Positions 1 through 64,000 of a stretch of DNA of 64,000 bases are shown here, piece by piece. How positions within the stretch are numbered: the first letter of the stretch is position 1; the number at the start of each line of letters is the position of its first letter. A program made the position numbers and the translations under genes. The notes beneath the pieces were generated by a model. That model worked only from the letters and a program-made list of their open reading frames with translations. It made no database searches and was not told where the DNA came from. Source of the stretch: Ideonella livida (lineage in GTDB: Bacteria; Pseudomonadota; Gammaproteobacteria; Burkholderiales; Burkholderiaceae_C); assembly GCF_010499455.1 (NCBI RefSeq), contig NZ_JAAGOH010000002.1, positions 124,001-188,000 of the forward strand. The letters run 5' to 3'.

Positions 1-2146
1 TGGCCAGGTCGGTGTTGATGACCTCGCGCCAGCGGCCGGCCTGGGGCAGGCCCAGGCGGTAGCCGTGGCGCACCACCGGGGTGAAGTGGCTGATGACCAC
101 CACCCGGCTGCCATCGGCGGCGCGGCGCTCGAAGGCCAGCACCGAGTGCGCGGCATCGTCATGGCGGATCCAGCGGAAGCCCTCGGGCGACACATCCTGC
201 TGGTGCAGCGCCGGGAAGTGGCGCAGCACGTTGTTCAGGTCCCGCACCAGGCGTTGCACGCCGGCATGCGGGGCCTGCTCCAGCAAGTGCCAATCCAGGC
301 CGCGCTGCTCGCTCCATTCGTTCCACTGGCCGAACTCGCAACCCATGAACAGCAGCTTCTTGCCCGGGTGGCCCCACAGGTAGCCGTAGTAGGCGCGCAG
401 GTTGGCAAAGCGCTGCCAGTCGTCGCCGGGCATCTTGCGGAGCATCGAGCCCTTGCCGTGCACCACCTCGTCGTGCGAAAGCGGGAGCACGAAGTTCTCG
501 TTGAAGGCGTACATCAGCGAGAAGCGCAGCTCGTCCTGGTGCCAGGGCCGGTGCACGGCCTCACGCGCCATGTAGCGCAGGGTGTCGTTCATCCAGCCCA
601 TGTTCCATTTGTAGTGGAAACCCAGGCCACCGCCCTGCAGATCGGGCGAAGGCGGGCGGCTGACACCAGGAAAGGAGGTGCTCTCCTCGGCGATCATGAC
701 GGCCTCAGGCCGCTCCACGCCAATGGTGTGGTTGAGCCGGCGCAGGAAGTCGATGGCCTCCAGGTTCTCACGCCCGCCGTGGCGGTTGGGCACCCACTGG
801 CCCGGGCCGCGGCTGTAGTCGCGGTAGAGCATGCTGGCCACCGCGTCCACCCGCAGGCCGTCCATGCCGTAGCGCTCGATCCAGTACAGCGCGTTGCCGA
901 TCAGGAAGTTGCGCACCTCGGTGCGACCGAAGTTGTAGATCAGCGTGTTCCAGTCGGGGTGGTAGCCCTCGCGCGGGTCCTGGTGCTCGTAGAGCGCGGT
1001 GCCGTCAAACTGCGCCAGGCCGTGCTCGTCACTGGGGAAGTGCGCCGGCACCCAGTCCAGGATCACGCCCAGGCCGGCGGCATGGGCGGCGTCCACAAAG
1101 GCGGCAAAGCCCTCGGGCTCGCCGTAACGCACGGTGGGCGCGTACAGGCCGGTGGGCTGGTAGCCCCAGGAGCCGTCAAACGGGTGCTCCTGCACCGGCA
1201 GCAGCTCCAGGTGGGTGAAGCCCAGGCCGGCGGCATACGGGATGAGCTGCTCGGCCAGCTCGGCCCAGCTGAGCCAGCCGCCATCGACGCGGCGGCGCCA
1301 GGCACCCAGGTGCACCTCGTAGCAGCTGATGGGGGCGTCCAGCGCGTTGGCGCGGCGGCGGTCTTCACGGCTGGCTCGCCCGGCCGGCAGGCGGCGCACC
1401 ACCGAGGCGGTGGCCGGCCTCAGCTCGCCCTGGTTGGCGTAGGGATCGGCCTTCAGGCGCAGGCGGCCGTCGGCGCCCAGCAGCTCGAATTTGTAGCGCG
1501 CGCCCTCGCCAATGTCGGGCACGAAGATCTCCCACACCCCGCTGGCCGGGTGGTGGCGCATGGCGTGGCGCCGGCCGTCCCAGCCGTTGAAATCACCCAC
1601 CACCGAGACCCGCCGGGCCGACGGCGCCCAGACGGCAAAACGCACGCCGCCCACGCCCTGCCCCTGCGGCCCCACCACCAGCGGGTGGGCGCCCAGCGCC
1701 TCGTAGGGGCGCAGGTGCGAGCCTTCGGCCAGCAGCCACAGGTCCGCCTCGCGCAGTTGCGGGCCGTAGGCGTAGGCGTCGTGCAGGGTCTGCCAGCGCG
1801 GCTGGGCCTGTTCGCCCCAGTCGATGTGCAGACGGTAGGCCGGAGGCCCGTCCTCGGCCCGGCCGGGCAGCATGCCGCACCACAGGGCAGTGCCCGGCAC
1901 CGTCTGCAGGGGGGCCAGCACCTCGGCCGCATCGCCAGTGGCCCCTGGTGTGGCGGCCACGGCCTGCACCGCCCAGGCCCCCGGCAGCATCACCCGGACC
2001 GCCCAGCCCCCGGCCACGCGGTGGGGTCCCAGCACGCCGAAGGGATTGCCGTGACGGGCCTGCAGCAGCGCGGCCAGGTCATCTTCCGCAGGGGCAGCGG
2101 GCAGCCAGGCGGCAGGCGCCTGGGCTTGACGGGGAGCAGGGGCCAT
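1..2146 (-). CDS. glgB: 1,4-alpha-glucan branching enzyme, C-terminus cut by window edge
   Basis: Transfers alpha-1,4-glucan segments to form alpha-1,6 branches during glycogen synthesis in the cytoplasm. About 715 residues read through to the window edge with no stop, so the C-terminus is missing. An N-terminal CBM48-like module ([15 protein letters not shown]) is followed by the GH13 barrel: [17 protein letters not shown], then [18 protein letters not shown] with the nucleophile Asp, then [12 protein letters not shown] with the acid/base Glu, then [15 protein letters not shown]. These are classic GlgB signatures. The ATG at 2146 lies 16 bases past the stop of the upstream alpha-glucosidase, so the two genes are probably one transcript. 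The product call is secure; the exact start is less certain. Confidence 0.95.
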
Positions 2147-2162
2147 CCGGAAACCGCCTTGT

Positions 2163-3896
2163 TCAGTCGAAGTCGAGCATCAGGGTGTCTTCGGTCTCGG
2201 CCAGGGCCATGCCGAAGGGGGGCAGGTGCCACCAGCGCTCGCCCGGGCGGGCACGGGGCTCCTCGCCCTCGCTCAGCTCCACGGGCGAAGGCAGGGGCGC
2301 ATCCGCCACCGGCACCAGGTCGGGCAAGGAGGCGGGCAAGCGCAGGTTGACCGGCTCCGGCCCCAGGTTGAAGGCCAGCAGGAGCGAACGGCTGTCCTGG
2401 GGCATGCGGCGCTCCAGCAGCAGCACCGGCTCCGGCGCGTCATGGAACTGCAGGTCGCCCACGCGCAGGCGGGCCTCCTGCCGGCGCCAGGCCAGCACGC
2501 GGCGGGTGAAGGCCAGCGTGCTCCAGGCCTCGCCATCCTGCTGGGCCACCGCCCGCTCGGCATGGCCGTCACCCAGCGGCAGCCAGGGTGTGGCGCCGGG
2601 CGCGCAGAAACCGGCGTGGTCGGCATCGGGCACCCAGGGCATGGGCGTGCGGCAGCCGTCACGCCCCTTGAACTCCGGCCAGAAGGCCAGGCCGTAGGGA
2701 TCCTGCAAGCGCTCGTAGGGAATGTCAGCCTCGGGCAGGCCCAGCTCTTCACCCTGGTACAGGCTCACGCTGCCGCGCAGGCTCAGCAGCAGGGCCAGCA
2801 GGGTGCGGGTCAGCGGCTCCACAGGAGCGCCCTGCGGCGACCAGCGGGTGGCCACGCGGGGCACGTCATGGTTGCTCAGCGCCCAGCAGCCCCAGCCCTG
2901 GGTCTGCGACAGCGCACGCTCCAGCGCCTCGACCTGATGGCGGATGTGGCGGGCGCTGCCGTCCCGGGTGAGCAGCGAGAAGCTGTAGGCCATGTGCAGG
3001 CGGCGGCCGTGCTCGGTGTAGGCGGCCATCAGCGGCGGCGCGTTCTCATCGCCCACTTCACCCACGCTGGCTGCGCCGTACAGGTCCAGCATGCGCCGCA
3101 GCTTCTCCAGGAAGATCAGGTTTTCGGGCTGGCTCTTGTCATGCAAATGGCGTTGCATGGCGTAAGGGTTGTCCGGCCGCACCGTGCTCACACTGCCCTG
3201 CTCGCCACTGCTGGCCGCGGGGTTGTCACGCAGCTGGGCATCGTGGAACTGGTGGTTGCAAGCATCAAAACGGAAGCCATCCACCCCGCGCTCGCACCAG
3301 AAACGCACCTCGGCGATCAGCGCCGCCTGCACCCGCGGGTTGTGGAAGTTCAGGTCCGGCTGGCTGGCCAGAAAGCTGTGCAGGTAATACTGGCGGCGCC
3401 GGCTGTCCCACTGCCAGGCGCTGCCGCCAAACACGCTCAGCCAGTTGTTGGGTGGGCTGCCGTCGGGCCGCGGATCGGCCCACACATACCAGTCGGCGCG
3501 CGGGTTGTCACGGCTGCCCCGGCTTTCCTGGAACCAGGCGTGCTGGTCCGAGGTGTGCGAGAGCACCTGGTCGATGATGACCTTCAGGCCCAGGGCATGG
3601 GCCCGTGCCAGCAAGACGTCGAAGTCGGCCAGCGTGCCAAAGAGCGGATCGATCTCCCGGTAATCGGCCACGTCGTAGCCGAAGTCCTTCATGGGACTCT
3701 TGAAGAAGGGCGAGATCCAGATGGCATCGACCCCCAACCGGGCCACATGGTCCAGGTGGGCGGTGATGCCGGGCAGGTCGCCCACCCCGTCGCCATTGGT
3801 GTCGGCAAAGCTGCGGGGGTAGATCTGGTAGATGACGGCACCGCGCCACCAGTCCGGGTTGCGTGTCGTGGGGCGGGTCTTTTCTTGGGGATTCAC
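2163..3896 (-). CDS. GH13 alpha-glucosidase (AglA / oligo-1,6-glucosidase type)
   Basis: Hydrolyses terminal alpha-glucosidic bonds of malto- or isomalto-oligosaccharides. The barrel begins [17 protein letters not shown] and contains [16 protein letters not shown] (nucleophile Asp), [13 protein letters not shown] (acid/base Glu) and [15 protein letters not shown] (transition-state Asp). These motifs fit the alpha-glucosidase branch of GH13 better than trehalose synthase or amylase. About 577 residues from a GTG at 3896, chosen because the barrel starts a few residues later and the upstream frame has no family similarity and runs into the urease promoter. No clear ribosome binding site is visible, so the start is provisional. 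It is probably co-transcribed with glgB, which suggests a role in glycogen or starch oligosaccharide turnover. Substrate preference cannot be read from sequence. Confidence 0.88.
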
Positions 3897-4018
3897 TGGG
3901 GGCTCGCTTACCGGAACAGCAGGCCTGTAGCGGCTTCTGTTCCATCTTGCCTTGGAAACCGTGTTGTAACCGAGTCCGTCGCCCTCGGGGTTGATCCCAG
4001 GGGCGTGGAAGCCACGGC

Positions 4019-4035
4019 TTGGCATCGCCCTTGCT
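4019..4035 (+). promoter_or_regulatory. putative sigma-54 promoter of the urease operon
   Basis: TTGGCATCGCCCTTGCT matches the -24/-12 consensus: GG at 4021-4022, GC at 4033-4034, separated by exactly ten bases, with TGGCA and TTGCT both intact. The predicted start near 4046 would give a leader of about 38 bases, ending in AGGAG (4073-4077) before the ureA ATG. Nitrogen-regulated urease operons commonly use sigma-54 with NtrC. No activator binding site was identified. Confidence 0.6.
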
Positions 4036-4083
4036 GCTGCAGGCCCGGCGGCCAGCTTGCGCCCGCCGCCCCAGGAGAACCGG

Positions 4084-4386
4084 ATGGAACTGACCCCCCG
4101 CGAGAAAGACAAACTGCTGATCTTCACCGCTGCCCTGTTGGCTGAGCGCCGCCTGGCCCGTGGACTGAAGCTCAATTACCCCGAGGCGGTGGCCCTGGTC
4201 ACCGCCGCCATCATGGAAGGCGCCCGCGACGGCAAGACCGTGGCCGCCCTGATGAGCGAGGGCAAAACGGTCCTCAGCCGTCACCAGGTGATGGACGGTG
4301 TGGCCGAGTTGATCCCGGAGATCCAGGTGGAGGCCACCTTCCCGGATGGCACCAAGCTGGTGACTGTGCACCAACCCATTGCATGA
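4084..4386 (+). CDS. ureA: urease subunit gamma
   Basis: Small structural subunit of nickel urease, which hydrolyses urea to ammonia and carbamate in the cytoplasm. It is 100 residues, the normal length, and begins [20 protein letters not shown]. It carries the conserved segments [20 protein letters not shown] and [20 protein letters not shown]. The ATG at 4084 is chosen because AGGAG sits seven bases upstream and family similarity begins there; the frame is open further upstream but without similarity. First gene of ureA-hupE-ureB-ureC. No ureD precedes it. Confidence 0.97.
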
Positions 4387-4419
4387 CCCCCTAACACGCA
4401 CCAAAACGAGGCGAATCCC

Positions 4420-4992
4420 ATGAATTCCAAGATCCGTTCTGGCCTGATCTGCGCCGCTTTGGCGCTTCCCAGCCTGAGCTGGGCGCATGTCGGTGCAGAC
4501 GCGGGCCAGCACCACGGCCTGGCTGAAGGCCTGCTGCACCCCTTGACCGGCGTGGACCACTTGGTGGCCATGGTGGCGGTCGGCGTGTGGAGTGCCCTGA
4601 CCGCCCGGTCGGCGCAGTGGACGGCGCCCCTCGGCTTTGTCGCCATGCTGCTGCTGGGGGCCTGCCTGGCCGCTGCCGGCCTGAGCCTGCCGGCCGTGGA
4701 GCCGATGATTGCCGTCTCGGTGCTGGTGATGGGCCTGCTGGTGGCCGCCCGCCGCGTGGTGCCCGGCACTGCGGGCTTGGCGCTGGTGGGGACCTTTGCC
4801 CTGTTCCACGGGGCCGCCCACGGTGCCGAGCTCAGCGGCGCCGCTGCGCTGGCCGGCATGGTGCTCACCACCGTGGCGCTGCAGGCCGCCGGCCTGGGCC
4901 TGGGCACCCTGATGCGCCGCGGCCACCGTGGCCTCAGCACCCTGGCCGGCCTGGGCTCGGCCGCCTGGGGCCTGTCCCTGCTGTGGGCCTGA
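4420..4992 (+). CDS. ureJ: HupE/UreJ family nickel permease
   Basis: Membrane protein of the HupE/UreJ family, thought to import nickel for urease or hydrogenase. 190 residues: a cleavable-looking signal ([15 protein letters not shown]) is followed by the family motif [16 protein letters not shown] and about six hydrophobic helices. The metal-binding HPxxGxDH pattern and the later [13 protein letters not shown] histidine cluster are both present. It lies 33 bases after ureA and 17 before ureB, within the urease transcription unit, which supports a role supplying nickel to this urease. Confidence 0.92.
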
Positions 4993-5009
4993 GGCCGACG
5001 GAGCCCCTC

Positions 5010-5315
5010 ATGATCCCTGGCGAACTGTTCACCGACGAGGGCGACCTCGACCTCAACCCCGGCCGCCGCACCACCACCCTGGTGGTGGAGAACGCCAGCG
5101 ACCGGCCCATTCAAGTGGGCTCGCACTACCACTTTGCCGAGACCAACGCCGGCCTGCGCTTTGACCGCGCCGCCGCCCGCGGCATGCGGCTGAACATCGC
5201 CAGCGGCACCGCCGTGCGCTTTGAGCCGGGGCAGCAGCGCACCGTGGAGCTGGTGGACCTGGCCGGCACGCGCACCGTGTACGGCTTCCGCGGTCTGGTG
5301 CAAGGAGCGCTCTGA
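5010..5315 (+). CDS. ureB: urease subunit beta
   Basis: Second structural subunit of urease. About 101 residues, beginning [19 protein letters not shown] and containing the hallmark [20 protein letters not shown] and [19 protein letters not shown] segments. Normal length for a separate beta subunit, so the enzyme has the three-subunit bacterial organisation. The stop lies one base before the ureC ATG, implying translational coupling. Confidence 0.97.
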
Positions 5316-5316
5316 C

Positions 5317-7044
<1,728 letters not shown>

Positions 7045-7110
7045 GCGCGGTGGGGGAGCAGACGGTCGCCAAGCGCGGCCCTGACTCCCGGACATGTCCG
7101 CAAAGCCCGC

Positions 7111-7404
7111 TCACCCGATGGCAATGGCATCGTGCTCGACACAGGCTCTGAGTCGCGGGCGCAAGGCACGCTCAGTCACCAGGTCCACAGCCTGGCCTAG
7201 CAGGTCTTCCAAATGAACCTGCGCACCGAAACTAGCTTCGGGCGAGGCCGGGCCGCCAAAGTCCACCAGCACATCCACGTCACAGCCCGGGCGGGACGTG
7301 CCACGGGCCAAGCTGCCAAACAGCGCCAAGCGCTGAACGCCAAAACGCTCGACCAACACCGGCCGATGCTGACGCAACAGGTGGATGAGCGGCTCGCGTT
7401 CCAT
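7111..7404 (-). CDS. MNT-type minimal nucleotidyltransferase
   Basis: Short protein (97 residues from the ATG at 7404, or 114 from 7455) of the minimal nucleotidyltransferase family. The nucleotide-binding motif is intact: LFGSLARGTSRPGCDVDVLVDF gives the GSx10DxD pattern, and VHLEDLLGQAVDLVTE follows in the usual place. Family members often act as the antitoxin/AMPylator half of HEPN-MNT toxin-antitoxin pairs. No HEPN gene was found on either side: ureC lies downstream and decayed sequence lies upstream. It may be a solitary or orphaned antitoxin. The internal start is preferred because similarity begins at LIHLLRQH. Confidence 0.75.
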   Translation of the reverse strand: MEREPLIHLLRQHRPVLVERFGVQRLALFGSLARGTSRPGCDVDVLVDFGGPASPEASFGAQVHLEDLLGQAVDLVTERALRPRLRACVEHDAIAIG

Positions 7405-7455
7405 GCCCGCATCATGTTGCACCGATGGCGCCGCTGTCAGACCGCAACTTGACAC

Positions 7456-7999
7456 GGCCAGCGCCCAAGACCTGAGCGCTGGTGCAAGCCAGGTCCGCCG
7501 CCGGGCACTGACCCAGCGTGCTCATTCGCCAAACAGCTCAGCGTGGATGCCAGCCCGCCCGAAAGGAGATGTGTCCCGAAACGGGTGCATGAGCGGCCTG
7601 AATGCGACAAGCGCTCCCAATCCTTGAGGATGGCCCGGCTGACTTCCGTGGCCAAGGGCAGGCAGTTGCGCCTGCCCACGATGACAGCCTGCGTCGCGGC
7701 CTGTTTCAAGGGCACCGAACGCCGCCTCAGGGGCCTGAGAGCGTGCAGCCCGTGCCGCCGCCAAAGCGCGCAACTCCTGAAGTGGACCGTCCGGGGGTTT
7801 CACAAGGGCGCCAACCTGTCGATCTGACGCCGCCGAAGCTGGCCTACATCGAAGCCATGTTCAACGACTGCGCCCGATAGTTCCTCGACTCCCGAACGCC
7901 CACCGAGGTGTACACGGAAATCATCAAGGCTCAGGCGACTCGAGCAGCCAAATGGTCCGGGGCACGGTGTTGCACTTCAATGTTGACGCCGCCAAGTCC
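7456..7999. other. gene-poor stretch with possible decayed remnants
   Basis: No intact gene can be supported here. Minus-strand frames give short coding-like runs (for example ATEVSRAILKDWERLSHSG near 7600-7680) broken by frame changes. On the plus strand around 7818-7990, a run DLTPPKLAYIEAMFNDCAR hits a stop and continues in frame as FLDSRTPTEVYTEIIKAQ. The latter loosely resembles the C-terminal end of integrase-core transposases (the RTPxEV pattern of the IS30 type). I read this as degraded mobile or accessory DNA; the identity is uncertain. Confidence 0.35.
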
Positions 8000-8563
8000 T
8001 CAACGGCCTGACTCCGCCCGCACCAAGCGAACATGGCCAGAACTGTAGTCACGCCCAACTTCGAAAACTATGCCGTCGCTGAAATTGACGCCCCATACGG
8101 CGTCGGGATAGCCCACCCTCGGCGACGAAGACCAAAACCACAACGAAGGTGTCGCGGGGAAAATCGCCGTATTAATGGCAGGGACACTGCGATTGTGATC
8201 GACCAAGCTGGCCAGTTCTTTCACATTCGGCAAACGCCAACCTGTTTGCGTGCCGGCGTGGGCCAAGGCCTGCTCGTGATTAAATTTGGCGGCCGTACCG
8301 GTGCAGGTACCGCCATCCCACTGCTGGCCTTCAGCGCAACGGCGCCACGCCAAGCGAGTGAGGCTGTCGGCTATCTCGGTGCCGTCCGGTGAAACGGTGT
8401 AACGGACTTGGGCTTGGGAGGTTGCGGGCACAGCACCCATCACCAGAGGCAACAGCATGGCTGCCAAGGAAGCTGCCCACTGCTTGCCCTGGCGTAGGTC
8501 AGCAGCTTGCCGAGCCGGGGCGGAATTGGCTTGTGACCCCAACGGGGCGAAGGAATTGATCAT
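8000..8563 (-). CDS. DUF1566 (Lcl C-terminal domain) secreted protein
   Basis: 187 residues. A basic N-terminus and a hydrophobic stretch (LAAMLLPLVMGAVPATSQA, about residues 34-52) look like a signal peptide with a long n-region. The rest is one Lcl/DUF1566 domain: RLAWRRCAEGQQWDGGTC, GWRLPNVKELASLVD, LWFWSSSPRVGYPDAVWGV and a terminal SSGHVRLVRA. The fold is C-type-lectin-like and found in secreted or surface proteins; the precise function is unknown. The start at 8563 is backed by AGGGAGA seven bases upstream. It is a paralogue of the next minus-strand gene, and both lie in the accessory patch. Confidence 0.8.
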   Translation of the reverse strand: MINSFAPLGSQANSAPARQAADLRQGKQWAASLAAMLLPLVMGAVPATSQAQVRYTVSPDGTEIADSLTRLAWRRCAEGQQWDGGTCTGTAAKFNHEQALAHAGTQTGWRLPNVKELASLVDHNRSVPAINTAIFPATPSLWFWSSSPRVGYPDAVWGVNFSDGIVFEVGRDYSSGHVRLVRAESGR

Positions 8564-8784
8564 GCTCAGTCTCCCTGAGTGGGTGGTAATTTGAGGATCT
8601 GGACAATTCGCAGAGCGCGTCCAAGTAACTGGGCCTCAGCTCAAGCAGCGCTTAAGGCAATGTCACCGTCTCAGTGGTGTCACACCCAGTTTTCAAGGTG
8701 CTGCTCGGTACATCATGGTCAACTGGAGGAAGGGAAGGGAATTCAGAGGCCAACAGATAACCTTCGAACCAATCCGATGCAGGC

Positions 8785-9564
8785 TCAATTTCCTTCTGAC
8801 ACCCGGACCAATCGCACATGAAAGCTGTCGCTGCGGGAGTAGTCGCCAGTGACATAGCCAGTCTTGAAATCGACGCTCCAAGCCCCGTCGGGGAAATCCA
8901 CCACTGGAGACGATGTCCAGTAGACGTTGGAGGAGTAGGAAGGTCCATGCCAAGTGCCGGGAAAGAAGGCAGCATCAATGGTGACATTTTGGTCGGACTC
9001 AAAAGCCTCAACGCCATAGTCCACCAAGCTTTGCAGTTCAAGGGCCGTAGGCAGGCGCCAATCCTTGTGACCGCACAGGCCGGCCGCATTGACGGACGCC
9101 ACAATCACGCTAGCATCACCTGCTCGTCTGTCACCCCAGTTGGTGTAAGTACCGAACTTGCCGCGTTGAACGTCCCACATCAGTCCAGTGATCTTGTCTT
9201 TGACGCACGACCATTCGGTGGCTTCCACCGGCAGAGCGCGGCCATCTGTACCAATCTTGCTGTAGTAAAAGCCCAGGCGCCCCCGCAGGCCGGCCCGGTC
9301 GTCCACGTCACGCCCGATCATGCCGTCTTGGTGGCGGTTGAGTTGTTTGGCCGCTTTGCTGCGGCAACTCACCAGAGTGTTGCTGCCGGCGGCGTAGCAC
9401 TGCTGGGCGGTGATGCCGGTATCCGTCAGCCTGCCGGAATTGGGGGCAACGCCGGCCGCTTGGGCAGTTGCCACGCAGGAGGCCCAAACGGCGGCCGCCA
9501 GAACGGTGAACAGGCCACGGGACGAGGAAACTTTGGATGGCCCTCGGGTGGAATGGGTGGACAT
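8785..9564 (-). CDS. DUF1566 (Lcl C-terminal domain) secreted protein
   Basis: 259 residues. An N-terminal signal peptide (GLFTVLAAAVWASCVATAQA) is followed by a Cys-containing region (ITAQQCYAAGSNTLVSC) and a C-terminal DUF1566/Lcl domain: ITGLMWDVQRGKFG, DWRLPTALELQSLVDYG, VYWTSSPVVDFPDGAWSV and SFHVRLVRV. The ATG at 9564 is preceded by AGGGAG at good spacing. It shares domain architecture with the shorter neighbour downstream and probably arose by duplication. The 221 bases between the two hold no recognisable feature. Function unknown; export to the periplasm or surface is inferred from the signal. Confidence 0.8.
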   Translation of the reverse strand: MSTHSTRGPSKVSSSRGLFTVLAAAVWASCVATAQAAGVAPNSGRLTDTGITAQQCYAAGSNTLVSCRSKAAKQLNRHQDGMIGRDVDDRAGLRGRLGFYYSKIGTDGRALPVEATEWSCVKDKITGLMWDVQRGKFGTYTNWGDRRAGDASVIVASVNAAGLCGHKDWRLPTALELQSLVDYGVEAFESDQNVTIDAAFFPGTWHGPSYSSNVYWTSSPVVDFPDGAWSVDFKTGYVTGDYSRSDSFHVRLVRVSEGN

Positions 9565-9675
9565 GAAAACTCCCTGATGTAGACATTGCGCAGGGGCGCA
9601 CGCTAACAGGGCGTTGATAGGCTCGCAATGCAGAAAGCTTGGGGTCTCGTCGCATGCCAAACGGGGTAGCTAGCA

Positions 9676-9752
9676 GCGTGTGGCACCGGTGTGTGAGGCC
9701 GGCATGTGAGTCCCGCCTATGTGTCCGACCGGTGACATCGGCGTGTGACACC
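9676..9752. repeat. cluster of imperfect short repeats in a divergent intergenic region
   Basis: Read on the minus strand, this stretch holds about six imperfect copies of a CACAnGCCGG-like word spaced 10-16 bases apart. The clearest pair is GCGTGTGGCACC (9676-9687) and GCGTGTGACACC (9741-9752) on the plus strand, 11 of 12 identical. It lies between the divergent starts of the DUF1566 gene and chaC, so regulatory repeats are possible. No protein-coding explanation is convincing. Confidence 0.4.
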
Positions 9753-9782
9753 TGGCCGCTCCAAAGCCACAATTCACCCGCC

Positions 9783-10427
9783 ATGCCTTGCGCTGCCCCG
9801 CCGCCCGCCCCTTGCCCCGCCATGGCCCCGCCCCGCCTGCGGCCCTGCACCGACCCCGACACCAGCCTGGCCCGCATCCGCCGTGAGTGGGGTGAGCAGG
9901 CACCCTTGTGGGTGTTTGGCTATGCCTCGCTGATCTGGTCCCCTGCGTTTAAGGCCGACGAGGCGCGGCCGGCAAGGGTGGCGGGCTGGCACCGGGCGCT
10001 GCGGATGCGCTCGGTGTTGTACCGGGGCACGCCGTCGCGACCCGGGCTGGTGTGCGCACTGCTGCGCGGGGGGTGCTGTCTGGGCCGGGCGTACCGGTTG
10101 GACGCCGCCCGGGCCCAAACGGAGCTGCCCCGGCTGTGGGCGCGTGAGATGCCCATGGCGGTGTACGAGCCGCGCTGGTTGGCCTGCCAGACGCCGCAGG
10201 GCCAGGTACGCGCGCTGGGTTTCACCCTGCCGCCGGACAGCCCTTACCTAGCGCCCCACATGGACGATGTGGCCCTGCGGCAGGTGCTGGCCCAGGCCCG
10301 AGGCGAGCGGGGGAGCACCCTGGCCTATGTGCGCGCTACGGTCCAGTGCCTGCGTGACGAGGGCATCCGCGACCGGGAGCTGGAACGGTTGGCCCGACTG
10401 ACCCACAACTGGCCTGAGCCGGCCTGA
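9783..10427 (+). CDS. chaC: ChaC-type gamma-glutamylcyclotransferase
   Basis: Cytosolic enzyme that cleaves the gamma-glutamyl group of glutathione to give 5-oxoproline and Cys-Gly. About 214 residues. VFGYASLIWSPAF is the substrate-binding loop of the ChaC family. WAREMPMAVYEPRWL contains the catalytic glutamate region, and the C-terminal TLAYVRATVQCLRDEGIRD and LARLTHNW segments are typical. The Pro-rich first 20 residues are probably dispensable, and an ATG at about 9822 is an alternative start. Monocistronic, and convergent with the next gene. Confidence 0.88.
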   Translation: MPCAAPPPAPCPAMAPPRLRPCTDPDTSLARIRREWGEQAPLWVFGYASLIWSPAFKADEARPARVAGWHRALRMRSVLYRGTPSRPGLVCALLRGGCCLGRAYRLDAARAQTELPRLWAREMPMAVYEPRWLACQTPQGQVRALGFTLPPDSPYLAPHMDDVALRQVLAQARGERGSTLAYVRATVQCLRDEGIRDRELERLARLTHNWPEPA

Positions 10428-10462
10428 CGAGACCCCACCCAGCCCGCACCCCCTCCTCTCCT

Positions 10463-11125
10463 CTACTTGGCAGCAGGCACTTCAGAAGCGCCACGTGGGG
10501 GTGCAAGCACTCGGTCCGCCCTGGCACGGCGCCAGCCCGGCAGGTTTTCCTCGCTCTCTGGGTTCGGCAGAACGCCTGGGTCATCTACGTCCACAGCTTG
10601 AGCGGGGTAGCGGGCAACCAGGCGCCGCGCGCCATCGTCCCCCCTCAAACGGACCAGATCAGAAAAAAGTTCGGCACCGAAACCGATGGGATGGCCCCGA
10701 CGGCCCCGGAACTGGGCATAGGCCACCGGGTGGCGAGCCAGCTCGGCAGCCACGCGGCGCAAGGTATCGGGCTGCACCCGAGGCATGTCGCCTGGCAGCA
10801 CCAACCAGCCAGCGGCGCCTGTGCGAGCACTCACGCCAGCAGCAACAGCTTCACCCAAGTCCGCCTGGGCCGGGCTGCCGGCCGGCCCCAATACCACCAC
10901 GTCGCGGGTGGCCACCAGCTTGCCCACCGCAACGGCAAACGCTCCGGTGGTAACCACGACCACCGGAAGACCAGAGGCCAGGGCGCGTCGAATGGTGTGC
11001 ACCAGTACCGGCTCGCCTTCCCGCATCTCGGCCACCACGCCTGCGGCACCCTGGCCGCGGCTGTTCCGGCCAGCGCCCACCACAAGAACGGCGGGCCGCG
11101 AAGTCTGAACGGCTGGCAAGGGCAT
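10463..11125 (-). CDS. MobA/MocA-like molybdenum-cofactor nucleotidyltransferase family protein
   Basis: 220 residues with the NTP-transferase fold of the MobA/MocA group, whose members couple CTP or GTP to molybdopterin. The acidic metal-binding loop is clear ([19 protein letters not shown]), as is the substrate region [18 protein letters not shown]. The N-terminal signature, normally LAAGxSxRMG, is altered to [12 protein letters not shown], so activity or substrate may differ. The start at 11125 (MPLPAVQTS) is preferred to 11164 because the fold begins just after it. No other molybdenum cofactor or xanthine dehydrogenase gene is nearby. Confidence 0.72.
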
Positions 11126-11303
11126 GGCGGTGATGGGGTTCGACGAAGGAAAGGGATGCCTCAAGCGTGAGCCCTCCGCCTCTGCGCGGACAGTCGGAGC
11201 TTCACTTAAGGCCTTGCCCCAGGTGGCGGATACCCCGGGTTACACCCTGGCGCAACCCCGTATTGGCGATGGGCCGCCAAGGCCCACGGCCTACACTGGC
11301 GCC

Positions 11304-11951
11304 ATGAGCAAACTGTCCGAAGACATCGCCCACCTGCGCAAGAGTTATGAGCGCGCCGAGCTGGACGAGAGCCAGTCCCAAAGCGCCCCGCTGCAGCAGT
11401 TTGACCAGTGGATGACCGAAGCCCTGGCCGCCCAGGTGCCGGAGCCCAATGCCATGACACTGGCCACCGTGGGGCCGCAGGGCCGGCCGTCCACGCGCAT
11501 CGTGCTGGTCAAGGGTTACGACGAGCGTGGTCTGGTCTGGTACACCAACTACGACAGCCGCAAGGGCCGGGAACTGGCGGACAACGCCTTTGCCGCCTTG
11601 CAGTTCCACTGGGTGGAGCTGGAGCGGGTGGTGCGGGTGGAAGGCCGCGTGGAGAAGGTGAGCGCCGAGGAGTCCGACGCCTACTACCGCTCCCGTCCGC
11701 TGGATTCTCGGCTGGGGGCCTGGGCATCGCCGCAAAGCCAGGTGATCTCGTCGCGCGCCGTGCTGGTGGCCAATGCGGCCAAAGCGGCCGCGCAGCATGG
11801 CCTGAACCCGGATCGCCCGCCACATTGGGGCGGCTACCGCCTGGTGCCTGAGCAGTGGGAGTTCTGGCAGGGACGCAAGTCCCGTCTGCATGACCGGCTG
11901 AGTTACCGCCTGCAGGATGGTGCTTGGCTGCGCGAACGGCTGGCGCCCTGA
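11304..11951 (+). CDS. pdxH: pyridoxamine/pyridoxine 5'-phosphate oxidase
   Basis: FMN-dependent enzyme that oxidises PNP or PMP to pyridoxal 5'-phosphate, the last step of vitamin B6 synthesis and salvage. 215 residues, the usual size. It begins [20 protein letters not shown] and carries [22 protein letters not shown] (FMN/substrate-binding core), [12 protein letters not shown] and the C-terminal signature [13 protein letters not shown]. The ATG at 11304 is where similarity starts; the open frame upstream is not conserved and overlaps the divergent gene start. Confidence 0.96.
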
Positions 11952-11960
11952 GTGCCGGGT

Positions 11961-11980
11961 GGGCGGCCCAGGGGCCGCCC
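11961..11980. terminator. GC-rich hairpin between convergent genes
   Basis: GGGCGGCCC-AG-GGGCCGCCC is a perfect nine-base-pair inverted repeat, ten bases after the pdxH stop and 15 before the end of the convergent deacetylase gene. There is no T-tract on either side, so it may act as a transcript-end hairpin rather than a strong intrinsic terminator. Confidence 0.4.
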
Positions 11981-11994
11981 CGCCGCGCCGGCGC

Positions 11995-12930
11995 TCAGAC
12001 GTCGGCCAGCGCGCGCAGGTGAGCCGCCACGCTGCGCGCCAGGGAGCTGAGCGAGTAGCCCCCTTCCAGGCAGGAGACGATGCGGCCGCCGCAGTGGCGG
12101 TCGGCCACGTCCTTGAGGCGGCGGGTGATCCACTCGTAGTCCGCCTCCACCAAGCCAAGCTGGCCCAGCTCGTCCTCACGGTGGGCATCAAAACCGGCCG
12201 AGATGAAGAGCATCTGGGGCTTGAAGGCTTCCAGCGCGGGCATCCAGTTGGCCTCGATCAGCTCCCGGATCTCGCCGCCCCGGGTGTAGGCCGGGATGGG
12301 CAGGTTGACCATGTTGGCGCCCAGCGGCACACCGCCGCTGAAGGGGTAGAGCTGGTCTTGGAAGAAGCTCACCATCAGGATGCGCTCGTCGCCGGCCACG
12401 ATGTCCTCGGTGCCGTTGCCGTGGTGAACATCGAAATCAACGATGGCCACCCGCTCCAGGCCGCGCACGTCCAGCGCGTGGCGGGCGGCGATGGCGATGT
12501 TGTTGAAAAAGCAGAACCCCATGGTCTGCGACCGTGTGGCGTGGTGGCCAGGCGGGCGGATGGCGCAAAAGGCGTTCTCGGCCCCGCCGTCCAGCACCAG
12601 ATCGGTGGCGGCCACCGCGGCACCGGCCGAGCGCAGCGCCGCCTGCCAAGTGTGCGGGCAGACCAGGGTGTCGGGGTCCAGGGCCTTGTGCTCGCCGGTC
12701 TCCACCGCCTGCTTCATGAACTCGTCAAGCTCCAGCAGGTAGCCCTCGGAGTGGGCCAGCATCAGGTCGGCGTGGCGGGCCAGTGGCGGCTCAAACCGGG
12801 TCAGGGCAATGTCCAGGCCGGTGGCCAGCAGGTGGTCCTCGATGGCGTCCAGCCGCTGCGGGCATTCCGGGTGACCGGGCCCCATGTCATGGCGGCGGCA
12901 GTCAGGATGGGTGAAGAAGGCTGTGGTCAT
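11995..12930 (-). CDS. histone deacetylase / acetylpolyamine amidohydrolase family protein
   Basis: Zinc-dependent deacetylase of the HDAC superfamily, 311 residues. The conserved active-site blocks are all present: RPPGHHATRSQTMGFCFFNN (tandem catalytic histidines), IVDFDVHHGNGTEDI (zinc-ligand Asp and His), LFISAGFDAHREDELG (second zinc Asp) and IVSCLEGGYSLSSLARSV. Bacterial members act on acetylpolyamines, acetoin-related or other N-acetyl substrates; the substrate here is not evident. Divergent from moxR with 54 bases between, so promoters are shared or overlapping. Confidence 0.92.
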   Translation of the reverse strand: MTTAFFTHPDCRRHDMGPGHPECPQRLDAIEDHLLATGLDIALTRFEPPLARHADLMLAHSEGYLLELDEFMKQAVETGEHKALDPDTLVCPHTWQAALRSAGAAVAATDLVLDGGAENAFCAIRPPGHHATRSQTMGFCFFNNIAIAARHALDVRGLERVAIVDFDVHHGNGTEDIVAGDERILMVSFFQDQLYPFSGGVPLGANMVNLPIPAYTRGGEIRELIEANWMPALEAFKPQMLFISAGFDAHREDELGQLGLVEADYEWITRRLKDVADRHCGGRIVSCLEGGYSLSSLARSVAAHLRALADV

Positions 12931-12984
12931 TGGTCTTGTCGCGCCAGCGCGTTGTCTCCGCACAAGTTGAGCTATCGTGGCCTG

Positions 12985-13914
<930 letters not shown>

Positions 13915-13933
13915 CACCTGAGATCCCGACGAC

Positions 13934-14908
13934 GTGAAGACCCCCGAGGGACTGCGCCAGCGCTGGCAGGCCTGGTGGACAGCGCGCCACCCGCGCACCG
14001 AAACCTGGCGGCTGCAGCAGCGCAACATTTACATCGTGCCCACCCGGGCCGGCCTGGCCTTTGCCGCCACCCTGATGTTGTTGCTGGTGGCGTCTATCAA
14101 CTACCAGCTCAACCTGGGCTACGCCCTGACGTTTCTGCTGGCGGGCGCGGGGCTGGCCTCCATCCACCTGACCCACGGCAACCTGCGCGGGCTGCAGTTG
14201 CACCTCAAGCCGGTGCGGCCGGTCTTTGCCGGAGAGCTGGCGCAGTTGGAGGTGGTGCTGGACAACCCGGGCAACGCCCGCCCCGGCCTGAACCTGGGTC
14301 CCGCTGACCTGGACCTGCAGGCGCACCCCACCTGGAGCTGCGCCGACCCCGGCGGCCAGACCACCGTGGTCCTGGGCGTGCAGGCGCCGGTGCGCGGCCG
14401 CCACCCTTTGCCGGCCCTGCGCCTGGAAACGCGCTACCCCTTCGGCCTGTTCCGGGCCTGGACCGTGTGGCGCCCGGCCGGTGAGCTGCGGGTGCACCCA
14501 CGCCCCGAGCACCCCTGCCCGCCCCTGCCGGCGCCTGAAGGGCCTTCGGGGCGCCAAGGGGCCGCCGTCGGTGCCGGCCTGCACGGAGAACTCGATGAGC
14601 TGCGGGCCTGGCGCCCCGGCGATCCCCCGCGGCGCGTGGTGTGGAAGAAGTGGGCCCGCGGCGGCGAGCTGGTCAGCCGCGATGCGAGCCCGCAGCTGCC
14701 CCACCACCTGTGGCTGGACTGGACCCAGACCCGCCAGGCCGGCGATGGCGAGCGCCGCCTGTCCCGCGTGGTGGGCTGGATCCTGCTGTGCGAACAGCGC
14801 CAACAACCCTGGGGCCTGCGCCTGCCTGGCCTGCGCCTGCCCCCCGGACTGGGGGCCCTGCGCCAAGCCGAGGCACTGGACCTGCTGTGCGACTGGGAGC
14901 CGCGCTGA
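13934..14908 (+). CDS. DUF58 domain membrane protein
   Basis: 324 residues from a GTG start at 13934. Two hydrophobic helices near the N-terminus (about residues 37-80) are followed by a soluble DUF58/vWA-like region with the family motif DELRAWRPGDPPRRVVWK and a C-terminal beta-rich segment. DUF58 proteins are encoded with MoxR ATPases and transglutaminase-like proteins; the complex is thought to act at the envelope, though its role is poorly defined. The stop overlaps the tgpA start (TGATG), giving tight translational coupling. Confidence 0.88.
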   Translation: MKTPEGLRQRWQAWWTARHPRTETWRLQQRNIYIVPTRAGLAFAATLMLLLVASINYQLNLGYALTFLLAGAGLASIHLTHGNLRGLQLHLKPVRPVFAGELAQLEVVLDNPGNARPGLNLGPADLDLQAHPTWSCADPGGQTTVVLGVQAPVRGRHPLPALRLETRYPFGLFRAWTVWRPAGELRVHPRPEHPCPPLPAPEGPSGRQGAAVGAGLHGELDELRAWRPGDPPRRVVWKKWARGGELVSRDASPQLPHHLWLDWTQTRQAGDGERRLSRVVGWILLCEQRQQPWGLRLPGLRLPPGLGALRQAEALDLLCDWEPR

Positions 14909-17061
14909 TGAACGCCTTGAATGCGCTGCGGGGCAGGCTGGCCGCCCCCACCGCCCCGGCCCCCGCCCCGGTCCTCGCCCCGGTCGGTGCCGCCGCCGCC
15001 TCGCGGGAAACGCGCGACACCTGGTTCATGCTGGGCGTCATCGCCTGGACGGTGGCCCCGCTGCTGCTGCGCCTGCCGGCCTGGGTGGGGGTGTTGTGCG
15101 CCACGGTACTGGCCTGGCGCGGCTGGCTGGCCTGGCGCCTGGCCCCCCTGCCCGGACGCTGGACGGTGCTGGCGGTGCTGGTGCTGACCGCCGGCCTGAC
15201 CTGGTGGACCGAGCGCACCCTGCTGGGCAAACAGGCCGGGGTGATGCTGCTGGTGGTGCTGATGTCCCTCAAGACCCTGGAACTGCGCGCCCGGCGCGAC
15301 GCCCTGGTGGTCTTCTTCCTGGGCTTCTTCCTCATCCTCACCCAGTTCCTGTACTCCCAGAACCTGCTGACCGCACTGGGCATGCTGGGCGGGGTGTGGG
15401 GCTGGCTGACGGCCCTGACGCTGGCGCACATGCCCTCCGGACGGCCGCCGCTGCGGGCGGCGGGGGGCCTGGCGCTGCGCGCGGTGGGCCTGGGCCTGCC
15501 CGTGATGCTGGCGCTGTTCTTCCTGTTTCCGCGCATCGGCCCCTTGTGGGGCATGCCGGGTGACTCCGGACGCACCGGCCTGTCAGACCGCCTGAGCCTG
15601 GGCGAGGTGGCGGAGCTGGCCACCGACGACAGCATCGCCATGCGGCTGCGATTCCCCGATGGTGTGCCGCCGCCGCAGGAGCGCTACTTCCGTGGCCCGG
15701 TGCTGGTGCACTACGACGGCCGGCAGTGGCAGGCTCCGCTGTGGATGGGGCGACGTGCCAACGATGCCCCGATCGTCCACCCCCAGGCCATGCCCAATGC
15801 CACGCGCTGGCGCTACGAGGTGACGCTGGAGCCGACCCGCATCGCCTGGCTGCCCCTGCCGGAGCAGACGCTGGACACGCCCGAGGGCTTCCCACCGTTG
15901 GGGAACTGGCCGGTGCGGCCCGACGGCCTGGGGCAGTGGCGCCTGATCGCCCCCCTGGGCGAGCGCCTGAAGCTCGATGGGGTGGCCTGGAGCGCGGTGC
16001 GGCCCCGGCCTGGGCTGGGGGGCATGGGCATCGAGGATGCCTTGCACCTACCGCCGGGCGTGCATCCGCGCACCCAGGCCTGGGCGGAAGACTTTGCCGA
16101 TGAGCTGCAGGCCGCCCGCGGTGGACGCCGCCCGCTGGAGGCCGGCGAGCTGGTGGTGGCGCTGTTGCGGCACATCCGCAGCCAGTCCTACAGCTACACG
16201 CTGGCGCCGCCACCGGCGGTGAGCGACGCGGTGGACGAGTTCTGGCTGGACCAGCGGGCAGGCTTTTGCGAGCACTATGCCGCCGCCACCGTGGTGATTC
16301 TGCGCAGCCTGGGCGTGCCCGCCCGGCTGGTGACCGGCTACCAGGGCATGGACCCGCAGCCGGTGGATGGTTACTGGATCGTGCGCCAGAGCCAGGCCCA
16401 TGCCTGGCTGGAGTACTGGTCGCAGCGGGAGCGGCGCTGGGTGCGGGTGGACCCGACTTCGGCGGTGGCACCCGAGCGGGTCAGCCGCGGCAGTGCGCTG
16501 CGGCCACCCGCAGGACTGGTCTCCGGCGCGCTGGATGCCGTCAGCCCCGGCCTGCAGGCCCAGATGCGCCGCTGGCTGGAAGGCATGGACAACCGCTGGA
16601 ACCAGTGGATCCTGGGCTTTGGTGCGCAGCAGCAACGCAACCTGGCACAGGACCTGGGGCTGGGCCTGAACGACTGGACCGACCTGGTGCGCGGACTGGG
16701 GCTGCTGGCCAGCGCGGCCGCGCTGGCTGGCGCCGCCTGGGCCTGGCACCAGCGCCAGCACCAAGCGCCCTGGGCCCGGCTGCAGAGCACGGTCTGTGCG
16801 GATCTGGCCGCCCTGCAGGTGCCCGCCCTGCCCAGCCAGAGCGCACGGCAATGGGCGCAACTGCTGCGGGAGCGCTGGGCCACCACGGCACAGGAGCCCC
16901 CGGCTGAACTGCGGGCAGCCTTGTTGTGGTTGCTGGCGCTGGACGAGCGGCGCTATGTCCAGTCCCCACCGCCAGGCCCTGCCCACTACCGCCAGGCGCT
17001 GCGCCAGTGGCGCCCGCTGGCGCGGGCGCTGCGGGCGGCTCAGCGCAGGCTGGCCAAGTAG
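14908..17061 (+). CDS. tgpA: TgpA-type transglutaminase-like membrane protein (DUF3488 + transglutaminase core + DUF4129)
   Basis: 717 residues. Five to six N-terminal membrane helices (DUF3488; for example FLGFFLILTQFLYSQNLLTA) are followed by a periplasmic transglutaminase-like core. Catalytic residues are visible: FWLDQRAGFCEHYAAATVV with the nucleophile Cys, SQAHAWLEYWS with the His, and RWVRVDPTSAV with the Asp. A further membrane helix (about 600-620) leads to a C-terminal DUF4129-like tail. In Pseudomonas aeruginosa TgpA is essential and linked to envelope maintenance. Third gene of moxR-DUF58-tgpA. Its last 22 bases overlap the convergent cytochrome gene. Confidence 0.92.
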   Translation: MNALNALRGRLAAPTAPAPAPVLAPVGAAAASRETRDTWFMLGVIAWTVAPLLLRLPAWVGVLCATVLAWRGWLAWRLAPLPGRWTVLAVLVLTAGLTWWTERTLLGKQAGVMLLVVLMSLKTLELRARRDALVVFFLGFFLILTQFLYSQNLLTALGMLGGVWGWLTALTLAHMPSGRPPLRAAGGLALRAVGLGLPVMLALFFLFPRIGPLWGMPGDSGRTGLSDRLSLGEVAELATDDSIAMRLRFPDGVPPPQERYFRGPVLVHYDGRQWQAPLWMGRRANDAPIVHPQAMPNATRWRYEVTLEPTRIAWLPLPEQTLDTPEGFPPLGNWPVRPDGLGQWRLIAPLGERLKLDGVAWSAVRPRPGLGGMGIEDALHLPPGVHPRTQAWAEDFADELQAARGGRRPLEAGELVVALLRHIRSQSYSYTLAPPPAVSDAVDEFWLDQRAGFCEHYAAATVVILRSLGVPARLVTGYQGMDPQPVDGYWIVRQSQAHAWLEYWSQRERRWVRVDPTSAVAPERVSRGSALRPPAGLVSGALDAVSPGLQAQMRRWLEGMDNRWNQWILGFGAQQQRNLAQDLGLGLNDWTDLVRGLGLLASAAALAGAAWAWHQRQHQAPWARLQSTVCADLAALQVPALPSQSARQWAQLLRERWATTAQEPPAELRAALLWLLALDERRYVQSPPPGPAHYRQALRQWRPLARALRAAQRRLAK

Positions 17062-17705
17062 GCCGCCAGGCCGGTGATGTCCTCGTTGGACAGGAACTTG
17101 GTGTTGGAGGCCATCAGCGGGTCGATGCGCTCACCGGTGCCGTCGCGGTAGCGGGTGATCGACTTGACCAGGTAGCCGCGCTTCTGGCCGGCCACACGCG
17201 GGATGCTGCCCTGGCCCATGCCCTCGTTGCCATGGCAGCGGAAGCAGACCTTGGTGAACAGGGTCTTGCCGCGCTGGATGGCGGCGGCGTCATCCACCTG
17301 CTGGGCCAGCACCTGCTGCTGGTTGTAGAACAGCACCGCGTCCACCTTCTCGGTGTCGGACATGGCCTTGATCAAGCCCACCATGAACGGGTCACGCCGC
17401 TGGCCGGTGGCGAATTTGTTCATCTGCTCCAGCAGGTACTGGCTGCCCTGGCCGGCCAGGGTCGGTGTGTCCGGTGTGGGCGAGTTGCCGTTGGCGCCGT
17501 GGCAATTGGCGCAAAAGTTGGCCAGCTTGCGGCCGCGGTTGACGGCGAGTTGCAGCTGGGCCGGATCGGCCTCGACCGCCTTGAGCCGCGCGTCCAGTGG
17601 GGCCGTCTCGGCCTGGGCGGCCGTGCCGCCAAACGCCGCCAGGGCCAGCAGGCCCGCCCCCAGGAAGCGCCCGGGTACGCGGCGCAAGGCCATTCCCACC
17701 ACCAT
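17040..17705 (-). CDS. dihaem cytochrome c4-like protein
   Basis: Periplasmic dihaem c-type cytochrome, 221 residues. A signal peptide (FLGAGLLALAAFGGTAAQA) is followed by two CxxCH haem sites, CANCH and CFRCH, each with a downstream methionine candidate ligand. This is the two-domain c4 arrangement, which carries electrons to terminal oxidases. The ATG at 17705 is chosen for AGGAG nine bases upstream; 17693 is an alternative. It lies downstream of smc-zipA on the same strand, 166 bases after zipA, and ends inside the convergent tgpA gene. Confidence 0.88.
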   Translation of the reverse strand: MVVGMALRRVPGRFLGAGLLALAAFGGTAAQAETAPLDARLKAVEADPAQLQLAVNRGRKLANFCANCHGANGNSPTPDTPTLAGQGSQYLLEQMNKFATGQRRDPFMVGLIKAMSDTEKVDAVLFYNQQQVLAQQVDDAAAIQRGKTLFTKVCFRCHGNEGMGQGSIPRVAGQKRGYLVKSITRYRDGTGERIDPLMASNTKFLSNEDITGLAAYLASLR

Positions 17706-17871
17706 GATGTCTAGCTCCTGTCCGGGCTCCTGGATAGCAGCGCGGACATCGCCCGGAACTGTGCAATGCCTCACGCACAGTCATTATCAAAGTCAGCGGC
17801 GACCCTGGTCGTTCGCGAGTTTGACCCAGGGCAAGACTCGGTGGAGTGCCGCGCGGGAAACGGTCGGGCGC

Positions 17872-18945
17872 TCAGGAGAAGATGCGCCGCGCGGCGGCGG
17901 AGCCGGCCGCCAGCTCATGCTCGGCCAGGGTGCGGTAGTGGCGCTCCAGCTCCGCCCCGATGGCACTGAAGGCATGCAGGGTGATCGGATGGCCCAGGTC
18001 ATCCACCAGCACGGCGTCCAGGTCGTCGGCCAGGCGGCGGGCGATGAGCTGCCAGGTGGCGAAAGGCTCAGCGCCTTCCGGCGTCTGGGGCACGTCCAGG
18101 CTCAGCACCAGCTCACGCAGCGCGGTCTGCCCCGGTTCCTCGGCCAGGGCCACTTGCGCGTCGTAGGACAGGGTGAGGATCGGCGGGTCGGTGGCCTGCG
18201 CACCAGGCAGCACCAGGCGGCCCGGCATGGGCGTGGCGACAAAACCGTGGCGCGCCGCGCTCTGCAGCACGAAGGAAACCGCCCAGGACACCGAGTTGGA
18301 GCGCAGCAGGGCGGTGAGCTGGATGTCGTGCTGCGAGCAGAAACTGTCCAGTTCCCGGCCGCGGGCCACCTCGTCGAGCATGTCCGGGGCGTCCAGCCGG
18401 GCGTTGAACTGCTCCACCAGGCCCTGCACCGCCTGGATGAATTCGGAGTACTCGATCTCGTTGAGCGGGCCGTGGCGGTTGACGAGCTGCACTGCAATCT
18501 GCACCTCGTCGTAGCGGCGCCCGGCCTGCGGCAACTCCCACTCCGCCGCCTCCGGGGCATGGGCCTCCAGGTGCACCGGCTTGGTCCCGGCCCGGCGGAA
18601 CTGGGTGGTGATCTGGCGCAGCAGGTCGCCGCTGACGGGCTGCTCAGGGGTGAGGGTCACCACGGCGTCCACCAGCGGGTCGATGCGCACCGAGCGCCGC
18701 ACGACGGCCGCCCGGGCCGCCTCACCCAGAGGCGGGCACAGGGTGTCGGGGGTGGCCATGTCCCCCAGGCGGGAGTCCAGCAGCGTGGGCTCCAGCCGGT
18801 CCATGGGCTGGGTGTCGGCCGCGTCGGCGCCGGCCGCGGTCAAGCGGGCCGCACGCTCGGCGCGCCGCGTGGCCCACCACCATTGCCCCGCCAGGCCCAG
18901 CACCACCAGGGCGGCCAATCCGATCAAGCCCGTCGTCAGCGTCAT
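17872..18945 (-). CDS. zipA: ZipA-like cell division protein
   Basis: 357 residues. A single N-terminal membrane anchor ([18 protein letters not shown]) is followed by a charged linker and a C-terminal ZipA FtsZ-binding-like domain (roughly residues 215-340, for example TPMPGRLVLPGAQ and LVLSLDVPQTPEGAEPF). ZipA tethers FtsZ to the membrane in gammaproteobacteria; the betaproteobacterial version next to smc is more divergent. It starts 44 bases after the smc stop, so the two are probably co-transcribed. The family call rests on the architecture and the smc-zipA neighbourhood. Confidence 0.82.
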   Translation of the reverse strand: MTLTTGLIGLAALVVLGLAGQWWWATRRAERAARLTAAGADAADTQPMDRLEPTLLDSRLGDMATPDTLCPPLGEAARAAVVRRSVRIDPLVDAVVTLTPEQPVSGDLLRQITTQFRRAGTKPVHLEAHAPEAAEWELPQAGRRYDEVQIAVQLVNRHGPLNEIEYSEFIQAVQGLVEQFNARLDAPDMLDEVARGRELDSFCSQHDIQLTALLRSNSVSWAVSFVLQSAARHGFVATPMPGRLVLPGAQATDPPILTLSYDAQVALAEEPGQTALRELVLSLDVPQTPEGAEPFATWQLIARRLADDLDAVLVDDLGHPITLHAFSAIGAELERHYRTLAEHELAAGSAAARRIFS

Positions 18946-18989
18946 TGCGTGCCTTGTCCTTCAGCCCGGCATGCTGCCATGCCTGCCTG

Positions 18990-21900
18990 TCATGCGGCTT
19001 CCATCATGCCCACCGCGGCTTCCATGTCCACCGCCACAATGCGGGAGACGCCCTGCTCCTGCATGGTGACGCCGATCAGCTGTTCGGCCATCTCCATGGC
19101 AATCTTGTTGTGCGAGATGAACAGGAACTGCGTGCCCTTGGTGGACATCTCGGCCACCAGCCGGGCGTAGCGCTCGGTGTTGGCATCGTCCAGGGGCGCG
19201 TCCACCTCATCGAGCAGACAGAACGGCGCCGGGTTAAGCATGAAGATGGCAAACACCAACGCAATCGCGGTGAGCGCCTTCTCGCCACCCGACAGCAGGT
19301 GGATGGTGGAGTTCTTCTTGCCCGGCGGCTGGGCCATGACCTGCACGCCTGCCTCCAGCACCTCGTCCCCGGTCATGATGAGCCGGGCAGTGCCCCCGCC
19401 AAACAGGCTGGGGAACATGCGGCCGAATCCGTCGTTGACCTGGTTGAAGGTACCCATGAGCAGGTCACGGGTCTCCAGGTCGATCTTGGCGATGGCGTTC
19501 TCCAGGGTCTGGATGGCATCGGTCAGGTCGGCGTGCTGGGCGTCCAGGAAGGTCTTGCGCTCGCGGGCCGAGGCCAGCTCCTCCAGCGCCGCCAGGTTGA
19601 CCGCCCCCAGGGCGGCGATGTCACGGTTGATGCGGTCGATCTCGCCCTGCAGGCCCCAGAGCTTGACCTGACCGGCCTCGATGCCGAGACCCAGCGCGTC
19701 CATGTCCACCCCGGCGGCGGTGAGCTGCTCCAGGTACTGCGCGCCGCCGAGTTCGGCGGCCTGGCTCTCCAGCTGCAGCCGGGTGATCTGGTCGCGCAAG
19801 GGCTGCAGGTCGCGCTCCAGCGCCTGACGCTGCTCGTCGGCGGCGCGCAGCCGCTGGCTGAGCTCGTCAAACTGGGCACGCGCCGCCGCCAGGGCCTGCT
19901 CGCGCCGGCCCTGCTCATCCAGCGCGTCCTGCAGGCCGGCCTGCGCGGCGGCATCGTCAAAGCCTTGCAGCTCCTCCTGCAGGCGCACAGCCGCCTGCTG
20001 GCTCTGCTGCAGCTGCTGCTGGGCGGTCTCGATGGCCCGGCCCAGCTCGGCGCGTCGGGCCATGAGTGCGCGGGCTTGGTACTGGGCCTCCTGCGCCTGG
20101 CGTTCCAGGGTGCGCAGCTGTTCACGGGCCTGGGCCAGCTGGCGCTCGACGCCGATGACGGCATCCTCCAGCTCGGCATGGCGTTCCTGGGTGTCGGCCA
20201 GGGACAGGTCCAGTTCCTCAAAGCGGGCCTCGCCGGTGGCGCGCCGCTCCTGCAGCTCATCCATCTGGGCCTGGACCTCAGCCAACTCCTCGTCGAGCTG
20301 GCTGCGACGGTTCTGCGCGGCCTGGGCCTGCTGCGACGCCTGCAGCCACTGCACCTGCAGCTGGTGGGCGCGCTGCTGGGCCTCCTGCGCGCCGCGGCGG
20401 GCCGCATTGAGGCGGTGGGTGACTTCGGTGCAGGCCGCGTCCACCCGCACCAGGGCGCTGCGCGCGTCTTCGGCCAGCAGGGCCTGGGCGCGGTGGGCGC
20501 GGTCAAGGTTCTCGATCTCCTGCTGGCGCGCCAGCAGACCCGCCTGCTCGGAGTCCGGGGCATAGAAAGCCACCGAGAACTGCGAAACGGCATGCCCCTG
20601 GGGCGTCATGATCAGCCCGCCATGACGCAGCTGGGCCCGTTGGGCCAGGGCCTCATCGAGCGTGGCGGCGGTATGCACCCCTTCCAGCCAGTCGGCCAGC
20701 AGCGCCTGCAGCGCCGTGTCCTGCACCCGCAGCAGCGCACTCAGGCGCGGCAGCCCGGCCAGGGCCGGCGCCGGCGCCGGCGCGGCCGAGGGGGCCTGCC
20801 CGGTGGCGTAGAAGGCCAGTTTGGCCGGGGGGGCATCGGCGGCAAAGGCGCGCAGGATGTCCAGCCGACCCACCGGCAGGGCGTTCAGGCGTTCGCGCAG
20901 CGCCGCCTCCAATGCCACTTCCCAGCCGTCCTGGATGTGCAGTTGCTGCCAGAGCTGGTGGAGCCCGGTCAGGCCGTGCTTGGCCAGCCAGGGCTGGAGC
21001 TTTCCCCCCGTCTGCACCTTCTCCTGCAGGGCGCGCAGGGCCTCCAGCCGGGCGCCCAGCTCGGCCTGGTGGCGACCTTGGGCGTTGGCCTCCTCCTGGG
21101 CTTGCCGGCGCTGGGCCTCAAGCAGCGGCGCCTCTTCGCCCAGCAGGTGCAACGCACCCTGGGTCTCCTCCTGGATGGCCTCGGCCTCGGCCAGGTCGTC
21201 CTTGAGCTGCTGCAGGCGGCCGGTGTCGGGCGCGGCCAGGCCGCGGCGCTCGGTGCCCAAGCGCTCATGGCGGGTCCGCAGGGCGCGGAGCTGCTCGTCC
21301 AGGTGCCGGCTCTCAGCGGCCAGCAGCTGGATCTGCTGCTGCACTTCGGCCACCTTGCCACGCTGGGCGTTGGCGCGCTGCTGCGCCGCACGCAGCTTCT
21401 CCTCGACCTGGGGGGCCTCGCCGCTGTGCTCCTCGGCCTGGGCGGCCAGCAGCTCGGCCTGCTCCTCGGCCGCGGCCATCTGGCCGGCGAGGTCTTCCTG
21501 CTCGGCCACGGCCTGCTCGGCACGGGCCGCCCACTGGGCCTGCTGGGCCTGCAGCTCGACCAGCCGGGCCTGGGCGCGCTGTCGGCCCTCGACCACGAAG
21601 CGGATGCGCTCCTCCAGCCGGCTCACCTCCATCTGCGCCTGCGACAAGTCGGCCTGCCGGGTGTGCAGCAGGTCGGAGGCCTCGTAGTGGCCCTGGCGGA
21701 TGACCTCCAGCTCAGCCTCCACATGGCGCAGCTCCGCGACCTTGGCCTCCAGGGCGTTGGTGGCTTCGAGGGTGGCCAGGTGCACGCGCTGGCTCTCGGC
21801 GGCCGCATCGCGGTGCTTGAGGTACCAGAGCTGATGCAGCTTGAGGGTGCCCTGCTCCTGCAGGTTCTTGTAGCGGGTGGCCACCTCGGCCTGGCGCTCC

Positions 21901-22523
21901 AGCTTCTCCAGGTTGTGACTCAGCTCGGTGAGGATGTCCTCGACCCGGCTGAGGTTGTCCCGGGTGTCACGCAGGCGCAATTCGGTCTCGCGGCGGCGCT
22001 CCTTGTACTTGGAGACGCCGGCGGCCTCCTCCAGGAACAGGCGCAGTTCCTCGGGCTTGCTCTCGATGATGCGGCTGATGGTGCCCTGGCCGATGATGGC
22101 GTAGGCCCGCGGCCCCAGGCCGGTGCCCAGGAACACGTCCTGCACATCGCGGCGGCGCACCGCTTGGTTGTTGATGTAGTAGCTGGAGTTGCCGTCACGG
22201 GTGAGCACGCGCTTGACGGCGATCTCGGCAAACTGGTTCCAGCTGCCGCCCGCGCGGCCGTCCTCATTGCTGAACACCAGCTCCACGCTGGCCCGGCTGG
22301 CGGGTTTGCGGTTGCCCGAGCCGTTGAAGATCACGTCCTGCATGGACTCGCCACGCAACTCGCTGGCCTTGCTCTCGCCCAGCACCCAACGCACGGCGTC
22401 CATGATGTTGGACTTGCCGCAGCCGTTGGGGCCGACCACGCCCACCCGCTGCCCCGGCAGCTGGAAGGCGGTGGGATCGGCGAAGGACTTGAAGCCGGAA
22501 AGCTTGATCTGGTTGAGCCGCAT
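18990..22523 (-). CDS. smc: chromosome segregation protein SMC
   Basis: Structural maintenance of chromosomes ATPase for condensation and segregation of DNA. 1177 residues, the normal size. It starts MRLNQIKLSGFKSFAD. Walker A is VVGPNGCGKSNIMDAV; long Gln/Glu/Ala-rich coiled coils flank a central hinge (about 500-650). The C-terminal signature HLLSGGEKALTAIALVF precedes Walker B at PFCLLDEVDAPLDDANTERY. The start at 22523 is chosen because the protein opens exactly with the family N-terminus. A long antisense open frame over this gene is a composition artefact. Confidence 0.98.
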   Translation of the reverse strand: MRLNQIKLSGFKSFADPTAFQLPGQRVGVVGPNGCGKSNIMDAVRWVLGESKASELRGESMQDVIFNGSGNRKPASRASVELVFSNEDGRAGGSWNQFAEIAVKRVLTRDGNSSYYINNQAVRRRDVQDVFLGTGLGPRAYAIIGQGTISRIIESKPEELRLFLEEAAGVSKYKERRRETELRLRDTRDNLSRVEDILTELSHNLEKLERQAEVATRYKNLQEQGTLKLHQLWYLKHRDAAAESQRVHLATLEATNALEAKVAELRHVEAELEVIRQGHYEASDLLHTRQADLSQAQMEVSRLEERIRFVVEGRQRAQARLVELQAQQAQWAARAEQAVAEQEDLAGQMAAAEEQAELLAAQAEEHSGEAPQVEEKLRAAQQRANAQRGKVAEVQQQIQLLAAESRHLDEQLRALRTRHERLGTERRGLAAPDTGRLQQLKDDLAEAEAIQEETQGALHLLGEEAPLLEAQRRQAQEEANAQGRHQAELGARLEALRALQEKVQTGGKLQPWLAKHGLTGLHQLWQQLHIQDGWEVALEAALRERLNALPVGRLDILRAFAADAPPAKLAFYATGQAPSAAPAPAPALAGLPRLSALLRVQDTALQALLADWLEGVHTAATLDEALAQRAQLRHGGLIMTPQGHAVSQFSVAFYAPDSEQAGLLARQQEIENLDRAHRAQALLAEDARSALVRVDAACTEVTHRLNAARRGAQEAQQRAHQLQVQWLQASQQAQAAQNRRSQLDEELAEVQAQMDELQERRATGEARFEELDLSLADTQERHAELEDAVIGVERQLAQAREQLRTLERQAQEAQYQARALMARRAELGRAIETAQQQLQQSQQAAVRLQEELQGFDDAAAQAGLQDALDEQGRREQALAAARAQFDELSQRLRAADEQRQALERDLQPLRDQITRLQLESQAAELGGAQYLEQLTAAGVDMDALGLGIEAGQVKLWGLQGEIDRINRDIAALGAVNLAALEELASARERKTFLDAQHADLTDAIQTLENAIAKIDLETRDLLMGTFNQVNDGFGRMFPSLFGGGTARLIMTGDEVLEAGVQVMAQPPGKKNSTIHLLSGGEKALTAIALVFAIFMLNPAPFCLLDEVDAPLDDANTERYARLVAEMSTKGTQFLFISHNKIAMEMAEQLIGVTMQEQGVSRIVAVDMEAAVGMMEAA

Positions 22524-22666
22524 GGCACCCCAAGGGCGGCGCAGGCCGTCGGCCCGGACCCTCAATGACGAGGCAAGTAATTGATTTGTTTAATGTTTCA
22601 GCCACTCCAGCGGCGCCGGAAGGCGGCGGGATGATACCATCCGCCACTTTTTTGACCGGACCTGCC

Positions 22667-23266
22667 ATGGCCACCCGCAAGAAGACCGCCACCCCGGCCG
22701 CCGAGGCCGCGGCCCCCACCGCCCAGACCGCCCCCCAGGCAGCGCCCCAGCCGGGCGCCAAGCGGGCCAAGGCCCCGGCTCGCCGGGCCGCCAAGCCTGC
22801 CGCCGCCCCCCAGGCCGAGGCCCACCCGACTCAGCGCCCGGTGCCGGTCAACCCGCCCAGCGCCCCCAGCAAGGAACTGCACGTCTTCCCCAATCCGGCG
22901 CCGGAGCGGGACTATGTGATCCAGTTCCAGATTCCCGAGTTCACCTGCCACTGCCCGCTGACCGGCCAGCCGGACTTCGCCCACTTCACCATCGACATGG
23001 TGGCAAATGAGCTGTGCGTGGAACTCAAGAGCCTCAAGATGTACATGTGGAGCTTCCGTCACGAGGGCGCCTTCCATGAGAAGGTGACCAATGACATCCT
23101 GAGCAAGATCGTGGCGGTGACCCAACCGCGCTATGCCCGCATCACCGCCCGTTGGTATGTACGCGGCGGCATCTACACCAACGTGATCGCCGAGCACCGC
23201 CAGAAGGGCTGGAAGGGCGACGCCGTGGTGCCCGCCCCCCACCTGCCCCACGCCACCGGCCTGTGA
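22667..23266 (+). CDS. queF: 7-cyano-7-deazaguanine (preQ0) reductase with basic N-terminal tail
   Basis: NADPH-dependent reductase converting preQ0 to preQ1 in queuosine biosynthesis. 199 residues. The core from about residue 70 is the short (type I) QueF: PEFTCHCPLTGQPDFAHF carries the nucleophile Cys (C96 by position) and the proton-donor Asp (D103), and SLKMYMWSFRHEGAFHEK is the substrate-binding block. The first 70 residues are a low-complexity Ala/Pro/Lys/Arg tail (for example AKRAKAPARRAAKPAAAP) not normally part of QueF. The start is uncertain, but an internal start near the core is not evident. Divergent from smc; no preQ1 riboswitch was recognised upstream. Confidence 0.93.
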   Translation: MATRKKTATPAAEAAAPTAQTAPQAAPQPGAKRAKAPARRAAKPAAAPQAEAHPTQRPVPVNPPSAPSKELHVFPNPAPERDYVIQFQIPEFTCHCPLTGQPDFAHFTIDMVANELCVELKSLKMYMWSFRHEGAFHEKVTNDILSKIVAVTQPRYARITARWYVRGGIYTNVIAEHRQKGWKGDAVVPAPHLPHATGL

Positions 23267-23384
23267 CCGTCGCGCGCCCCTGCGTCACATGCCGCGCCTG
23301 GCCCCTGCTCCTGTTGCCGCCGCGGCACCCGAGGCGGTGCCCGCCTTCTGCGGCCCTCCGGCGCCGGATGCGGGAGCACGGCTG

Positions 23385-23813
23385 ATGGGGGTGCTCGCCA
23401 TCCGTCCGCCGTACCAGAAGTACGACGTGGCTGTGCGCCGCAGCCCCATCGACGGCTTTGGTGTGTTCGCCCTGGAGCCGGTGCCCGCCAAGCGCAAGAT
23501 CGGTGAAGTGCGGGGAGAGACGATCAGCGTGGCCGAGGCCCGGCGCCGGGCCGAGACGCTGGAGCGCATCATGATCGTGGAGGTCAGCTACAAGACCGCC
23601 ATCGACCTGGCGCAGTCCACCGACCCGATGCGCTTCACCAACCACAGCTGCCAGCCCAATGGCCGGCTGTGCATCCGCGACGGCCGCATCGAGTTTTATG
23701 CGCTGCGCGACATCGCCGTGGGCGAGGAAATCACCGTCAACTACGGCGAGACCCACCACGAAGGCCGGCTGACCTGCCAATGCGGGGCGCCGGGCTGCGT
23801 GGGCCGTCTCTGA
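23385..23813 (+). CDS. SET-domain protein-lysine methyltransferase-like protein
   Basis: About 142 residues with a complete SET fold: VAVRRSPIDGFGVFALEPV (N-terminal SET), MRFTNHSCQPNGRLCI (the NHSC cofactor motif), DIAVGEEITVNYGE (catalytic tyrosine region) and a post-SET cysteine cluster, TCQCGAPGCVG. SET proteins methylate lysines using S-adenosylmethionine; bacterial substrates are mostly unknown. The ATG at 23385 has GGAG nine bases upstream; 23289 would add 32 low-complexity residues. It follows queF by about 120 bases on the same strand and may share its transcript. Confidence 0.88.
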   Translation: MGVLAIRPPYQKYDVAVRRSPIDGFGVFALEPVPAKRKIGEVRGETISVAEARRRAETLERIMIVEVSYKTAIDLAQSTDPMRFTNHSCQPNGRLCIRDGRIEFYALRDIAVGEEITVNYGETHHEGRLTCQCGAPGCVGRL

Positions 23814-23837
23814 CCCCGCGACGCCCCCGCCCGGGGC

Positions 23838-24626
23838 TCAGAAGGTGCCGGGATAGGCGCCGCCGTCGATGAGCAGGTTCTGCCCGGTGATGTAGCCGGC
23901 CTGCGCGCTGCACAGGAAGGCGCAGAAAGCACCGAACTCTTCGGGCTGCCCGAACCGGCCCGCCGGAATGGCCCCCATGCGCTGCGCGCGCAAGGCGGGC
24001 AGCGGCTGGCCCGTCTTGGCGGCCGACCCCTCAAAGGTCTTGGCCAGGCGCTCGGTGTCAAAGGCGCCGGGCAACAGGTTGTTGAGGGTGACGTTGCGGC
24101 CGGCCAGCTGCGGCTGGCGCGCCAGCCCCGCGATGAAGCCGGTGAGCCCGCTGCGCGCCCCGTTGGACAGGCCCAGGATGTCGATGGGGGCCTTGACCGC
24201 ACCGGAAGTGATGTTGACCACGCGGCCAAAACCCCGCGCAGCCATGCCGTCCACCGTGGCCTTGATCAGCTCGATGGGTGTGAGCATGTTGGCCTCCAGT
24301 GCGGCCAACCAGGCCGCGCGCTCCCACTGCCGGAAGTCACCCGGCGGCGGCCCCCCGGCGTTGTTGACCAGGATGTCCACCTGCGGGCAGGCGGCCAGGG
24401 CGGCGGCACGGCCGGCCTCGGTGGTGATGTCTCCGCAGACGGTGCGCACCTCGATGCCGGGATGCTGGCCCCGCAGCGCCTGGGCGGCGGCCTGCAGGGC
24501 CGGCTCGCCCCGCGCGGTGATGACGAGATGAACGCCTTCGCGCGCCAGCGCCTGGGCGCAACCCAGGCCCAGGCCCTTGCTGGCGGCGCACACCAGGGCC
24601 CAGCGGCCGGCGATGCCCATGTCCAT
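23838..24626 (-). CDS. short-chain dehydrogenase/reductase (SDR)
   Basis: 262-residue classical SDR, NAD(P)-dependent oxidoreductase. The cofactor motif is CAASKGLGLG (variant of TGxxxGxG), followed by DILVNNAGGPPPG and the catalytic Ser in NITSGAVKAP. The usual YxxxK position reads LSNGARSGLTG, lacking the tyrosine and lysine. That places it with the divergent 3-oxoacyl-ACP-reductase-like SDRs and leaves its activity uncertain. The C-terminal ITGQNLLIDGGAYPGTF is typical. The start at 24626 has AAGGAG eight bases upstream. Confidence 0.82.
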   Translation of the reverse strand: MDMGIAGRWALVCAASKGLGLGCAQALAREGVHLVITARGEPALQAAAQALRGQHPGIEVRTVCGDITTEAGRAAALAACPQVDILVNNAGGPPPGDFRQWERAAWLAALEANMLTPIELIKATVDGMAARGFGRVVNITSGAVKAPIDILGLSNGARSGLTGFIAGLARQPQLAGRNVTLNNLLPGAFDTERLAKTFEGSAAKTGQPLPALRAQRMGAIPAGRFGQPEEFGAFCAFLCSAQAGYITGQNLLIDGGAYPGTF

Positions 24627-24667
24627 GACGCAGACTCCTTGAGAAGTGGAAAGTGACGGCGCGCCGC

Positions 24668-25579
24668 TCAGCGCCAGCGCGCCAGCAGCCACACGCCGGT
24701 CATCACCAGGGCGGTGCCCACCAGCAGCAGCGCAAAGAAGGGCTCGCCCAGCAGCCACACCCCCAGCAGGATGGTCGAGAGCGGCCCGATCATCCCGATC
24801 TGTGCAGTCAGCGCCGAGCCGATGCGCTCGATGGCCATCATCACCGCCAGCACCGGCAACACGGTGCAGGTGATCGCATTGAGCGCGGAAAGCCAGAGCA
24901 CCGGCTCGGGTACCGCCAGGGCGGTCAGCGGGCGCACCGCCACAAAGTGCAGCAGGCAGAACACGCAGGCCGCCGTGCTGGCCAGGCCGGTCAGGCGCAT
25001 GGAGCCCAGCCGCTGCACCACCTCACCGCTGCCCAGCAGGTAGATGGAGTAGCTGACCGCGCTGCCGAACACCAGGGCGGCGCCCCAGGCCACATGTCCG
25101 CCGGCCAGCTGCCACTCATGGCCGAAGACCAGCATCACCCCGGCGTAGCTCACCGCGGCGGCCGCCCACTGGCGCGGGCTGACATGGCGCTTGAACCACA
25201 GCACCGACAGCACCATGACGATGGTCGGGCCGAGGTAGAGGATGAGGCGTTCCAGGCTGGCCGAGATGTACATCAGGCCGTAGAAGTCCAGCATGCTGGC
25301 CGCGTAGTAACCGGTGAAGCCCAGGCCGCCCACCGCCAGCGCATCGCGCCGCGTCAGCGGAGGGCGGCCACGTCCAGCCCACCAGGCCAGCAGCAGGAAC
25401 AGGGGCAGCGCCATCAGCATGCGCCAGGCCACCACGGTGACGGCATCCACCCCGTGGCGGTACATGAGCTTGGCCAGGATGGCCTTGCCGGAGAAGCCGA
25501 TGGCGCCCAGGGCAGCCAAGGTGATGCCCGGCCAAGCCGGGCCGGCGCCTGGCGTAGCCAGGGCGGAGGTGCGGGTCAT
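24668..25579 (-). CDS. EamA/DMT-family transporter
   Basis: About 303 residues with ten predicted membrane helices in two EamA repeats, the drug/metabolite transporter architecture. Landmarks include LAALGAIGFSGKAILAKLMY, VVAWRMLMALPLFLLLAWW, ERLILYLGPTIVMVLS and the second-repeat GSALTAQIGMIGPLSTILLG. Members export amino acids, nucleosides or other small metabolites; the substrate cannot be deduced. The start at 25579 (MTRTSALAT) is preferred. It ends 41 bases before the SDR start on the same strand, so the two may be one unit. Confidence 0.88.
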   Translation of the reverse strand: MTRTSALATPGAGPAWPGITLAALGAIGFSGKAILAKLMYRHGVDAVTVVAWRMLMALPLFLLLAWWAGRGRPPLTRRDALAVGGLGFTGYYAASMLDFYGLMYISASLERLILYLGPTIVMVLSVLWFKRHVSPRQWAAAAVSYAGVMLVFGHEWQLAGGHVAWGAALVFGSAVSYSIYLLGSGEVVQRLGSMRLTGLASTAACVFCLLHFVAVRPLTALAVPEPVLWLSALNAITCTVLPVLAVMMAIERIGSALTAQIGMIGPLSTILLGVWLLGEPFFALLLVGTALVMTGVWLLARWR

Positions 25580-25647
25580 CGAAGCACGGTCAAGAGGGAT
25601 CGGCCCCGCGGCGGCAACCGGCGGGGGCACTGGAGGCGGTGGCGACC

Positions 25648-27285
25648 TCAGTGGTGGCCATCCTGGGCCACATAGCGGTGCACCGCGGGCGGCTCGGCAC
25701 CGATGTGGAAGGCCAGCCGCCGGTCACGCAGACCGGCATCGGCCGCGGTGAAGCGTTCATGCCGCCGCTGGTGCTCCACCCAGTTCTCATCGACGAAGTA
25801 TTCCAGAACCCGGCTGGGATCGGTGGCATCGCGGAACAGGCCCCAGCTCAGCGCCCCTTGGCGCAGGCGGGCACGGCGCGACTCCTGCATGAGGGCCGTG
25901 AACGCCTCCAGCCGGCTGGGGTCGATGCGGTACTCCACCGTGACCATGACGGGGCCGTCCTCCGGCTGCACGCCCACCACCGGGGTCTCGGGCACCAGGG
26001 GACGCGCAGGCGCCAGGTCCTCCGGGGTGGAGGCGCCGATGGGGCGGCGCCGGTAGACCGCCAGCAGCAGCAAGCCGAAGGCCACCGAGCTGGCCAGCGC
26101 CACCCGCAGGCTGCTGTGGCCCGCCACCTGCCCCCACACCGCGGCACCCACCGCGGTGCCGCCCATCAGGCCCATCTGGTAGATGGCCATGCCGCGCGCC
26201 CTCACCCAGCCCGGCAACGCCATCTGCGCGGCCACGGTCAAGGTGTTGGCGGTGGAGATCCAGGCCATGCCGGCCACCGCCATGGCCACCAGGGCGACTG
26301 CGGGATGCGGGGCGAGCGCCACGGTGAGCGTGGCCAGGCCGTGGGCCAGCGAGCCCCACAACACAAACTGCGGCCCGGTGAAGCGCGCCCGCCAGCGAGG
26401 AAACATCATCACCGCAAAGACCGCGCCGGCCCCCTGGCAGGCCAGGAAACCGGTGAACAGGTGTGCCCCGCCGCCGAGCTGCCGGGCGATCAGCGGCAGC
26501 AGGGCCATGAGCGCCGCCGTCTGCATGAAGAACAGGAACACCCGCTGCCAGATCAGTCGCATGGGCGGGGACTGCCAGACGTGCTGCAGACCCACCCGCA
26601 TGGCGCCAATGAAGCGCTCGCCGGGCAGCGCGCTTTGGCGCCGCTGCTGCGAGCGCCAGCGCAGGATCATCACGAAGGCCACCGCCGACAGCAGGGCATT
26701 GAGGCCGAACACCCAGCTCTCTCCCGCTGCCGAAAGCAGCGCACCGGCCACGATGGGGCCGATGATGCGCGAGAGGTTCATGGCCACGCCATTGAGCGCC
26801 AGCGCCTGACCCAAGTTGGGCTTGCTGACCACGTCGGGCACGATCGCCGCGAACACCGGCCAGCGCAGGGCCAGCCCCACCCCGTTGGTGAAGGTCAGCA
26901 GCAGCAGGAGCGGCGCCGTCATGACCCCGGCCAGGCTGACGGCCGCCAGCACCACGGCGTTGAGCCCCACCCACAACTGCGTGGCGGCAAAGTAGCGGCG
27001 CCGGTCCAGGATGTCCGCCAGCGCACCACTGGGCAAACCCAGCAGAAACACCGGCAGCGTGGAGGCTGCCTGCACCAGGGCCACCATGGTGGTGCTGGTG
27101 GTGAGCGTGGTCATCAGCCAGGCGGCGGCCACGTCATTCATCCACATGCAGATGTTGGCGGCCAGCCAGGCCAGCCAGAGCATGCGGAAGACCGGCTCGG
27201 TCAGTGGCGCCAGGGCGGAGGCGCCGGCGGAGGTCTGGGGCCCGGACGTGGCCGGTGCCTGGGGGGGAGGCTCTGGGGTGTTCAT
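25648..27285 (-). CDS. MFS transporter (MFS_3 type) with C-terminal ABM-like domain
   Basis: 545 residues. Twelve membrane helices span about residues 30-420 (for example LWLAWLAANICMWMNDVAAA, VFLLGLPSGALADILDRR). A roughly 110-residue soluble C-terminal domain follows (PVMVTVEYRIDPSRLEAFTA, LEYFVDENWVEHQRRHERF) that resembles the antibiotic-biosynthesis-monooxygenase fold. This combination is characteristic of the MFS_3 family related to enterobactin exporters. The substrate is unknown. The start at 27285 follows the terminator hairpin of the tct operon, so transcription is separate. Confidence 0.85.
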   Translation of the reverse strand: MNTPEPPPQAPATSGPQTSAGASALAPLTEPVFRMLWLAWLAANICMWMNDVAAAWLMTTLTTSTTMVALVQAASTLPVFLLGLPSGALADILDRRRYFAATQLWVGLNAVVLAAVSLAGVMTAPLLLLLTFTNGVGLALRWPVFAAIVPDVVSKPNLGQALALNGVAMNLSRIIGPIVAGALLSAAGESWVFGLNALLSAVAFVMILRWRSQQRRQSALPGERFIGAMRVGLQHVWQSPPMRLIWQRVFLFFMQTAALMALLPLIARQLGGGAHLFTGFLACQGAGAVFAVMMFPRWRARFTGPQFVLWGSLAHGLATLTVALAPHPAVALVAMAVAGMAWISTANTLTVAAQMALPGWVRARGMAIYQMGLMGGTAVGAAVWGQVAGHSSLRVALASSVAFGLLLLAVYRRRPIGASTPEDLAPARPLVPETPVVGVQPEDGPVMVTVEYRIDPSRLEAFTALMQESRRARLRQGALSWGLFRDATDPSRVLEYFVDENWVEHQRRHERFTAADAGLRDRRLAFHIGAEPPAVHRYVAQDGHH

Positions 27286-27334
27286 CGGAGGGACCCCGTC
27301 ACCGGGGTGGACGCGAGAATGGACCCGCCATGCA

Positions 27335-27359
27335 AAAGCCCCGCACGGGGCGGGGCTTT
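27335..27359 (-). terminator. intrinsic terminator of the tctBA operon
   Basis: AAAGCCCCGC-ACGGG-GCGGGGCTTT forms a ten-base-pair stem with a five-base loop. On the minus strand it is followed by TTTTGC. It lies 65 bases past the tctA stop. Confidence 0.75.
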
Positions 27360-27423
27360 GCGTAGGTCCCCGCCCGCCGCGCACAAGCCGTGGCGGCAGA
27401 TCGGGGGAGCGGGGGACGCAGGT

Positions 27424-28938
27424 TCAATCGGCGTCCTGGAAGGCCTCTTGGCGCTTGCTGCTGATGGACGGCAGCATCACCACCACGATCATCAGGGCGG
27501 CGGCAATGAGCAGACCCATGGACAGCGGACGGGTCAGGAACGTGGTCCAGTCACCGCGGGACAGCAGCAGGGCGCGGCGCAGGTTCTCTTCCATCATCGG
27601 GCCCAGGATGAAACCCAGCAGCAGCGGCGCGGGTTCACAGGCCAGCTTGTAGAACAAGTAGCCCACCACGCCGAAGGCCGCGGCCATGTAGACGTCGAAG
27701 TTGTTGTTGTTCAGCGTGTACAGGCCAATGCAGCAGAAGCTCAGGATCGCCGGGAACAGGTGCTTGTAGGGCACGGTCAGCAACTTGATCCAGATGCCGA
27801 TCAGCGGCAGGTTCAGGATCACCAGGAGCGCATTGCCAATCCACATGGAGGCGATCAGGCCCCAGAACAGTTCCGGGTTGCTGGTCATCACCTGCGGGCC
27901 CGGCTGGATGCCCTTGATGGTCATCGCGCCCACCATCAGCGCCATCACCGCGTTGGGCGGGATGCCCAGCGTCAGCATGGGGATGAAGCTGGTCTGCGCG
28001 CCGGCGTTGTTGGCCGACTCCGGACCGGCCACGCCGCGGATATTGCCCTGGCCGAACGGCACTTCACCTTCGCGACCCTTGGTCTTCTTCTCGACCGTGT
28101 AGGCGGCAAACGAGGCCAGCAGCGCGCCACCACCGGGCAGCACACCCAGGATGGAACCCAGTGCGGTGCCGCGCAGCACGGCCGGGAAGGCGTCCTTCAC
28201 GTCCTGCTTGGTCGGCCACAGGCCCTTGACGTCCTTGGTGAACACCTCACGGTGCTCGGCCGGGCGGCCCAGGTTGGAGATGATCTCGCCAAAGCCGAAC
28301 ACGCCCATGGCGATGGTGACGAAGCCGATGCCGTCGGTCAGCTCAGCAATGTCGAAGCTGTAGCGCGGCGTGCCGGAGATCACGTCGGTGTTGATCTGAC
28401 CCAGCAGCAGACCCAGCAGGATCATGGCGATGGCCTTGACCAGCGAGCCCGAGGCCAGCACCACCGCGCCGATCAGGCCCAGGGTCATCAGGCTGAAGTA
28501 CTCGGCCGGGCCGAACTTGAAGGCCAGCTCGGTCAGGGGCGGCGCGAAGGCGGCGATGATGATCGTGCCCACGCAGCCCGCGAAGAACGAGCCCAGGCCG
28601 GCGGCGGCCAGCGCCGCACCAGCGCGACCCTTGCGGGCCATCGAGTAGCCGTCGATGGCGGTCACCACCGAGCTGGACTCACCCGGCACGTTGATCAGGA
28701 TGGCGGTGGTGGAGCCACCGTACTGCGCGCCGTAGTAGATGCCAGCCAGCATGATCAGGGCCGGGGTGGCATCCAGCGAGTAGATGCTGGGCAGCAGCAT
28801 GGCGATGGTGGCCACCGGCCCCAGGCCGGGCAGCACGCCGATCAGCGTACCCAGAATGGCACCGCCCAGCGCGTACAGCAGGTTGGTGAGGGTGAAGGCG
28901 GTCTGGAAGCCCAGACCCAGGTTGGACAGCAGTTCCAT
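27424..28938 (-). CDS. tctA: tripartite tricarboxylate transporter, large permease TctA
   Basis: 504-residue integral membrane protein with about 11-12 helices. It shows the TctA hallmarks: GVLPGLGPVATIAMLLPSIY, TAILINVPGESSSVVTAIDG, GVLPGGGALLASFAAYTVEK and NAGAQTSFIPMLTLGIPPN. It is the main channel of a binding-protein-dependent secondary carrier for citrate-like carboxylates. It follows tctB by 13 bases. No periplasmic TctC receptor gene is adjacent, so one encoded elsewhere must serve it, a common situation in Burkholderiales. Confidence 0.96.
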   Translation of the reverse strand: MELLSNLGLGFQTAFTLTNLLYALGGAILGTLIGVLPGLGPVATIAMLLPSIYSLDATPALIMLAGIYYGAQYGGSTTAILINVPGESSSVVTAIDGYSMARKGRAGAALAAAGLGSFFAGCVGTIIIAAFAPPLTELAFKFGPAEYFSLMTLGLIGAVVLASGSLVKAIAMILLGLLLGQINTDVISGTPRYSFDIAELTDGIGFVTIAMGVFGFGEIISNLGRPAEHREVFTKDVKGLWPTKQDVKDAFPAVLRGTALGSILGVLPGGGALLASFAAYTVEKKTKGREGEVPFGQGNIRGVAGPESANNAGAQTSFIPMLTLGIPPNAVMALMVGAMTIKGIQPGPQVMTSNPELFWGLIASMWIGNALLVILNLPLIGIWIKLLTVPYKHLFPAILSFCCIGLYTLNNNNFDVYMAAAFGVVGYLFYKLACEPAPLLLGFILGPMMEENLRRALLLSRGDWTTFLTRPLSMGLLIAAALMIVVVMLPSISSKRQEAFQDAD

Positions 28939-28951
28939 GGAATTCGTCTCC

Positions 28952-29425
28952 TCAGGCGCCGGTCGCGGTCATGAAGGCCGGCAGCACGGGGATGGTGAGC
29001 TTGAGGCCGACGACAAACACCCCATAGGACATGGCGGTCAGCACGACGGCGTTGATGATCGAGCCCTTCCAGGTGTGCTCGTCGCTGGCCAAGCTGGAGA
29101 CCAGCACCAGCAGCGGCAGCGACACAAGCATGCCGGCGCGCGGCAGCAGGAAGCCGAAGGCGATGACCGAACCGATGATGATGACCAGCGGACGCCAGGC
29201 GAAGGCACCGATGGGATCGCCATCCACCGTCTCGACGGTCAGGGCCTTGAAGGTCACGATGGCGCCGAGCACGGCCATCAGGATGCCCAGGCCAAAAGGG
29301 AAGTAGCCGGGACCCGGCCGGGCGGACGAACCGAAGCTGTACTCGGTCGCGCCCCAGGCGAATGCCACGCCGATGGCGATGAACATCAGGCCGGACCAGA
29401 AGTCCCGCTGACTCTTGATTCTCAC
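28952..29425 (-). CDS. tctB: tripartite tricarboxylate transporter, small membrane protein TctB
   Basis: 157 residues with four to five hydrophobic helices (FWSGLMFIAIGVAFAWGAT, PLVIIIGSVIAFGFLLPRAG, and a C-terminal helix pair), plus the SSARPGPGYFPFGLGILM motif of TctB. It is the small permease partner of TctA. A GTG at 29425 is taken as the start because AGGAG sits five bases upstream. Upstream is a short gap and then the end of an unrelated ATPase gene. Confidence 0.92.
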   Translation of the reverse strand: MRIKSQRDFWSGLMFIAIGVAFAWGATEYSFGSSARPGPGYFPFGLGILMAVLGAIVTFKALTVETVDGDPIGAFAWRPLVIIIGSVIAFGFLLPRAGMLVSLPLLVLVSSLASDEHTWKGSIINAVVLTAMSYGVFVVGLKLTIPVLPAFMTATGA

Positions 29426-29529
29426 GTGTGTCTCCTCGATTCCAGGGTTGCGGCGCATTCTAGGAACCGCCCCCCGGGACTTCGCTGTGGATTACACGTA
29501 AGCAGAATCCAGCCCGCGGACCGCCGGCT

Positions 29530-31467
29530 TCAGGTGATGCCGCCTGGGGCGGCCGGCCCTGAGGCCGTGCCGGTGGCCGGGGCACTGCGCTCCCAGCGCG
29601 GGGTGGCGCGCAGCACCTCCTCCAGCGTGGTCTGGCCCTCGGCCACCTTGGCCAGGCCGGCCATGCGCAGCGGCCGCATGCCTTCCTTGACGGCATGGCG
29701 GCGCAGACGGGCCAGGTCGAAGGTGGGATGGATGTCGTTCTGCAGCGCCTCGCTCAGGGTCATGAGCTCGTAGAGCGCGGTACGGCCGCGAAAACCCGTC
29801 TGACGGCAATCGGGGCAACCCACGGCGCGGTGCGGCCGCATGTGGGGAGACAGGCGCCAGGGCTGAGCCTGGCGCTCCAGCTCCTGGCGCACCGTGTCAC
29901 TGTCGTCCAGTGTCTTGCAGGTGGGGCACAGGGTACGGGTCAGGCGCTGAGCCAGCACGCCCACCACGGTGGCGGTGATCAGGTAGGGCGGCACGCCCAG
30001 GTCGATCAGCCGGGTGATGGAAGACGGTGCGTCATTGGTGTGCAGGGTGCTGAACACCAGGTGGCCGGTGAGCGCGGCTTGGATGGCCATCTCCGCGGTC
30101 TCCAGATCGCGGATCTCGCCGACCATGATGATGTCGGGGTCCTGGCGCATCAGGGCGCGCAGACCCTCGGCAAAACCCAGCTCGACCGCGGGCTGCACCT
30201 GCGTCTGGTTGAAGCTGGGCTCCACCATCTCGATGGGGTCCTCGACGGTGCAGACGTTGACCTCTTCGGTGGCGAGCTTCTTGAGTGTGGAATAGAGCGT
30301 GGTCGTCTTGCCCGAGCCGGTAGGCCCGGTCACCAGGACGATGCCGTGGCTGCGGCCGATGAGCTCGCCCCAGCGCACGGCCTCCTCCACCGAGAAGCCC
30401 AGTGCGTCGAAGGGCTTGTTCACCGACTCGGGGTCGAAGATGCGCATCACCACCTTCTCGCCGAAAGCGGTGGGCAGGGTCGACAGCCGCATCTCCACCT
30501 CGGCGTTCTCGCCCGGCGCCACCTGGGCGCGGCGGGTCTTGATGCGGCCATCCTGCGGGCGGCGCTTCTCGATCACGTCCATGCGGCCCAGCAGCTTGAT
30601 GCGGGCGGTCATGGCGGCCATCACCGGGGTGGGCACCTGGTGCACCAGGTGAAGCACCCCGTCGATGCGCAGGCGGATGACGCCCATGTCGCGCCGGGGT
30701 TCCAGGTGGATGTCGCTGGCGCGCTGGTCAAAGGCGTACTGCCAGAGCCAGTCGACGATCTGGATGACGCCCTGGTCGTTGGCATCCAGGTTGTCGCGGC
30801 CCTTGAGCTCCACCAGCTGCTCGAAGGTGTGGGCAGCGGCCGACTCGTTGGTCTTGCGGGCGTGGCGCACGTTGTGCGCCAGGGCGTAGAAGTCGCCGGT
30901 GAAGCGGTGGATCTCGTCGGGTGAGGCCAGGACCAGGCGGATGTGGCGCTTGGTGTGGGCCTCGATCTCCGGCACCCAGGCCACGTCGAAGGGCTCGCAG
31001 GTGGCGATGGTGATTTCCTGCACCCCCACATAAACCGGCAGCGAGCGCCGGTTCTCGGCGTAGGCCTGCGACATCACCTCCTGGACCTTGCTGGACTCGA
31101 CGCGCAGCGGGTCGATCTTCATGCTGCCCAGGCCACAGCGGCCGGCCAGCCACAGCACCAGCCGCTCCATGTTGAGCGGGTCGTGGCTGCGCTGGTCGCG
31201 CAGTCCGGCGCCCGCCAGGCGGCTCAGGGGATGCAGGGCCGAGTCGCTATGGCCAAAGCGCTTGGCCAGGCGGTCCGCCTCCTCCACGCTGAGCAGGCCG
31301 TCGTCGCGCAGCCACTTCAGCAGGCGCCGCATCTCCAGCCGGCCCTGGTAGCGCGGCCGCCCGCCAGGGGCCGTGGCGGAAGCGGGCGCAGCAGCCGCCG
31401 GCGGCGTGGTGGCCGCGCTGAGGGTGACAGAAGCGGCGGCAGGAGGAACGGCGTGGGTGAGGGTCAT
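29530..31467 (-). CDS. GspE/PilB-family secretion or pilus assembly ATPase
   Basis: 645 residues, in the size range of PilB/GspE hexameric ATPases that power type IV pili or type II secretion. A long Ala/Pro N-terminus and a GspE N-terminal domain precede ASDIHLEPRRDMGVIRLRID. Walker A is GPTGSGKTTTLYSTL (about residue 381), the Asp box and Walker B are in DIIMVGEIRDLETAEMA, and a zinc-binding pair is CPTC plus CPDC. No other pilus or secretion gene lies beside it. The start overlaps the stop of the upstream methyltransferase-fold gene by four bases (ATGA). Confidence 0.92.
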   Translation of the reverse strand: MTLTHAVPPAAASVTLSAATTPPAAAAPASATAPGGRPRYQGRLEMRRLLKWLRDDGLLSVEEADRLAKRFGHSDSALHPLSRLAGAGLRDQRSHDPLNMERLVLWLAGRCGLGSMKIDPLRVESSKVQEVMSQAYAENRRSLPVYVGVQEITIATCEPFDVAWVPEIEAHTKRHIRLVLASPDEIHRFTGDFYALAHNVRHARKTNESAAAHTFEQLVELKGRDNLDANDQGVIQIVDWLWQYAFDQRASDIHLEPRRDMGVIRLRIDGVLHLVHQVPTPVMAAMTARIKLLGRMDVIEKRRPQDGRIKTRRAQVAPGENAEVEMRLSTLPTAFGEKVVMRIFDPESVNKPFDALGFSVEEAVRWGELIGRSHGIVLVTGPTGSGKTTTLYSTLKKLATEEVNVCTVEDPIEMVEPSFNQTQVQPAVELGFAEGLRALMRQDPDIIMVGEIRDLETAEMAIQAALTGHLVFSTLHTNDAPSSITRLIDLGVPPYLITATVVGVLAQRLTRTLCPTCKTLDDSDTVRQELERQAQPWRLSPHMRPHRAVGCPDCRQTGFRGRTALYELMTLSEALQNDIHPTFDLARLRRHAVKEGMRPLRMAGLAKVAEGQTTLEEVLRATPRWERSAPATGTASGPAAPGGIT

Positions 31468-32315
31468 GGCCCGGCAGGGGAAGTCGCCACAAGGGCGGGG
31501 TCCAGCGGTCGGATCATGCGCAGCCACTTGCGGGCTGGCAGACCGAAGCGTTCTTCGATCTTAGCGGCGCGCAGCGCCAGCACCTCACGTTCGGGCAGTG
31601 CCGTGTGGCGTGCGGCCACCAGCACGGTGTTGCCTTCCCGGGTGGGCCGCAGGCAGCGCACCTGCTCCAGACCAAAGACCCGGGCCACCCGGCCGGCGGA
31701 GCGGGCAAAGCTGCTGCTGCGGCCGAAGAGGTTGACGGTCATCACCCCGTCCTCGTCCAGCACGTCGCGGCAGGCGGCGTAGAAGTCCTCGTCGTCCAGC
31801 ACCGGCGCGGCGGCCTCATGGTCATAGAGGTCCACGTGCAGCAGCTGGGCCACATGGCGGTTGGCCGGATCGGCGACCCAACGGGCGGCGTCCTGCTGCA
31901 GCACCGCCAGGCGGGCATCGTCATCGGGCAGCCGGAACCACAAGCGACAGGCCTGGATGACGCTGGGGTTGAGCTCGACCGCCGTGGTGGGCATGCGCAG
32001 CACCTTGTGGCAGAACTTGGTGAGCGCGGCAGCCCCCAGCCCCAGCTGCACCGCCCGGCCCTCGGTGAGGGCCTCGCTGTCGCGCCAGAGCAGACCGGCC
32101 ATCATGCGCTGGATGTACTCCAGCTCCAGCGCCCAGGGCTCGGCAATGCGCATGGCCCCCTGCACCCAGACCGAATCCAGGTGCAGGTAGCGCACGCCAG
32201 CCGCCTCGGACATGGTGGCACCCACCGTCGGCTCGGCGCTGGGCAGGCTATGGGGATCGGGGCGGGTGGCGCGGGGAGGACGGTTCTTGCGGGCAGGTTT
32301 CACGGCGCGGTTCAA
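31464..32315 (-). CDS. spermidine synthase-like protein
   Basis: 283 residues with a Rossmann methyltransferase-like fold of the spermidine synthase family. Landmarks are [19 protein letters not shown] (motif I), TTAVELNPSVIQACRLWF (acidic loop) and LLHVDLYDHEAAAPVLDDEDF (catalytic Asp region). A basic, disordered N-terminus of about 35 residues precedes the fold, and MSEAAGVRY (about 32213) is an alternative start. True polyamine synthesis is not assured. Translationally coupled to the GspE-like ATPase gene downstream. Confidence 0.78.
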   Translation of the reverse strand: MNRAVKPARKNRPPRATRPDPHSLPSAEPTVGATMSEAAGVRYLHLDSVWVQGAMRIAEPWALELEYIQRMMAGLLWRDSEALTEGRAVQLGLGAAALTKFCHKVLRMPTTAVELNPSVIQACRLWFRLPDDDARLAVLQQDAARWVADPANRHVAQLLHVDLYDHEAAAPVLDDEDFYAACRDVLDEDGVMTVNLFGRSSSFARSAGRVARVFGLEQVRCLRPTREGNTVLVAARHTALPEREVLALRAAKIEERFGLPARKWLRMIRPLDPALVATSPAGP

Positions 32316-32319
32316 GGGA

Positions 32320-32883
32320 TCAGGACGGGTCCAGCAGCCCGCAGGCCTGCAGCACCTCGGCCCAGGCGAGGCGTTTGCGCTCGAAGGACCAGCTGGCGTT
32401 GGCGGGGCTGGTGGAAGGCAGCCGGTAGACCGGCGGGCCCAGGGTTTCGGTCAGGCGGCGCAGGCGCGCCGATTCCCCGCCATTGTGGGCGATGCCCCGC
32501 AGGCCGGGCAGACGCGCCACCAGGCCGGCCAGGTCGTTGGGCACGGCCTCCCGGATGTCGGCGTCCAGGCTGCCCGGCCGACGGCAGTGCGCATAGACGT
32601 CCCAAATCGCCAGGCCGCGGGCCACCGCCCGGTCCTGGCGCTGCAGGGGCGGCAGCCCGGTCAGGTCCTCCCCCCACAAGGCGGAAAGCAGCGGCCAGAA
32701 CTGGTTGCGGGGATGGCCGTAATAGGCTTGTTGCGCCAGGGAGCTTTGCCCCGGAAAGCTGCCCAGCACCAGGAGCCGGCAATGCGGTGCCCACTGCGGC
32801 GGCAGGCCGTGGCGCACGGGCACGGGCTCAGGCCCCGCGGCGGCCCCGCCTGGTACCGCCGGGGTGCGAAGCAGGCGGCTCAC
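32320..32883 (-). CDS. uracil/hypoxanthine-DNA glycosylase family (DNA-deoxyinosine glycosylase)
   Basis: 187 residues of the UDG superfamily branch that removes deoxyinosine or mismatched uracil from DNA. Motifs: LLVLGSFPGQSSLAQQAYY with the following GHPRNQFWPLL, LAIWDVYAHCRRPGSLD, and the terminal LPSTSPANASWSF. The GTG at 32883 overlaps the tatD stop (GTGA), giving coupled translation; no ATG lies nearer the fold except an internal codon. A role in base-excision repair is supported by the family and by the adjacent nuclease-like gene. Confidence 0.85.
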   Translation of the reverse strand: MSRLLRTPAVPGGAAAGPEPVPVRHGLPPQWAPHCRLLVLGSFPGQSSLAQQAYYGHPRNQFWPLLSALWGEDLTGLPPLQRQDRAVARGLAIWDVYAHCRRPGSLDADIREAVPNDLAGLVARLPGLRGIAHNGGESARLRRLTETLGPPVYRLPSTSPANASWSFERKRLAWAEVLQACGLLDPS

Positions 32884-33740
32884 ACCAGCGCCCCCAGCCG
32901 CGGCAGCACCCGGCAGGCATTGGCGCCGGTCTGCCGCGCCGTCTCCTCCAGCGTCCAGCCGCGCAACGCGGCCAGGCTGGCGGCAATGCGCGGCAGCTGC
33001 GCGGGCTCGTTGCGGCCATGGCCGCTGGAGGCCAGGGCCGGCCCGGCAGTGGACGGCCCCTGGTCGGTGGCGGCCGCGGCCCGCTGGGCGGCGGTACGGT
33101 AGAGCCACCACGGGGGAATGTCGGGGGCATCGGTCTCCAGCACCAGGGACTCTGCGGGCAGCTGTGCAGCCTGACGACGGATGTTGAGGGCACGCTCAAA
33201 GGTCATGGCCCCGCCAAAGCCCAGGGCCAGACCACGCGCCACGAACCGCCCGGCCTGGGCATCGCTGCCGTTCCAGGCATGGGCGATGCCACCGCACACC
33301 GGATGCCGGCCCAGGCCGGCCAGCAAGGCATCGGCCGAGCGGCGCACATGCAGCAGCACCGGCAACCCATGGCGGCGCGCCAGCCGCAGCTGCGCCTCGT
33401 AGAAGCGCTGCTGCCGGGCGCGGTCCAGGCCCGGCACGAAGTGGTCCAGCCCGATCTCGCCCACGGCCACCAGGCGCGGGTCGTCGCGGGCCTGCGCCAG
33501 GGCCTGGTCCAGCCGGTCCAGGTCCTCCTCCTCGGCCTGGTCCACAAACAAGGGATGCAAGCCCAGGGCATAGGCCAGGCCATGGCGGTGGGCCAGCGCA
33601 CGCACCGTGCCGAAATGGGCGGCGGCCACCGCTGGCAGCACCATCGCGTGCACGCCGGCGGCACGCGCCCGGGCCACCACGTCGTCCACGTCCGGCGCGA
33701 ATTCGGGCGCATCCAAGTGGCAATGGGTGTCGATCCACAT
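32880..33740 (-). CDS. tatD: TatD-family metal-dependent hydrolase (DNase)
   Basis: 286 residues, TIM-barrel metal hydrolase. The metal-binding signatures are MWIDTHCHLDAPEF at the N-terminus, VAVGEIGLDHF (central Glu), LPVLLHVRRS (His), GIAHAWNGS (His) and SLVLETDAPDIPP (terminal Asp). TatD proteins are 3'-5' exonucleases in repair and DNA turnover. Coupled with the downstream glycosylase gene and 41 bases after lolD, on the same strand. Confidence 0.93.
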   Translation of the reverse strand: MWIDTHCHLDAPEFAPDVDDVVARARAAGVHAMVLPAVAAAHFGTVRALAHRHGLAYALGLHPLFVDQAEEEDLDRLDQALAQARDDPRLVAVGEIGLDHFVPGLDRARQQRFYEAQLRLARRHGLPVLLHVRRSADALLAGLGRHPVCGGIAHAWNGSDAQAGRFVARGLALGFGGAMTFERALNIRRQAAQLPAESLVLETDAPDIPPWWLYRTAAQRAAAATDQGPSTAGPALASSGHGRNEPAQLPRIAASLAALRGWTLEETARQTGANACRVLPRLGALV

Positions 33741-33781
33741 GCGCGTCCGCCGACGGCCACCCGGGACGCCGGGCGCCTCCT

Positions 33782-34486
33782 TCAGTCCACCAGCCGCCCG
33801 GCCACCATGCGCACCTGGCGCTGGCAGCGGGCGGCCAGGTCGGCGTCATGGGTCACCAGCACGAACGCCACGCCGCGTTCGCGGGCACGCTCCAGCATGA
33901 GCTGGAACACCCGGTCGGCGGTGTCGCGGTCCAGGTTGCCGGTGGGCTCATCGGCCAGCACACAGGCGGGCTGGCTGACCAGCGCCCGGGCCAGGGCCAC
34001 GCGCTGTCGCTCACCACCGGACAGCTCCGAGGGCCGGTGGAGCACACGCGCGGCCAGGCCCACCTCCGCCAGGGCGGCCTGGGCTGCGGCCCGGGCCTGC
34101 GCCTCGGGCTCGCGGCGGATGCGCAGCGGCATGGCGACGTTGTCCAGGGCGGTGAATTCCGGCAGCAGGTGGTGGAACTGGTAAACGAAGCCGAGGTGGC
34201 GGTTGCGCCAGGCCCCCTGCTCGGCCGCACTCAAGTCGGCAAAGCGCCGGCCTTGCAGCTCCACAGTGCCGCGGGTGGGCGCATCCAATCCCCCCAGCAA
34301 GTGCAGCAAGGTGCTCTTGCCGGAGCCGGAGGCCCCCACGATGGCCAGGGTCTCGCCAGCATGAACGGTGAGGTTGACCTCGTGCAGGACAGTGACGTCC
34401 AGCGGACCTTCCTGGTAGCGCTTGTGCAGGCCGGTGGCGCGCAGCACCGCGACGCGTGCGGGATCGGGATGGCGGGCGTCACTCAT
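33782..34486 (-). CDS. lolD: lipoprotein-releasing system ATPase LolD
   Basis: 234-residue ABC ATPase that energises release of outer-membrane lipoproteins from the inner membrane. Walker [18 protein letters not shown]-loop [17 protein letters not shown], signature [15 protein letters not shown], Walker [13 protein letters not shown] and H-loop LVTHD are all present. The [11 protein letters not shown] segment is typical of LolD. Its start overlaps the end of lolC by eight bases. Confidence 0.96.
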
Positions 34487-35753
34487 AGCGCAGGGCCTCG
34501 GCCGGGTTCACGCGGCTGGCACGCCAGCTGGGATAAAGGGTGGCAGCAAAGGCCAGGGCCACCGAGATGCAGGCAATGGGCACGATGTCGGCCGCCTGCG
34601 GATCGCTGGGCATGCGGGTGATCAGGTAGATGCTGCCCGGCAGAAAGGCCACACCCAGCGCCTGCTCAATGGCCGGCACGATGACGTCGATGTGGAAGGC
34701 GATGGCCATGCCGCCCAGCACCCCGGCCAGGGTGCCGATCAGACCGCTGGCCGCGCCCTGCACCACGAAGATGGCCATGATGGAGCGCGGGCTGGCGCCC
34801 AGGGTGCGCAGGATGGCGATGTCCGCGCGCTTGTCGGTCACCGTCATCACCAGGGTGGACACCAGGTTGAAGGCGGCCACCGCCACGATGAGGGTGAGGA
34901 TGATGAACATCATGCGCTTCTCGATCTGCACCGCGTCATACCAAGCCGCATTGGTGCGGGTCCAGTCGCGCACCAGCACCTGGGGCGGCAGCTGGCCAGC
35001 CAGCTGATCCCCCAGGGCGCGCGCCTGGTGCAGGTCGGCCAGGCGCAGCTGCACGCCCGTGGGCCCACCGGTGCGGAACAGCCGCGCTGCATCGTCGAGA
35101 TGGATCAGCGCCAGGCTGCTGTCGTACTCATAGTGGCCGACGTTGAACACGCCGGTGACGGTGAACTGCTTGAGCCGGGGCACCACCCCGGCCGGCGTGA
35201 CCTGGCCACCCGGCGCGATGACGGTGACCGGATCCCCCACCCGGGCACCCAGGGCCCGGGCCAGCTCGCTGCCCAGGATGATCTTCCACTCGCCCGGCTG
35301 CAGGCGTTCCAGGCTGCCGTCGGCCTGCAGGCTGCGGGCCAGATCGGTCAAACCCACCTCGGCGCCAGGCTCCACGCCCTTGACGATCACCCCACGCATG
35401 ACCTCGCCGCGGGCCAGCAACGACTGCTGGGCCACAAAGGGCGCGGCGGCCTGCACCCCCGGGGCCAGGCGGCGCACCTGCGCGGCCAGGGCCGACCAGT
35501 CTTCCAGCGCGCCTGCGGCAGCGTCACGCAGCTCCAGATGGGCAATGGCCGAGAGCATGCGGTCGCGCACCTCCTTCTGGAAGCCGTTCATCACGCTCAG
35601 CACGATGATGAGCGCTGCCACCCCCAGGCCGATGCCGATGACCGACACCAGGGAGATGAAAGAGATGAAGCCGTTGCGGCGCCCGGCACGGCCGGCGCGG
35701 GTGTAGCGCCAACCCACCTGCCACTCAAAGGGCAGGGAGAAACGTGAAGACAT
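34479..35753 (-). CDS. lolC: lipoprotein-releasing system transmembrane protein LolC/LolE
   Basis: 424 residues. One N-terminal helix ([20 protein letters not shown]), a large periplasmic domain (about 50-270) and three C-terminal helices form the MacB/FtsX-type layout of Lol[22 protein letters not shown] and [20 protein letters not shown] are strong family markers. Only one permease gene is present, which implies a homodimer, as in other betaproteobacteria. The start at 35753 gives the conserved [12 protein letters not shown] opening. Confidence 0.95.
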
Positions 35754-35947
35754 GGGCGCGGATGCTACCCGCTCCACCCCATCGGGTTGACCCTGAGGCG
35801 GGCCGGGACACCCCGGGCGCCCCTGTGTCAGCCTGTATCACGGCCCGACGGACGGCCGACGGCGACCCTGCCCCCCTGCCGGGATCGCCCCCGGGGGCGC
35901 CCCCCAGGATAACCATTAGAAAAAGGCAGCTGACGCCGGGCTGACCC

Positions 35948-35967
35948 CGGTACAGCCCCCCGTACCG
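35948..35967. promoter_or_regulatory. inverted repeat, possible operator
   Basis: CGGTAC-N8-GTACCG is a perfect six-base dyad (35948-35953 and 35962-35967) immediately upstream of the -24/-12 element. It could bind a dimeric regulator; sigma-54 activators usually bind further upstream, so this is tentative. Confidence 0.35.
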
Positions 35968-35981
35968 CCTGCCACCGCCGC

Positions 35982-35999
35982 CTGGCCCGGCCCTTGCGA
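35982..35999 (+). promoter_or_regulatory. putative sigma-54 promoter
   Basis: CTGGCCCGGCCCTTGCGA fits the -24/-12 consensus: GG at 35984-35985, GC at 35996-35997, ten bases between, TGGC and TTGC intact. The predicted start near 36009 gives a leader of about 46 bases before the ATG at 36055, with an AAGGAC-like ribosome site. Confidence 0.5.
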
Positions 36000-36054
36000 T
36001 GCAGCAGGCCATGACCCCGCGCGCCGCGCAGAAGAGGGAAAGGACGAGACGACG

Positions 36055-37131
36055 ATGAGCAACGATCAACACCCCTGGCTGGCCCAGGTCCTGGGCGTCA
36101 GCCCGCCTTGGAAGGTGACCGACGTCAAGCTGCTGGCCAAGACGGGACTGGTCTCCATCCAGATTGAGAAGGAGGAAGCCCAGCACCGCTTCTGGATGGG
36201 CCGTCGGCCCACCCCGCAGCGCCGCCTGCGCTGGGACCACATCGGCATGGCGGGCTACCGCTGCGAGATCGTGCTGCTGCTGCGCGAGGGCCAGTCGGTG
36301 CCCGAGGCCCCGTGGACCGGCTCGGCCGACCTGCCTTTCACCCGGCACCTCTCCCGCCTGGTGCTGGACCTGATGCTGGAGGGCGCCACGATGTCGCAGC
36401 TCTGCCGCATGCTGGAGCTGCCCTTCTCCGAACTCTGGAAGTACAAGTTCCGCCTGGACCAGGGCAGCGCCCAGGTGCCCGCCACCGCGGCCGCCACCAC
36501 GCCCCCCGCGGCCGGCACCGTCCCGGCCCCGCCGGCGGCGGCCACCGGCCCCGCCAGCCCCCAGGAGGCCGCCCCCACCAGCACGCCGGCGGCGGGGGCC
36601 ACCCCCATGGCCACCGGACCGGCCGGGCTGCCGCCGGCCGATGCACCGCTGTGGCTGCGCCTGCTCAAAGGCGAGCTCACCCTCGACGTGCAGGCCCTGA
36701 GCCTGAAGCTCCTGCTGAGCAAGGCCAGCCGGGAGGCCCGGCTGCATGAGGACGACGACCTGCACCGGCAGGCCGCGCAGGCCCTGCACCGCTACTTCGA
36801 GCGCAACGTGCCTATCCTGGGCCACGAGATCCGCCAGCTGCAAAGCCACTGGCGGGCCGCCGGCGGCGGTGGTGGTGGCGCAGCGGCCCCGGCCACGCTG
36901 CCTGATGTCAGCGACCCGCTGTGGCAGGACCTGCTCATGGGCGAGCGCGACCTGGACGTGCGCGCCCTGAGCCTGCGCCTGCTGCTGTCCAAGCTGCGCG
37001 GCCAAGCCCGCGCCTTGCAAGACGACGAACTGCGCATGCTCAAACTGGTCGAGCTGCACCGATTCTTCGAGAAGAACCAGGCCACGCTGCGGCACGAGAT
37101 CAGCCAGATCTCGCGCTGGTCCCTCCACTGA
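36055..37131 (+). CDS. ISL3-transposase-derived N-terminal domain fused to two helical repeats; unknown function
   Basis: 358 residues. Residues 12-135 (VLGVSPPWKVTDVKL; RLRWDHIG; SADLPFTRHLSRLVLDLML; LELPFSELWKYKF) follow the N-terminal order of ISL3-family transposases: beta-hairpin, zinc-finger position, then helix-turn-helix. The CxxC cysteines are absent and there is no DDE catalytic domain. An Ala/Pro linker (138-196) leads to two repeats (198-262 and 288-352) sharing LDVxALSLxLLLSK and HEI; these may be dimerisation or docking helices. The stop overlaps the next start. Probably a regulator derived from a transposase; this is inference from visual comparison and no function is known to me. 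Confidence 0.6.
   Translation: MSNDQHPWLAQVLGVSPPWKVTDVKLLAKTGLVSIQIEKEEAQHRFWMGRRPTPQRRLRWDHIGMAGYRCEIVLLLREGQSVPEAPWTGSADLPFTRHLSRLVLDLMLEGATMSQLCRMLELPFSELWKYKFRLDQGSAQVPATAAATTPPAAGTVPAPPAAATGPASPQEAAPTSTPAAGATPMATGPAGLPPADAPLWLRLLKGELTLDVQALSLKLLLSKASREARLHEDDDLHRQAAQALHRYFERNVPILGHEIRQLQSHWRAAGGGGGGAAAPATLPDVSDPLWQDLLMGERDLDVRALSLRLLLSKLRGQARALQDDELRMLKLVELHRFFEKNQATLRHEISQISRWSLH
36646..36840 (+). repeat. internal protein repeat copy 1
   Basis: Codes residues 198-262 of the protein above (PLWLRLLKGELTLDVQALSL...). It aligns without gaps to copy 2, with about half of 65 positions identical. Confidence 0.8.
36916..37110 (+). repeat. internal protein repeat copy 2
   Basis: Codes residues 288-352 (PLWQDLLMGERDLDVRALSL...). 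A Gly/Ala linker separates it from copy 1. Confidence 0.8.
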
Positions 37132-38153
37132 TGTCCGCGAGGCCCCCCATGCAAGCCCTCACCCACGAACTCCTGACCCTGGCCGACACCACGGCGCTCA
37201 TCCAGGCTGGCAAAGCCTGCTGCATCGCCGCCGACGAGGCACTGCTGCGGCGGCTGCCACGCGGCAACTGGATCGGCGGCACCATCCCGTACTTCATGGC
37301 CCACCAGGGCGGCACGTGCAGCCGCGACCAGCTCTTCGTCGCGGAGCTGGCCACCGAAGGCGGCGGCCGCCCCACCGTGCGCTGCTACGACCGCCACAGC
37401 CTGCGCAACGTCTGCCTGGACTCACCCGACCACGGCTTCTCGGTCATGGTGCTGCCGGCCTTCAGCGCGGTGCATGAGGCCTTTGCCCAAGAGGCCCCCG
37501 ACTACCCGGACATGTACATGAAGCCCCTGGTGGGCTGGATCGCCGGGGTGCACCTGGACGACATCGGCCGCGCCACCCCCCAGGTGATCGACGGCAGCTC
37601 CGGCGAACTGCTGCGTGACGCCGCCGTGGTCATGCACATCCCCCTGCCCCCGCAGTGGGCCGCCCATGTCGACATCATCAACCTGTTCGTGCCCGGCAGC
37701 GGCCCTGAGCTGCGCTTTCCGCAGGGCGGCTTCAGCGGCGGCGATTGCCTGATCGGCGGGCAGCCGGGCAATCTGCATGACTGGCTGGTGGCCCAGCGGG
37801 TGGACACCCGCCTGCCCCTGGTGGCCGACTACCACGGGGCCATGGTCAACGTCAGCATCAAGGCCCTGGACCCGGCCCAGCGCAAGGTGGAGTTCTACGC
37901 CCCGGTCTTCGCCGACGTGCCCTACCGCGTGGCCGAACCGGTGGGCGACTACGCCCGCGCCTTTGAAGTGGCGTCCCTGCACAGCCAGGTCCCCGGCGAA
38001 CTGGTGTTCTGCTGTAACTGCATCCTGAACTACGCCTACGGCAACCTGCAGGGCCGCAGAACCGGCGCCATGGTAGGTCCCATGACCTTTGGCGAAATCG
38101 GCTACCAGCTGCTCAACCAGACCATGGTGCACCTCTCCCTGGTGCCTGCCTGA
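37131..38153 (+). CDS. FIST_C-like protein coupled to the preceding gene; function unknown
   Basis: 340 residues, no signal peptide or membrane helix. The middle holds a conserved-looking core (LRRLPRGNWIGGTIPYFM; VDIINLFVPGSGP; FPQGGFSGGDCLIGG). The C-terminus GELVFCCNCILNYAYGN then GPMTFGEIGYQLLNQTMVHL closely follows the end of FIST_C domains (small-molecule sensors, often tied to signalling proteins). The ATG overlaps the previous stop (TGATG), so the two are made together; 37149 is an alternative start. I do not recognise a characterised homologue; a ligand-sensing partner is inferred. Confidence 0.6.
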   Translation: MSARPPMQALTHELLTLADTTALIQAGKACCIAADEALLRRLPRGNWIGGTIPYFMAHQGGTCSRDQLFVAELATEGGGRPTVRCYDRHSLRNVCLDSPDHGFSVMVLPAFSAVHEAFAQEAPDYPDMYMKPLVGWIAGVHLDDIGRATPQVIDGSSGELLRDAAVVMHIPLPPQWAAHVDIINLFVPGSGPELRFPQGGFSGGDCLIGGQPGNLHDWLVAQRVDTRLPLVADYHGAMVNVSIKALDPAQRKVEFYAPVFADVPYRVAEPVGDYARAFEVASLHSQVPGELVFCCNCILNYAYGNLQGRRTGAMVGPMTFGEIGYQLLNQTMVHLSLVPA

Positions 38154-38193
38154 GGCGCCTGCCCAGGGGCGTCCGACCGATAATCGGCGCCCC

Positions 38194-39222
38194 ATGCACC
38201 TCGTGCTCACCTTTGCCAGCGGCCGCTCCGAGGCCGCACAGGCCGCACTGCGGCTACTCGATTCACGGCCCCTGCCGCACCTGCGACGGTTGCTGGGTGC
38301 CCTGACCCCCATCGCCCGGGATCCGGGCGACCCTTTCTCACTGAGCGCGCCCCATGAACGTCTGCTGGCGCGGAGCCTGGGCTGGCCGCCGGACGACGGC
38401 CTGATCCCCCTGGCGCGCCTGTGGGCCTGGCAGGACGGTCTGGACCTGTCCGCCCAGGCCCCGGACGCCGCCTGGGGCCTGCTGCAGCTCACCCACTGGC
38501 ACCTGGGCACCGAGCAGGTCTCGCACACCGACCCACAGGCCCTCAGCATCACCCCAGACGAATCCCGCGCCCTGCACGATGCCCTGCTGCCGCTGCTGGA
38601 TGAAGGGGGCTGGCGCCTGCGGCGCGCCGGGGACGGCCCCCGGGACCGCTGGTACCTGGGGCACCCCCTGCTGGCCGCACTGCCCACCGCCTCCCCCGAC
38701 CGGGTGGCCGGCCGCAATGTGGACCTCTGGCTCGACGCCCCGGCCAGCGCCCGCCCGGCCCTGCGTGCCCTGCGCCGCCTGCAGGCCGAGGTGCAGATGC
38801 TGCTGCATGCCCATCCGGTCAACCAGGCACGGGAGGCTCGCGGCCAGCCGGCCCTCAACTCCTTCTGGCTCAGTGGCACCGGCGACCCGGCGCTGCCCCT
38901 GCCCAGCGATCCCGCCAGCTTGCCCATCCTGCTGGAGACGCTGCGCCCGCCCGCGCTGGCCGAGGACGGCGCCGCCTGGCTGGACGCCTGGGACGCGCTG
39001 GACCGCTCGCTTGCCGACACCTGGACGCAAGCCCTTGAGCTGGCCCTGGAGGCCCCGGCCCACGGCGCCCCCCAGGCTTCGGCCCTGCGTCTGAGCCTGT
39101 GTGGCGAGGCCGGCTCCATCACCCTGGGGCCGCGGCCGCGTGCCTGGTGGCAGCGCGGACCGCTGGCGCCCTGGCGGGCGGGTGCCCGCACGCCGCTGCT
39201 GCCCTGGCTGGCCGAGCTCTGA
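38194..39222 (+). CDS. RpfE-like (COG4255-type) conserved protein next to recJ
   Basis: 342 residues, cytoplasmic, no helices or signal. It begins MHLVLTFASGRSEAAQAALR and includes PLARLWAWQDGLDL, WGLLQLTHWHLGTEQV and RRLQAEVQMLLHAHPVN. This family sits immediately upstream of recJ in many beta- and gammaproteobacteria. It is labelled RpfE in Xanthomonas and sometimes called a phosphoglycerate-mutase-like protein, although no phosphomutase active-site motif is visible. The assignment rests mainly on position and general resemblance. recJ follows 37 bases later on the same strand. Confidence 0.6.
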   Translation: MHLVLTFASGRSEAAQAALRLLDSRPLPHLRRLLGALTPIARDPGDPFSLSAPHERLLARSLGWPPDDGLIPLARLWAWQDGLDLSAQAPDAAWGLLQLTHWHLGTEQVSHTDPQALSITPDESRALHDALLPLLDEGGWRLRRAGDGPRDRWYLGHPLLAALPTASPDRVAGRNVDLWLDAPASARPALRALRRLQAEVQMLLHAHPVNQAREARGQPALNSFWLSGTGDPALPLPSDPASLPILLETLRPPALAEDGAAWLDAWDALDRSLADTWTQALELALEAPAHGAPQASALRLSLCGEAGSITLGPRPRAWWQRGPLAPWRAGARTPLLPWLAEL

Positions 39223-39259
39223 GCCCCTTCCCCACCACGCCCGGACACGCCCTGGCCGC

Positions 39260-41035
39260 ATGAACACCACCCCCACGACCCGCCCGCCGGAACCCGCCGC
39301 CCTCCCCCCCGACGGCCAGCCAGTGCTGACCCCGCGCGAGGCCTGGCCACGCGCCGCCTGGCAGCTGGAACAGGCGGGCCTGCCGCCCCTGCTGGCCCGG
39401 CTCTTCGCCGCACGCGGCATCCGCCAGGCGCAGGAGCTGGACGACGGCCTGCAGCACCTGCTGCCGCCCGGCGCACTGACCGGCGCCACCGCGGCGGCCC
39501 GACTGTTGGCCGACGCCATCGAGCAGGGCACCCCGGTGTGCGTGGTGGCCGACTACGACTGCGATGGCGCCACCGCCTGCGCTGTGGCCCTGAGGGGCCT
39601 GGCCCTGCTGGGCGCCGACCCTGCCCGTCTGCACCATGTGGTGCCGGATCGGCAGGTGCACGGCTACGGCCTCACCCCGACCATCGTCGACCTGGTGCGC
39701 GCCCAGGGGGCCCGCCTGCTGGTGACGGTGGACAACGGCATCGCCAGCCATGCGGGCGTGGCCCACGCGCAAGCTTGCGGCCTGCAGGTGCTCATCACCG
39801 ACCACCATCTGCCGGCCGTGCAGGCTGACGGGCAGGCCCACCTGCCGCCGGCCGACGTCATCGTCAACCCCAACCAGCCGGGCTGCGGCTTCCCGAGCAA
39901 GGCGCTGGCGGGCGTCGGCGTCATGTTCTATGTGCTGCTGGCCCTGCGGGCCGAGCGGCGCCAGCGCGGCGCCTACGACCAGGTGGCCCAGCCGCGGCTG
40001 GACAGCCTGCTGGACCTGGTGGCGCTGGGCACGGTGGCCGACGTGGTGCGCCTGGACGAGAACAACCGGCGCCTGGTGGCCCAGGGCCTGCGCCGCATCC
40101 GCGAAGGCCGCATGCAGCCCGGCGTGCGCGCGCTGTTCCATGCTGCAGGCCGCGACCCCGCCCGTGCCAGCGCGCAGGACTTCGGCTTCTCCCTGGGCCC
40201 GCGGATCAACGCCGCCGGCCGCCTGGCCGACATGGGCCTGGGCATCGCCTGCCTGCTGACCGACGACCCGGGCCAGGCCCAGGACCTGGCCCGGCAACTC
40301 GACGCCATCAACCGGGAACGCCGCGAGGTGGAGGCCGGGATGCGCGAACACGCCGAGAACCTGCTGGACGACTTGATGCCGCGCGGCGACATCCCTGCCG
40401 CCCTGGTGCTGTACGACGAGGACTTCCACGAGGGCGTGGTCGGCATCGTGGCGGGCCGCCTGAAGGACCGCCTGCACCGGCCCACCTTCGTCTTTGCCAA
40501 GGGACAGGACGGCCTGCTCAAGGGTTCAGGACGCTCCATCGCCGGCTTCCATCTGCGCGATGCGCTGGATCTGGTGGCCAAGCGCCAGCCTGGCCTGCTG
40601 CTGCGCTTTGGCGGTCATGCCATGGCCGCCGGCTGTACGCTGCCGGCAGATGGGGTGGAGCGCTTTCGCGACACGCTGCTGGACGTCGCCCAGGCGCTGC
40701 TGGCGCCGGCCACCTTGGCCCGCCGGGTGCTGACCGACGGCCCCTTGGCGCCGGAGGAGTTCAGCCTGGAGACCGCGCGGCTGCTGGAGGCCCAGGTGTG
40801 GGGCCAGGGCTTCGAGGCCCCGCTGTTTTGCGACGAGGTGGACGTGCTGCAGCAACGCCTGGTGGGCGGCAAGCACCTCAAGCTCAAGGTCGGCCTGCAC
40901 GGACAGGCCCGCGAGGGCATTTGGTTCGGCCGCACCGAGCCCCTGCCGCCGCGCACCCGGCTGGCCTATCGCCTGGCGCAGGACGAATTCCAGGGCCAGG
41001 CCCGTCTGCAGATGGTGGTGGAAGCCGCCGGCTGA
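39260..41035 (+). CDS. recJ: single-stranded-DNA-specific exonuclease RecJ
   Basis: 5'-3' exonuclease on single-stranded DNA in recombination and mismatch repair, 591 residues (normal). DHH-family motifs: VCVVADYDCDGATACAVAL (motif I), DRQVHGYGLTPTIVDL, LLVTVDNGIASHAGV, VLITDHHLP (DHH), NPNQPGCGFPSKALAGVGV and the DHHA1 region GSGRSIAGFHLRDAL with LLRFGGHAMAAGCTL. All metal ligands look intact. The start at 39260 gives a family-like N-terminus with a short Pro-rich tail. Confidence 0.97.
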   Translation: MNTTPTTRPPEPAALPPDGQPVLTPREAWPRAAWQLEQAGLPPLLARLFAARGIRQAQELDDGLQHLLPPGALTGATAAARLLADAIEQGTPVCVVADYDCDGATACAVALRGLALLGADPARLHHVVPDRQVHGYGLTPTIVDLVRAQGARLLVTVDNGIASHAGVAHAQACGLQVLITDHHLPAVQADGQAHLPPADVIVNPNQPGCGFPSKALAGVGVMFYVLLALRAERRQRGAYDQVAQPRLDSLLDLVALGTVADVVRLDENNRRLVAQGLRRIREGRMQPGVRALFHAAGRDPARASAQDFGFSLGPRINAAGRLADMGLGIACLLTDDPGQAQDLARQLDAINRERREVEAGMREHAENLLDDLMPRGDIPAALVLYDEDFHEGVVGIVAGRLKDRLHRPTFVFAKGQDGLLKGSGRSIAGFHLRDALDLVAKRQPGLLLRFGGHAMAAGCTLPADGVERFRDTLLDVAQALLAPATLARRVLTDGPLAPEEFSLETARLLEAQVWGQGFEAPLFCDEVDVLQQRLVGGKHLKLKVGLHGQAREGIWFGRTEPLPPRTRLAYRLAQDEFQGQARLQMVVEAAG

Positions 41036-41054
41036 GCGCCGGACGCCTCCCGCC

Positions 41055-42185
41055 TCAGCCCCGGGTGAGCCAGGACCAGCGGTCCACCAGGTCCACGAAC
41101 AGGCACACCGCCTCGCGTTCGGCGCGGGTGAGGTCGGGGTGCCAGCTGTCCATCAGCAGGATGATGCGGTCCTGGCCGCTGCGGTTCCAGGCCTCGTGCA
41201 GGAAGGTGTCGTCAAAGCAGCCCACCTCCCCCTCGCCCCACGCGGCCTCGCCTCCGCCAAACACATGCAGGGCGCAATCCGGGGGCACGATCAGCGGCAG
41301 GTGCACCACCAAACGGATGTTGCTGGTGCCATGGTGCGGCAGGATGGTGGAGCCGGCAGCCAGTAGCGAGAAGCAGATCTCCGGCGTTTGCGAGGGGATA
41401 CGGCACAGGTCGATGGAGGCCAGGAGCCGGCTGGTGGCCGGGCAGGCATCGTGGTGGGCGTCAAAGCGCCGGCCACGCCGAAAGAAGAAGTAGGCGTCCC
41501 ACCGGCCCGGACCATCGGGACCGGCCACATAGCCGGCCATGCCGGGGCGGGCCGCCTCCGGGATGAAGCTCTCGGAGAACGCCCCCTGGGCGTACAGGCG
41601 TGCAGCTTCCGCGCGCACCTCAGGAAAGGCCTGCCGCAGCGCCGGCGCAAAAGGCACATCGTCGGCACTGAAGAACGGCCCGGGCCGCAGGCCAGGAAAG
41701 TGGAAAAACTTGGGGACCTGGTGCGGCGAGTGGGTCGGCACCGGCTGTTCCTTGAGGTAGCCCGCCACGGCCAGGCTGACGCGAGCCATCTCGTCCTTGC
41801 CATGGCGATGGCACATCGCCTGCAGGGCCCCCTGCAAGGCCAGACGCCGACTGCCCCGCAGCCGCCCCACGGCATGGGCCACAGTGGCGCGCAGCGGCAC
41901 CGGGGTGGTGGCGTTATCGCGCCACTGGCCAGCCATCTGCGCCCGGCTGATGGCCTCCAGGTAGGCCCAAGCCGCTGCAGGCGCTTGCCCTTGGTGCTCC
42001 TGCAACGTGCCCAGGTACAGCCAGGCCTCGGCGTGTTCCGGCAGGGCTTGCACCCAGTCCTGGAGTTCATGGCGCAGACGCCCCACCTCCTGCGGTGTGC
42101 CGCCCGCCCAATACCGGCGCTGCAGGCCAGCCCAAGTGGCGCTCCGTTCCGTGCTCAGCTCCAAGGCCATCGTGTCGTCCTCCAT
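41055..42185 (-). CDS. aspartyl/asparaginyl beta-hydroxylase family dioxygenase with TPR-like N-terminus
   Basis: 376 residues. The N-terminal third is helical and TPR-like (ALPEHAEAWLYLGTLQEHQG). The C-terminal half is an Fe(II)/2-oxoglutarate AspH-type domain: ILPHHGTSNIRLVVHLPLIV with an iron His and the 2-oxoglutarate region, and CFDDTFLHEAWNRSGQDRI with the second iron His. Related enzymes hydroxylate protein Asp/Asn residues or lipid A. Co-occurrence of the TPR-like region and AspH core suggests a protein substrate. MALEL (42170) is an alternative start. Confidence 0.85.
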   Translation of the reverse strand: MEDDTMALELSTERSATWAGLQRRYWAGGTPQEVGRLRHELQDWVQALPEHAEAWLYLGTLQEHQGQAPAAAWAYLEAISRAQMAGQWRDNATTPVPLRATVAHAVGRLRGSRRLALQGALQAMCHRHGKDEMARVSLAVAGYLKEQPVPTHSPHQVPKFFHFPGLRPGPFFSADDVPFAPALRQAFPEVRAEAARLYAQGAFSESFIPEAARPGMAGYVAGPDGPGRWDAYFFFRRGRRFDAHHDACPATSRLLASIDLCRIPSQTPEICFSLLAAGSTILPHHGTSNIRLVVHLPLIVPPDCALHVFGGGEAAWGEGEVGCFDDTFLHEAWNRSGQDRIILLMDSWHPDLTRAEREAVCLFVDLVDRWSWLTRG

Positions 42186-42221
42186 GGGCGCGCCAGGCCA
42201 CGCACCCCGCTCCTGTGCAGG

Positions 42222-42249
42222 AAAAAAAAGGGGAGCCCGCGGGCTCCCC
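42222..42249 (-). terminator. intrinsic terminator of the TonB receptor gene
   Basis: A perfect 20-base palindrome, GGGGAGCCCGCGGGCTCCCC (42230-42249), is followed on the minus strand by eight Ts. It lies about 57 bases past the receptor stop: a textbook Rho-independent terminator. Confidence 0.88.
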
Positions 42250-42305
42250 TGGCTGGGCCGCCGGATCCCGCCCCCTGAGGGGTCAGGCCGGCAGGCGCCG
42301 GTCGG

Positions 42306-45074
42306 TCAGAACTTGTAGCCGAAGTTCACGTACCAGGTACGGCCACGCGGATCGTAGTAGCGGTCATCGTAGCCGGCCGGCTGGCCACCGCCAGCCGACA
42401 GCACCAGCGGCGGCGCCTTGTCGAACACGTTCAGGATGCCGGCCGTCAGGCTGATGGCCTTGGTGGCGTCCCAGCGGGTTTGCCAGTCAAAGCTGTAGTA
42501 CGGCTTGATCTTCAAGGAGATGTCCTCGGTGCCGGTCACCGCGCCAGTGCTGTCCAGGACTTCAACCGTGTTGGTCTCGTCGTGGTAGCCCGAGCGGAAG
42601 TTCATGGTGAGGGTGTGCTCCCAGTCGCCCATGCGGATGGCATTGGACCAGTTGCCGCGCCAGCGGAAGGTGACCTCGCCGTCACGGTAGTAGTGCACCG
42701 TGTCGGTGTAGGTCAGGTCCACCGGGTCCTGGGTCGAGGCCTTGAGCATGTAGGTGGCCAGCACGCGCGAACGCAGCTTGCCCAGCCCGGTGTCAAACCG
42801 GCCCTCCACATCAAAGTCGATGCCGGTGTAGTACTCCTTGCCCAGGTTCAGGTTGCCCTGGTTGAGGGCCAGGTAGGTCTTGCTGGCGGACAGGTCGTAC
42901 TGCTTGGACCAGGCCGAGGAGTACTTGGCCGGCGAGCCGAACAGGGTCTTCTCATCCAGCTGGCCGAAGGCGTCGCGGATGCGGACCCACCAGATGTCGG
43001 CGCCCATCGACAGGCTGGCCGCCGGCTCCAGGCGCAGACCCAGGGTGCCCTGCAGGGACTTCTCGGCCTTGAGCTTGGCGTTGCCGCCGGCGATCACGTC
43101 GTACTGCTGCAGGCCCGGACGGCACTCGGCGCCCAGGGAGGCTGCGATGGCCGCCAGCTCGGGCGTGCAGTCGTACTTGTCCTCGGTGACGCCGTAGCTT
43201 TGCGGCGACGCCTTGACCTGCGGCACGCTGGGCGCGTGGAAGCCGGTGCCGATGGAGCCGCGCAGCAGCACCTCACGGCTGGGCTGGAAGCGGAACGAGG
43301 TCTTGCCGGTGGCGGCGCTGCCGAAATCGCTGTACTTGTCCAGACGGGCGGCGGTGGTCACCGAGAAGCTCTTGGAGAAGGGGAACTCCAGCTCGGTGAA
43401 CAGGCCTTGCGAGGTGCGGTTGGCGCTGTAGGGCACCGCCGCGGCCGCGTCGCCGAAGCGCTGATCGCAGGCGCCCGGATCGTTGACCGGATCGCACAGC
43501 GTGCCGGCCACCGGGTCAGACAACAGGCCCTGCGCGAACAGGCTGGGCTTGCTCTGGAACTTCTCCTTGGAGGCGCTGAAGCCCACCGCCAGGCCGGCCT
43601 TGCCGCCCCCCATCGGGAACAGCTCGCGGCTGGCCCGGGCGTTCAGCGTGGTCAGCTCTGCGCTGCCCCCGTCAAAGTAGCCCTGGTAGTTGGCCGCGGA
43701 CAGGGCCGCCAGGCCGTCGGCGGTCTGCTGGCCCGGCAGGACGAAGGGGTTGAGCTTGCCGCTCTTGCGCAGCGCGGTGACGGCCAGGGCACCCGGGTAG
43801 CCCGAGATGGTGCCTTCGGCCTTGCTCTTGGAGGTGGAGATCCCTGCCTCGTAGTCCCACCCCATCAGCGGGCCACGGGCCGACAGGCTCAGGTCGTAGA
43901 ACTTGGCCGTGTCGTCGTTGGTGCGGCTGCCCAGGTCGGCGATACGGTAATAGGCGGTGGTGTCACCCGTGATGCCCAGCGGCAGCAGGTAGGTGTTGTG
44001 CAGGTCGGTGCCGGCCTTGATGGAGATGCCACCCGGGACCGGCGCGATCTTCGAGACCTGGTTGGTCTTGGAGAACAGCAGGTCCGCCATGATGGTGTGC
44101 TCACCCACGGCGAAGGTGCCCGAACCCATGAAGGCGTCGCGCTTGCGCTCCGGATAGATCTCCAGCGTGCTGACAAAGTCGAAGCCGCAGAAATCGTCCG
44201 TGTAGCTCTCGCCGCCGTCCTCATAGGTGCTGGTCACCCGGAAGCTGCTGTCCGGGCAGCTTCCGGTGGTCATCAGGTACGGGTTGACCAGTTCGCCACG
44301 GTCGTTGACCACGTTGGCCGGGATGCTGGAGGCGGAGTAGTTCTGCAAGCGGTAGGACTTGCCGTCCTTGCTGAACAGCAGGTTGCCCGTCTTGGCGAAG
44401 TCGCGCTGGGTGGCCTTGAGCGCGGTGCGCTCGTCATGCGAGTAGGCCAGCAGCACGTTGAAGCCGTCTTGGCTCAGGCTGCCGAAGCCCTTGGAGATGC
44501 TGAAGCGCTTTTCCTTGGCGCCGCCCTTGGGGTTGGACACGCCCACGGAGATGTCGCCCACGGTGGAATCGCGCTTGGTGATGAAGTTCACCACGCCGGC
44601 GATGGCGTCGGAGCCGTAGAGGGCGGAGGCACCGTCGGTCAGCACCTCGACGCGCTCGATGGCGGCCAGGGGAATGGCGTTGAGGTCGACAGCGGAGGCA
44701 AAGCCGGTCAGGGTCTGGCCGCCAAACTGGCTCAGGCGGTGGCCGTTGAGCAGAACCAAGGTCCGGGTCTCACCCACGCCGTGGATGGACACGCCGGAGA
44801 AGCCCAGCGTGGAGCCGCCCACCGAGTCGCTCTCGGCCGTGCCACCTTGCACCGCGCCTAGGCGCTGCACCAAATCCACTGTGGAGGTGGCGCCGGTGCG
44901 GTCGATCTGTTCACGGGTGATGATCTGCACCGGCAGCGCGGTCTCGGCGGCGATCCGCTTGATGGCGGAGCCGGTCACTTCAACGCGCTGCACCTCCTGT
45001 GCGGCGGCCGGTGCGCTGGCGATGGCACCCAGTGCCATCAATGCGCACACGCTGATCTTGGTTCTTTGAAACAT
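42306..45074 (-). CDS. TonB-dependent outer-membrane receptor
   Basis: 922 residues. A signal peptide (VCALMALGAIASAPAAAQ) is followed by a TonB-box-like EVQRVEVTGS, a plug domain (TLVLLNGHRLSQFGGQT; ERVEVLTDGASALYGSDAI; GVVNFITKRD) and a 22-strand barrel ending in a terminal Phe (YVNFGYKF). It imports large substrates across the outer membrane using TonB energy. The plug resembles the large Xanthomonas-type receptors rather than a classical siderophore receptor. GAGGAG precedes the ATG. It lies downstream of a Yej-type peptide importer on the same strand, suggesting a shared substrate. Confidence 0.94.
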   Translation of the reverse strand: MFQRTKISVCALMALGAIASAPAAAQEVQRVEVTGSAIKRIAAETALPVQIITREQIDRTGATSTVDLVQRLGAVQGGTAESDSVGGSTLGFSGVSIHGVGETRTLVLLNGHRLSQFGGQTLTGFASAVDLNAIPLAAIERVEVLTDGASALYGSDAIAGVVNFITKRDSTVGDISVGVSNPKGGAKEKRFSISKGFGSLSQDGFNVLLAYSHDERTALKATQRDFAKTGNLLFSKDGKSYRLQNYSASSIPANVVNDRGELVNPYLMTTGSCPDSSFRVTSTYEDGGESYTDDFCGFDFVSTLEIYPERKRDAFMGSGTFAVGEHTIMADLLFSKTNQVSKIAPVPGGISIKAGTDLHNTYLLPLGITGDTTAYYRIADLGSRTNDDTAKFYDLSLSARGPLMGWDYEAGISTSKSKAEGTISGYPGALAVTALRKSGKLNPFVLPGQQTADGLAALSAANYQGYFDGGSAELTTLNARASRELFPMGGGKAGLAVGFSASKEKFQSKPSLFAQGLLSDPVAGTLCDPVNDPGACDQRFGDAAAAVPYSANRTSQGLFTELEFPFSKSFSVTTAARLDKYSDFGSAATGKTSFRFQPSREVLLRGSIGTGFHAPSVPQVKASPQSYGVTEDKYDCTPELAAIAASLGAECRPGLQQYDVIAGGNAKLKAEKSLQGTLGLRLEPAASLSMGADIWWVRIRDAFGQLDEKTLFGSPAKYSSAWSKQYDLSASKTYLALNQGNLNLGKEYYTGIDFDVEGRFDTGLGKLRSRVLATYMLKASTQDPVDLTYTDTVHYYRDGEVTFRWRGNWSNAIRMGDWEHTLTMNFRSGYHDETNTVEVLDSTGAVTGTEDISLKIKPYYSFDWQTRWDATKAISLTAGILNVFDKAPPLVLSAGGGQPAGYDDRYYDPRGRTWYVNFGYKF

Positions 45075-45374
45075 TCAGACTCCTCTCGGAATGACCATGG
45101 GTTGACCTCAACATCCAGCCGGCTCCGCCCGGGCCCTCTTGAAGCCGCGGCCGAATGGCCAAGTTGTTTGCAGATTGTGAAGGATTCGTGCCGGAAATGT
45201 CCCGTGCGCAAACCCTCGCAAGTCACCCGAGAAGGGGAAGTGTTGCAAAGACGCCGCAGCCGCCCAAACACGGTGCAAAACCCTGGGCAATACCATTTTC
45301 AAACCTGCAAACGCGTACACGCCGACGGGCAAAAACCCCGTCAGCGTGCACCGTGAACCAATTTGAAGCGGGTA
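45075..45374. other. intergenic region between the yej-type operon and the TonB receptor gene
   Basis: 300 bases without a gene, visibly more A/T-rich than its surroundings. A weak stem, GACGGG-N7-CCCGTC (45324-45342), lies just past the ATPase gene but lacks a T-tract. A promoter for the receptor is likely here, but no convincing -35/-10 pair or Fur box was found. Confidence 0.5.
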
Positions 45375-47222
45375 TTACCCTGTGACCAGCCGGGGTACTG
45401 AAGCGATCAATTCCCGGGTGTAGTCCTGCTGCGGATGGGTCAGCACCTGCTGTACCGGACCATATTCCACGATCCGCCCACGCTGCATCACCGCCACGGT
45501 GTCGGCGATGTACTCCACCACGCCGATGTTGTGCGTGATGAACAGGTACGACATCCCCAATGAGCGCTGCAAGTCCTTGAGCAGATTGAGGATCTGGGCC
45601 TGCACCGACACATCCAGCGCCGAGGTGGGCTCGTCGCAGACGATGAGCTGGGGCTCCACCGCCAGGGCCCGAGCGATCGCGATGCGCTGGCGCTGCCCGC
45701 CCGAAAACTCGTGCGGATACCGGTCCAGCGCATCCTTGCGCAGGCCCACCTGATCCACCAGGGATTCAATCCGCTGCCGCCGCTGGGCGGCATCAAAATC
45801 CGGCCGCAGGGTGATCAAACCTTCCTCGAGCACCTGCCGGACCCGCATCCTCGGATTCAGAGAGGCAAATGGATCCTGGAAAATAATCTGGATTTTCCGG
45901 CGCAAACCGAGCAAATCTCCGCCTTGCAGCGCATTGAGATTTTGGCCCTCCATCAGGGCTTGCCCTGACACGGTGGCGACATGGCGCAGCAACTGGACCA
46001 GGGCTTTCCCTGTCGTGGTTTTGCCACAGCCAGATTCACCCACCAGCGCCAAGGTCTCGCCGCGTTTCACATCAAAGGAAACGCCTTGCACAGCGTGGAA
46101 GAAACCGGCACCTCGCTGCAGCCACCCCTGACGCAGGGGAAAGTCCACCTTCAATTCCCGCACCGTCAGCAGCGGCGCCGCGGACCCGGCGGTCTGTGTG
46201 TCCACGGGCTGTGCGGCCACCAAACCCGTGGCAGTTGCCGGCATGGCGGCGGCCGCCGGCATGCCACCGTCGACATGGAGCCAGCAGCGTACCTGGCGGC
46301 CCGCACCGGCCGGGCTCAGCTGCGGAACTTCCCGGTGGCAACGCTGGCCGGCTTGGTCGCAGCGGGAGGCGAATCGGCAACCCTCGAAGTGTTGGGTGAG
46401 CGGGGGCACGGTGCCCGGAATGGCCGCCAGCCCCTGGCCACGCCGCCTGGCGTCTGGCAGGGCCTGCAGCAGCGCTCCCGCATAAGGGTGCAGCGGCCGG
46501 GCAAAGAAGGCCCCGGCGTCGGCCAGCTCGACGAGCTGTCCGGCATACATCAAGCCCACCCGGTGGGCCATGCCCGAGACCACGGCCAAATCATGGGTGA
46601 TGAGCAGCAGGCCCAGACCCGTCTCGGCCTGCAACTGCTTGAGCAGGTCAAGCACCTGGGCCTGGATGGTCACATCCAAGGCGGTCGTGGGCTCATCGGC
46701 CACGATGAAGTCCGGCTCGGCCGCCAGTGTCATGGCGATCATGACGCGCTGTTTTTGCCCGCCGCTCATGCGGAAGGGGTAGTCGTCGATGCGACGCTCA
46801 GGCTCGGGAATACCCACCCGCCGCAACCAGTCGATGGCTTTCTGGCGGGCAGCCGCCCCGCGCAACGCGGTGTGCGCCTCGATGGTTTCCAACATCTGCG
46901 ACCCGACGGTCATCACCGGGTTCAGACTGGTGGAGGGCTCCTGAAAGATCATGCCGATGCGCCCGCCGCGCACCTGTCGCATCTGGCGCTCAGGCAAGGC
47001 CAGCAGGTCCTGCCCGCCCAGGGAGATGGTGCCCGAGACGACCTGGCCGTTCTCGGGCAGCAGCCGCATCAGGGCCAGGGCGGTCATGCTCTTGCCGCAG
47101 CCCGACTCGCCGACCAGGGCAAAGGTCTCGCCACGGCGCAGCGGCAGGGTCATGCCATCGATGGCCCGGACGGTGCCGGTCTCGGCGTCAAGTTCGACGC
47201 GGATGTCCTGAATGTCCAGCAT
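45375..47222 (-). CDS. yejF: peptide ABC importer, fused double ATPase (YejF type)
   Basis: 615 residues containing two complete ABC ATPase domains. Domain 1: [50 protein letters not shown]. Domain 2: [48 protein letters not shown]. An oligopeptide C-terminal motif ([19 protein letters not shown]) lies between. This is the fused form used by Yej (microcin C/oligopeptide) importers. The ATG is 14 bases after the permease stop. Last gene of a four-gene importer operon. Confidence 0.93.
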
Positions 47223-47235
47223 GGGGTTCGTCACG

Positions 47236-48690
47236 TCAGGCCTTGCTCTGCTTGGGGCGCGCCACGCGCGGCTTGAGGGTGCGGGCGCGAGGATCGAAGG
47301 CTTCCTGCACACCGTCGGCGAAGAGGTTGGCCGCCAGCACCAGCGACACCATGAAGAAGAAGGCGCAGGCGAAGGTCCACCAGATCACCGGATCACGGCT
47401 CATTTCGCTGCGGGCGAAATTGATCATGCCGCCAAAGCTGTTCATGGACGGGTCCACACCCACGCCCACGTAGGAGAGCACCGCCTCGTAGAGGATGAGG
47501 CTGGAGAACTCGATCACCGTGACGATGAGCATCAGGTGCGCGACGTTGGGGAAGACGTGGCGCACCATGATGCGCCAGGGCGAGACGCCGAAGGCTTGCG
47601 CCGCCTGCACGTACTCCAGCTCGCGCAGCTTCAGGGTCTCGCCGCGCAGCAGCCGACACAGGCCGGCCCAGCCGGTCAAGCCCAGCACCGCGCACAGCAG
47701 GAAGAGCTTGAGGTCGGCACGCTCCAGCCCGGTCTCGAAGAACTCGGGGTGCTTATCCAGGAACACCTGCACCATCAGCACGCAGGCGGCGATCAGCAGG
47801 ATGTTGGGAATGGAGGACAGCACCGTGTAGACGTACTGGATCAGCTCGTCCACCCAGCCCTTGAAGAAGCCCGCCATGATGCCCAGCACCACCGCCAGGG
47901 GCAGCGTGGCCAGCGTGGCCAGGGCACCGATGACGAAGGCGGTGCGGATGCTCTTGAGGGCCTGGTAGAGCACATCGTTGCCGGTCACGTCGGTGCCCAG
48001 CACGTGGTAAGGCCCGGCCAGCGCGCCCACCACCCCCACCAGCAGCGACAGGGCCATGACGGTGCGCCCCGCCACATGCCAGGGAATGCTCGTCTCGCGG
48101 TCGCGGATGCGCCGCCACATCTGCCCCGTCCCGCCGGACGCCCCCCGGCCGAGCAGCCAAAGTGCCGCGCCGCACAGCGCCATGCCCACGACCAGGCCCA
48201 CGCCCGCACCGGTCAGGGCGCGAACGGTGACGTCGGTGGCCCATTCACGCGCCGGATCCTGCAGGTGGGCGCCCCCGTGCTGAAGGCGAGGCGCATGGCG
48301 CTCGGTGCCCCCACCGGGCAGGTCCCGGCTTTCCTTGGTGAAGCTCACATAGGACAACGGGCGCGAGTAGGTGGTCTCGCGGCTGTCGATCAGGTCCTGG
48401 GTGAGGAGGTCCAGCACCGAACGCACGCGGGTGTCGTACACCACCATATCGGACTGCTGGCCCTGGGCCGCCGGCAGCACCGGGCGGAAGTGCACGCTGT
48501 CGAGCAGCGTGACCGCCAGACAGACCAGCAGCACCACCGAGGAGGCCAGCGCAGGCGCGTTGCGGAAGACCTTGCCCCAGGTGGCGCGCAGGTCGGGCTG
48601 GCGGCGCACCATGAAGGCGTAGCCCACCAGGGAAAGGACCAGCAGCCAGAGGGCGGCATCGGTCCAGAGGAGGACGAATTTCGGCATCAC
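47236..48690 (-). CDS. yejE: peptide ABC importer permease (YejE type), extended
   Basis: 484 residues. The C-terminal half is a BPD-type permease of the OppC/YejE class (YHVLGTDVTGNDVLYQALKS; the EAA loop near YVQAAQAFGVSPWRIMVRH; VDPSMNSFGGMINFARSEM). The N-terminal part is longer than usual: two helices, then about 85 polar residues (64-150), and another helix pair before the core. The extension may be a periplasmic insert for binding-protein contact. It starts 31 bases after the YejB-type gene stop. Confidence 0.9.
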   Translation of the reverse strand: MMPKFVLLWTDAALWLLVLSLVGYAFMVRRQPDLRATWGKVFRNAPALASSVVLLVCLAVTLLDSVHFRPVLPAAQGQQSDMVVYDTRVRSVLDLLTQDLIDSRETTYSRPLSYVSFTKESRDLPGGGTERHAPRLQHGGAHLQDPAREWATDVTVRALTGAGVGLVVGMALCGAALWLLGRGASGGTGQMWRRIRDRETSIPWHVAGRTVMALSLLVGVVGALAGPYHVLGTDVTGNDVLYQALKSIRTAFVIGALATLATLPLAVVLGIMAGFFKGWVDELIQYVYTVLSSIPNILLIAACVLMVQVFLDKHPEFFETGLERADLKLFLLCAVLGLTGWAGLCRLLRGETLKLRELEYVQAAQAFGVSPWRIMVRHVFPNVAHLMLIVTVIEFSSLILYEAVLSYVGVGVDPSMNSFGGMINFARSEMSRDPVIWWTFACAFFFMVSLVLAANLFADGVQEAFDPRARTLKPRVARPKQSKA

Positions 48691-48720
48691 CGGTGACTCC
48701 GGAAGCGATGTCTGAAGGGA

Positions 48721-49704
48721 TCAGCCCAGGCGGACGCGCGGGTCCACCCAGGTGTAAGCCACGTCGATCAGGGCATAGGTGGCGATGTAGAGCAGCGAGC
48801 CCACGAACACCATGGTGCGCACGATGGCGAAATCCTGCTTGCCGATGGCCTCGATGACGTAGGCGCCCAGACCTGGGATGCCGAAGAAGCTCTCGAACAC
48901 CAGGCTGCCCATGAACACATAAGGCAGGTAGCCACCGGCGCTGGTGATGATGGGGATCAGCGCGTTGCGCAGCACATGCCGGAACATGACCACGGTCTCC
49001 GACAGCCCCTTGGCGCGAGCGGTGCGCACGTAGTCCTTGTTGATCTCCTCGATGAACATGGCGCGGTAGAGCCGGGCCTCGGCCCCCAGCCGGGCCAGCG
49101 CGCTGAGCACCACCGGCAGCACCAGGAACTTCACCACATCCAACCCCTCCGCATAGCCCGAGATGGGCACGAGCTTGAGCACGCGGGCAAAGAAGTACTG
49201 GCCGACGATGATGTAGAACAGGCCGGAGATCGACATCATGAGCACGCACAGGATGGACCCCCACAGGTCCAGCCGGGTGTTTCGGAACATCACCAGCAAC
49301 AGGCCGAAGCTGGTGGTGGCCAGCACCTGCAGCACGAAGATGGGCAGCGCCAGCTTGATGCTGACCCACATGCGGGAGGCGACCTCGGCCCCGATGTCGC
49401 CCGCGCTCTCGCTGTCGGCACGGCCAAAGTCGAAGCTGAAGAGCGAGACCGACCGCTCCCAGAAGATGGTCTCGGTCAGCTGTTCGGCGCCTGCCTTGGC
49501 ATCGTTCCAATACAGAGGCTTGTCGTAGCCGCGTTCAACTTTCCATTTCTCGATCAGCTCGGGCGTGACACGCTTGCCGCCGATGTTCAGGCGGGCCATG
49601 TCGTCAGGGGTGTTGACCGTGAAGAAGAGGAAAAAGGTGGCGAGGTTGACCCCCGCCAGGATGAGGAAGCCGTACACCAGACGGCGGATCGAATAGGCCA
49701 GCAT
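48721..49704 (-). CDS. yejB: peptide ABC importer permease (YejB type)
   Basis: 327 residues, OppB/YejB-class permease with about six helices. N-terminal IRRLVYGFLILAGVNLATFF precedes a periplasmic region carrying ERGYDKPLYWNDAKAGAE. The EAA loop reads DYVRTARAKGLSETVVMFRH, and SLVFESFFGIPGLGAYVIEA is the class signature. The start at 49704 lies 20 bases after the binding-protein stop on the minus strand. Confidence 0.93.
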   Translation of the reverse strand: MLAYSIRRLVYGFLILAGVNLATFFLFFTVNTPDDMARLNIGGKRVTPELIEKWKVERGYDKPLYWNDAKAGAEQLTETIFWERSVSLFSFDFGRADSESAGDIGAEVASRMWVSIKLALPIFVLQVLATTSFGLLLVMFRNTRLDLWGSILCVLMMSISGLFYIIVGQYFFARVLKLVPISGYAEGLDVVKFLVLPVVLSALARLGAEARLYRAMFIEEINKDYVRTARAKGLSETVVMFRHVLRNALIPIITSAGGYLPYVFMGSLVFESFFGIPGLGAYVIEAIGKQDFAIVRTMVFVGSLLYIATYALIDVAYTWVDPRVRLG

Positions 49705-49723
49705 GGGCGGATTTCCTTGCGCG

Positions 49724-51991
49724 TCAGCCCAGCAGCTCACCGCGGGCGTTCATGCGTTCACGGCGGGCCAGGGTGTGGCGCACGCCCCAGACAGCGGCAC
49801 CGACGGCGGCCACGATGAGCAGCAGCGGCCACCAGACCGGCTGGTTCCACTCGGCCTGGCGCTTGGCACGCTCGGCAGCATCCAGACGCAGGTACCGGCC
49901 GTGGTCACGGATGAGGATCGCCGGCTTGGTGTTCTTCACCCAGGTCTGCGCCGCCAGCGAGGCATAGGGATAGAAGCCGAAACTCCAGGGCGCATCCTTC
50001 TGCAGGATGGCGACCATCTGGTCAATGACCTTCTGCTTCTGCGGGCCGTCGTCCATGGACTTGAGCTGGCTGAACAGGCGGTCGTACTCGGGGTTCTGGT
50101 AGTTGGCGGTGTTCTCGCCGTCCGAGACGCTCTTGCTGTTGGGGCCGTACAGCAGGAACAGGAAGTTCTCGGCATCGGGGTAGTCGGCGTTCCAGCCCAG
50201 CCAGAAGACCTGGTGCTTGCCCTTGCGCACCTTGTCCTGGAACTGGTTGTTGTCGGTGGCACGCACCTCCAGCTGGATGTCGAGCTTGGCGAACTGCCGC
50301 ACCATCCAGTCGATCTCCGGCTTGTTGCCGGGCGTGGGGGCCGAGTAGTAGTCGTAGTTGATGACCAGCGGCTTGCCTGTCTTGGCGTCACGCCCGTTCG
50401 GATAGCCCGCCTGTGCCATCAGCTTGCGGGCCTCCTCCAGAGGACGGCGCACAAACTTGCCGTCCTCCAGGCGGTGGGTGACAGGATTCAGGCCCTCGGG
50501 CGTCTCCTCGCGGGAGCCGGGAATGCCCTTGGGCAGCGGCCCCTGGGCGGTCGCACCGGCCTTGCGCGGGAAGATCTTGGCGTACTCCTCCCAGTCGATG
50601 GCGATGCTGATGGCCTGGCGCAGCTTGCGGTTGCGCTCGCGCTGCTCCGGGGTGTCACCCATGCCGATGACCGGGTCGATCATGTTGAAGCCGACGATGT
50701 AGTTGTTCACGTCGGCAGAGCGCCCGAAGAGCATGCCGCGCTGGCGGTAGACCTCGCGCACCTCCTCGGAATCCATGGCATCGACGATGTAGTCGTTGCC
50801 GGTGTCGGTGCGCTCGAAGATCTCGAGGTCGTAGTAGCCGTCGCGGAACTTATTCTTCATGGGCGTGCCCTCGCGCTCCACGGTGGCCACGATGCCGTCG
50901 AGGAAGGGCATGGTCTTGCCGCAGTCGTCCAGCAGGCCCCTCTCCTTGTCACCCGGCATGCCTTCGCAGGGATAGGGCTCACCGCGGAAGTTGGGGTTGC
51001 GGCGCATGACGATGCGGCGATCCGGGATGAACTCGGTCACCATGAACGCCCCCGTCCCCACCGGCCAGCGGTCCAGGGACAGGCCCCGGGCGGCCATGCC
51101 CGGCTGGGCATAGAAGGCGTCCGCCTCCCAGGGGATCGGCGCCAGGAAGGTCATCTGCATCCAGTACTTCCACTGCGGGTACTTGCCATGGATGCGGATG
51201 CGCAGCAGGTGCTTCTCTGGCGCGGACACGCCTTCCAGCGGCCAGCGGCGGAAGTCCAGGAAGGGCTTGTCCTGGCTGGCGGGATCCAGCCCCTCGCGCA
51301 GCTTCTTGTCCTCTGCGCGCACCAAGGCCATGTAGTCCTTGAGCCCGATGACAAACTCGGAGAACAAGCCGGAGATCGGTGCCGTGATGCGCGGCGTGGC
51401 ATGACGCTTGAGGGCGTACACGAAGTCCTCGGCCACCAGCTCGCGGGTGCCGGTGTGCTCGAAGGCCAGCGGCGTCTGCCGATCGCCCAGCTCGCCCGGC
51501 TTCATGTCGTGGTAGCGGTGGCGGCCGGCCTCGTCCTTGGCGAAGGCCGGATGCGGCTGGAAGAGCACCCCCTTGCGGATGGGCACGTCATAGACGCTCT
51601 CGGCCACCAATTCGTCGGGCGCCTCCTCGGGCAGCTCACGCCCCTGCTTGTCGTAGTACCGCGGCTTGGCCACGGCCTCCGCCGCCTTGGGGACCAGCTC
51701 GAAGGGGCGCTTGAGGTAGTGGTAGCCGTAGAGCGGCTCGTAAACCTGATAGGTCACCAGCGTGTCCGGCGACCAGTAGGAGGCCGTCGGGTCCACATGC
51801 CGCGGCGTGGACTGCTGCATCGCGGTGTAGAGCACATTGGCTTCAGCCGACCCCTGCGGCCAGGGGCTGTTGTTGCAGCCCGCCAGCATCAGGACTCCCG
51901 CCCCCACGATGCCGGCCACCTTGAGCGACCCGGCACCGCGCAGCAAGCGCTGCGCCAAGGCGCGCCAACGCGCGCCCGTCGATCCGACCAT
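49724..51991 (-). CDS. yejA: peptide-binding lipoprotein (family 5 solute-binding protein, YejA type) with C-terminal membrane helix
   Basis: 755 residues, longer than typical family 5 binding proteins (500-600). A lipoprotein signal has lipobox LMLAGC with Cys39. The body holds YEPLYGYHYLKRPFELVPK, WPVGTGAFMVTEFIPDRRIV and FLGWNADYPDAENF, which mark an extracellular peptide-binding protein of the SBP_bac_5 class. The unusual feature is a C-terminal hydrophobic helix (about 719-740) followed by a basic tail (HTLARRERMNARGE), so the protein may be anchored at both ends. First gene of the importer operon. Confidence 0.9.
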   Translation of the reverse strand: MVGSTGARWRALAQRLLRGAGSLKVAGIVGAGVLMLAGCNNSPWPQGSAEANVLYTAMQQSTPRHVDPTASYWSPDTLVTYQVYEPLYGYHYLKRPFELVPKAAEAVAKPRYYDKQGRELPEEAPDELVAESVYDVPIRKGVLFQPHPAFAKDEAGRHRYHDMKPGELGDRQTPLAFEHTGTRELVAEDFVYALKRHATPRITAPISGLFSEFVIGLKDYMALVRAEDKKLREGLDPASQDKPFLDFRRWPLEGVSAPEKHLLRIRIHGKYPQWKYWMQMTFLAPIPWEADAFYAQPGMAARGLSLDRWPVGTGAFMVTEFIPDRRIVMRRNPNFRGEPYPCEGMPGDKERGLLDDCGKTMPFLDGIVATVEREGTPMKNKFRDGYYDLEIFERTDTGNDYIVDAMDSEEVREVYRQRGMLFGRSADVNNYIVGFNMIDPVIGMGDTPEQRERNRKLRQAISIAIDWEEYAKIFPRKAGATAQGPLPKGIPGSREETPEGLNPVTHRLEDGKFVRRPLEEARKLMAQAGYPNGRDAKTGKPLVINYDYYSAPTPGNKPEIDWMVRQFAKLDIQLEVRATDNNQFQDKVRKGKHQVFWLGWNADYPDAENFLFLLYGPNSKSVSDGENTANYQNPEYDRLFSQLKSMDDGPQKQKVIDQMVAILQKDAPWSFGFYPYASLAAQTWVKNTKPAILIRDHGRYLRLDAAERAKRQAEWNQPVWWPLLLIVAAVGAAVWGVRHTLARRERMNARGELLG

Positions 51992-52102
51992 GCACTACCT
52001 CCAAAAACCACGGCCAGCCGGGTGGGCTGGCCGCTGCAATCCCTGTGCGCGCACGGCGCCCGGCTTGTGCCCGGGACCGCTCCAACGCGAAACCTCAGAG
52101 GG

Positions 52103-52130
52103 ATTCTAGGGTTGGCAGGATGTGCACCAA
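52103..52130 (-). promoter_or_regulatory. putative sigma-70 promoter of the yej-type operon
   Basis: On the minus strand, TTGGTG (52130-52125), a 16-base spacer and TAGAAT (52108-52103) make a good -35/-10 pair. The predicted leader to the ATG at 51991 is about 105 bases. The rest of the 213-base gap holds nothing else clear. Confidence 0.5.
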
Positions 52131-52204
52131 CTTAGGGTTTCCGCAAGGCGAAACCGCTAAGGAGCCGCAGATTCCTCAAAGAAAGCCTCACCACTCCGAG
52201 AGTT

Positions 52205-53218
52205 TCACCAAGACAAAAGCACATCCCGTGCCTGAACCTGCAGGCTCACGACACGACCCACCGGCAGGCAGATCTTGGTGTCCACGTGCCCAAACGGCAG
52301 CCCGGTGAGGATGGGCGTGGGGCACACCGATCGCAAATGCGACACCACCGTCTTGAGGTTGTAGCCCCGATCCAGGGGCGACGGGCGCCAGGCCGAGAAC
52401 GCCCCCAGCAAAATGGCCCGCTGCTGGTGCAGCACACCAGCCTGGTGCAGCTGTAGCAGCAGGCGTTCCACGCGGTAAGGATGTTCGGCCACGTCCTCCA
52501 AAAACAACAGTCCACCTTGCACCTGGGGCCAGTGCGGCGTGCTCAGCAGAGATGCGACCATGCTCAGGTTGCCGCCCCAGAGCAGGCCCTCGGCCTCCAG
52601 GCCGGCGAATCCGGCCTCGGTGCGAAAGCCCACGGCCTCAAGCTCGCCCGTCATGGCCTCGCGGAAACAGTCCGGGGTCACCTCGTCGAGCGTGTCACGA
52701 CCAAAGTCGTCCACCGCCATGGGGCCGGCCCAACTGGTGGCGCCGGTGTGCGCCAGCAGGCCCAGTTGCAGCGCGGTGACATCGCTGTAGCCCACCCAGC
52801 GCGTCCCCTGCGCCACGCTGCGCGCCAGCAGCGGCCAATCCAGCCGGTCCAGCAGGCGGGTCAGGCCGTAGCCACCGCGGCTGGCCAGCGCCACGTCCGG
52901 CGCCTGGGCGGCGACCCGGTGCAAGGCCTCCAGCCGGTCGTCATCAGTTCCGGCAAAGCGCTGGCGGCGGGCCAGGGCGGAGGGATCCAGCGCCACCTCA
53001 AAGCCCAGGGCCTTCAAACGCTTGACGGCCCGGCGCAAGGGCGCGGCCTGCGCGACGACGCCGGACGGCGAGAAAACCGTCAGCCGCAGCGGCGCATCGG
53101 ACACCGCGGGGCGGTCGTGGTGTGCGTCGTCATGCGCCGCCACCTGCGGCCCGGCAACCTCGGGCACAGCGTCGTGGGCGGGTGGAACGGAAGAGGCAGC
53201 ACGTGCAGGGGCATTCAT
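52205..53218 (-). CDS. ldcA: LD-carboxypeptidase (peptidase family S66)
   Basis: 337 residues; cleaves the terminal D-alanine of murein tetrapeptides in cell-wall recycling. The fold starts near residue 44 (LRLTVFSPSGVVAQAAPLRR). The nucleophile-Ser/nucleophile-elbow region RGGYGLTRLLDRLDW, WAGPMAVDDFG, LLWGGNLSMVASLL (Glu region) and GLPFGHVDTKICLPVG (catalytic His) are all in the expected order. The first 43 residues are an Ala/His-rich extension and the true start may be internal. It starts two bases after the end of tadA. Confidence 0.92.
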   Translation of the reverse strand: MNAPARAASSVPPAHDAVPEVAGPQVAAHDDAHHDRPAVSDAPLRLTVFSPSGVVAQAAPLRRAVKRLKALGFEVALDPSALARRQRFAGTDDDRLEALHRVAAQAPDVALASRGGYGLTRLLDRLDWPLLARSVAQGTRWVGYSDVTALQLGLLAHTGATSWAGPMAVDDFGRDTLDEVTPDCFREAMTGELEAVGFRTEAGFAGLEAEGLLWGGNLSMVASLLSTPHWPQVQGGLLFLEDVAEHPYRVERLLLQLHQAGVLHQQRAILLGAFSAWRPSPLDRGYNLKTVVSHLRSVCPTPILTGLPFGHVDTKICLPVGRVVSLQVQARDVLLSW

Positions 53219-53220
53219 GG

Positions 53221-53892
53221 TCAGGAGGCTCCATGGCCGCCGCAGCAGGCCGGATCGTCACGAAAGATGGCGTCATCGGCCAGGGGCTCGCCCTCCACCA
53301 CCTCGGGCAAGGGCATGCGCTCAGCCGGAAACGTTGGCAGCCTGTCCGCGCCCGGCAGGGGGGCCGCGGCGGGCAGGATGTCCTCGCCAGCGGCCCGCTG
53401 GGCCCGCTGGGCCCGCTCTGCCCGCTTGACGGCGCGCCGCTCCGCAAAGAAGTCGCGCAGCAGCTGACCACAGGCCTCCTGCAACAGCCCCCCCTGGATG
53501 AGGGTGTGGTGATTGAGCTGGGGCTGCCCGAAGAGGTTCACCACAGAGCCGGCGCTGCCGGTCTTGGGGTCCCAGGCGCCGAACACCACCCGCTTGAAGC
53601 GAGCGTGCATCAGGGCCATGGCACACATGGCGCAGGGCTCCAGGGTGACGAAGAGCTCACATTCCGGCAGCCGGTAGTTCTCCAGCAGCTGCGCCGCGTG
53701 GCGAAGGGCCACCAGCTCGGCATGGGCGGTCGGGTCGTGGGTGGTGATGGGCCGGTTGTAGCCGGTGGCGATGACCTGACCCTGTCGCAGGATCACCGCC
53801 CCGACGGGCACCTCACCCACCAGCCAGGCGTTGTGGGCCTGGTCCAGGGCAATGCGCATCGCATGTTCATCGGCGGGACTGAATTCGCTCAT
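53221..53892 (-). CDS. tadA: tRNA-specific adenosine deaminase
   Basis: Deaminates the wobble adenosine of tRNA-Arg(ACG) to inosine. 223 residues. The zinc deaminase core carries TAHAELVALRHAAQ (HAE) and VTLEPCAMCAMALMHAR (PCxxC). The family segment FGAWDPKTGSAGSVVNLF is present. The C-terminal 60 residues beyond the core are an Arg/Ala then acidic tail ending DDPACCGGHGAS, longer than in standard TadA (about 165 residues). The ATG at 53892 (MSEFSPADEHAM) is preferred to 53928. Confidence 0.94.
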   Translation of the reverse strand: MSEFSPADEHAMRIALDQAHNAWLVGEVPVGAVILRQGQVIATGYNRPITTHDPTAHAELVALRHAAQLLENYRLPECELFVTLEPCAMCAMALMHARFKRVVFGAWDPKTGSAGSVVNLFGQPQLNHHTLIQGGLLQEACGQLLRDFFAERRAVKRAERAQRAQRAAGEDILPAAAPLPGADRLPTFPAERMPLPEVVEGEPLADDAIFRDDPACCGGHGAS

Positions 53893-53967
53893 GGCAACGG
53901 CAAGGTGAAGATCGGGGGGAGCAGGCATCTTGGCAGAACCACGGGGCGGTCCCGAGCGCCGGCGGCA

Positions 53968-55299
53968 TCAGCGGCGCTGACGGCGGCGGCCTGCACGCCG
54001 GTCCTGCGCCTCGGCCATCAGGAACTCCCAGGCCTGGGCCTGCTGCAGGAAGGCCTGGACCTCGCTGTCGGCCGCAGGCGGCTCGTCCTCGCGCAGCCAG
54101 TCGCGCAGGACTTCGGGGTTCTGCAACATGGCCAGGTCGTGCAGGACCTGCTCAGATGCGCGGGTGTGGCGCAGGTCCTGCGCCGCCAGCCAGCGCCGCA
54201 GACCGTCCTGTTCCGCCAGGTCGTGGGCAGGGGTTCCAACGGCGGCGGCCGCGGCAGCCTCCGGCAAGGCCGCCACCTCGGCCTCCAGAGGTTCGGCATC
54301 ACGCGCGGCCAGCAGCGGCGCCTGCACCTGCACCAGGCTGTCACGCAACTCCAGCAGCTGATCCTGCAGCACCTCACACAGGGCGTCCAGTCGCGGGGCA
54401 CTCGCGGGGTTCCAGCCCTCGCCGCCCAGCTGGCTGGCTTCCCATTGCAGGCTCAGCAATGCCAGCAGGTCGGCGGCCTCATAGGCGGCATTGGCCTGCT
54501 GCATGAGGGTGGTTTTGTGCGCGCGCCGCGCGGCGTCGGGTTCCCTGTCCGGATGCAGCGCACTGGCCAGCTTGCGGAACACACTGCGCACCGATTGGGC
54601 CAGCGCCTGGGCCACGGCCTCGCGGGCCTGGTCTCGGTCGCCCTGGCGATGCTGGCGGCGCTCACGCACGTCATCCTCTTCGGCCGCCTCGCGCCGCGCG
54701 ACACGGGCCGCCCGCCGGTCAGCCTTGCGCGCGGCCTCACGCTCGCGCTGGGCATGGGCCTGCCGACCCGCCTGGGCCAACATGTCCCCAGCGCTGCGGG
54801 CGCCGTGCCCGGGCGGCAGTTGCAACCCGTAGACCTGGGCCAGCACGCGCTCGGTCTCCGCCATCTCGGCGGCACGCAGCTCGTGGTGGGGCAGGCTGCT
54901 GAAACGGTCAAAGATCGCCTCGACCTGAGGGTCCAGCCCTTCGGCCAACCAGGCTTGTGCCCGCTGGAGCAATCGCTGCTGCAGCCGCTGACGCAGGGCA
55001 CGCGACCCCAGGTCGGCCGCCAGCAGACGATCGGCCGCCAGCACCCACTCGCGCAGACGTTCGCGCCGCAGACGCAGGGCCGGCAGCCAGCGCAGCACGC
55101 GGGCACGGTGGTACGCCTCGGCCACGTCCTGCCAGCCGGCCAGACGCCGGCGTGCGGCCTCCACCTCAGCCAGCAGGGCCTGGAATCGCGCGCCGGCCGC
55201 GGTGCCCGCCGTTTCCGCCGCCCGCGCATGCGCCAGCGCGCGGGTGAGCGTCAGCTCATTCCCACTCGATGGTGGCGGGCGGCTTGCTGGAGACGTCAT
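53968..55299 (-). CDS. J-domain-like helical protein
   Basis: 443 residues, largely alpha-helical and Arg/Ala/Gln/Glu-rich (coiled coil likely from 30-230). A J-domain-like segment contains the HPD tripeptide at residues 249-251 ([16 protein letters not shown]), followed by a helix with [15 protein letters not shown]. DnaJ-type domains stimulate DnaK ATPase. It starts inside the end of guaA (44-base overlap on the same strand), so translation is probably coupled. No closely characterised relative is known to me. Confidence 0.65.
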
Positions 55300-56860
55300 A
55301 GGTCACGCGATTGATGCCGCGCACCTCGTTGATGATGCGGCCCGAGACCTTCTTGAGCAGGCTGTACGGCAGCTCGGCCCAGTCGGCGGTCATGAAGTCG
55401 CTGGTCTGCACCGCGCGCAGCGCCACCACGTAGTCGTAGGTGCGGCCATCGCCCATCACGCCCACGCTCTTGACCGGCAGGAAGACGGTGAAGGCCTGGC
55501 TGGTCAGGTCGTACCAGCTCTTGCCGCTGTGCGGGTCGATGGTCGAGCGCAGCTCCTCGATGAAGATCGCGTCGGCGCGCTGCAGCAGCTTGGCGTACTC
55601 GGGCTTGACCTCGCCCAGGATGCGCACGCCCAGACCTGGGCCCGGGAACGGGTGGCGGTACACCATGTCGTGCGGCAGGCCCAGGGCCACGCCCAGCTCG
55701 CGCACCTCGTCCTTGAACAGCTCGCGCAGCGGCTCGAGCAGCTTCAGGCCCAGTTGCTCGGGCAGGCCACCGACGTTGTGGTGGCTCTTGATGGTGGTGG
55801 CCTTCTTGGTCTTGGTGCCGCCGCTCTCCACCACGTCGGGGTAGATGGTGCCCTGGGCCAGGAAGGTGGCGCCCTTGACGCCATTGCCGGCGGCCTTGAG
55901 CTTCTCGGCCTCGGCCTTGAACACGTCAACGAACAGGCCGCCGATGATCTTGCGCTTGCGCTCGGGGTCGGTCACGCCGGCCAGCTGGCCCAGGAAGAGC
56001 TCGGAGGCATCGACGCGGATGACCTTGGCGTGCAGGCGCCCGGCGAACATGTCCATGACCATGTCGCCCTCGTTCAGGCGCAGCAGGCCGTGGTCGACGA
56101 AGACGCAGGTCAGCTGGTCGCCGATGGCGCGGTGGATCAGGGCCGCGGCCACCGAGCTGTCAACGCCGCCGGACAGGCCCAGGATGACTTCCTCGTCACC
56201 GACCTGCTCGCGGATGCGCTGGACCGCTTCCTCGATGTAGTTGCCCATGATCCAGTCGCCGGCGCAGCCGCAGATGCCGCGCACGAAACGGTTGAGCAGT
56301 TCAGTGCCTTGGACGGTGTGGGTGACTTCGGGGTGGAACTGGACGGCGTAGTAGCGCTTGTCCTCGTGGGCCATGCCGGCGATCGGGCAGCTGGGGGTGC
56401 TGGCCATCAGCTTGAAGCCCGGCGGCAGCGCGGTGACCTTGTCGCCGTGGCTCATCCAGACCTTGAGCATGCCGTGGCCTTCGGGGGTGCTGAAGTCCTG
56501 GATGCCGCGCAGCAGCTCGGTGTGGCCGTGGGCGCGGACCTCGGCGTAGCCGAACTCCCGGGTGTCGGACCAGGAGACCTCACCGCCCAGCTGCACCGCC
56601 ATGGTCTGCATGCCGTAGCAGATGCCCAGCACCGGCACACCCGAATCCCACACCGCCTGCGGGGCACGCAGCTCATGGTCTTCGTAGGTGCTGGCGTGGC
56701 TGCCCGACAGGATGATGCCCTTGGCGCCGAAACTGCGGATGAACTCGTCCGACACGTCGTTCGGATGGATCTCGCAATAAACATGGGCCTCGCGCACGCG
56801 GCGGGCGATCAGCTGGGTGACTTGCGAGCCGAAGTCGAGGATCAGGATCTTGTCATGCAT
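55256..56860 (-). CDS. guaA: GMP synthase (glutamine-hydrolysing)
   Basis: Converts XMP to GMP, using ammonia from glutamine. 534 residues. Class I amidotransferase domain: [18 protein letters not shown] with the nucleophile Cys, and [10 protein letters not shown] with the catalytic His. The ATP pyrophosphatase P-loop is [17 protein letters not shown], and the C-terminal dimer domain carries the [13 protein letters not shown] motif. Full length and normal. It lies 10 bases downstream of the MFS exporter gene, all on the guaB strand. Confidence 0.98.
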
Positions 56861-56870
56861 GGTGGGTCAC

Positions 56871-58148
56871 TCAGGCGTTCGCGCCCGCGACGGGCGCAGA
56901 GGTGGAGACGGGATGACGGCGGAAGTGGCGGATGGCGAGCACCGTGGACAAGGCCTGCAGGCCCGCACACAGGAAGAAGGGGGCACCGATGCGCCAGTCG
57001 CCCTGAGGCAGGTGGGACACCAGGCCCAGCAGCGCAGCGCCCAACACCGGCGCGGCCACCGCGGTGGCACTGTTGAGGGAGGCGACCGCCCCCAGGGTGC
57101 GGCCCTGGGACTGCTCATCGGCAGCCTGGGAGACCACCGTCTGGATGGAGGTCTGGACCATGAAGCCCATGACGTTCAGGCCGATGACGGCGTACATCAT
57201 CCAGCCCTCGGTGGCGGCCCCCCACAGGGCATAACAAAGCGTGGAGGACACCAGCCCCAGCACGGCGATGCGCTGGGGGGTGGTGCGCTTGAGGGCCACG
57301 CGGATCAACCCCCCCTGCACCAGCACGGTCATGACCCCGACGGCAAACAGCGACCAGCCGTTCTCCTTCGGGCCCCACCCGAACTTGAAGCTGGTGTAGA
57401 GCACCCAGGTCGTGTGCATCACGAACTGGGCCAGGCCGCTCAGCCCGATCACCACCACCAGCAGGCCCACGCCGTGGAGGTCACGCAGTTGACGCAGCGA
57501 AGCCACCGGATTGGCCTTTCGCCAGTCGATGGGCGTGCGGCGCGCCGGCGGCAGGGACTCGGGCAGCACAAAAATGCCGTACACCGCGTTGAGCACGGCC
57601 ATCCCCCCCGCGACATAGAAGGGCAGGTGCAGATCGATCGCCCCCAGCAGCCCCCCCATCACCGGGCCCAACACGAAGCCCATGCCGAACATGGCCCCCA
57701 GCATGCCGAAGCGCTTGGCACGGTCCTGCGGCGCCGAGATGTCGGCCACATAGGCCTGGGCCACGGCGGCATTGGCCTGCAGCGCCCCGCTGACCAGGCG
57801 CACGGCCACCAGCATCCACAGCGCGGTGGCCAGGCCGGTGACGAAGAAACTCAGGGCCAGGCCGGTGAAGCCCAGCAACAGCACCGGACGACGCCCATGG
57901 TGGTCCGACAGTGCGCCCAGGATCGGCGAGCCAAAGAAGTTGGCGATGCCGAAGGCGAAGGTGACCACACCGTACCAGAAGGCATGCTCGCCCTGGTCCT
58001 GGGTGAAGGTCCCCACCAGCGGCGGCAGCACCGGGATGATCAGCCCGATGGCGATCATGTCGATCAGCACCGTGAGCATGATGAAGGACATGGCCGCCTC
58101 ACGCGGGCGACGACCTCCTGCGCTGGCCGTGGACTCGGGCTGTGACAT
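56871..58148 (-). CDS. MFS exporter of the TCR/Tet (TetA-like) family
   Basis: 425 residues, 12 predicted helices. The antiporter motif A is intact as GALSDHHGRRPVLLLGF, and the first helix carries LTVLIDMIAIGLIIPVLP, both typical of proton-coupled multidrug or tetracycline-type exporters. Substrate unknown; many such housekeeping Tet-family proteins do not confer tetracycline resistance. It is inserted between guaB and guaA on the same strand and so may be in their transcript. Confidence 0.85.
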   Translation of the reverse strand: MSQPESTASAGGRRPREAAMSFIMLTVLIDMIAIGLIIPVLPPLVGTFTQDQGEHAFWYGVVTFAFGIANFFGSPILGALSDHHGRRPVLLLGFTGLALSFFVTGLATALWMLVAVRLVSGALQANAAVAQAYVADISAPQDRAKRFGMLGAMFGMGFVLGPVMGGLLGAIDLHLPFYVAGGMAVLNAVYGIFVLPESLPPARRTPIDWRKANPVASLRQLRDLHGVGLLVVVIGLSGLAQFVMHTTWVLYTSFKFGWGPKENGWSLFAVGVMTVLVQGGLIRVALKRTTPQRIAVLGLVSSTLCYALWGAATEGWMMYAVIGLNVMGFMVQTSIQTVVSQAADEQSQGRTLGAVASLNSATAVAAPVLGAALLGLVSHLPQGDWRIGAPFFLCAGLQALSTVLAIRHFRRHPVSTSAPVAGANA

Positions 58149-58220
58149 GGGCGATGGCGAAGTCAGAAAGACGACGCCCGGACTCTGCCGGGCGCCGCGA
58201 TCAGGGGGGCAAAGGGCCGA

Positions 58221-59693
58221 TCACTCTGCCCGGTAGTTGGGCGCTTCCTTGGTGATCTGCACGTCGTGCACGTGGCTCTCGCGGATGCCGGCGGCGGTGA
58301 TCTCGACGAACTCCGCCTGCTCATGCATCTGGGCAATGGAGCCGCAGCCGCAGTAGCCCATGGAGGCACGAAGGCCGCCGGCCATCTGGTAGACGATGGA
58401 GATCATCGAACCCTTGTACGGCACGCGACCTTCAATGCCTTCAGGCACCAGCTTGTCGGCATTCGGGTTGGCGGCTTCGTCGTTCTCCTGGAAGTAACGA
58501 TCGGCCGAGCCGGCCTTCATGGCACCGATGGAGCCCATGCCGCGGTAGCCCTTGTAGGAGCGGCCCTGGAACAGGAACACCTCGCCCGGAGACTCCTCCG
58601 TGCCGGCGAACATGCCACCCATCATCACGGTGCTGGCACCGGCCGCAATGGCCTTGGCGATGTCGCCCGAATAACGGATGCCACCGTCGGCGATCAGGGG
58701 CACGCCGGTGCCGCGCAGCGCGGTGGCCACGTTGTCGATGGCCGTGATCTGGGGCACGCCCACACCCGCCACGATACGGGTGGTGCAGATGGAGCCCGGG
58801 CCGATGCCGACCTTCACGCCGTCGGCTCCCGCCTCGGCCAGTGCCAGCGCCGCCGCACCGGTGGCGATGTTGCCGCCGATCACGTCGACATGCGGGAAGT
58901 TCTGCTTGACCCAGCGCACGCGCTCGATCACGCCGTGGCTGTGGCCGTGGGCGGTGTCCACCACCAGCGCGTCCACACCGGCCTTGACCAGCAGCTCCAC
59001 ACGCTCCTCGGTGCCCTCACCCACGCCCACGGCGGCGCCCACGCGCAGCTTGCCCTGGGCATCACGCGCCGCGTTGGGGAAGCTGGTCTGCTTGGTGATG
59101 TCCTTGACGGTGAACAGGCCGCGCAACTCAGCCGCGTCGTTCAGCACCAGCACGCGCTCCAGCTTGTGTTGGTGCATCAGGGCCTTGGCCTCGGCCAGGG
59201 AGGCCCCCTCGCGCACCGTCACCAGGCGCTCGCGGGGCGTCATGATGTCGCGCACCGGGGCGTCCAGGCGGGTCTCGAACCGCAGATCACGGCCGGTGAC
59301 GATGCCCACCACCTTGCCGTCTTCCACCACCGGGAAGCCCGAGATGCCGTGCTGGCGCGACAGCTCGATCACATCGCGGACCCGGGCCCCGGGCGCAATG
59401 GTGATCGGATCCTTGAGCAAGCCCGACTCGTAGCGCTTGACCCGCGCCACCTCGGCCGCCTGCTGCTTGGGCGTCAGGTTCTTGTGGATGATGCCGATGC
59501 CACCTTCCTGGGCGATGGCGATCGCCAGACGGGCTTCGGTCACGGTGTCCATGGCGGCCGACACCAGCGGCAGGTTCAGGACGATGTTGCGGGTGAACTG
59601 GGTGGCCAGCGACGTGTCGCGGGGCAGCACCTGGGAATAGGCGGGGACCAGCAACACATCGTCGAAGGTCAGCGCTTTGCCAAGAAGGCGCAT
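58221..59693 (-). CDS. guaB: inosine-5'-monophosphate dehydrogenase
   Basis: First committed step of GMP synthesis, IMP to XMP with NAD. 490 residues. The barrel starts [19 protein letters not shown], two CBS domains follow (about 95-210), and the active-site loop is [16 protein letters not shown] with the catalytic Cys. The flap region [13 protein letters not shown] and the IMP-binding [16 protein letters not shown] are normal. The ATG at 59693 lies about 20 bases from the predicted transcription start. Confidence 0.98.
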
Positions 59694-59720
59694 GGGAGTC
59701 ATCTCCGGACGCAAAAGAAG

Positions 59721-59726
59721 ATTATA
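59721..59726 (-). promoter_or_regulatory. -10 element of the guaB promoter
   Basis: A perfect TATAAT on the minus strand, 28 bases upstream of the guaB ATG. No strong -35 box is visible at 17 bases, so an activator or UP element may help. Confidence 0.5.
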
Positions 59727-59819
59727 CGGAGCCCGCGAAGTCGGTGCGAGCACCTGTGGCCGGCCTACACTGGCGGGCGACGTTCACCGCCCCTGTATTG
59801 GCCCGTGGCCGACCTCCGC

Positions 59820-60350
59820 ATGAACCCCACCCAACGCCTGATCGCCGTCCTCACCCTGTCCGCCCTGGCTGCCGGCGTGCACGCCCAGACCTACTGGAAA
59901 TGGCGCGACGCCCAGGGGCGCGTGCAGGTGTCGGACCAGCCGCCGCCACGCGATGTGCCCGACGCGGCCATCCTGCAGCGCCCGGGCAAGACCGCCCCGG
60001 CCCAGGCCGCAGGCTCAGGTGCCGAGCCCGCAGCCACCCCGACTGCCCCCCCGGCCTCCGCCGTCACCGGGCAGGACCCCGAGCTGGAGGCTCGGCGCCG
60101 CAAGATCGCGCAGGAGAAGGCCGAGCGGCAAAAGGCGGACGAGGAACGCCGCGCGGAGCAGCAGCGCAAGCAAGACGCCAACCGCCAGGAGGAATGTCAA
60201 CGCCTGCGCAGCCACCTCAAGGCCCTGGAGTCGGGCGTGCGCATGGCCCGCCTGAATGACAAGGGCGAGCGCGAGGTGATGGAGGATGCCGAGCGCCGGC
60301 AAGAGACCCAACGCGTGCAGGGACAGCTGAGCCAGCACTGCAACCGCTGA
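59820..60350 (+). CDS. DUF4124 domain protein
   Basis: 176 residues, exported. Signal peptide LIAVLTLSALAAGVHAQ, then a DUF4124 motif TYWKWRDAQGRVQVSDQPPP, an Ala/Pro linker and a C-terminal Arg/Gln/Glu-rich coiled coil. Function unknown; DUF4124 proteins occur beside guaB or smpB in many Burkholderiales. Divergent from guaB. Confidence 0.8.
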   Translation: MNPTQRLIAVLTLSALAAGVHAQTYWKWRDAQGRVQVSDQPPPRDVPDAAILQRPGKTAPAQAAGSGAEPAATPTAPPASAVTGQDPELEARRRKIAQEKAERQKADEERRAEQQRKQDANRQEECQRLRSHLKALESGVRMARLNDKGEREVMEDAERRQETQRVQGQLSQHCNR

Positions 60351-60365
60351 GACGGATGAGGCCGC

Positions 60366-60725
60366 TCAGGCGGCCGGGCGCTCGCCTTCGGCTACCGTGG
60401 CCTTGCTGCGCCGGTAGCGCTGGCGGCGCGCTTCCTTGGGGTCCACCTTCAGCGGGCGGTAGATCTCCACCCGGTCCTGGTCGCGAAGCGGCGTGTCCAG
60501 GGGCCGCAGTTTCATCCACACCCCGGCCTTGAGGGACTCCAGCGGCCCCAGGCCGTGGCGCTCAGGCAGGCCGCTGGCCTGCAGCGCCTGCACCAGCGTG
60601 CTGCCAGCGGGCAGCCGCAGCGCCACCTGGTCCACCTGCGCCGGCACAGGGCTGTACGCGACGGTGACGTTCAACACGGGGTTCACGCCCATCGGTTCCG
60701 ACGGAGGGTTTTCAACGGGCACCAT
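60366..60725 (-). CDS. rnfH: RnfH-family ubiquitin-like protein
   Basis: About 119 residues from the ATG at 60725 (108 from 60692). A beta-grasp, ubiquitin-like protein with LRLPAGSTLVQALQASGL and LRDQDRVEIYRPLKVDPKEA, the RnfH family signature. The start overlaps the ratA stop by 14 bases, giving the usual ratA-rnfH pair. The basic C-terminus (RRQRYRRSK) is typical. Confidence 0.9.
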   Translation of the reverse strand: MVPVENPPSEPMGVNPVLNVTVAYSPVPAQVDQVALRLPAGSTLVQALQASGLPERHGLGPLESLKAGVWMKLRPLDTPLRDQDRVEIYRPLKVDPKEARRQRYRRSKATVAEGERPAA

Positions 60726-61167
60726 AGACCTGCTCCGCACGGGCGACGAAAGAGTCAACGAAGGTGTTGGCCACCTTATCGAACACCGGGCTGAGGACGA
60801 GCTCCAGCGCACGGCTGGAGAAGGCATACCGCAGGTCAAACTCGATCCGGCAGGCCTGGGGCGACTGCTCCGCCTGGGCACCCAAGGGCAGGAAGCGCCA
60901 GGTGCCCTCCAGCACCGAGAACGGCCCGTCCACCAGCGACATGGCCACCAGTGCGTCAGCCTCCTGACGGTTACGGGTGGTGAAGGCGTGACGCACACCA
61001 GCAAAGGCCAGGTGCACACGGGCCTTCATGCCCTGCTCATCCCGCTCCAGCACCTCGCCCTGGCTGCACCAGGGCAGAAACTGGGGATAGGACTCCACAT
61101 CGGTCACCAGGCGGTACATCTCGGCCGGGGTGTACCAGAGGAGAACGGACTTCTTCACGTGCTTCAT
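60712..61167 (-). CDS. ratA: RatA/COQ10-like START-domain protein
   Basis: 151 residues of the START/COQ10 family, beginning MKHVKKSVLLWYTPAEMYRL. VESYPQFLPWCSQGEVLERD and a C-terminal LVLSPVFDKVANTFVDSFV are characteristic. In E. coli RatA is reported to impair ribosome subunit joining, and homologues bind ubiquinone. Divergent from smpB with 57 bases between starts. Confidence 0.9.
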   Translation of the reverse strand: MKHVKKSVLLWYTPAEMYRLVTDVESYPQFLPWCSQGEVLERDEQGMKARVHLAFAGVRHAFTTRNRQEADALVAMSLVDGPFSVLEGTWRFLPLGAQAEQSPQACRIEFDLRYAFSSRALELVLSPVFDKVANTFVDSFVARAEQVYGAR

Positions 61168-61224
61168 ACAATGCCCGGATTGTAGGGGGCGGGTCTTTCC
61201 GCCCCCGGCCCAACCCCCTGACCC

Positions 61225-61695
61225 ATGTCCGCCTTCATCGCCGAGAACCGCCGCGCCCGATTCGAGTACCACATCGAGGAGCACTACGAGGCCGGGATGG
61301 TGCTGGAGGGCTGGGAGATCAAGGCCATCCGCGCCGGCCAGGTGCAGCTCACCGACGGCTATGTGGTCATCAAGCATGGCGAGCTCTTCCTCATCGGTTG
61401 CCGCATCAACGCCCTGCGCAGCGCCTCCACGCACATCCACCCCGAGGCCGACCGCACCAAAAAGCTGCTGATGAAGAAGGCCGAAATCCGCCGCCTCATC
61501 GGCAAGGTGGAGCAGCGCGGCTTCACCCTGGTGCCCTTGAACCTGCATTACAAGGGCGGCCGGGTGAAGGCCGAGATCGCCCTGGCCAAGGGCAAGGCCG
61601 AGCACGACAAGCGCAACACCGTGAAGGAACGCGAGTGGGAGCGAGAGAAGGGCCGCTTGATGCGCCACAAGGTGTCCTCCTCCGGCAAAGACTGA
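61225..61695 (+). CDS. smpB: SsrA-binding protein SmpB
   Basis: 156 residues, tmRNA-binding protein of trans-translation. It begins with [40 protein letters not shown] is the family signature, followed by [20 protein letters not shown]. The basic tail contains [20 protein letters not shown]. The tmRNA gene itself is not in the window. Divergent from ratA. Confidence 0.97.
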
Positions 61696-61746
61696 AACCC
61701 ACGCTCGCCCCCTGGCCCGCCATCGCCTCCCGTTCGGAGACTAGCC

Positions 61747-62709
61747 ATGACCGCCCTGGACGACGTACTGCATCCCCCCGTGGAGCCCCTGCGTCATGGC
61801 CGGCTGGCCGTGGACGCGCGCCACACCCTGCACTGGGAGACCTGCGGCCAGGCCGATGGTCTACCGGCGCTGTTTCTCCATGGTGGGCCCGGCGGCGGCA
61901 TCTCCCCCACCAGCCGCCGCTTCTTTGACCCTGCGCGCTACCACGTGGTGCTGTTCGACCAGCGCGGTTCGGGACGCTCAACGCCCCTGGGCGAAACGCA
62001 GGACAACACCACGCCACTGCTCATTGACGACATCGAGCAGCTGCGGGAGCACCTGGGCATCGAGCGCTGGCTGGTGTTTGGCGGCTCTTGGGGCTCCACG
62101 CTGGCGCTGGCCTATGCCCAGGCCCACCCGGAGCGTTGCTTGGGCCTGGTGCTGCGCGGCATCTGGCTGGGCACCCAGGCCGAAATCGACTGGTGGCTGT
62201 ACGGCATTCGCCACTTCTTCCCACGCGAGTGGGAGGCCTTTGCCAGCCACCTGCCCCCCGAAGAGCGGCATGACCTGTTGGCGGGCTACCGCCGCCGACT
62301 GCAGCACCCCGACCCCGCCGTGCACCGTCCCGCTGCGCAGGCCTGGAGCCGCTACGAAGGCGCCTGCCTGACGCTGCGCCCGGACCCGGCCACCGTGGAG
62401 GCCTTCACCGAGGACCGCGTGGCCCTGGGCCTGTCACGACTCGAGGCCCACTATTTCGCTCATCACGCCTTTCTGGCACCCGACCAGTTGCTGGCGGGCA
62501 TGCCGAGCATCGCCCACCTGCCGGCTTGCATCGTGCACGGCCGCTATGACGTGATCTGCCCCGTGCAGCAGGCCTTTGCCCTGGCCGACGCCTGGCCCGG
62601 CGCACGACTGCAGGTGGTGACGGAGGCTGGACACTCCTCGATGGAGCCCGGCATTGCGGCCGCCCTGGTCGCGGCTACCGACCGCTTCGCGGCGCAGGGC
62701 ACCTTTTAG
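61747..62709 (+). CDS. pip: proline iminopeptidase
   Basis: 320 residues, alpha/beta hydrolase that releases N-terminal proline from peptides. LFLHGGPGGGISPTSRRFFD is the oxyanion region, FGGSWGSTLALAYAQAHPER holds the nucleophile Ser, and VHGRYDVICPVQQAFALADA and VTEAGHSSMEPG carry the Asp and His. The start is at the ATG at 61747. The stop overlaps the convergent metC stop by four bases. Confidence 0.95.
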   Translation: MTALDDVLHPPVEPLRHGRLAVDARHTLHWETCGQADGLPALFLHGGPGGGISPTSRRFFDPARYHVVLFDQRGSGRSTPLGETQDNTTPLLIDDIEQLREHLGIERWLVFGGSWGSTLALAYAQAHPERCLGLVLRGIWLGTQAEIDWWLYGIRHFFPREWEAFASHLPPEERHDLLAGYRRRLQHPDPAVHRPAAQAWSRYEGACLTLRPDPATVEAFTEDRVALGLSRLEAHYFAHHAFLAPDQLLAGMPSIAHLPACIVHGRYDVICPVQQAFALADAWPGARLQVVTEAGHSSMEPGIAAALVAATDRFAAQGTF

Positions 62710-63950
62710 TCAGACGCCACTGGCGGCAACGCCGCCAGTCCAGCAGCCAAGTCAGCGATCAAGTCCTCGGTGGCCTCCAGGCCGATGCACAGCCGCACCA
62801 AGACGCCTTGCCACGGATGATCCAAGCTGCGCATGAAGCGCGCTTGGTACGGCACGGCCAGGCTCACCGGCCCGCCCCAGCTCCAACCGATGCGGAAATG
62901 CCGCAGGCCGTCCACCAAGGCATCGACGGCGGCCGCCGGCAGCGCCGGGTCCATCTCCAGGGTCAGCAGGCCGGCCGCGGCACGGCAGTGCGCGGCCCAA
63001 TGGGCATGGCCGGGCGAGTCTGGCAACGCAGGATGCAGCACGCGGCGCACGCCCGGCTGCCCTTGCGCCCAGGCGGCAATGCGCCGGGCCGAAGCGTCCT
63101 GCGCGGCGTAGCGCAGCGCCAGCGTAGACAGGTTGCGCAGCACCAGCTCGGCATCGTTGCCACCCACGCCCAGCCCCAAGCGGCTGTGGGTCCAGGCCAG
63201 CTTTTCGTAGAGGGCGGTGTCGCGGCAGGCGATGGAGCCCATGAGCACGTCGCCCCCGCCGGAGGGGTACTTGGTCAGGGCGTGGATGGTCAGGTCCACG
63301 CCCTGCGGCTGCCCATCCACGTCGCCCAACTCAAAGGGGTTGAAGGCGATGCCCGCCCCCCAGGTGTTGTCCAGCGCCACGATGGCCTGCGGCGCCAGGC
63401 GACGCACTTGGGCCACCAAACCGCGCAGGTCCGGAAATTCCAGCGTCACCGAGCCGGGCGCCTCCAGCCACACCAGTTTGACTTCAGGCCCCAGCGCCGC
63501 CGCCAAGCCGGCCGCATCAAGAGGGTCATACAGCCGGTGCGCCACGCCAAAGCGGGCCAATTCCTGACGGGCAAAGTCGCGGCTGGGGGCGTAGACGTTG
63601 TCGGGCAGCAGCACCACGTCCCCGGCCTGCAGCAAGGCCAGGTCCACCACGGTGAGGGCCGACAGGCCGCTGGGCGCCAGCAGCACATGGCGGGCATGCT
63701 CAAGCGTGGCCAGGCGGGCCTCCAGCGTGAAGGTGGTGGGCGTGCCGTGCAGGCCGTAGGTGTAGCCGCTCTTGTCCACCCAGCGCCGTTGGCGCAGATC
63801 GGCCACCGAACTGAAATAGACCGTCGAGCCCTTGCACACCGACACGGCCGGCGAATCGAAGCCAGCAGGCGGCTGGTAGGCGTGGTGGATCAGCTGGGTG
63901 GCCAGTGCCGGCGGGGCCGGCGCGGCTGGGGCATCGTCGTGTTCAGGCAT
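62706..63950 (-). CDS. metC: cystathionine beta-lyase
   Basis: 414 residues, PLP enzyme that cleaves cystathionine to homocysteine in methionine synthesis. The PLP lysine sits in IHALTKYPSGGGDVLMGS, with FTLEARLATLEHARHVLLAPSGLSAL and VSLAVPYQARFMRSLDHPWQ as family features. No frameshift. The beta-lyase versus gamma-synthase or lyase distinction rests on overall similarity and is moderately sure. Confidence 0.88.
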   Translation of the reverse strand: MPEHDDAPAAPAPPALATQLIHHAYQPPAGFDSPAVSVCKGSTVYFSSVADLRQRRWVDKSGYTYGLHGTPTTFTLEARLATLEHARHVLLAPSGLSALTVVDLALLQAGDVVLLPDNVYAPSRDFARQELARFGVAHRLYDPLDAAGLAAALGPEVKLVWLEAPGSVTLEFPDLRGLVAQVRRLAPQAIVALDNTWGAGIAFNPFELGDVDGQPQGVDLTIHALTKYPSGGGDVLMGSIACRDTALYEKLAWTHSRLGLGVGGNDAELVLRNLSTLALRYAAQDASARRIAAWAQGQPGVRRVLHPALPDSPGHAHWAAHCRAAAGLLTLEMDPALPAAAVDALVDGLRHFRIGWSWGGPVSLAVPYQARFMRSLDHPWQGVLVRLCIGLEATEDLIADLAAGLAALPPVASD

Positions 63951-64000
63951 GCGCCGCAGTATGCCCGGGGGTAGGCTGGCGGCGGCCCCAGCCCCATTCA

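Follow-up and report, generated by a model that had tools for sequence, protein, structure and literature searches.

The DNA-binding domains of transposases have been captured by host regulators in eukaryotes, with FHY3/FAR1, DAYSLEEPER and SETMAR as examples, and among the titles and opening lines of abstracts listed no bacterial account of such reuse of an ISL3 or other transposase domain was found. ISL3 transposases are described by the Pfam models Zn_ribbon_ISL3 (PF14690), HTH_Tnp_ISL3 (PF13542) and DDE_Tnp_ISL3 (PF01610), and FIST proteins include the NosP heme NO sensors and FBXO22. FIST has been put forward as a sensory domain (PMC11185555), and NosP senses NO via FIST and heme and modulates a kinase (PMC12570481). 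The gene pair analysed here resembles the eukaryotic transposase-derived transcription factors in that a transposase DNA-binding region probably has been reused in a host gene, but it is bacterial, ISL3-type and operon-coupled to a possibly FIST-like protein, and its regulatory role is putative. With ISL3 transposases its first gene shares about 130 colinear N-terminal residues, including the patterns LG..PW.V...., WRHL and PW...FT followed by the helix-turn-helix region; unlike them, it lacks the DDE domain and any CxxC pair and instead carries helical repeats and has a DUF6976 partner.

The window, which means the whole analysed stretch of 64,000 nucleotides from Ideonella livida (contig NZ_JAAGOH010000002.1, positions 124,001 to 188,000), holds gene 1 at 36055..37131 on the forward strand, as are all features of the pair. 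It encodes a 358-aa fusion protein of an ISL3-type front end, a low-complexity linker and two helical repeats. The ISL3-transposase-like N-terminal domain (residues 1-137; 36055..36465) is supported by hhalign and by an AF2 model built on a 7-row alignment (mean pLDDT 74.3), which predicted four beta strands at residues 19-27, 32-39, 55-65 and 68-77, followed by three helices at 97-108, 113-120 and 124-135; block-mean pLDDT was 84-89 at residues 11-40, 53 at 41-50 and 76-87 at 51-130. The helix-turn-helix-like end of the domain as predicted by AF2 (residues 95-135; 36337..36459) was aligned with the helix-turn-helix region of ISL3. All motifs named in the preliminary description are present in the order given there, with LGVSPPWKVTDVKL at residues 13-26, RLRWDHIG at 57-64 and FTRHLSRLVLDLML at 95-108, together with the helix-turn-helix-like end. 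The Ala/Pro/Thr-rich linker (36466..36642) is weakly conserved and of low AF2 confidence (pLDDT <50 at residues 144-189). Two repeats of about 66 aa follow, copy 1 at residues 197-262 (36643..36840) and copy 2 at residues 287-352 (36913..37110), which are 53% identical to each other, predicted as helical by AF2 and matched by the repeat profile with E 5.6e-26 and 1.1e-27, values that are not independent because the profile contains both window copies. The TGA of gene 1 overlaps the ATG of gene 2 (TGATG), a DUF6976 gene at 37131..38153 (PF22396; 458.6 bits versus a cut-off of 27, E 1.1e-137). The preliminary description had already called gene 1 coupled but left the partner gene unnamed. The protein turned out to be a fusion with tandem helical repeats, on which that description was silent.

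The relationship of the front end to ISL3 transposases was examined by profile-profile comparison, as had been proposed as a check. Residues 1-130 were colinear with ISL3 N-termini by hhalign (E 3.9e-17, probability 98.9, 127 columns, score 102.3), using nine family rows against nine ISL3 N-termini that were at first gathered separately, the ISL3 profile holding no family member; the control templates scored far lower, 14.1 when reversed and at most 21.8 in 60 column shuffles, which bears out the earlier assignment of residues 12-135 to an ISL3 transposase N-terminus. When a 24-row ISL3 profile was used, the window protein ranked top of 413 window ORFs (E 5.2e-9; runner-up E 0.023), and when scaled to an assumed database of one million sequences, E was below 0.001 for 16 of the 17 family rows and 1.4 for L094; this set leans towards the family because 19 of its 24 rows derive from loci that the family profile had itself retrieved, three of these places also being found by the single ISL3 front-end query described below. 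The 9-row ISL3 profile matched 10 of 13 ORFs adjacent to DUF6976 at 1.5e-4 or better (best 5.2e-10), the 13 being those DUF6976 neighbours that the family profile matched at E <1e-5, and the remaining three were L094 (0.04), L105 (0.07) and the unlisted fragment L091. The front end of the ISL3 transposase from the window's own genome gave matches in 17 of 149 genomes when used as a query, and one of these matches was L070, a family member with a helical repeat (E 1.5e-5), which at the level of sequence is a direct one-to-one link between ISL3 and the gene 1 family. The window sequence alone gave no ISL3 match in Pfam or NCBIfam. Among 15 family members, the commonest Pfam matches were HTH_Tnp_ISL3 (4/15, best 3.2e-4) and Zn_ribbon_ISL3 (3/15, best 6.3e-5), and NCBIfam transpos_ISL3 matched two (best 2.3e-8). 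The helix-turn-helix region is strongly conserved, with W128, G110 and C117 near invariant in 15 rows. From these alignments we conclude that the front end of gene 1 is homologous to the part of ISL3-family transposases that recognises the element ends, a beta domain with a helix-turn-helix, and that it probably descends from that part.

The statement that no DDE catalytic domain follows was confirmed, as Pfam gave no DDE_Tnp_ISL3 match in the window protein up to E 10 and a DDE-profile match was absent both from the gene 1 ORF and from its 3.4-kb locus. Other candidates from the single-protein family scans (Pfam, NCBIfam and PHROGs) were rejected: HTH_29/HTH_23 at residues 69-85 were weak, below cut-off and outside the predicted helix-turn-helix, hydr1_PEP in repeat 1 reached E 0.0018 and 17.6 bits versus a cut-off of 168, KorB in repeat 2 reached E 0.13, below cut-off, and the linker matches, GltJ and a single PHROG, were likewise below cut-off. 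A Foldseek search of the PDB with the AF2 model of the window protein gave nothing significant; an ISCth4 transposase came third (E 3.2) and was not counted as evidence. The repeat profile found nothing in the PDB better than E 0.1, and the designed repeat protein 8vd6, which came up in a PDB sequence search with the family (E 4.9e-9), was dismissed as the sum of five sub-threshold stretches with single-stretch E values of at least 8.

In the reverse direction, the family profile gave matches in at least 8 of 143 and at least 19 of 300 genomes, the first pass covering up to 28 and 13 candidates per genome, respectively, so that misses are possible. Of 51 classified loci found in this way, 38 encode a DDE domain in the same ORF (12 being copies from genome G224 and 6 from G323), three have one elsewhere in the locus, four are family members with the repeat and six are short fragments (64-137 aa) without DDE; no other kinds of protein were met among the 51, a count that leaves out seven further G323 rows scoring like the other copies from that genome. 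A first scan of contigs with the window protein alone was empty, and a scan with the alignment led to six loci.

The preliminary description had noted missing zinc cysteines as well, and indeed the window front end has no CxxC pair. Such pairs are missing in 16 of 17 family rows, the exception being L018, a distant member with five repeats that retains CPHC and CIC at the ISL3-corresponding places. The loss is nevertheless no mark of domestication, since any CxxC pair is likewise absent from 8 of the 24 ISL3 front ends; six of these eight belong to ORFs 412-435 aa long, of which five match DDE strongly and the sixth is L063, and the other two belong to shorter ORFs that match DDE in part. A tree of 41 front ends groups the 16 CxxC-free family rows in one clade (99/97) and gives L018 no firm placement, and its split between 17 family and 24 ISL3 rows is weak (57/1) and unrooted. 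A single capture of the ISL3 front end by the family is possible on this tree. The net charge of the last 45 residues was -1 to +2 in the 17 family rows, and over the whole domain the family is similar to ISL3 in mean charge (1.2 versus 2.0).

Conservation across Burkholderiales, which had been suggested for checking, proved patchy: the family was found in 5 of the 16 genomes searched from the genus group, including that of the window (same-genus relatives in G001, G005, G006 and G013), and in 3 of 300 genomes of the order, with distant relatives in MAGs of Oxalobacteraceae and Rhodocyclaceae. Family versions have one, two or five repeat copies. Among three close relatives the front end showed dN of 0.013-0.023 versus dS of 0.125-0.171, and between the window and L008 dN was 0.76 for the linker and 0.24 for the front end. 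The gene is intact in relatives and its front end is under purifying selection; together with the absence of a transposase behind the front end and the coupling to gene 2, this partly supports the earlier idea of a domesticated domain.

Searches for DUF6976, each of which counted the window's own genome, gave 30 positives among 399 genomes of the bacterial family, 3 among 274 sampled from the class and 3 above cut-off among 398 sampled from the phylum, where a limit of E 0.001 admits 5. At 40 of 43 DUF6976 places a repeat-domain gene lies directly upstream, 22 times with and 18 times without the ISL3 front end; 39 of these partners were recognised by the repeat profile and L019 by a weaker tag, and some of the 43 places had been located via the front end itself. 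Of the 33 found by way of DUF6976, 14 have the front end, 17 do not and two were set aside. Among the 40 are a DUF6976 truncated where its locus ends (L025) and another divided between two frames (L110), and one of the 22 front-end partners (L012) is cut by a contig start. Set aside were L111, which is cut by a contig start, L112, a DUF6976 remnant in two short frame pieces for which a partner was not found, and L113 (1158-2161; genome G896), a broken DUF6976 with a truncated ISL3-type partner and as such a decayed copy of the pair. DUF6976 is the constant companion of a repeat-domain gene. The window's genome itself has one pair with the front end and one repeat-only pair with a short partner (L017, contig C29, 4505-5767). 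In a DUF6976 tree of 38 rows, 17 of 18 repeat-only pairs form one clade (100/100) and L019 served as outgroup; constraining all 20 front-end pairs together was not rejected (p 0.27).

No paper naming DUF6976 was found in the literature search. For the AF2 model of gene 2 (pLDDT 71.6), Foldseek ranks 1, 3, 4 and 5 in the PDB were FIST chains of FBXO22 (E 0.02-0.11, prob 0.91-0.51), rank 2 was the unrelated nematode protein MFP2B (E 0.03, prob 0.07), and no PDB match reached E 0.001. Alignment of 28 DUF6976 rows with nine FIST rows by hhalign covered the last 101 columns with a score of 33 (E 0.002, probability 14%; best of 60 shuffles 22.4), and a Pfam scan of gene 2 up to E 10 listed no FIST family. 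A likeness to FIST proteins is suggested by the FBXO22 ranks, the alignment of a C-terminal motif (GEI...NQT) and signalling genes nearby in some genomes; on the other hand, it stays below significance thresholds, DUF6976 is a separate Pfam family and its partner is not a histidine kinase. A weak resemblance of DUF6976 to the FIST sensor domain is suggested by the model and the alignment.

Neighbours of the pair are claimed here only with Pfam, profile or tblastn support because automatic ORF picking is poor at this GC content; two were named by reading, as indicated. In G239 (L018, 886-11509) the same-strand genes after the pair encode a response regulator, a small CheY-like protein (named by reading), CheW, an MCP and a CheA-type kinase; in G112 they encode CheR, CheB and FliK. 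A response-regulator gene lies about 0.6-1.9 kb from the pair in five loci from one part of the DUF6976 tree (L198-L202), and PilT/PilU-like ATPases (named by reading) adjoin the pair in L022. Nine chemotaxis and pilus queries drawn from three pair loci had matches in 11 of 27 other pair loci versus 2 of 20 control regions (5 matches), where the pair loci are not independent and the controls were hand-picked at round coordinates. The sole match to these queries in 18 kb of the window was a PilT-type ATPase-like stretch on the reverse strand (29890-30372; E 7e-31 with the query from L022), about 5.7 kb from gene 1.

On balance, we consider it most likely that gene 1 and DUF6976 form a two-gene signalling module that has acquired the DNA-binding domain of a transposase. 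Starting from the observed homology, the repeats, the absence of DDE and the DUF6976 neighbour, we infer DNA binding, a signal and targets for this module. The DDE catalytic domain is absent and one, two or five copies of the approximately 66-aa helical repeat would have taken its place; DUF6976, if FIST-like, may sense or relay a signal and may dock on the helical repeats, which every partner version seen has in common. The ISL3-type domain would then bring the DUF6976 complex to DNA, where the state of DUF6976 could alter transcription at target sites, and repeat-only pairs probably act without DNA, e.g. in chemotaxis-type pathways. A rather unlikely elaboration would be that a one-time capture of the end-recognition domain, joined to a modular helical-repeat array, created a DNA-tethered receptor for a FIST-type sensor that possibly still reads sites derived from IS ends, with repeat number (1, 2 or 5) tuning the sensor count on DNA.

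A doubtful but still conceivable alternative is that the ISL3-derived front end has given up DNA binding and instead mediates protein contacts, or acts as a scaffold, within a chemotaxis or type IV pilus signalling complex that also contains the FIST-like protein. The nearly general absence of CxxC pairs in the family and the near-neutral charge of the last 45 front-end residues would fit, as would the repeat-only partners, the chemotaxis genes downstream in G239 and G112 and the ATPases in L022; however, a third of the ISL3 front ends equally do without CxxC pairs, and the helix-turn-helix region, with its near-invariant W128, G110 and C117, is strongly conserved in a front end under purifying selection. 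It appears improbable that the transfer went the other way, from a cellular regulator of the gene 1 type to ISL3 transposases, or that an older DNA-binding domain gave rise to both front ends: the unrooted tree and its weakly supported split would permit it, but ISL3 elements outnumber family members in the same searches (38 versus 4 of 51 loci, copies counted), the cysteines of L018 stand at ISL3-like places, and the ISL3 rows are diverse where the 16 other family rows are one supported clade. Least of all do we expect that the gene is an ISL3 pseudogene in decay or that its resemblance arose by chance. Nothing in the window points to decay, which was seen in one broken pair elsewhere (G896), and against it stand intact frames in several genera, the constant partner and dN well below dS; chance is countered by the far lower scores of the shuffled and reversed controls.

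For the favoured reading, capture into a signalling module, the family offers a concrete testable case with members that differ in repeat number (one, two or five) and in whether they have the cysteines and the ISL3 domain. DUF6976 gains a possible class as FIST-like protein and a constant partner, and the pair points to a part of a mobile element reused in cell signalling. Several results count against this reading: the near-neutral last 45 residues, the sub-threshold FIST match, the lack of a significant PDB match for the window protein, the single PilT-like stretch in the scanned 18 kb, and the searches for binding sites. Upstream of five orthologs no clear operator palindrome was found, with only L009 and L011 clearly above shuffled means, and upstream sequence compared with the termini of the ISL3 copy in the window's genome gave no convincing match, the real score in four comparisons being reached by 1, 106, 310 and 489 of 500 shuffles.

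During the searches, weak PF01610 matches, nearly all over the cut-off, were obtained in most of 60 genomes on an ORF of about 400 aa, which in the one example examined (L032) resembles a fatty-acid desaturase and is a trap for automatic IS counts; ISL3 proteins were accepted solely from PF01610 rows with E <1e-60. An ISL3 element of about 1420 bp is present in the window's genome (L238, 543-1962; contig C13 of G000), and its ends agree at 22 of 30 positions.
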